19,620 nt of DNA from Acidobacteriota bacterium (GTDB lineage: Bacteria; Acidobacteriota; UBA4820; DSQY01), in contig JAEMPZ010000227.1 of NCBI GenBank assembly GCA_022759065.1, positions 1-19,620 of the forward strand, written 5' to 3'. A program made the position numbers and the translations under genes. The notes under the pieces were generated by a model, which saw only the letters and a list, made by a program, of their open reading frames with translations, was not told the DNA's origin and ran no database searches. Of the stretch, positions 1 to 19,620 are shown piece by piece; position 1 is the first letter of the stretch, and each line of letters begins with the position of its first letter.

Positions 1-50
1 CCATCGCGGAATTTGGGTGAATGGAGGGAATCGCGCGTTTAGCCGCTGAC

Positions 51-81
51 AAAGGCCAGCCTATGGCTGTTTCTGGCCTTT
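51..81 (-). terminator. Inverted repeat at the 3' end of the sigma-54 activator gene
   Basis: Perfect 9-bp arms (51-59 and 73-81, AAAGGCCAG / CTGGCCTTT) enclose a 13-nt loop that contains the stop codon of the regulator gene. Read in the gene's direction the stem ends in TTT but no longer U-run follows, so it is a weak intrinsic-terminator candidate or an mRNA 3'-end stabiliser. Read on the plus strand it is followed by TTTT. Confidence 0.4.
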
Positions 82-1482
82 TGGCCCGGCCCGGCGCGAG
101 CGCCCGTCTTCCCTGGGCAGACTGATGCCAAGGCTTTTTATTTTCCTGTGAAGGGTGGTTTTGTGGATTCCCAGCGCGACCGCCGCTCTGGAGCGGTTCC
201 ACCCCTCTCGCGCCAAAACGTCCCGTATCGCGCCGGCTTCCGCTTCCTTGAGGGAAGATGGACGCTGTAAGGGAGCCTGGGCCACGCGCTCGCGAAACCA
301 TTCCGGCATGTCGGGAACCTCGATGACGGGCTTGGCGCAGAAGAGGCAGGCGTATTCTAAGATGTTTTCCAGTTCGCGTACGTTGCCAGGAAAGTCGTAT
401 TGCATCAACAGCGCCAAAGCCTCCCTGGAGAGGCGATCGAGGCGCTTGCCTTTTTTGGCCGCCGTTTGCCGCAAGAAGCGTTCGGCTATGAGCGCCACGT
501 CATTTGGCCGCGCCCGCAAAGGCGGCATGTTTATTCGTATCACATTTATTCGGTAGAAAAGATCCTCTCGGAAACGGCCCTCCTGGACCATCTGGGCGAG
601 GTTCTTGTTTGTCGCCGCGACGATCCGAACGTCCGCGGGCAGCGTCTGCGTCCCTCCGAGCGGCTCGTAGACCTTCTCGTGCAAAAGCCTGAGAACTTTG
701 ACCTGCGCCGGCAGCGGCATGTCTCCAATTTCATCCAGAAAGAGCGTCCCCTTGTCCGCCAGCGCCACCCTGCCCAACTTGTCTTTCGCCGCGCCAGTGA
801 AAGCGCCCGCTTTGTAGCCAAACAGCTCTGACTCGAAGAGCGTTTCAGGCAGAGCGCCGCAGTTCACCGTTATGAACGGCCCCTCCTTGCGGGGGCTCAA
901 GAGGTGAATGGCGCGCGCCACGAGTCCCTTGCCCGTCCCCGACTCCCCCTCGATCAAGGCGGTGGTGTCAGAGGAGGCAATCGTTGGCAACATTTCGAGT
1001 AACCGCTTGAGCTGCGGATCGCTCGTTACGATGGTGTTTAGCGGGTCCAGCGCCTCCACCTGGTGAATCAAAGCCTGCACTTTATTCAAGTCGCGAAAGG
1101 TCTCAACGCCCCCAATAATCCGCCCCTTTGCGTCTTTAAGTATGGCCGTGGAGATTGCCACCGGCAGGGGCCTGCCGTCCGCTCCCTGCATCGTCACCGA
1201 GAGGTTCACAACGGGGATGCCGGTTTCCATGGTGTAACGCAAGGCGCAGGCGCCGTGGCAAATGTTCGCCCGAAGCACTTCTCGGCATTGCCTGCCAAGC
1301 GCTTTTTCCCTTGGCACGCCAAGACTTTCGGAAGCGGCCCGGTTAAAACAGGTGATGCGCCACTGGGCGTCAACTGCGAACACGCCGTCCGAAATGCTGT
1401 TAAGAACGAGTTGGAAGCGTTCGGAAGCGTGCTCCAAACCAAGGCAATCCGGGGGGGCGGCGGGGGCTAATGATTTCGGCAC
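61..1482 (-). CDS. Sigma-54-dependent transcriptional activator (PAS - AAA+ - Fis HTH)
   Basis: A 473-residue bacterial enhancer-binding protein. An N-terminal PAS domain (about 20-135) carries three cysteines (C66, C75, C79) that could hold a redox or metal cue. The AAA+ domain has Walker A GESGTGKG (179-186), an intact GAFTGA loop (226-231) that contacts sigma-54, and Walker B TLFLDE (246-251). A Fis-type helix-turn-helix lies near 410-455. The GTG start is preceded by AAAGGAG five bases upstream. No receiver domain is present, so it probably senses its signal directly through the PAS domain. It is transcribed away from the TusA/Hdr/DsrE cluster, whose first gene has a sigma-54-type promoter, so that cluster is the likely target (inference). 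The C-terminal tail after the HTH is short, basic and low in complexity. Confidence 0.93.
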   Translation of the reverse strand: MPKSLAPAAPPDCLGLEHASERFQLVLNSISDGVFAVDAQWRITCFNRAASESLGVPREKALGRQCREVLRANICHGACALRYTMETGIPVVNLSVTMQGADGRPLPVAISTAILKDAKGRIIGGVETFRDLNKVQALIHQVEALDPLNTIVTSDPQLKRLLEMLPTIASSDTTALIEGESGTGKGLVARAIHLLSPRKEGPFITVNCGALPETLFESELFGYKAGAFTGAAKDKLGRVALADKGTLFLDEIGDMPLPAQVKVLRLLHEKVYEPLGGTQTLPADVRIVAATNKNLAQMVQEGRFREDLFYRINVIRINMPPLRARPNDVALIAERFLRQTAAKKGKRLDRLSREALALLMQYDFPGNVRELENILEYACLFCAKPVIEVPDMPEWFRERVAQAPLQRPSSLKEAEAGAIRDVLAREGWNRSRAAVALGIHKTTLHRKIKSLGISLPREDGRSRRAGPKGQKQP

Positions 1483-1500
1483 CTTTTCTCCTTTGGCACG

Positions 1501-1516
1501 GTAGCACTATTGCTAC
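1501..1516. promoter_or_regulatory. Perfect palindrome, candidate activator binding site
   Basis: GTAGCA-ctat-TGCTAC is a perfect 6+6 inverted repeat with a 4-bp centre. It lies in the leader of the regulator gene and about 180-190 bp upstream of the predicted sigma-54 start of the divergent cluster, the usual distance for an enhancer-binding-protein site. A degenerate copy (10 of 16 matches) sits at 1534-1549, 33 bp away. It could serve both autoregulation and activation. A simple RNA hairpin in the regulator leader is the alternative. Confidence 0.45.
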
Positions 1517-1530
1517 TCATCCTAAAGGAT

Positions 1531-1539
1531 AGTATAGCA
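1531..1539 (-). promoter_or_regulatory. Extended -10 promoter for the sigma-54 activator gene
   Basis: On the minus strand TGC-TATACT forms an extended -10 element (5 of 6 matches to TATAAT). It would start transcription near 1524, just before the palindrome 1501-1516 and the AAAGGAG at 1494-1488. No good -35 is seen, which is usual for extended -10 promoters. Confidence 0.4.
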
Positions 1540-1667
1540 TATTTACAACACAATCTATTTTTTTCGCCCCCTTGCGCGCGGCGCTTTGAGCTTACCCGAC
1601 AGCCAATCGTCCATCCTGCCATGGTTTGCCGAAGCAGCTTTTGGGACGCCCAGGGCCGGCCACGAAA

Positions 1668-1683
1668 CGGCACGAAACATGCT
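1668..1683 (+). promoter_or_regulatory. Sigma-54 (-24/-12) promoter of the Hdr/DsrE cluster
   Basis: CGGCACG-AAAC-ATGCT matches the TGGCACG-N4-TTGCW consensus except at the first base of each half, and keeps the invariant GG-N10-GC spacing (GG 1669-1670, GC 1681-1682). Transcription would begin near 1694, 25 nt before the ATG at 1719. It overlaps a direct repeat of CACGAAAC (1661-1668 and 1671-1678). The gene on the other side of this region encodes a sigma-54 activator, which supports the call. Confidence 0.6.
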
Positions 1684-1718
1684 TAGCTCGTGCTTGTTCG
1701 TGGTTGATGGAGGTTGCC

Positions 1719-1919
1719 ATGGCCAAAAAAGACAAGAAGGAACTGGAAGTAAAAGCCACCCTGCACGCGGAGAACCACCACGCGGCTCGCCCGATGAAGG
1801 TGATCGTGGATGACCAGGGCTGCCCTTGGCTCTGCGACGCGAGCGCCAATCCAAAAGGCGACTTGGCGGCCCAGGGTTGCTGGCGTTGCAGCGAGGTCGC
1901 CTTCACGCGGAACGACTAA
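1719..1919 (+). CDS. Small CX3C/CX2C protein, first gene of the cluster
   Basis: A 66-residue protein I do not recognise. It has a lysine-rich start (MAKKDKKELEVK) and two cysteine pairs, C35-x3-C39 and C54-x2-C57, that could form a zinc-ribbon-like or iron-sulfur site. Histidines at 16, 20 and 21 are also possible ligands. There is no signal peptide or membrane segment. The ATG at 1719 is chosen because GGAGG (1709-1713) lies five bases upstream; an in-frame ATG at 1707 would lack that site. It is the first gene after the sigma-54-type promoter and is followed by a strong hairpin before the TusA-like gene. A role in metal or sulfur handling for the cluster is a guess from position. Confidence 0.72.
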   Translation: MAKKDKKELEVKATLHAENHHAARPMKVIVDDQGCPWLCDASANPKGDLAAQGCWRCSEVAFTRND

Positions 1920-1925
1920 CCGGCG

Positions 1926-1954
1926 CGGGCGGAGGGAATCCTTCTCTCCGTCCG
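1926..1954 (+). other. Strong intercistronic RNA hairpin
   Basis: Thirteen consecutive base pairs (1926-1938 with 1942-1954, including two G-U pairs) close a 3-nt loop between the small CxxC gene and the TusA-like gene. No U-run follows, so it is unlikely to be an efficient intrinsic terminator. It may stabilise or process the mRNA and uncouple expression of the first gene from the rest. Confidence 0.55.
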
Positions 1955-1993
1955 GTGCCCCACGGCTCACGACAAACCTATATGGAGGTAGCG

Positions 1994-2248
1994 ATGACAC
2001 CTGAAGAATTGAGAAACCTTACGGTTGCCAAGGAAGTTGACGCGCGCGGAACCGCCTGCCCCGGGCCTCTGCTTGAAGCCAAGCGAGCAATGGCCTCCGT
2101 CCCGCTAAAGGGCGTCATGGCGGTGCTCTCTTCGGACGAAGGAACCAACCAGGACATTCCCCTTTGGGCGAAGAAAGTCGGCCACGAATACTTGGGAAAC
2201 ATCGAAGAGGCAGGATATTGGAGGGTTTTCGTCAGGAGAATGAAGTAA
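1994..2248 (+). CDS. TusA-family sulfur carrier protein
   Basis: An 84-residue TusA/SirA-family protein. The signature RGTACPGPLLEAKRAM contains C22 in the CPxP motif, the residue that carries persulfide in this family. The family's usual length is about 75-85 residues, so it looks complete. The ATG at 1994 is preceded by GGAGG (1984-1988); the longer upstream reading has no such site. Its stop overlaps the start of the MvhD-like gene (TAATG), suggesting translational coupling. In sulfur-metabolising prokaryotes TusA-like proteins hand sulfur between DsrE-type proteins and Hdr-like or Dsr complexes. Three DsrE-family genes lie in the same cluster, which fits that role. A general housekeeping sulfur-transfer role cannot be excluded. 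Confidence 0.9.
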   Translation: MTPEELRNLTVAKEVDARGTACPGPLLEAKRAMASVPLKGVMAVLSSDEGTNQDIPLWAKKVGHEYLGNIEEAGYWRVFVRRMK

Positions 2249-2691
2249 TGAACCCCTCGCCCGGAGGCCGCGGTCCTGGCCCCAAGATACTGGTTTTTTC
2301 TACCAACACCATCTCCGACCCTGGGATTGACCTTGCCGGCAGCGCCCACATGCATTACCCCGCGTCCGTCGTAGTGATCAGCCTCCCCTGTTCCAGCGGG
2401 GTGAAGCCCTCCTGGGTCGTAAGCGCGCTCCAGAAGGGCTTTGACGGCGTATTCATCGCAGCCAACGGCAGCGACTGCGCCTACCTCTCCGATTGCACCG
2501 ACCGCACCGGCAAGGTGGTTCAGGAAGCGCAACGGCTCATCGTGGAGAAGGGGCTCGATCCCAGGCGCCTGAAAATGGCGGCCGTCTGCTCGGTCTGCGC
2601 CGAATCATTTGCTTCCCACATGGAAAAGTTCCACGCGGCGCTCTCCAAGCTTGAACCTCAGGGTCAACTCCAAGGAGCATCCAATGGCTGA
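2248..2691 (+). CDS. MvhD-like hydrogenase iron-sulfur subunit homologue
   Basis: A 147-residue protein resembling the MvhD/FlpD family, which binds a [2Fe-2S] cluster and passes electrons to HdrA. Five cysteines are visible: C48 (LPCSSG), C77 and C83 (SDCAYLSDC), and C114/C117 (CSVC). The stretch with GVFIAANGSDC followed by CTDRTGK is typical of the family. The ATG at 2248 overlaps the preceding stop, and the gene overlaps the next by 8 bp. In QmoB the MvhD domain is fused to HdrA; here it is a free protein encoded just before an HdrA. No hydrogenase genes are nearby, so the partner electron donor is probably the GltD-type module of the next protein rather than a hydrogenase (inference). 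Confidence 0.87.
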   Translation: MNPSPGGRGPGPKILVFSTNTISDPGIDLAGSAHMHYPASVVVISLPCSSGVKPSWVVSALQKGFDGVFIAANGSDCAYLSDCTDRTGKVVQEAQRLIVEKGLDPRRLKMAAVCSVCAESFASHMEKFHAALSKLEPQGQLQGASNG

Positions 2692-5467
2692 AGCCGGGGA
2701 AATCAGGCTCGTGAGCACCCCAACTTCCAAAAGCGCAAATCCGTCAGGGCTGCAACCCTCCTATGACGTGCTCATCGTCGGGGGCGGCATCGCCGGCATG
2801 GAATCGGCTCTGACGCTTGGGGACATGGGGTACAAGGTTCTCCTGGTGGAAAAAGAGGCTAGCATCGGGGGAAAGATGATCCTTCTGAGCAAGGTCTTTC
2901 CCACCCTTGACTGCGCGAGCTGTATCTCAACTCCGAAGATGGCCGCGACCTCGCACCACCCAAACATCACGACCCTGCTATACAGCGAGATAGAGTCAAT
3001 AACCAAAGACGCGCTGGGCCTTTTCCGCGTCAAGCTCAAGAAAAAACCCACCTTCGTGGACTGGGCGGCCTGCACGGGCTGCGGCGAGTGCGAGATCGTC
3101 TGCACCGTCGCGCTGCCAGACGAGTTCAACGCCAACCTGGTGGCGCGCCACGCGACCCACATCGCCTTTCCCCAGGCCGTGCCAAAGAAGGCCGTGGTGG
3201 ATCGTTTCGGCACTTCGCCCTGCTCCTTCACCTGCCCCGCCGGCGTCAAGGCCCACGGCTACGTGTCCCTCGTGCGGGCGGGCAAATATGACGAAGCGTT
3301 TCACCTGCACATGGAGGACGCCCCCCTTCCCGGGAGCCTGAGCCGCGCCTGCTACGCTCCGTGCGAGGGCGAGTGCACCCGAGGCACCCTCGAAGGCACC
3401 GTGCCCATCCGCGCCATCAAGCGCTTCATGGTGGACCGCTACTACGACGCTCATCAGGCTCCGGAATACGGCCCGCCGGAAATTCGGCTGAAGGAAAAGA
3501 TCGCCGTGATCGGCTCGGGGCCGGCCGGGCTCTCCGCCGCCTACCACCTGGCCCGCCGGGGCTACGCGGTCACCATCTTCGAAGCGGCGTCAAAGGCGGG
3601 CGGAATGCTCCGTTACGCTATTCCGGCCTACCGGCTCCCCAAGAATGTCGTGGACAGGGACATTCTAAACGTAACGGCGCTTGGGGTGGAGATAAGAACC
3701 AACTCCCCCGTCGAGTCGCTTGCAAAACTGAAAGCCCAAGGCTTTGACGCGGCCTTTCTGGCGGCAGGAACGATGGAGGGTTTCAAACTCAACGTTCCGG
3801 GCGAGGAGCTGGATGGCGTCACGGATTGCATGGGCTTTTTGAAGCGCGTAAATGGCGGCGAGACGATGGACCTTCGAGGCAAAACCGTCATGGTGGTCGG
3901 CGGTGGAAACTCCGCCATTGACCCGGCGAGAATGGCCTTGAGGCTCGGCGCCAAAAAGGTAATCATTCAGTACAGGCGAAGCCGCAAGGAAATGCCCGCA
4001 CACGACTGGGAGATCGGGGCGGCGCTGGAAGAGGGCGCGGAGCTTCAGGTTCTACATACGCCCAAACGCTTCCTGGGCGAGGGAGGCAAGCTGAAGGCCG
4101 TCGAGAGCATCTCCATGCGCCTCGGCGAACCCGACGCCAGCGGACGGAGAAGCCCGATTCCCATCGAAGGCTCCGAACAAACCATGCCGGTGGACTTGGT
4201 CGTGCTGGCGATCGGCCTCAAGCCGAGCACGGCCCCCTTCGCAAAAGAGTTGTCGCTGAACAAGAACGGCACGGTAAAAGCCGATAAAGAGACCCTGCAA
4301 ACGTCGCTCCCTTACGTCTTCGCGGGCGGAGACGCGGTGACCGGCCCCTCCATGATCGTCCAGGCCATAGGCCAGGGCAAACGCGCCGCCTTTTTTATGG
4401 ACCGATTCCTTCGGGGCGAAACTCTCGAGGGGGTCCGCTTCGAGGAGCCGCTGCCGGTGGTTGACAAGGCCGAAGTGGTGGCGAGAACGCCAAGCCTCAG
4501 CACGCTTCCAGCGGCTCCCAGGCGCGAGCGCCCGGTGGCCGAGCGGCTTTCCTCCATGGCCGAGGTGGAACTTCCGGTCAGCGAGGAAGAGGCCCGTGCC
4601 GGCGCCAGGCGATGTCTCGACTGCGGCGGCTGTTGCGAATGCCACGAGTGCGTCCACGCCTGCCCGGCCGGGGCTTTCCACTTCGAAATGCGCGAGGAGA
4701 AGCGCGAGGAGACCGTCCGTTCCGTCATCGTTTCGACCGGTTTCAAGCTCTTCGACGGCCGAAAAAAGCCCCTCTTGGGCTACGGACGATTCCCAAACGT
4801 TATTGACGCGATGGAAATGGACCGGCTGCTGGCGCCGACCCGTCCCTACAACACGGTGCTCAGGCCCTCGGACGGAAAGGCGCCAGACAACATTGCTTAC
4901 GTCCTCTGCACCGGTTCCCGTGACTGCACGGTTGATCACCGCCTCTGCTCCCGCGTCTGCTGCATGTACTCGCTCAAGCAGGCCCAGCTCATCCTGGGCG
5001 CCTTGCCGCTCGCCGATGTGACAATTTACTACATGGACATACGCGCCTTCGGCAAGGGCTACGAAGAGTTCTTCGAGCAGGCCAGGGGAATGGGCATAAG
5101 CTTCGTGAAGGGAAAGGTCGCGCAGATAGACGAGCAGCCAAACGGGAACCTCTCCGTCACCTACGAAGACATTGAAGGGGGCGGCGGAAAGAGGCGCATG
5201 GAGCACGACCTCGTGGTGCTCTCCGTGGGACTGCTCCCGAACCGGGAGGCCTTGAGCCTTTTCCCGGACGGCCTTTTGAAGTCGGACGCCTACGCTTACG
5301 TGCAAGAGGTGGACGAGGACCTTGATCCAGGCAAGACCAGCATCGAGGGGGTCTTCGTGGCTGGAACCGCCTCCGCGGCGAGGGACATTCCAGACACGGT
5401 CCTCCATTCGGGCGCCGCTGCCGCGCAAACGGCGGCCTACCTACAACGCATGGGGAAGGGCCTATGA
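2684..5467 (+). CDS. HdrA with inserted GltD/NfnB-like NAD(P)H module
   Basis: A 927-residue fusion flavoprotein. Residues about 25-200 are HdrA-like: a FAD Rossmann motif (VGGGIAG near 30-36), the HdrA-type LDCASCISTPKMA segment, and CTGCGECEIVC starting at C130. Residues about 205-620 are GltD/NfnB-like: N-terminal cysteines (SPCSFTCPAG, CYAPCEGEC), a dinucleotide fold near 273-281 (VIGSGPAG) and a second near 403-413 (VVGGGNSAID), the NAD(P)H-binding pattern of glutamate synthase small subunits. HdrA sequence then resumes with a cysteine-rich motif starting at C644 (CLDCGGCCECHEC) and ends in the FAD-closing VFVAGTASAARD segment. The ATG at 2684 follows AAGGAG (2672-2677). It probably exchanges electrons with NAD(P)H inside an Hdr/Qmo-like complex. 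The coding overlap with the next HdrA is 4 bp. Confidence 0.9.
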   Translation: MAEAGEIRLVSTPTSKSANPSGLQPSYDVLIVGGGIAGMESALTLGDMGYKVLLVEKEASIGGKMILLSKVFPTLDCASCISTPKMAATSHHPNITTLLYSEIESITKDALGLFRVKLKKKPTFVDWAACTGCGECEIVCTVALPDEFNANLVARHATHIAFPQAVPKKAVVDRFGTSPCSFTCPAGVKAHGYVSLVRAGKYDEAFHLHMEDAPLPGSLSRACYAPCEGECTRGTLEGTVPIRAIKRFMVDRYYDAHQAPEYGPPEIRLKEKIAVIGSGPAGLSAAYHLARRGYAVTIFEAASKAGGMLRYAIPAYRLPKNVVDRDILNVTALGVEIRTNSPVESLAKLKAQGFDAAFLAAGTMEGFKLNVPGEELDGVTDCMGFLKRVNGGETMDLRGKTVMVVGGGNSAIDPARMALRLGAKKVIIQYRRSRKEMPAHDWEIGAALEEGAELQVLHTPKRFLGEGGKLKAVESISMRLGEPDASGRRSPIPIEGSEQTMPVDLVVLAIGLKPSTAPFAKELSLNKNGTVKADKETLQTSLPYVFAGGDAVTGPSMIVQAIGQGKRAAFFMDRFLRGETLEGVRFEEPLPVVDKAEVVARTPSLSTLPAAPRRERPVAERLSSMAEVELPVSEEEARAGARRCLDCGGCCECHECVHACPAGAFHFEMREEKREETVRSVIVSTGFKLFDGRKKPLLGYGRFPNVIDAMEMDRLLAPTRPYNTVLRPSDGKAPDNIAYVLCTGSRDCTVDHRLCSRVCCMYSLKQAQLILGALPLADVTIYYMDIRAFGKGYEEFFEQARGMGISFVKGKVAQIDEQPNGNLSVTYEDIEGGGGKRRMEHDLVVLSVGLLPNREALSLFPDGLLKSDAYAYVQEVDEDLDPGKTSIEGVFVAGTASAARDIPDTVLHSGAAAAQTAAYLQRMGKGL

Positions 5468-7206
5468 GCGATACAGAGAAAAAAGAGAGAAGAATCGGAG
5501 TCTTCATCTGCCACTGCGGGGGGAACATCTCCGATTACGTTGACGTCGAAAAGGTGCGGCAAAACGTCGAGGGGCAACCTGGCGTCGTGCTGGCAAAAAC
5601 GACGATGTTCGCCTGTTCCGACGCGGCACAGCAGGAAATGATCGAGGCGATAGAAAAAGAGAAGCTTGATGGCATCGTCGTTTCTTCTTGCTCCCCGAAG
5701 CTTCACCTCTTCACCTTTCGCGCGATGGCGAAGCGCGCCGGCCTGAACCCCTATAGGTATATCCAGGCCAACATCCGCGAGCAGTGCTCGTGGGCTCACC
5801 GAGGACAGATTCCCCAAGCCACGGATAAGGCCACCGCCATCGTGCGGGCGGCCATCGCCAAGGCCCGCGCGAGTGCCCCCCTCTCCACCATGCGGATTGA
5901 AACGAAACCGCGCGTCCTGGTGGTTGGGGCGGGCGTGGCGGGGCTTCGAGCGGCACTCGCCCTCTCCGACATGGGGCTGACGGTTTATATCGCGGAACGC
6001 CAAGAGCAAGCCGGCGGTTGGGCGGCCACATTCGGCAAGACTTTCGCCGGCGGGCGGCTAGGTTCCGAGATGATCCAGGATTTGCTCAAGCGCGTCAGCG
6101 AGCGGGACAACATCATGCTCTACACCCGCTCCGAGATTGTCAAGAAGAGCGGCAGCGTGGGAGACTTCACCGTCGAGCTGGCCGTCGCCGGCAAAGAAAA
6201 CATCACGCTCAACGTGGGCGCCATAGTTGTCGCCAGCGGTTTTGAAGAGTACAAGCCCAACGAGGGCGAGTTCGGCTGGGGCCTTCCCGGGGTAATAACT
6301 CTCCCCCAATACAAAAAGATGGTTGACGGGGGAAAAGGAATTTTCACCCCAGCCGGGCAGCCCGCTCGCAGCATAGCCTACATCTACTGCGTCGGCAGCC
6401 GCCAGGGCGAGGAGGCTGAAAAGCCGAACCGCTACTGCTCGCGCTTTTGTTGTAGCGCCGCCTGCCACGCCGCCATCGTGAGCGCCGAGAAGGTCCAGGG
6501 CATCCATCAAATTCACCTCTACAGGGACATGCGCACATATGGCAAGTACGAGCTGCTATACGAGGAGGCGCAAAAAAGCGGTTCCGTATTTATTAGATGG
6601 GACCCTTCCGAGCCGCCAGCCGTTACTCAGGAAAACGGCCACCTTCTGGTGCGCGTCAAGGACCATCTTCTTGGCGGCGAGGAGCTTGAAATCCCCGCTG
6701 ACCTTGTCGTGCTGGTCACCGGCATGGTGCCCAGGGAAAACGCGGCTCTCGTCAACGCTCTAAAGCTGCCGGTCGGCGGCGACGGCTTCTTTAACGAGAT
6801 TCACCCCAAGCTGAGGCCAGTGGAAACGGTCGTGGACGGCGTCTTCATCGCCGGGACGGCCCAGGGGCCAAAAACCATAGCCGAAAGCGTCTCCTCCTCG
6901 CTCGCGGCCGTCTCCAAGAGCGCCGCCTTGCTGCTCAAGGGTTACGTGGATCTGGAACCTTACGTGGCCGAGGTGGACGAAGCGGCCTGCGCGTGGTGCG
7001 GCAAGTGCCTTGAGGCATGCCCATACGAAGCCATTGAAAAAGTCGCGGTTGAGGGGAAAGAGGTCGCCAGGGTGATTCCATCGCTCTGCAAGGGCTGCGG
7101 CGCCTGCGCCGTTCCGTGCGCCGCCAACGCCATCAGCGTCAAGGGCTATACCGACGAACAAGTATTGGGAATGATAGACGCCCTGCTCAAGGAGGCCACG
7201 GCATGA
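5464..7206 (+). CDS. HdrA-like FAD and iron-sulfur subunit (QmoA/HdrA family)
   Basis: A 580-residue HdrA-family subunit. The N-terminal region has the HdrA-type motif GVFICHCGGN (C16, C18) and further cysteines (FACSD, SSCSPKLH, REQCSW). The FAD Rossmann fold begins near 150 (VVGAGVAG). The middle holds CSRFCCSAACHAAIVSAE, typical of HdrA, and VFIAGTAQGPKT closes the flavin site. Two C-terminal ferredoxin motifs start at C509 (CAWCGKCLEACP) and C542 (CKGCGACAVPC). The start overlaps the preceding stop by 4 bp and the stop overlaps the next start as ATGA, so translation is probably coupled. Together with the preceding HdrA it would form the paired flavoprotein core seen in Qmo complexes. Whether it can bifurcate electrons cannot be read from sequence by eye. 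Confidence 0.93.
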   Translation: MSDTEKKERRIGVFICHCGGNISDYVDVEKVRQNVEGQPGVVLAKTTMFACSDAAQQEMIEAIEKEKLDGIVVSSCSPKLHLFTFRAMAKRAGLNPYRYIQANIREQCSWAHRGQIPQATDKATAIVRAAIAKARASAPLSTMRIETKPRVLVVGAGVAGLRAALALSDMGLTVYIAERQEQAGGWAATFGKTFAGGRLGSEMIQDLLKRVSERDNIMLYTRSEIVKKSGSVGDFTVELAVAGKENITLNVGAIVVASGFEEYKPNEGEFGWGLPGVITLPQYKKMVDGGKGIFTPAGQPARSIAYIYCVGSRQGEEAEKPNRYCSRFCCSAACHAAIVSAEKVQGIHQIHLYRDMRTYGKYELLYEEAQKSGSVFIRWDPSEPPAVTQENGHLLVRVKDHLLGGEELEIPADLVVLVTGMVPRENAALVNALKLPVGGDGFFNEIHPKLRPVETVVDGVFIAGTAQGPKTIAESVSSSLAAVSKSAALLLKGYVDLEPYVAEVDEAACAWCGKCLEACPYEAIEKVAVEGKEVARVIPSLCKGCGACAVPCAANAISVKGYTDEQVLGMIDALLKEATA

Positions 7207-7442
7207 ATGACCAAACGCTTCGAGATAAACGGGAAATCTTCAGGGACGAAATGTTCATGAAAGACAGCATCATTGCGCTTCTTAAAAACAAGGCGATGAC
7301 GATCCCGGAACTGGCCTCGTCCCTCGGCCGCCCCTCAAACGAGGTTCTCGCCTGGCTCGCCGCCATGCAGCGGTTCGGCCTGGTGGAAGCGCAAGGAAAG
7401 GCCAACGAGGAGGGATACTTCCTGTACGCCAACAAGGGCTGA
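7203..7442 (+). CDS. Small winged-helix-like protein of the Hdr operon
   Basis: A 79-residue, mostly helical protein. The middle (IIALLKNKAMTIPELASSLGRPSNEVLAWLAAMQRFGLVEAQGK) has the look of a winged-helix or MarR/ArsR-like DNA-binding fold, followed by a short beta-wing (GYFLYANKG). It has no cysteines. Its start overlaps the HdrA stop (ATGA), so it is made together with the complex. It could be an assembly or structural subunit using a winged helix for protein contact, or a small local regulator. I cannot choose between these. It is separated from the next gene by 40 bp containing a 6-bp hairpin. Confidence 0.78.
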   Translation: MNDQTLRDKREIFRDEMFMKDSIIALLKNKAMTIPELASSLGRPSNEVLAWLAAMQRFGLVEAQGKANEEGYFLYANKG

Positions 7443-7448
7443 GCGCAA

Positions 7449-7466
7449 GCCGCCGCGTTTGGCGGC
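7449..7466 (+). other. Intercistronic hairpin before the QmoC-like gene
   Basis: GCCGCC (7449-7454) pairs with GGCGGC (7461-7466) around a 6-nt loop. The stem ends two bases before the AAGGAG that serves the GTG start at 7483, so it could set the translation level of the membrane subunit. Confidence 0.35.
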
Positions 7467-7482
7467 GAAAGGAGAAAGCATC

Positions 7483-8643
7483 GTGGCTACGCGCGTTAAT
7501 CCCAGTCTTCACGATGAACTCAAAGGGTTTGGGGCCAAAGACCTGGACCTCTGCTACAACTGCGGAAATTGCACCGCCGTGTGCTCCCTCGCGGAGGAGG
7601 GCAGCGCTTTCCCCCGCCGGATAATGCACGTCATACAAGTTGGAGCCGAAGAGCGCCTCAGGCACAGCGTTGATCCTTGGCTCTGTTATTACTGCGGCGA
7701 TTGTTCCGCGCAATGCCCACGCGGCGCAAATCCAGGCGAAGCGATGATGGCGGCTCGCCGTTACCTCACTTCCCGCTACGACTGGACTGGCCTATCCCGC
7801 CGCATTTACCTCTCAAAGGCGTGGGACCTGGCGGCGGTTCTTTTCGTGGCCCTGTTCGTCGTGGCGCTCTTCGCCTTCTTTCATGGACCCATGGTCCTTG
7901 ACCACGTCGAGCTCAACACCTTCGCCCCAGTCCGTTGGGTGGAGCTGGGAGACCTTGTCATGGCTGGCATCCTCTCATTCTTCCTTTTGACCAACGCGGC
8001 TCGAATGTCATTTTGGATATTGCGCGAAGAGGGGGCGCCTCCTCTCAGGCTGTCGGCGTTTTTCAGCGCCATACCAGAGTTTATCGTCAATTTCGCCACG
8101 CAAAAGCGCTGGCGCCGGTGCGGCGTGCAACAGGGCAAGGCAAAGGAAAACAGCCGCTGGCTGACTCACCTGATTCTAGTTTCCGGCTATCTGACGATGC
8201 TCACCCTCATCGTTGTTTTTCTGAGGTGGTTCCAAACCGACGTCGTATATCCTTTCTACCATCCGCAACGCCTGCTAGGCTATTACGCGACGGCGGCGCT
8301 CCTATACGGCACAGTGGCCTTCATGGCGGGCCGCTGGAAAAAGAGGGACGAGATTCACAAGTTCTCCGAGGCTACCGACTGGATGTTCTTGATCCTTTTG
8401 TTCCTGACCACGCTCACCGGCCTGATGGTCAATCTTTTCCGGCTGGCCGAATGGCCCATGGCGACCTATATGATCTACGTCATCCACCTGGCGGTAGCGG
8501 TGCCGATGCTCGTGGTGGAGGTGCCATTTGGAAAGTGGTCGCACCTATTCTACCGCCCGCTGGCGCTTTACCTAGTGAAGGTGAGGGAGATCAGCCAACA
8601 AGCGGAAGAGGCGGGAGCGCAAACAGCGCCGGCGGCCGCTTGA
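7483..8643 (+). CDS. QmoC-like subunit: HdrC ferredoxin domain fused to a cytochrome b membrane domain
   Basis: A 386-residue membrane subunit. Two CX2CX2CX3C ferredoxin motifs (C24-C34 and C68-C78) form the HdrC-like N-terminus, which would hold two [4Fe-4S] clusters. About six hydrophobic segments follow from residue 115 on. Histidines H229, H260, H292 and H335 lie in or near membrane segments and could bind heme b, as in QmoC and HdrE. The length matches QmoC (about 380-390). The GTG at 7483 is preferred because AGGAG (7470-7474) lies eight bases upstream; a TTG eight codons earlier lacks a site. The protein would connect the soluble HdrA core to the quinone pool. No HdrB-type CCG-domain protein is encoded in the cluster. 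Confidence 0.9.
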   Translation: MATRVNPSLHDELKGFGAKDLDLCYNCGNCTAVCSLAEEGSAFPRRIMHVIQVGAEERLRHSVDPWLCYYCGDCSAQCPRGANPGEAMMAARRYLTSRYDWTGLSRRIYLSKAWDLAAVLFVALFVVALFAFFHGPMVLDHVELNTFAPVRWVELGDLVMAGILSFFLLTNAARMSFWILREEGAPPLRLSAFFSAIPEFIVNFATQKRWRRCGVQQGKAKENSRWLTHLILVSGYLTMLTLIVVFLRWFQTDVVYPFYHPQRLLGYYATAALLYGTVAFMAGRWKKRDEIHKFSEATDWMFLILLFLTTLTGLMVNLFRLAEWPMATYMIYVIHLAVAVPMLVVEVPFGKWSHLFYRPLALYLVKVREISQQAEEAGAQTAPAAA

Positions 8644-8677
8644 CCACGGTCTAAACTTGAATATGGAGGTGACGAAA

Positions 8678-9064
8678 ATGACTACTACCGAAACAGCGCC
8701 AACCGAAAAAATGGTTTTTATCGGCCTGCACGGGCCGGACGACCCCGAGATCGCCATCCTGCCCTTCATGCTGGGCGTGGCCGCGCTGGCGATGGAGGTG
8801 CAGGTGACCATCCTTCTCCAGGGCCCGTCCGTCCTCTTGGCCCACAAGGGCATCGCCGAGCACGTCTTCTCGGGCTGCGAGGGCACATCACTTAAAAAAC
8901 TCATGGACCAGTTCTTCGAGCTGGGCGGCAAGCTCTACATCTGCACGCCTTGCGTGGAATCCCGCAAAATCAGCAAGCAGGTGCTCGTCCAGGGCGCGCA
9001 ATTGGTGAAGGCCGGCAAGGTCGTTTCCGATCTCCTGGAAGCCAAGACGACGCTCACGTTCTGA
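8678..9064 (+). CDS. DsrE-family sulfurtransferase-like protein (first copy)
   Basis: A 128-residue DsrE/TusD-like protein. The family core is visible as a beta strand (MVFIGLHG), the AALAMEVQVTILLQG segment and the conserved cysteine loop LYICTPCVESRKI with C89 and C92; C67 is an additional cysteine. In DsrE-like proteins a cysteine in this loop binds sulfur. The ATG at 8678 follows GGAGG (8665-8669) at eight bases. It is 34 bp downstream of the QmoC-like gene and 55 bp upstream of a clear paralogue. It probably receives or delivers persulfide in exchange with the TusA-like protein of the same cluster (inference). Confidence 0.88.
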   Translation: MTTTETAPTEKMVFIGLHGPDDPEIAILPFMLGVAALAMEVQVTILLQGPSVLLAHKGIAEHVFSGCEGTSLKKLMDQFFELGGKLYICTPCVESRKISKQVLVQGAQLVKAGKVVSDLLEAKTTLTF

Positions 9065-9119
9065 CCTTGTCACGGGCCACTCGGCGCCGCTTTATGGTTC
9101 CTGATTACGAGGAGGCACA

Positions 9120-9494
9120 ATGAGCGAAGGTAGGCCTGAAAAAATCACGATCGTCTCCACCTACGGCGGCGAAGATCCCGAGCGCGCCACCTACCCCTTC
9201 CTGACGGGCAACGCCGCGCTTGCCATGGACGTGGCCGCCACCATCGTTCTTCAGGGCAACGGCGTCACCGCGGCGACCAAGGGGATATACGAACACGTCC
9301 ACGCCCCCGGCCAGGCTCCCCTCAAGCAGTTAGTGGACCAGTTCGTGGAGCTCGGCGGAACGCTGCTCGTCTGCATGCCCTGCATGGAGGCGCGAAGCAT
9401 CACGAAGGACCAACTGGTGGAGGGCGCCCAGCCCGTGAAGTCGGCGCGGCTCGTCACGGAAATTTTAGAGTCAGGAGGCTCGGTCACTTACTGA
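9120..9494 (+). CDS. DsrE-family sulfurtransferase-like protein (second copy)
   Basis: A 124-residue protein closely related to the preceding DsrE-like protein. Shared blocks include PF.xGxAALAM, TI.LQG, KGI.EHV and the cysteine loop LLVCMPCMEARSI, with C85 and C88 in the positions of C89 and C92 of the first copy. It lacks the extra C67. It begins with ATG at 9120 after GAGGAGG. The pair looks like a local tandem duplication and may form a hetero-oligomer, as DsrE-family proteins often do. The next gene follows after 18 bp. Confidence 0.88.
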   Translation: MSEGRPEKITIVSTYGGEDPERATYPFLTGNAALAMDVAATIVLQGNGVTAATKGIYEHVHAPGQAPLKQLVDQFVELGGTLLVCMPCMEARSITKDQLVEGAQPVKSARLVTEILESGGSVTY

Positions 9495-9512
9495 GCGCCT
9501 GGAGGAGGCGTC

Positions 9513-10334
9513 ATGTCCGTCATCGCCATATCGCGAGGCTCCCTGAGGGCCGCGACGCAACTGGCCCAAGGCCTCGGGGAGAGGCTTGGCAGCAGAGTGG
9601 CAAACCGCGAGGAGATTCTTGTCGCGGCTGAACGCTACGGCATAGGAGAGACGGGGCTTGAGATGCGGCACATTCTCTCCAAACATCCGCCAGGCTTTTG
9701 GGAACGCTACGCCGACGCCCGCCGCCACTATCTCGCATGCTTCAAGGCGGCGCTGCTTGATGCGGTCTTGGCGGGACCGCTCGTTTACCACGGCCATTTA
9801 GCCCACCTGCTTCTCCAGGAGGTCCCCTTCGTCTTGCGCGTGCGCGTCAATTCGCCGCTCGAAAATCGCGTGGAGGCCATGATGGCCGAACTGGGCGTCA
9901 CGAGGTACGACGCAATCCGCAGAATTGAAGCCATAGACGACGAACGCAAGAGGTGGACTGAGTTCCTTTACGGCGTGGATCTAATGAGCCCCGCCCATTT
10001 TGACCTGGTCCTGAATCTTGGCAGGATGACCATCAGCGACGGCGTTGAAATGGTTGCCAACGAGGTGCAGAAAAAACCTTTTGCCCGAGCCGAAGACGCT
10101 CTTCGCGCCGTGAGAAACCTGCGCCTTGCAACCGTGGCCGAGGTGGCCTTGATGCACAACCCGGACACCTACGGCCTTTCTTTTGCAGTGACCGCCGACT
10201 CGGATGCCGGCAAAGTGAAAGTGGAAGGCCGGTTTGAAGCGGGCAATGGCCGGCTGATAGAAAGTCACGTACGCTCCGCCCTCTCGGGCCTTAAAGAGGC
10301 CAAGGAAGTCGAAGTGCGCGTGAAGGCTGGTTGA
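9513..10334 (+). CDS. Cytidylate-kinase-like protein with possible BON-like C-terminus
   Basis: A 273-residue protein. Residues 1-200 resemble the cytidylate-kinase-like family: MSVIAISRGSLRAATQLAQGLGERLG, then ANREEIL, then the DAIRRIEAIDDERKRW lid-like segment and HFDLVLNLGRM. The region usually carrying the glycine-rich nucleotide loop (SREYGSGG in relatives) is reduced to SRGSLRAA, so nucleotide binding may be altered. The last 70 residues (LATVAEVALMHNP to VEVRVKAG) look like a BON-type alpha/beta module, low confidence. It starts with ATG at 9513 after GGAGG and lies between DsrE-family genes. Its substrate and its link to sulfur transfer are unknown; a role as a sensor or protein kinase-like regulator is possible but unsupported. 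Confidence 0.75.
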   Translation: MSVIAISRGSLRAATQLAQGLGERLGSRVANREEILVAAERYGIGETGLEMRHILSKHPPGFWERYADARRHYLACFKAALLDAVLAGPLVYHGHLAHLLLQEVPFVLRVRVNSPLENRVEAMMAELGVTRYDAIRRIEAIDDERKRWTEFLYGVDLMSPAHFDLVLNLGRMTISDGVEMVANEVQKKPFARAEDALRAVRNLRLATVAEVALMHNPDTYGLSFAVTADSDAGKVKVEGRFEAGNGRLIESHVRSALSGLKEAKEVEVRVKAG

Positions 10335-10354
10335 AAAATGGAAAGGGGCCTTGC

Positions 10355-10942
10355 ATGGAATTGATCTCGCCCAACCGCGCCGTGAGTGGCGACGCAGCGG
10401 CCAGTTTGCAAAAACGGCTTGATGAGCTTGAAGAGAGAGTAAACGTGCTCGCCGCCAACTCCGCCGAAGACAACCTTTCAATGGTCGTGATGAGCGGCGA
10501 CCTTGATCACATCCTGGCTGCCTTTGTCATTGCCACCGGCGCTTCCGCCATGTACGAAAAGGTGACCATGTTCTTCACGTTCTGGTCAATTCAGGCGTTG
10601 CGCGACCCAAAGAAGAGTCCGCCTCGCAAGGACTTCGTCGGCCGCCTTTTCTCTTGGATGCTCCCCAAGGGCGCCCCAGGCCTCAAATTGTCAAAAATGA
10701 ACATGGGCGGGCTTGGCACGGGCATGCTCAAGCGGCTGATGAAAAAGAACAATGTGCTTGGGCTCGAGGAACTCCTTCGCCGCTCGGCTGACGCCGGAGT
10801 GCAGATATACATCTGCCAGATGAGCATGGATTTGATGGGACTGAAGCTTGAGGAGATGATAGATTACCCCGACCTCAAACTGGCGGGCGTCGCGACCTTT
10901 TTGGCTGAAGCGGGGACGAGCAAGGTCTCTCTCTTCATTTAG
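10355..10942 (+). CDS. DsrE2-like (DsrE/F/DrsH-family) protein
   Basis: A 195-residue protein of the DsrE2 type. A short coiled-coil-like N-terminus (ASLQKRLDELEERVNVLAA) precedes the DsrE core (LSMVVMSGDLDHILAAFVIATGASAMYEKVTMFFTFWSIQAL), and VQIYICQMSMDLMGL carries C154 at the family's sulfur-binding position. The helical segment AAFVIATGASAMYEKVTMFFTFW is hydrophobic, and some DsrE2 proteins associate with the membrane. ATG 10355 is preferred over an in-frame TTG at 10331 because AAAGGGG lies seven bases before it. It is the last gene of the cluster and is followed by a hairpin at 10963-10989. DsrE2 is known to work with TusA in sulfur-oxidiser gene sets, which fits the TusA-like gene here. 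Confidence 0.87.
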   Translation: MELISPNRAVSGDAAASLQKRLDELEERVNVLAANSAEDNLSMVVMSGDLDHILAAFVIATGASAMYEKVTMFFTFWSIQALRDPKKSPPRKDFVGRLFSWMLPKGAPGLKLSKMNMGGLGTGMLKRLMKKNNVLGLEELLRRSADAGVQIYICQMSMDLMGLKLEEMIDYPDLKLAGVATFLAEAGTSKVSLFI

Positions 10943-10962
10943 GGCCGCCCTTTACTAATTGA

Positions 10963-10989
10963 GCGGAAAGGGGCCAACCCCTTCCCCGC
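10963..10989 (+). terminator. Hairpin at the end of the Hdr/DsrE cluster
   Basis: AAGGGG (10968-10973) pairs perfectly with CCCCTT (10978-10983) around CCAA, extended by four more pairs (10963-10966 with 10986-10989) past a small internal loop. It begins 20 bp after the last stop codon. There is no U-run, so it may be a factor-dependent terminator or 3'-end stabiliser. Confidence 0.45.
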
Positions 10990-11041
10990 CCGGTTGGTAA
11001 TTAAGGAGAGGTGAAAAAACCTGCATCTTTTGAAGGCGGCT

Positions 11042-11050
11042 TGGTATAAT
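11042..11050 (+). promoter_or_regulatory. Extended -10 promoter before the 105-residue ORF
   Basis: TGG-TATAAT is a perfect -10 hexamer with the TGn extension. It predicts transcription from about 11057, leaving a short leader with GGAG (11061-11064) before the ATG at 11074. No convincing -35 is present. Confidence 0.5.
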
Positions 11051-11073
11051 GGTGGGCTATGGAGTTTGTTGCC

Positions 11074-11391
11074 ATGAAAATAGCTGACCTCATCGCCAAA
11101 GTGAAACGCCGGCCTTTTGTTTCGATTACGCGGGAGGATCTGGCGTCGCTTCTTCAAAGCACCACGACCCTTCGCGCGGACGATACGCTCCTTGCGGGCT
11201 GGATCCGGATTCTCTCTTTCGGAGAGACGATAATCGTGCAGGAAGAGACGCCCGAAGGAGAGATTCTCCTGCGCCAAATGCCTTCCCAGGAAGAGGCTGA
11301 CAAGCTTGTCCAGGAAAGGCTTGCCACCTACGAGCGAATGTGGGACGGCTGCGGGTGCCAGATTAACTACAAGGATGGTTCCGGTAGCTGA
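11074..11391 (+). CDS. Small protein of unknown function with C-terminal CxC
   Basis: A 105-residue protein I do not recognise. It begins MKIADLIAKVKRRPFVSITREDLASLLQS and ends in a conserved-looking MWDGCGCQINYKDG with a CGC motif. The central part (GWIRILSFGETIIVQEETPEGEILLRQMPSQEEADKLVQERLATYERMW) predicts short strands and then a long charged helix. There is no signal peptide or membrane segment. An upstream ATG at 11059 is possible, but the extended -10 at 11042-11050 would put the transcription start near 11057, and GGAG lies nine bases before 11074. Its own promoter separates it from the cluster upstream. The codon pattern and clean reading frame support a real gene. Confidence 0.65.
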   Translation: MKIADLIAKVKRRPFVSITREDLASLLQSTTTLRADDTLLAGWIRILSFGETIIVQEETPEGEILLRQMPSQEEADKLVQERLATYERMWDGCGCQINYKDGSGS

Positions 11392-11399
11392 TCGCGGAG

Positions 11400-11446
11400 A
11401 CACAACATATAGCTTGACATTTTGCCTTGACCCTATTATATTGTGG
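11400..11446 (+). promoter_or_regulatory. nrdD promoter with tandem NrdR-box-like sites
   Basis: A sigma-70-type promoter, TTGACA (11414-11419), 17-bp spacer, TATATT (11437-11442), predicts a start near 11449. Two 16-mers resemble the NrdR consensus acaCwAtATaTwGtgt: 11400-11415 (13 of 16, overlapping the -35) and 11431-11446 (11 of 16, overlapping the -10). Their starts are 31 bp apart, the three-helical-turn spacing typical of tandem NrdR boxes. NrdR represses ribonucleotide reductase genes in many bacteria. Confidence 0.65.
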
Positions 11447-11449
11447 CAG

Positions 11450-11625
11450 AGCGGGTGCCTGTGCGATGCCAGGCCAAAAGGGAATCCGGTGAGAATCCGG
11501 GGCTGCCCCGCAGCGGTAAGCGAGAACGGTTCCACCAAAGGCACTGGCCTTTAAGGCTGGGAAGCGGTGGACGGTAGGAATCCGGCTCAGGCCGAAATGC
11601 TCGCAAGCCCGAAGACCTGCCCGCG
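11450..11625 (+). ncRNA. Cobalamin (AdoCbl-type) riboswitch
   Basis: The conserved core is plain: GCCTGTGCGATGCCAGGC, then AAAAGGGAATCCGGTGAGA, CCGGGGCTGCCCCGCAGCGG (the B12 box region), and a 3' part with ATGCTCGCAAGCCCGAAGAC closing at CCTGCC. It lies in the leader of the nrdD gene, downstream of the TTGACA-17-TATATT promoter. Cobalamin binding normally switches the gene off. Class III reductase does not need B12, so this arrangement would switch it off when B12 can support a B12-dependent (class II) enzyme elsewhere in the genome (inference). Confidence 0.93.
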
Positions 11626-11626
11626 G

Positions 11627-11677
11627 CGGCGCGCGAATTAGCGCGCGCCGTAAAACCTCAAGCGCCTCGCGGGAGGG
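11627..11677 (+). promoter_or_regulatory. Riboswitch expression platform: GC hairpin and sequestered Shine-Dalgarno
   Basis: A perfect 9-bp GC stem (11627-11635 with 11642-11650) follows the aptamer. It is not followed by a U-run, so termination is unlikely. Downstream, CCTC at 11665-11668 can pair with GAGG at 11673-11676, which is part of the GGGAGGG ribosome-binding site for the ATG at 11686; a second CCTC lies at 11656-11659. This points to control at translation initiation. Confidence 0.5.
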
Positions 11678-11685
11678 CTACTTGA

Positions 11686-13734
11686 ATGCGCGATTCCTTG
11701 ACTAGCCGGCCTTTTGTCACCAACGGGACAAACCTTAAATGGGTAATCAAGCGAGACGGGTCCCGCATCCCATTTGACTTTGACAAAATCTTTTCTGCCA
11801 TCGAGCGAGCCGGAGCCGCCACCGGGGAGTTTGGTGCTGAAGAGAGCGCGCTGCTTTCAGCGCAAGTCTTTAAGGTCCTCTGCCACAAGTTTGAGAAAGC
11901 GCCGCCTCACATAGAACACATCCAGGACGTGGTGGAACAGGCGCTCATTTCGGCGAATCACTTCGCGACGGCACGCGCCTACATCATCTACCGCGAGAAG
12001 CACGCGACGCTCAGAGAGGACGCGAGAACGGCGGTTGACGTAGAGAGTTCCATCAACGAGTACCTCGACCGGCTTGATTGGCGCGTCAATGCCAACGCCA
12101 ACCAGGGTTATTCGCTGGGCGGCCTCATCCTAAACGTTTCAGGCAAGGTGGTGGCCAACTATTGGCTTAACCACGTTTACCCTCCAGAAGTGGGAGCAGC
12201 CCACCGCGATGGCGACATTCACATCCATGACCTGGACATGTTATCTGGGTACTGCGCCGGCTGGTCGTTGCGCATGCTCCTATCCGAAGGTATAAACGGC
12301 GTGCCTGGCAAAGTCGAAGCGGCGCCGCCAAAACACATGTCCAGCGCGGTGGGCCAAATCGTGAATTTTCTCGGCACGCTGCAAAACGAATGGGCAGGCG
12401 CGCAGGCCTTCAGCTCTTTCGATACCTACATGGCTCCATTCGTAAGAAAGGACAAAATGTCTTATGAGGAGGTGCGGCAGTGCATACAAGAAATGGTTTA
12501 TAACCTTAACGTGCCTTCTCGCTGGGGAACCCAGACTCCTTTTACCAATCTCACCTTCGACTGGACGTGTCCTGACGACTTGAAGGAGCAACGCCCCTTC
12601 ATCGGAGGCGAGGAGATGCCTTTTTTATACGGCGACCTGCAGCGAGAAATGGACCTCATAAACCGCGCCTACATTGACGTAATGGAGGCGGGAGACGCGA
12701 AGGGCAGGGTTTTTACCTTCCCGATTCCGACTTACAACATCACCCCGGAATTCCCTTGGGAAGACGATAACAGCACGCGGCTTTTCGCCATGACGGCCAA
12801 ATACGGCCTCCCCTATTTTCAGAATTTTCTAAATTCCGACTTAAAGCCGAACATGATTCGCTCCATGTGCTGCCGCCTCCAACTTGACCTGCGCGAACTT
12901 CTAAAAAGAGGCAACGGTCTTTTCGGAAGCGCGGAACAGACGGGTTCCATTGGCGTGGTTACGATCAACTGCGCTAGGCTAGGGTACCTTCACAAAGGCG
13001 ACAGGCGCGGCCTCCAAGAACGGCTCGACCACCTTTTAATCCTGGCCAAGTCCAGCCTTGAAATAAAACGAAAAGTCATTCAAAGGCTTATGGAGGCGGG
13101 ACTATACCCATATACAATGAGATACTTGGGGACATTTCGCAACCATTTTTCGACCATCGGGGTTAATGGAATAAACGAAATGGTTCGCAACTTCACCGGT
13201 GGCAAAGAGGACATAACCAGCGACGGCGGCCGAGCAATGGCCGTTGAGTTCCTTGAGCGGGTTAGAGGCAGAATCATCGCCTTTCAGGAAGAAACTGGCC
13301 ACCTATACAACCTTGAGGCGACCCCGGCCGAAGGCGCCACCTACCGCTTCGCGAAGGAGGACGCAAAACGATTCCCAAACATTCTGCAGGCAGGCACAAA
13401 GGACGCGCCGTACTACACCAACTCAAGCCAATTGCCAGTCGGTTTCACAGACGACCCATTTGAGGCTCTTGAGCACCAGGAACCGCTCCAGAGGCTTTAC
13501 ACCGGCGGCACCGTTCTGCATCTATATATGGCCGAAAAAATTACAAGCCCAGAGGCGTGCAGGAACCTGGTAAAGCGGGTTCTGGAACGTTTCAGAATTC
13601 CGTACATTACCGTTACTCCCACGTTCTCCATTTGCCCCAAACACGGGTACCTTTCCGGGGAACATAAGTACTGCCCACTATGCGACGAATATTTGCTTGC
13701 GGCAAAGCGAGCAGGGGCCGGCGTGGCTGGCTGA
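11686..13734 (+). CDS. nrdD: Anaerobic (class III) ribonucleotide reductase, large part lacking the glycyl-radical segment
   Basis: A 682-residue class III ribonucleoside-triphosphate reductase. An ATP-cone (about 15-105, LKWVIKRDGSRIPFDFDKI) precedes the barrel. Active-site candidates are C190 (SGYCAGWSLR) and C395/C396 (RSMCCRLQ). The C-terminal zinc motif is visible as C650, H653, C663 and C666 (CPKHGYLSGEHKYCPLCD). The protein then stops after about 16 residues, before the RVxGY glycyl-radical loop every complete NrdD needs. That loop is encoded by the next ORF. ATG 11686 follows GGGAGGG. The TGA (13732-13734) is followed by an in-frame TAA, so the split is not one miscalled stop. Expression should respond to the B12 riboswitch and NrdR-like boxes. 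Confidence 0.92.
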   Translation: MRDSLTSRPFVTNGTNLKWVIKRDGSRIPFDFDKIFSAIERAGAATGEFGAEESALLSAQVFKVLCHKFEKAPPHIEHIQDVVEQALISANHFATARAYIIYREKHATLREDARTAVDVESSINEYLDRLDWRVNANANQGYSLGGLILNVSGKVVANYWLNHVYPPEVGAAHRDGDIHIHDLDMLSGYCAGWSLRMLLSEGINGVPGKVEAAPPKHMSSAVGQIVNFLGTLQNEWAGAQAFSSFDTYMAPFVRKDKMSYEEVRQCIQEMVYNLNVPSRWGTQTPFTNLTFDWTCPDDLKEQRPFIGGEEMPFLYGDLQREMDLINRAYIDVMEAGDAKGRVFTFPIPTYNITPEFPWEDDNSTRLFAMTAKYGLPYFQNFLNSDLKPNMIRSMCCRLQLDLRELLKRGNGLFGSAEQTGSIGVVTINCARLGYLHKGDRRGLQERLDHLLILAKSSLEIKRKVIQRLMEAGLYPYTMRYLGTFRNHFSTIGVNGINEMVRNFTGGKEDITSDGGRAMAVEFLERVRGRIIAFQEETGHLYNLEATPAEGATYRFAKEDAKRFPNILQAGTKDAPYYTNSSQLPVGFTDDPFEALEHQEPLQRLYTGGTVLHLYMAEKITSPEACRNLVKRVLERFRIPYITVTPTFSICPKHGYLSGEHKYCPLCDEYLLAAKRAGAGVAG

Positions 13735-13782
13735 CAATAATCGTATTCGCCTAAAACGCGACTGATCAAAAAGGAGCCAACG

Positions 13783-13998
13783 ATGAGCGAAAAAGAACGG
13801 ATAGCGCTTCGAGACGATGAGAGACAGCCTTGCGAAATATGGACGCGGGTTATGGGCTACCATAGGCCCGTGTCTTCATTCAACATTGGGAAAAAGTCGG
13901 AAGCAAGCGAACGCAAATATTTTCGCGAGGAGCCACATGACGCCCTTCCCCAAATCCAGCATCCCCACGTCCCCCTCGCGGAATCACGCCGGCCCTAG
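13783..13998 (+). CDS. Free-standing glycyl-radical segment of NrdD
   Basis: A 71-residue ORF holding the part missing from the upstream NrdD: RQPCEIWTRVMGYHRPVSSFNIGKKSEA with Gly25 in the RVMGY motif as predicted radical site, and RKYF as in NrdD C-termini. It is in the same frame as nrdD but separated by two in-frame stops and 48 bp. It has a strong ribosome-binding site, AAGGAG (13771-13776), six bases before the ATG, so it is probably translated separately. The last 20 residues (EPHDALPQIQHPHVPLAESRRP) do not look like NrdD and may be tolerated read-through. It resembles in principle the free glycyl-radical spare part GrcA (YfiD) of pyruvate formate-lyase. The two polypeptides must assemble for activity (inference). 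Confidence 0.83.
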   Translation: MSEKERIALRDDERQPCEIWTRVMGYHRPVSSFNIGKKSEASERKYFREEPHDALPQIQHPHVPLAESRRP

Positions 13999-14012
13999 AA
14001 GAGGCCGCCAGG

Positions 14013-14696
14013 ATGCCCAAAGAGGTTTTGCAAGTAGGCGGAATTACGCCCTTCACCACGCTGGATTTTCCAGGAAAGCTTGCAGCAGTGTTTTTTTGCC
14101 AGGGCTGCCCCTATGCATGCCCATATTGCCACAACCCGCATCTTCGCCCTTTTTCGGCCTCAGATCTAATACCGTGGCCTAGGATCACCTCCTTTCTGAC
14201 CAGAAGGCGCGGAATGCTTGATGGGGTCGTCTTCAGCGGCGGAGAACCGACGATTCAACCGGCGCTTGTCAGCGCCTGCGAGGAAACCAGGACTATGGGT
14301 TTCAATGTCGCACTGCACACGGCCGGATCCTCGCCTAAAACGCTTGCCGCGGTCCTTCCTTTCGTAAGCTGGGTTGGCCTTGACATAAAAGCCCCTTTTG
14401 ACGCCTACGAACAAGTAACGGGAGCGCCGAGAAGCGGGGAAAAGGCAAAAGCCAGCTTGGAAATCCTTTTGTCTAGTGGCCTCCCCTATGAATGCCGAAC
14501 CACCTTCTGCGAACAGGCGCTGCCACCTGGCGAAATAATCAAGGTTGCCACCCAACTGGCCGAAATGGGGGTTAAAGACTACGCCCTCCAGGTCGGCCGC
14601 TCGATACAAGGCCAACGCCTAGCCTCGGCAAGCAATGTGAGAGCGGTCGCGCAGATAATGAAAAAACTTTTCCCCAATTTCGTACTACGTGACTGA
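14013..14696 (+). CDS. nrdG: NrdG-like radical-SAM activating enzyme
   Basis: A 227-residue radical-SAM protein of the anaerobic ribonucleotide reductase activase type. The cluster motif CPYACPYC (C32, C36, C39, CX3CX2C) follows TTLDFPGKLAAVFFCQG, and the GGEP motif (VVFSGGEPTIQ) contacts SAM. It would generate the glycyl radical on the small peptide encoded 14 bp upstream. It is somewhat longer than E. coli NrdG (about 154) and similar in size to the NrdG2/PflA-like type. The ribosome-binding site is weak (AGG just before the ATG), so translation may depend on the upstream ORF. Its stop is at the start of the next intergenic region, with no clear terminator. Confidence 0.9.
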   Translation: MPKEVLQVGGITPFTTLDFPGKLAAVFFCQGCPYACPYCHNPHLRPFSASDLIPWPRITSFLTRRRGMLDGVVFSGGEPTIQPALVSACEETRTMGFNVALHTAGSSPKTLAAVLPFVSWVGLDIKAPFDAYEQVTGAPRSGEKAKASLEILLSSGLPYECRTTFCEQALPPGEIIKVATQLAEMGVKDYALQVGRSIQGQRLASASNVRAVAQIMKKLFPNFVLRD

Positions 14697-14751
14697 GGAC
14701 ATCATACTTAGAATCAAGCCGCCACCCTGCATGAAAGACAAGGCCATTGCC

Positions 14752-14794
14752 TTGACTCTAGTGTCCGCCTGTCGTATCTTAGGGCGGAAGGAGG
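14752..14794 (+). promoter_or_regulatory. Promoter and ribosome-binding site of the ferritin-like gene
   Basis: TTGACT (14752-14757), a 17-bp spacer and TATCTT (14775-14780) form a good sigma-70-type promoter. The start would fall near 14787, right at AAGGAGG (14788-14794), so the leader is only about 12 nt. Confidence 0.55.
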
Positions 14795-14798
14795 CCAC

Positions 14799-15302
14799 AT
14801 GGGAACCAGAGGACGCGAAATAGTCGGGATGAAAGTCGGAAAGCTCTTGAACCTTCTTAACGCGGCTTATGCCAGCGAGTGGCTTGCGTACTATCAGTAC
14901 TGGCTCGGCGCCAAAATTATCAAGGGCCCAATGAAGGACGCGGTTGCCGCGGAACTGACGCTCCACGCGACCGAGGAGTTGAACCATGCAACGCTTTTGA
15001 CGACGCGCATCATCCAACTGGGCGGCACCCCCGTCGTTGACCCAAAACAATGGTTCAAGCTGAGCCCTTGCGCCTACGACGCGCCGGAGGACCCGTACGT
15101 CGTCACGATCCTCGACCAGAACATCGCTGGCGAGCAGTGCGCCATATCGGCCTACAAAAAGCTGATGGACGCGACCAAGGACAAGGACATGGTCACCTAC
15201 AATCTCGCGCTGACAATCCTTTCGCAAGAGGTCGAGCACGAGGAGGACCTTCAGAGCCTGAAGGAAGACCTTGACCTTATGGTCGCCCGGGGGCACAAGT
15301 AG
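14799..15302 (+). CDS. Ferritin-like (bacterioferritin/DPS-like) protein
   Basis: A 167-residue four-helix ferritin-like protein. Iron-ligand pattern: E27 (ASEWLAYYQYW), an ExxH pair E60/H63 (ATEELNH) in the first helix pair, and QEVEHEED in the last part as the second ExxH. The middle has GEQCAISAYKKL. It begins MGTRGREIVG, a start shared by relatives as I recall them, which supports the ATG at 14799. Proteins of this type store iron or destroy peroxide and protect anaerobes from oxygen; whether this one oxidises iron cannot be seen. It has its own promoter and stands alone, with a hairpin downstream. Confidence 0.88.
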   Translation: MGTRGREIVGMKVGKLLNLLNAAYASEWLAYYQYWLGAKIIKGPMKDAVAAELTLHATEELNHATLLTTRIIQLGGTPVVDPKQWFKLSPCAYDAPEDPYVVTILDQNIAGEQCAISAYKKLMDATKDKDMVTYNLALTILSQEVEHEEDLQSLKEDLDLMVARGHK

Positions 15303-15309
15303 AGCAAGA

Positions 15310-15353
15310 CGCGGCCATACTAATTATTTCATCTTTCATACCAAGTGGCCGCG
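15310..15353 (+). terminator. Long-loop hairpin downstream of the ferritin-like gene
   Basis: CGCGGCCA (15310-15317) and TGGCCGCG (15346-15353) are perfect 8-bp inverted arms around a 28-nt AT-rich loop, beginning 8 bp after the stop codon. The same arms occur around a 27-nt loop at 19557-19603. No U-run follows. Confidence 0.35.
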
Positions 15354-15369
15354 AAAAGATTACGATGTC

Positions 15370-15483
15370 ACCACAGATCGAAGTACCGGGGTTTCGGCGT
15401 ATCGGCGTCAGTGGCGCTTTTTCGCTCCGTTACCCCGTTACACCGTCATATCATTCCCTTCGTGCCCTTCGTGTCTTTGTGGT
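15370..15483. repeat. Small repeat region with tandem 9-mers and imperfect inverted ends
   Basis: CCCTTCGTG occurs twice in tandem (15456-15464, 15465-15473) and is followed by the degenerate TCTTTGTGG. The left end ACCACAGATCGAAG (15370-15383) is an imperfect inverted match to the right end (15467-15483). Motifs of the type ACCACAAAGACACGAAG are widespread dispersed repeats in environmental bacteria. No coding capacity is evident. Confidence 0.35.
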
Positions 15484-15505
15484 AAAAATGTTCTCTCCCC
15501 GCCTT

Positions 15506-16486
15506 CTACCACCCAAGGACGTGGGCGAACAAAAGCGGGGCGACGATGGTGGCGTCGGACTCGATGATGTACTTCGGAGTGTCTTTGCCGAGCTTGCCCC
15601 ACGTTATCTTCTCGTTGGGAACCGCGCCGGAGTATGAGCCGTAGCTCGTCGTCGAATCGGATATCTGGCAGAAGTAGCCCCAGAGCGGAATGTCGTGCAG
15701 CCCCATGTCCTGGTAGAGCATAGGCACGACGCAGATCGGGAAGTCGCCGGAAATGCCGCCCGCGATCTGGAAGAAGCCTATGCCCGGGGCCGGCAGGGAG
15801 TTCTTCCTGTACCAGTCGGAGAGGGCGATCATGTATTCGATGCCCGTCCTCACGACGTGCACGTTCTTGACGTCGCCCTTCATCACGTGGGCCGAGAACA
15901 TGTTGCCAAGCGTGGAGTCCTCCCAGCCCGGCACGAAGATGGGCAGGTTCTTTTTGGCCGCGGCCAACAGCCACGAACCTTGGGGGTCAATCTGGTAGGA
16001 CTTTTCCAGTTTGCCTGACAGCAGAAGCTCGTAGAAAAACTCGTGGGGGAAAAGGCGCCGCCCCTTGGCCTCCGCGGCCTGCCAGCCTTGAAGCACCTCG
16101 CGCTCTATGCGCCGCATCGCCTCTTCCTCGGGGATGCAGGTATCGGTGACGCGGTTGAGGTGGCGGTTAAGCAGCTCCTCCTCGTCGGAGGGGGTAAGGT
16201 CGCGGTAGTGCGGCACGCGAACGTAGTGGTCGTGGGCCACGAGGTTGAAAACGTCCTCTTCGAGGTTGGCGCCGGTGCAGCAGATGCCGTGGACTTTGTC
16301 CTTGCGGATCATCTCGGCCAGTGACAAGCCGAGCTCTGCCGTGCTCATCGCGCCGCCGAGCGTTATGAGCATCCTGCCGCCCTGGTCGAGGTGGCGCTCG
16401 TAACCCTTGGCGGCGTCCATAAGCGCCGCGGCGTTGAAATGGCGAAAGTGGTGTTCCATGAACGCTGAAATGGGCCCCTTGCTCAT
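15506..16486 (-). CDS. Deoxyhypusine-synthase-family protein
   Basis: A 326-residue bacterial homologue of deoxyhypusine synthase. Family marks include the NAD-binding GGAMSTAELGLSLAEMI region, VHGICCTGANLEEDVFNLVAHDHY, LPIFVPGWEDSTLGNMF, IAGGISGDFPICVVP and the C-terminal SYSGAVPNEKITWGKLG with K298 at the position of the substrate-imine lysine. It therefore probably moves an aminobutyl group from spermidine. Bacteria lack eIF5A, and bacterial family members are thought to make homospermidine or similar polyamines. The ATG at 16486 is chosen because AAAGGAGG lies eight bases upstream; an earlier in-frame start nine codons up has none. It converges with the ferritin-like gene. Confidence 0.9.
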   Translation of the reverse strand: MSKGPISAFMEHHFRHFNAAALMDAAKGYERHLDQGGRMLITLGGAMSTAELGLSLAEMIRKDKVHGICCTGANLEEDVFNLVAHDHYVRVPHYRDLTPSDEEELLNRHLNRVTDTCIPEEEAMRRIEREVLQGWQAAEAKGRRLFPHEFFYELLLSGKLEKSYQIDPQGSWLLAAAKKNLPIFVPGWEDSTLGNMFSAHVMKGDVKNVHVVRTGIEYMIALSDWYRKNSLPAPGIGFFQIAGGISGDFPICVVPMLYQDMGLHDIPLWGYFCQISDSTTSYGSYSGAVPNEKITWGKLGKDTPKYIIESDATIVAPLLFAHVLGW

Positions 16487-16517
16487 AACTCGAACCTCCT
16501 TTGGGCGCGGCAACTTC

Positions 16518-16530
16518 GTGCTTCAAGCAC
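16518..16530. promoter_or_regulatory. Palindrome in the leader of the DHS-family gene
   Basis: GTGCTT-c-AAGCAC is a perfect 6+6 inverted repeat about 30 bp upstream of the DHS-family start. It could be an operator or a small RNA hairpin. No partner site was found. Confidence 0.25.
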
Positions 16531-16667
16531 CGCGCAAAAACATTTTATCCTATTTTGCCCGGCCGCCGCCACTTCGGGCGAACGCCCATTTCAGCTAAAC
16601 GACCTGCTCATGGGCATTTCGGGCGCCATTGCACTTCCATCGCGCGATTGGGACGCTTCCGCCATTC

Positions 16668-16711
16668 TTGACACATCGCGGGATCAGCACCATACTTCGG
16701 TCTCAAGGAGG
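16668..16711 (+). promoter_or_regulatory. Promoter and ribosome-binding site of the amidase gene
   Basis: TTGACA (16668-16673), a 17-bp spacer and CATACT (16691-16696, 4 of 6) form the promoter. The start would be near 16703, directly before AAGGAGG (16705-16711), which is six bases upstream of the ATG at 16718. Confidence 0.5.
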
Positions 16712-16717
16712 TTATGG

Positions 16718-18403
16718 ATGGCTTACGACCTCAAGCCGGTTAAGGCCCCCCGCCTTGCTGGGGCGGCGCTACGGGTTATTGCCAGGCTCGCCGAAAGCGG
16801 CCTGGGAGGCAAGTTGCTGGGCGCAAGCCTGCTCAAGAGCGCCGGGCTTCCCATGATGCGCGAGGCCTTCACGGACGACGCGCCGTGGCCGCTTGGCGAT
16901 TCAAGGCTCGTCACGTCGCCAGCGCCCTTGGGCGCGACGGCTGACTTGGCCCCTTTGGAGCGATTGGACGCGGGCGGCCCCGCTGGCTCTTTCGCCTTCG
17001 CGACGGCGCGCGATTTCACGAGGGCTTACCTGGAAGGGCGGACGACCCCGGAAAAAGTCGCCGAGGCTGTTATCGAGGCCACGCTGGCTTCCGAAAAAGC
17101 CGAGCCTCCCCAGCGCGCAATCATCGCCCAGGACCCGAAAGATCTTCGCGCCCAGGCCAAGGCCAGCGCGGCAAGGTGGCGCGAGGGAAGGCCGCTTGGG
17201 CCGCTTGACGGCGTGCCGGTCGCCGTGAAGGACGAGGTTGACCAGGCGCCCTATCCGACGACGGTAGGCACCTCCTTCCTGCGCGAAGCGTCAAAGGCCG
17301 ACGCGGTGGCCGTCGCCAGACTTCGCGCGGCGGGAGCGCTGTTGATCGGCAAAGCCAACATGCACGAGATCGGGATCGGGGTAACCGGCGTCAACCCTCA
17401 CCACGGCGCCGCCCGCAACCCTTACGACCCCTACAGGGCGACAGGCGGCTCTTCAAGCGGGCCAGCCTCCGCCGTCGCGTCGGGCCTTTGCCCCATCGCC
17501 CTCGGCGCGGACGGCGGAGGTTCGGTACGAATCCCCGCGGCGCTTTGCGGCATCACCGGCCTCAAACCTACGTTCGGACGAGTCAGCGAAACTGGCGCCG
17601 CGCCTCTCTGCTGGACGCTCGCGCACTTGGGGCCGTTGGGCGCAACGGTGCGAGACGTGGCGCTGGCTTACGGAATCATTGCCGGTCCAGAGGAGAGCGA
17701 CCCGAACACGTCGCCGCAGCCCGTGCCGTCGCTGGATGGAATAACGGACGGGGACCTTCACGGTTTGCGCATCGGCATCTTCATGCCATGGTTCGAGGAC
17801 GCCGAACCCGACGTGGTTGACGCGTGCCGCGCCGCCGTTGAAACGCTCGTTGCCAGAGGAGCGGTCATACGCCAGATCGAGATTCCCGAGCTTCACCTCC
17901 TTCAGACGGTGCACCTGGTGGCCATCGTCAGCGAAATGGCAACCGCCCACGAGCGATACAGGGCGGCCCACGGGCGCGACTATGGCCACGATACGAGGCT
18001 GTCGCTCGCCCTGGCCAGGATGCTGTCGAACCGCGACTACGTGCATGCCCAGCGCCTGCGCACGCGCCTCTGCCGCCATTTCGATGTCGCGCTCGAGGAT
18101 GTTGACGTCATCGCCACGCCCACGACGGCTTGCACCGCGCCTCTAATCAGGCAAGACGTTCTTGATACTGGCGAATCGAACCTGGCGCAAACAACCGCGC
18201 TGATGCGCTTCGCCCAGGCCGCCAACTTGACTGGGCTGCCAGCGATTTCGGCGCCCGCCGGATACGACCGAAACGGGCTGCCGGTTGGTTTTCAGATGAT
18301 GGGCCGCAGATGGGAAGAAGCGCTGCTTCTGCGCCTGGCGCGCGTTGTTGAACACTCGGTGGCGCGCCGCGCGCCGCGGCTGCTTCACAGCGTGCTGGAA
18401 TGA
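16718..18403 (+). CDS. Amidase-signature-family hydrolase
   Basis: A 561-residue amidase with the Ser-Ser-Lys triad of the amidase-signature family: K171 (VAVKDE), S245 (GGSSSGPAS) and S269 (GADGGGSVRIPA); the spacings match fatty-acid amide hydrolase. A leading region of about 95 residues before the core (AGAALRVIARLAESGLGGKLLG) is helical and partly hydrophobic, without a signal peptide pattern, and could aid membrane contact. The substrate cannot be told. It is not GatA by context, since no gatB or gatC is adjacent, and it lies between unrelated genes with its own promoter. ATG 16718 was preferred over an upstream in-frame start at 16610 because only 16718 has a Shine-Dalgarno site and lies downstream of the promoter. 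Confidence 0.9.
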   Translation: MAYDLKPVKAPRLAGAALRVIARLAESGLGGKLLGASLLKSAGLPMMREAFTDDAPWPLGDSRLVTSPAPLGATADLAPLERLDAGGPAGSFAFATARDFTRAYLEGRTTPEKVAEAVIEATLASEKAEPPQRAIIAQDPKDLRAQAKASAARWREGRPLGPLDGVPVAVKDEVDQAPYPTTVGTSFLREASKADAVAVARLRAAGALLIGKANMHEIGIGVTGVNPHHGAARNPYDPYRATGGSSSGPASAVASGLCPIALGADGGGSVRIPAALCGITGLKPTFGRVSETGAAPLCWTLAHLGPLGATVRDVALAYGIIAGPEESDPNTSPQPVPSLDGITDGDLHGLRIGIFMPWFEDAEPDVVDACRAAVETLVARGAVIRQIEIPELHLLQTVHLVAIVSEMATAHERYRAAHGRDYGHDTRLSLALARMLSNRDYVHAQRLRTRLCRHFDVALEDVDVIATPTTACTAPLIRQDVLDTGESNLAQTTALMRFAQAANLTGLPAISAPAGYDRNGLPVGFQMMGRRWEEALLLRLARVVEHSVARRAPRLLHSVLE

Positions 18404-18449
18404 GGTTTCGGCGTGCCAGCGTTAGTTCCTTACTGGCTGCGCTTTCGCA

Positions 18450-19541
18450 TCAAAACTCCGCGCCTCGCTGCAGCTTGCTCTCGTGTTCATGGCGGTCGAG
18501 GGCCAGCTGCACGAGCTTGTCCAACAACGCCGGATAAGAAAGGCCCGTTGCCTCCCAGAGCTTCGGGTACATCGAAATCTTGGTGAAGCCGGGAAGCGTG
18601 TTGATCTCATTGACCAGCGCCGTGCCGTCCGGCTTTAGGAAAAAGTCCACCCGGCCCATGCCCTCGCATTCAAGCACCTTGAAGGCTTTGACGGCGAGGC
18701 CTCGGACGCGGTCTGAAATCCATGCCGGCAGATCGGCTGGAATCTTCAAAAGCGCTCCGTTCTCGTCAATGTACTTGGCTTCGTAGCTGTAGAATTCGTG
18801 GCAAGGAATGATCTCTCCGCACACCGAGGCCTTCGGCTCCTCGTTGCCAAGCACGGCGACCTCGATTTCACGCCCGGTGATCCCCTCTTCGATGATCGCC
18901 TTGCGGTCGAATCGCAACGCGCGCTCGACGGCCGGCGTCAAGTCCTCGCGCTTTTTAACTTTGGATATGCCTACCGACGAGCCGAGGTTGCAGGGCTTCA
19001 CGAAAAGTGGCAAGCCAAGCTCCGCCGCAATGGCGTCCAGGTCATCCTTTGTCGAGCGCACGGAGGCGAAGCGCGGCGTGGGCAGCCCAGCGTCCCGAAG
19101 CAGCCGCTTCATGACATCCTTGTCCATCCCGACGGCGGAACCGAGAACCGAGGCCCCGACAAAGGGCGAGTCCAAAAGCCTCAGCAACCCTTGCAAGGAG
19201 CCGTCCTCTCCGAATGTCCCGTGCATGATGGGGAAGAAAACATCAATGCCCTGCCTCAACAAGCCCGTATCGGGATCTCGCAACGCGAGCGCCTCGCCAG
19301 GCCTCTTTACGGGAACGACCTCGGGGGCCCCTGAGTTCAGGGCTATCAGCTTGGGGTTGGAAGCATTGAGAATGAACGACGCGTCGGCTCCCAAGCGCCA
19401 GAGGCCCTGCTTGTCAACGCCCAGAAGCACCGGCTCGTATTTTTGCCTGTCCAGCGCCTCATAGATGCTCTTTGCGGACTGTATCGAAACCTCGTGCTCG
19501 CCGCTCTTTCCACCGAAGATGATCCCCACTCGCGTTTTCAC
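18450..19541 (-). CDS. ddl: D-alanine-D-alanine ligase
   Basis: A 363-residue ATP-grasp ligase making D-Ala-D-Ala for peptidoglycan in the cytoplasm. The N-terminus has GGKSGEHEVS with E15 at the position of the catalytic glutamate of DdlB. Further marks are FPIMHGTFGEDGSLQG, LFVKPCNLGSSVGISKV, and the metal-binding GRVDFFLKPDGTALVNEINTLPGFT. The loop SYEAKYIDENG has the Tyr-Lys type found in dipeptide ligases rather than the D-lactate-type VanA enzymes. The start is GTG at 19541 with GGAGGG just upstream. It stands alone here; the other murein genes are not in view. It converges with the amidase gene, with 46 bp between them. Confidence 0.94.
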   Translation of the reverse strand: MKTRVGIIFGGKSGEHEVSIQSAKSIYEALDRQKYEPVLLGVDKQGLWRLGADASFILNASNPKLIALNSGAPEVVPVKRPGEALALRDPDTGLLRQGIDVFFPIMHGTFGEDGSLQGLLRLLDSPFVGASVLGSAVGMDKDVMKRLLRDAGLPTPRFASVRSTKDDLDAIAAELGLPLFVKPCNLGSSVGISKVKKREDLTPAVERALRFDRKAIIEEGITGREIEVAVLGNEEPKASVCGEIIPCHEFYSYEAKYIDENGALLKIPADLPAWISDRVRGLAVKAFKVLECEGMGRVDFFLKPDGTALVNEINTLPGFTKISMYPKLWEATGLSYPALLDKLVQLALDRHEHESKLQRGAEF

Positions 19542-19556
19542 CCTTGACCCTCCAAT

Positions 19557-19603
19557 CTCGCGGCCATTCCTGCCACGAGCGATGCGGCCCTTCTGGCCGC
19601 GAG
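19557..19603. repeat. 10-bp inverted repeat in the ddl leader
   Basis: CTCGCGGCCA (19557-19566) and TGGCCGCGAG (19594-19603) flank a 27-nt loop, upstream of the ddl ribosome-binding site. The inner 8 bp are identical to the arms of the hairpin at 15310-15353. It could be an operator, a leader hairpin or a dispersed palindromic element. An AT-rich stretch (19605-19616) beyond it may hold the ddl -10, but the -35 would lie outside the window. Confidence 0.4.
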
Positions 19604-19620
19604 GGATAATGATAACATGC

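Follow-up and report, generated by a model that had tools for sequence, protein, structure and literature searches.

A candidate two-polypeptide class III ribonucleotide reductase and its separate, sometimes mobile, glycine-loop tail

Class III ribonucleotide reductases (RNRs) are described, in the accessible portions of the literature, with the radical glycine placed within the catalytic chain. The window analysed here, a whole stretch of 19,620 nucleotides from an acidobacterial genome, raises the question of what an nrdD gene does when this glycine is encoded elsewhere. Its large nrdD open reading frame (ORF) ends short of the glycine, and the missing segment, hereafter the tail, is found in a small ORF of its own, followed by a gene for the activase NrdG (Table 1). 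Such an arrangement could be a broken gene, a pair of pieces joined during translation, or an enzyme working as two polypeptides.

Table 1. Features of the nrdD locus, in window positions
Feature	Position	Strand	Description
Cobalamin riboswitch, 5' of nrdD	11436-11638	+	Rfam RF00174, 114 bits
nrdD large subunit	11686-13734	+	682 aa; ATP-cone, catalytic domain, MCCR finger loop, presumed C-H-C-C zinc ligands
Intergenic stretch	13735-13782	+	48 nt; holds in-frame TAA and AAGGAG ribosome-binding site
Tail gene, predicted glycyl-radical subunit	13783-13998	+	71 aa; PF13597 positions 530-562 of 562
nrdG, radical-SAM activase, NrdG2 type	14013-14696	+	TIGR02495 over cut-off; PF04055

The operon and its genome

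The three genes are co-directional, each has its own start, and all lie downstream of the B12 riboswitch. In a Pfam scan, the large ORF matches PF03477 and positions 2-528 of the 562 in PF13597 (579 bits) and nothing else, so that the class I/II catalytic family PF02867 is absent from it, while in an NCBIfam scan it exceeds the cut-off of NF006126 (PRK08270) with 1119 bits. The ORF is open along its entire length and keeps the active-site residues that were checked. Thus, C190, M394-C395-C396-R397, and C650, H653, C663 and C666, the last four of which are taken here to be the zinc-binding residues, are invariant in a 25-row alignment, the finger-loop cysteine motif reading SMCCR at 393-397 in the window and MCCR in 25/25 rows.

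As the initial annotation had pointed out, the large ORF ends 16 residues past the last zinc cysteine (CPLC) and holds no radical glycine. Profile positions 530-562 are confined to the small ORF, which scores 30.4 bits over them (cut-off 26.2). Its radical glycine is predicted to be residue 25, within CEIWTRVMG25YHRPV, and the segment T21-P29 is invariant in an alignment of separate tails (21/21). The tail motif, written as a regular expression, has no match in 5.9 Mb of base-shuffled window sequence on both strands. Scans of the tail against Pfam and NCBIfam at E <= 0.1 return NrdD models only, with none for GrcA/YfiD, and its matches among PDB sequences were only designed proteins (E 0.014-0.028), which were discarded.

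The large ORF and the tail share a frame, their starts being 699 codons apart (13783-11686), and are separated by two in-frame stops, TGA at 13732 and then TAA. Frame and stops agree with what had been reported earlier for the junction; the spacing given then, 49 bp, is corrected to 48 nt. The AAGGAG that had been assigned to the tail does precede it, ending 6 nt 5' of the ATG, and nrdG starts 14 nt past the tail stop (TIGR02495, E 6e-58). Further upstream of nrdD, the window also carries a cytidylate kinase-like gene (9513-10331, PF13189) among DsrE-like genes; the genes around it presumably form an Hdr/Qmo-like run.

The source genome is a metagenome-assembled genome (MAG) of 1.9 Mb, 86.5% complete, and within that portion no second NrdD match was found, so the full-length second copy that would have spoken for a decaying gene did not appear. 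Elsewhere in the genome, a PF02867 match lies in a 901-aa open frame on contig C92, and this chain would be a class II NrdJ. Control by B12 of a B12-independent RNR isozyme is an established regulatory logic. Given this logic, the riboswitch 5' of nrdD and the NrdJ-type chain, the window nrdD is probably a back-up to NrdJ, used under B12 shortage. The riboswitch is not a general feature, as only 2 of 13 other loci have one.

The same genomic context lends itself to another explanation, in which a full-length nrdD was recently broken by stops in the window lineage and is now a decaying pseudogene. NrdD is sporadic in the family: two same-genus genomes (one of them 64% complete) give no match, and the 8 same-genus and same-family genomes searched yield a single, truncated one. 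In this same-family genome (G004), only the counterpart of window residues 19-325 is left (78.5% identical), near the same deoxyhypusine-synthase-like gene as in the window (named by eye), and the 11 kb of this locus contain no match to the tail or to nrdG. The remnant reads as a gene loss under way. Because same-genus genomes lack NrdD and a same-family copy is truncated, nrdD seems dispensable in the window's family, and the window copy could be early in decay. The status of the source genome as a MAG, and its class II RNR, likewise count against a functional two-piece enzyme. The window copy's own sequence, however, shows no sign of decay.

Conservation and apparent repeated origin of the split

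A scan of GTDB genomes, many of them MAGs, gave 534 relatives, of which the best 80 NrdD loci were analysed. In 78 of these 80, the large ORF stops soon after CPxC and a separate RVMGYHRP ORF follows downstream (in one locus, L051, continuing past the contig edge). Short NrdD-tail proteins next to truncated nrdD, which the initial annotation had proposed to look for, are thus the rule among the nearest relatives, and the continuous ORF that it had named as contrary evidence occurs in one fused locus only (L080). The remaining locus of the 80 (L056) has no nearby tail; its tail sits on another contig of the same MAG (G068), before an NrdG-like ORF (judged by eye). Since 78 of these best 80 loci have the same separate tail, an assembly error in the window is implausible. 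The hosts among the best 80 include Thiobacillus thioparus, Acidovorax temperans, Hydrogenophaga pseudoflava, Marichromatium gracile and Roseospirillum parvum, as well as Elusimicrobia and Geobacteraceae MAGs.

Over 79 pairs, including the window, the tail lies in the frame of the large ORF in 27 cases and in the other two frames in 21 and 31. As all three frames are used, no frameshift or readthrough product is implied. The chosen tail starts are ATG in 78 pairs and GTG in 1, and a Shine-Dalgarno-like site stands 5' of 79/79 of them, the starts themselves having been picked by that site. Joining of the two pieces at translation into one chain, by readthrough or frameshift, would fit the frame shared by tail and large ORF in the window and in 26 relatives, out of the 78 whose tail is adjacent, as well as three loci of the window's phylum (L225-L227) in which a single in-frame TAG is followed by ATG; but 52 of the 79 tails lie in other frames, the spacing runs from overlap up to 376 nt, and the tail of G068 is on a different contig, so that this explanation is hardly credible.

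The tail is a conserved coding sequence in several phyla. The median dN/dS of the 78 tails is 0.177 (from the 1898 of 3003 pairs whose dS lies between 0.15 and 1.5, the pairs not being independent), and in a 37-codon core the variability is 0.398 at the third codon position versus 0.154 and 0.140 at the others, values that indicate purifying selection. With the same split in Pseudomonadota, Elusimicrobiota and others, ribosome-binding sites and apparent selection on the tails, and a window large ORF that is fully open with its checked active-site residues kept, decay of the window copy is judged very improbable. For the split family, the pseudogene and readthrough readings were both rejected on the 78 split loci among the best 80, the mixed frames and the selection on the tails. 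Complementary charge at the junction was considered and not used: over 78 loci, the mean charge is +0.6 past CPxC in the large chain (from -4 to 4) and -2.4 in the tail on the N-terminal side of its cysteine (from -6 to 3).

The frequency of the split differs among the genome sets surveyed. In the class of T. thioparus, which we take to be Gammaproteobacteria in GTDB, 38 of 369 genomes are NrdD-positive (from a table read by the author), with 28 split, 7 fused and 3 fragments that were set aside (G406, G299, G236). In the family of M. gracile (Marichromatium), 57 of 96 genomes are positive: the tail is separate in 52, of which 50 show it as a distinct match and two across one stop (G856, G899), 1 is fused (G845), and 4 are undecided, being large chains with no tail found (G839, G861) or fragments (G858, G912). 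One genome counted as split, G900, has internal stops in the large chain. In the window's phylum, 69 of 396 genomes match, with a separate tail ORF in 11 (G463 being doubtful), one frame to the profile end in 52, and neither profile end nor tail in 6 undecided ones (G448, G668, G766, G700, G596, G004). Splitting is therefore the majority form in the class and family samples and the minority form in the window's own phylum. Besides, in-frame insertions in NrdD, mostly of about 930 nt at profile position 156-158, were seen in G893, G910, G854, G847, G840, G879, G911, G913, G856 and G899, likewise in locus L143 (G203) and, by eye, apparently in the viral locus L313; these are probably inteins.

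A tree of the large chains, with the tail columns excluded, was built by a quick method from 75 rows (25 loci from the nearest 80, together with sequences from plasmids, surveys, phages and the window) and leaves 30 of 72 inner branches open. Loci L118, L128, L129, L239, L241, L242 and L244 were left out, as were L007, L008, L115, L131 and L143, which had no long match. On this tree, the split or fused label changes 9 times, at least 4 of them forced by starred branches. In the window's phylum, three lineages have junctions of their own: L225-L227; L230; and L231/L232/L006. The junction of L225-L227 has conserved GGAGG, TAG and ATG (GGAGGNNTAGATG), so only one stop parts the two ORFs; fused relatives exist in the same family (L005, L240). 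From the label changes, these separate junctions and the fused kin, it appears that cutting, or rejoining, of the gene has happened repeatedly at a single point, after the zinc site and before the glycine loop.

By eye, both pieces of L225-L227 carry helix-like extensions, as if joined by a two-stranded coiled coil. A frameshift was considered for the junction of G030 and rejected, as G483 (L231) and G625 (L232) share this junction type with ribosome-binding sites; on re-reading, G030 is a lineage of its own.

Plasmids, viral contigs and hosts with mobile tails

The tail query matches 29 plasmid records, of which 17 were examined. Among these 17, 11 encode the tail separately next to the large chain, the two parts are fused in 4 (two Acidiphilium, Actinomyces oris and Geoalkalibacter), and a tail alone is present in 2, both from Allochromatium; A. 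vinosum pALVIN01 carries such a lone tail. The split plasmids come from Cupriavidus necator H16, C. metallidurans CH34, Paracoccus denitrificans, Bradyrhizobium japonicum, Shinella, Azospira, Aquabacterium, Sulfuricystis, Thiothrix, Cereibacter and Sulfuricurvum kujiense, with the large ORF frameshifted or interrupted in B. japonicum p2S06B and Thiothrix fructosivorans. Together with the split in the nearest loci and the selection on the tails, these operons on finished plasmids support the functional two-piece enzyme that the initial annotation had thought likely. In Azospira sp. I09, the split nrdD, its tail and nrdG on plasmid pAZI09 (L120) are flanked by the genes for the alpha and beta chains of a class I RNR, all in an operon-like run.

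One of these cases is plasmid pHG1 of C. necator H16, whose operon is split into a 676-aa large chain, a 66-aa tail (WP_011154154.1, H16_RS32675) and NrdG. According to the accessible part of one paper, which cites Siedow 1999, H16 cannot denitrify completely unless it has the pHG1-borne NrdDG, and the defect seen in a strain lacking pHG1 is offset by B12 (PMC2864759). As H16 NrdDG is reported to be essential and its operon is split, the split enzyme very probably works in the living cell, the literature basis concerning H16 NrdDG as a whole. RefSeq labels the tail 'nrdD' and the neighbouring large chain 'ribonucleoside triphosphate reductase', and one Paracoccus ferrooxidans record labels the tail hypothetical.

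Tails are also found alone in viral contigs. An IMG/VR scan with an alignment of 21 tails as query gave 139 relatives, and in the best 80 of these the tail forms an ORF by itself, the locus examined holding no large NrdD ORF (80/80); as a control, the NrdD model detects the large ORF in 9/9 NrdD-bearing loci outside its training set. In the 50 of the 80 taken as whole viral records, the only NrdD match is of tail type (50/50, 48 of them exceeding the family cut-off), with one exception, a second match below threshold in G818, and no class I or II RNR was found (0/50). A second scan gave 73 loci, 24 of them new by contig names, for about 104 contigs in all; two of its loci have a large NrdD, L297 with a separate tail and L313 fused. 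Some contigs end within the locus, and L316 is without the glycine motif. The searches were seeded with split tails, and some patterns include the glycine motif, so that these counts are not a measure of glycine loss. With the chosen starts, viral tail lengths have quartiles of 53, 60 and 70 aa.

Phage functions lie beside the tail in 6 of 7 viral loci (20 neighbour proteins scanned), including terminase, head-tail adaptor, helicase, tail fibre, tape measure, integrase, reverse transcriptase and DNA polymerase; in the seventh, L150, only a DNA methyltransferase was recognized among the scanned neighbours. Among cultured phages, credible matches are limited to ANMV-1 and one contig with a fused NrdD. 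The ANMV-1 protein (KP703175.1, 25525-25959; 144 aa), with a possible zinc finger and an NrdD-type glycine loop, bears the annotation anaerobic ribonucleoside triphosphate reductase, and none of the 69 annotated features is a further nrd gene; a scan of viral contigs with it found no relatives. The gene lists of ANME-1 viruses include NrdD, with no detail in the accessible part (PMC9894754). The fused contig (MT835493.1, 2033-4441) encodes an NrdD whose C-terminal domain resembles glutaredoxin by eye; a thioredoxin-reductase-like ORF comes next.

Several hosts carry a split operon and mobile tails at once. G848 has its operon (L324) and two extra tails (L317, L318), one of them near a major head protein gene and with the same ORF as viral L199 over 130 residues printed. 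G877 has three tails, one of them flanked by genes for a portal and a minor head protein. In G336, the operon is accompanied by a second tail (L133, contig C3), which neighbours SSB and RecT-like genes as well as an NrdJ-like ORF. G893 combines a chromosomal operon with a tail on a 175,924-bp contig, and this tail ORF matches that of Allochromatium tepidum pAt1. Extra mobile tails occur in 3 of the 57 positive genomes of the family survey and 1 of the 38 of the class survey. Three of five extra tails (L133, L317-L320) lie beside phage-type genes, with neighbours scanned for L133, L317 and L319, and in L317, L319 and L320 (the last two from G877) a cysteine-rich stretch is added before the tail.

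These cysteine-rich N-termini, present in several tails, suit the alternative that phage and plasmid tails are repurposed small proteins, such as inhibitors at the NrdD docking site, or have an unrelated function. The radical-subunit role of the viral tails is predicted from sequence, and the protein family that is the best match for 6 of 7 tail queries, PHROG 4132, is labelled 'unknown function'. Nevertheless, MGYxRP with its glycine is kept in 80/80 viral tails (best 80 of 139) and in further variants read, and 78 of 79 viral tails score higher against split host tails than against fused domains (database of 115 split and 21 fused). Repurposing is considered unlikely, although it is the most serious of the alternatives.

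The proposed enzyme and known systems

Taken together, sequence evidence gives high confidence that the locus encodes a functional class III RNR of two polypeptides, the large NrdD and the tail, plus the activase NrdG. The large NrdD would contribute the allosteric ATP-cone, the catalytic domain with its thiyl-radical finger loop and the zinc site, and the tail would supply the radical glycine loop. The tail may dock where the C-terminal domain lies in fused NrdD, NrdG would install the glycyl radical on it, and the glycine loop would then pass the radical to the finger-loop cysteine, steps modelled on the fused enzyme as described in the accessible parts of two papers (PMC11226230, PMC9669993). 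MCCR is given as the double-cysteine finger-loop type in the part consulted of the latter (PMC9669993), and the loop of the window NrdD is compatible with formate or thioredoxin as reductant.

Oxygen cleaves NrdD at the glycyl radical, according to the accessible part of another report (PMC3019208). Because the cut falls at the radical glycine, the split may provide a replaceable part, the cell throwing away a tail of 60-70 residues rather than an enzyme of 750. By analogy with GrcA, the radical subunit may act in trans, 'swappable' and suppliable by mobile elements; a subunit acting in trans would be expected to turn up unlinked in a host, and alone in phages and plasmids, as the tail does. 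From their distribution, phages, prophages and plasmids might exploit the split, maintaining or boosting the host's anaerobic dNTP synthesis with the tail alone, and phages might control its dosage. More generally, the balance leans towards class III RNR being commonly a two-subunit enzyme with a diffusible, exchangeable radical subunit, of which mobile elements carry only the part of about 50-70 residues, re-arming host dNTP synthesis; PHROG 4132 would then include such phage radical subunits.

A separate radical subunit would offer a natural system for the study of glycine-loop assembly, activase recognition and the repair of oxygen damage. It also exposes an annotation trap, in which the tail is named 'nrdD' or hypothetical. 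In our judgement, few auxiliary metabolic genes whose chemical role can be assigned would be smaller than the lone phage tails. No report of a split NrdD radical domain or of phage NrdD tails was found in the open literature searched, and an earlier mention is possible in Siedow 1999 or in Wei 2014 (Neisseria bacilliformis).

The closest known systems are the class III NrdD/NrdG of Thermotoga maritima, phage T4 and Prevotella copri (PF13597), which have the same elements in the same order with NrdG adjacent; here, in contrast, the glycine loop is a separate protein, typically of 50-70 aa and sometimes unlinked or mobile. An RNR chain is likewise cut near its C terminus into two genes in the class II NrdJa/NrdJb, as the accessible part of its description shows, but that enzyme uses a B12 radical, and its small piece holds IscU-like and zinc domains and no radical residue (PMC9669993). 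Phage nrd genes split by introns, inteins and homing endonucleases also have their frames in pieces (PMC3653736, accessible part); there, a whole gene is interrupted, whereas here a defined domain is an independent, conserved and sometimes solitary gene. Finally, GrcA (YfiD) and phage T4 Y06I, the latter a phage version of the autonomous glycyl radical cofactor for pyruvate formate-lyase, are, as is predicted for the tail, small radical-glycine proteins, and they complete an enzyme without a working glycine, as the tail would; spare parts for other glycyl radical enzymes are raised only as speculation in the part of that work consulted (PMC8683613). GrcA, however, repairs an enzyme that has a glycine of its own, while here the large chain never has one, and the tail belongs to another family, that of the NrdD models.
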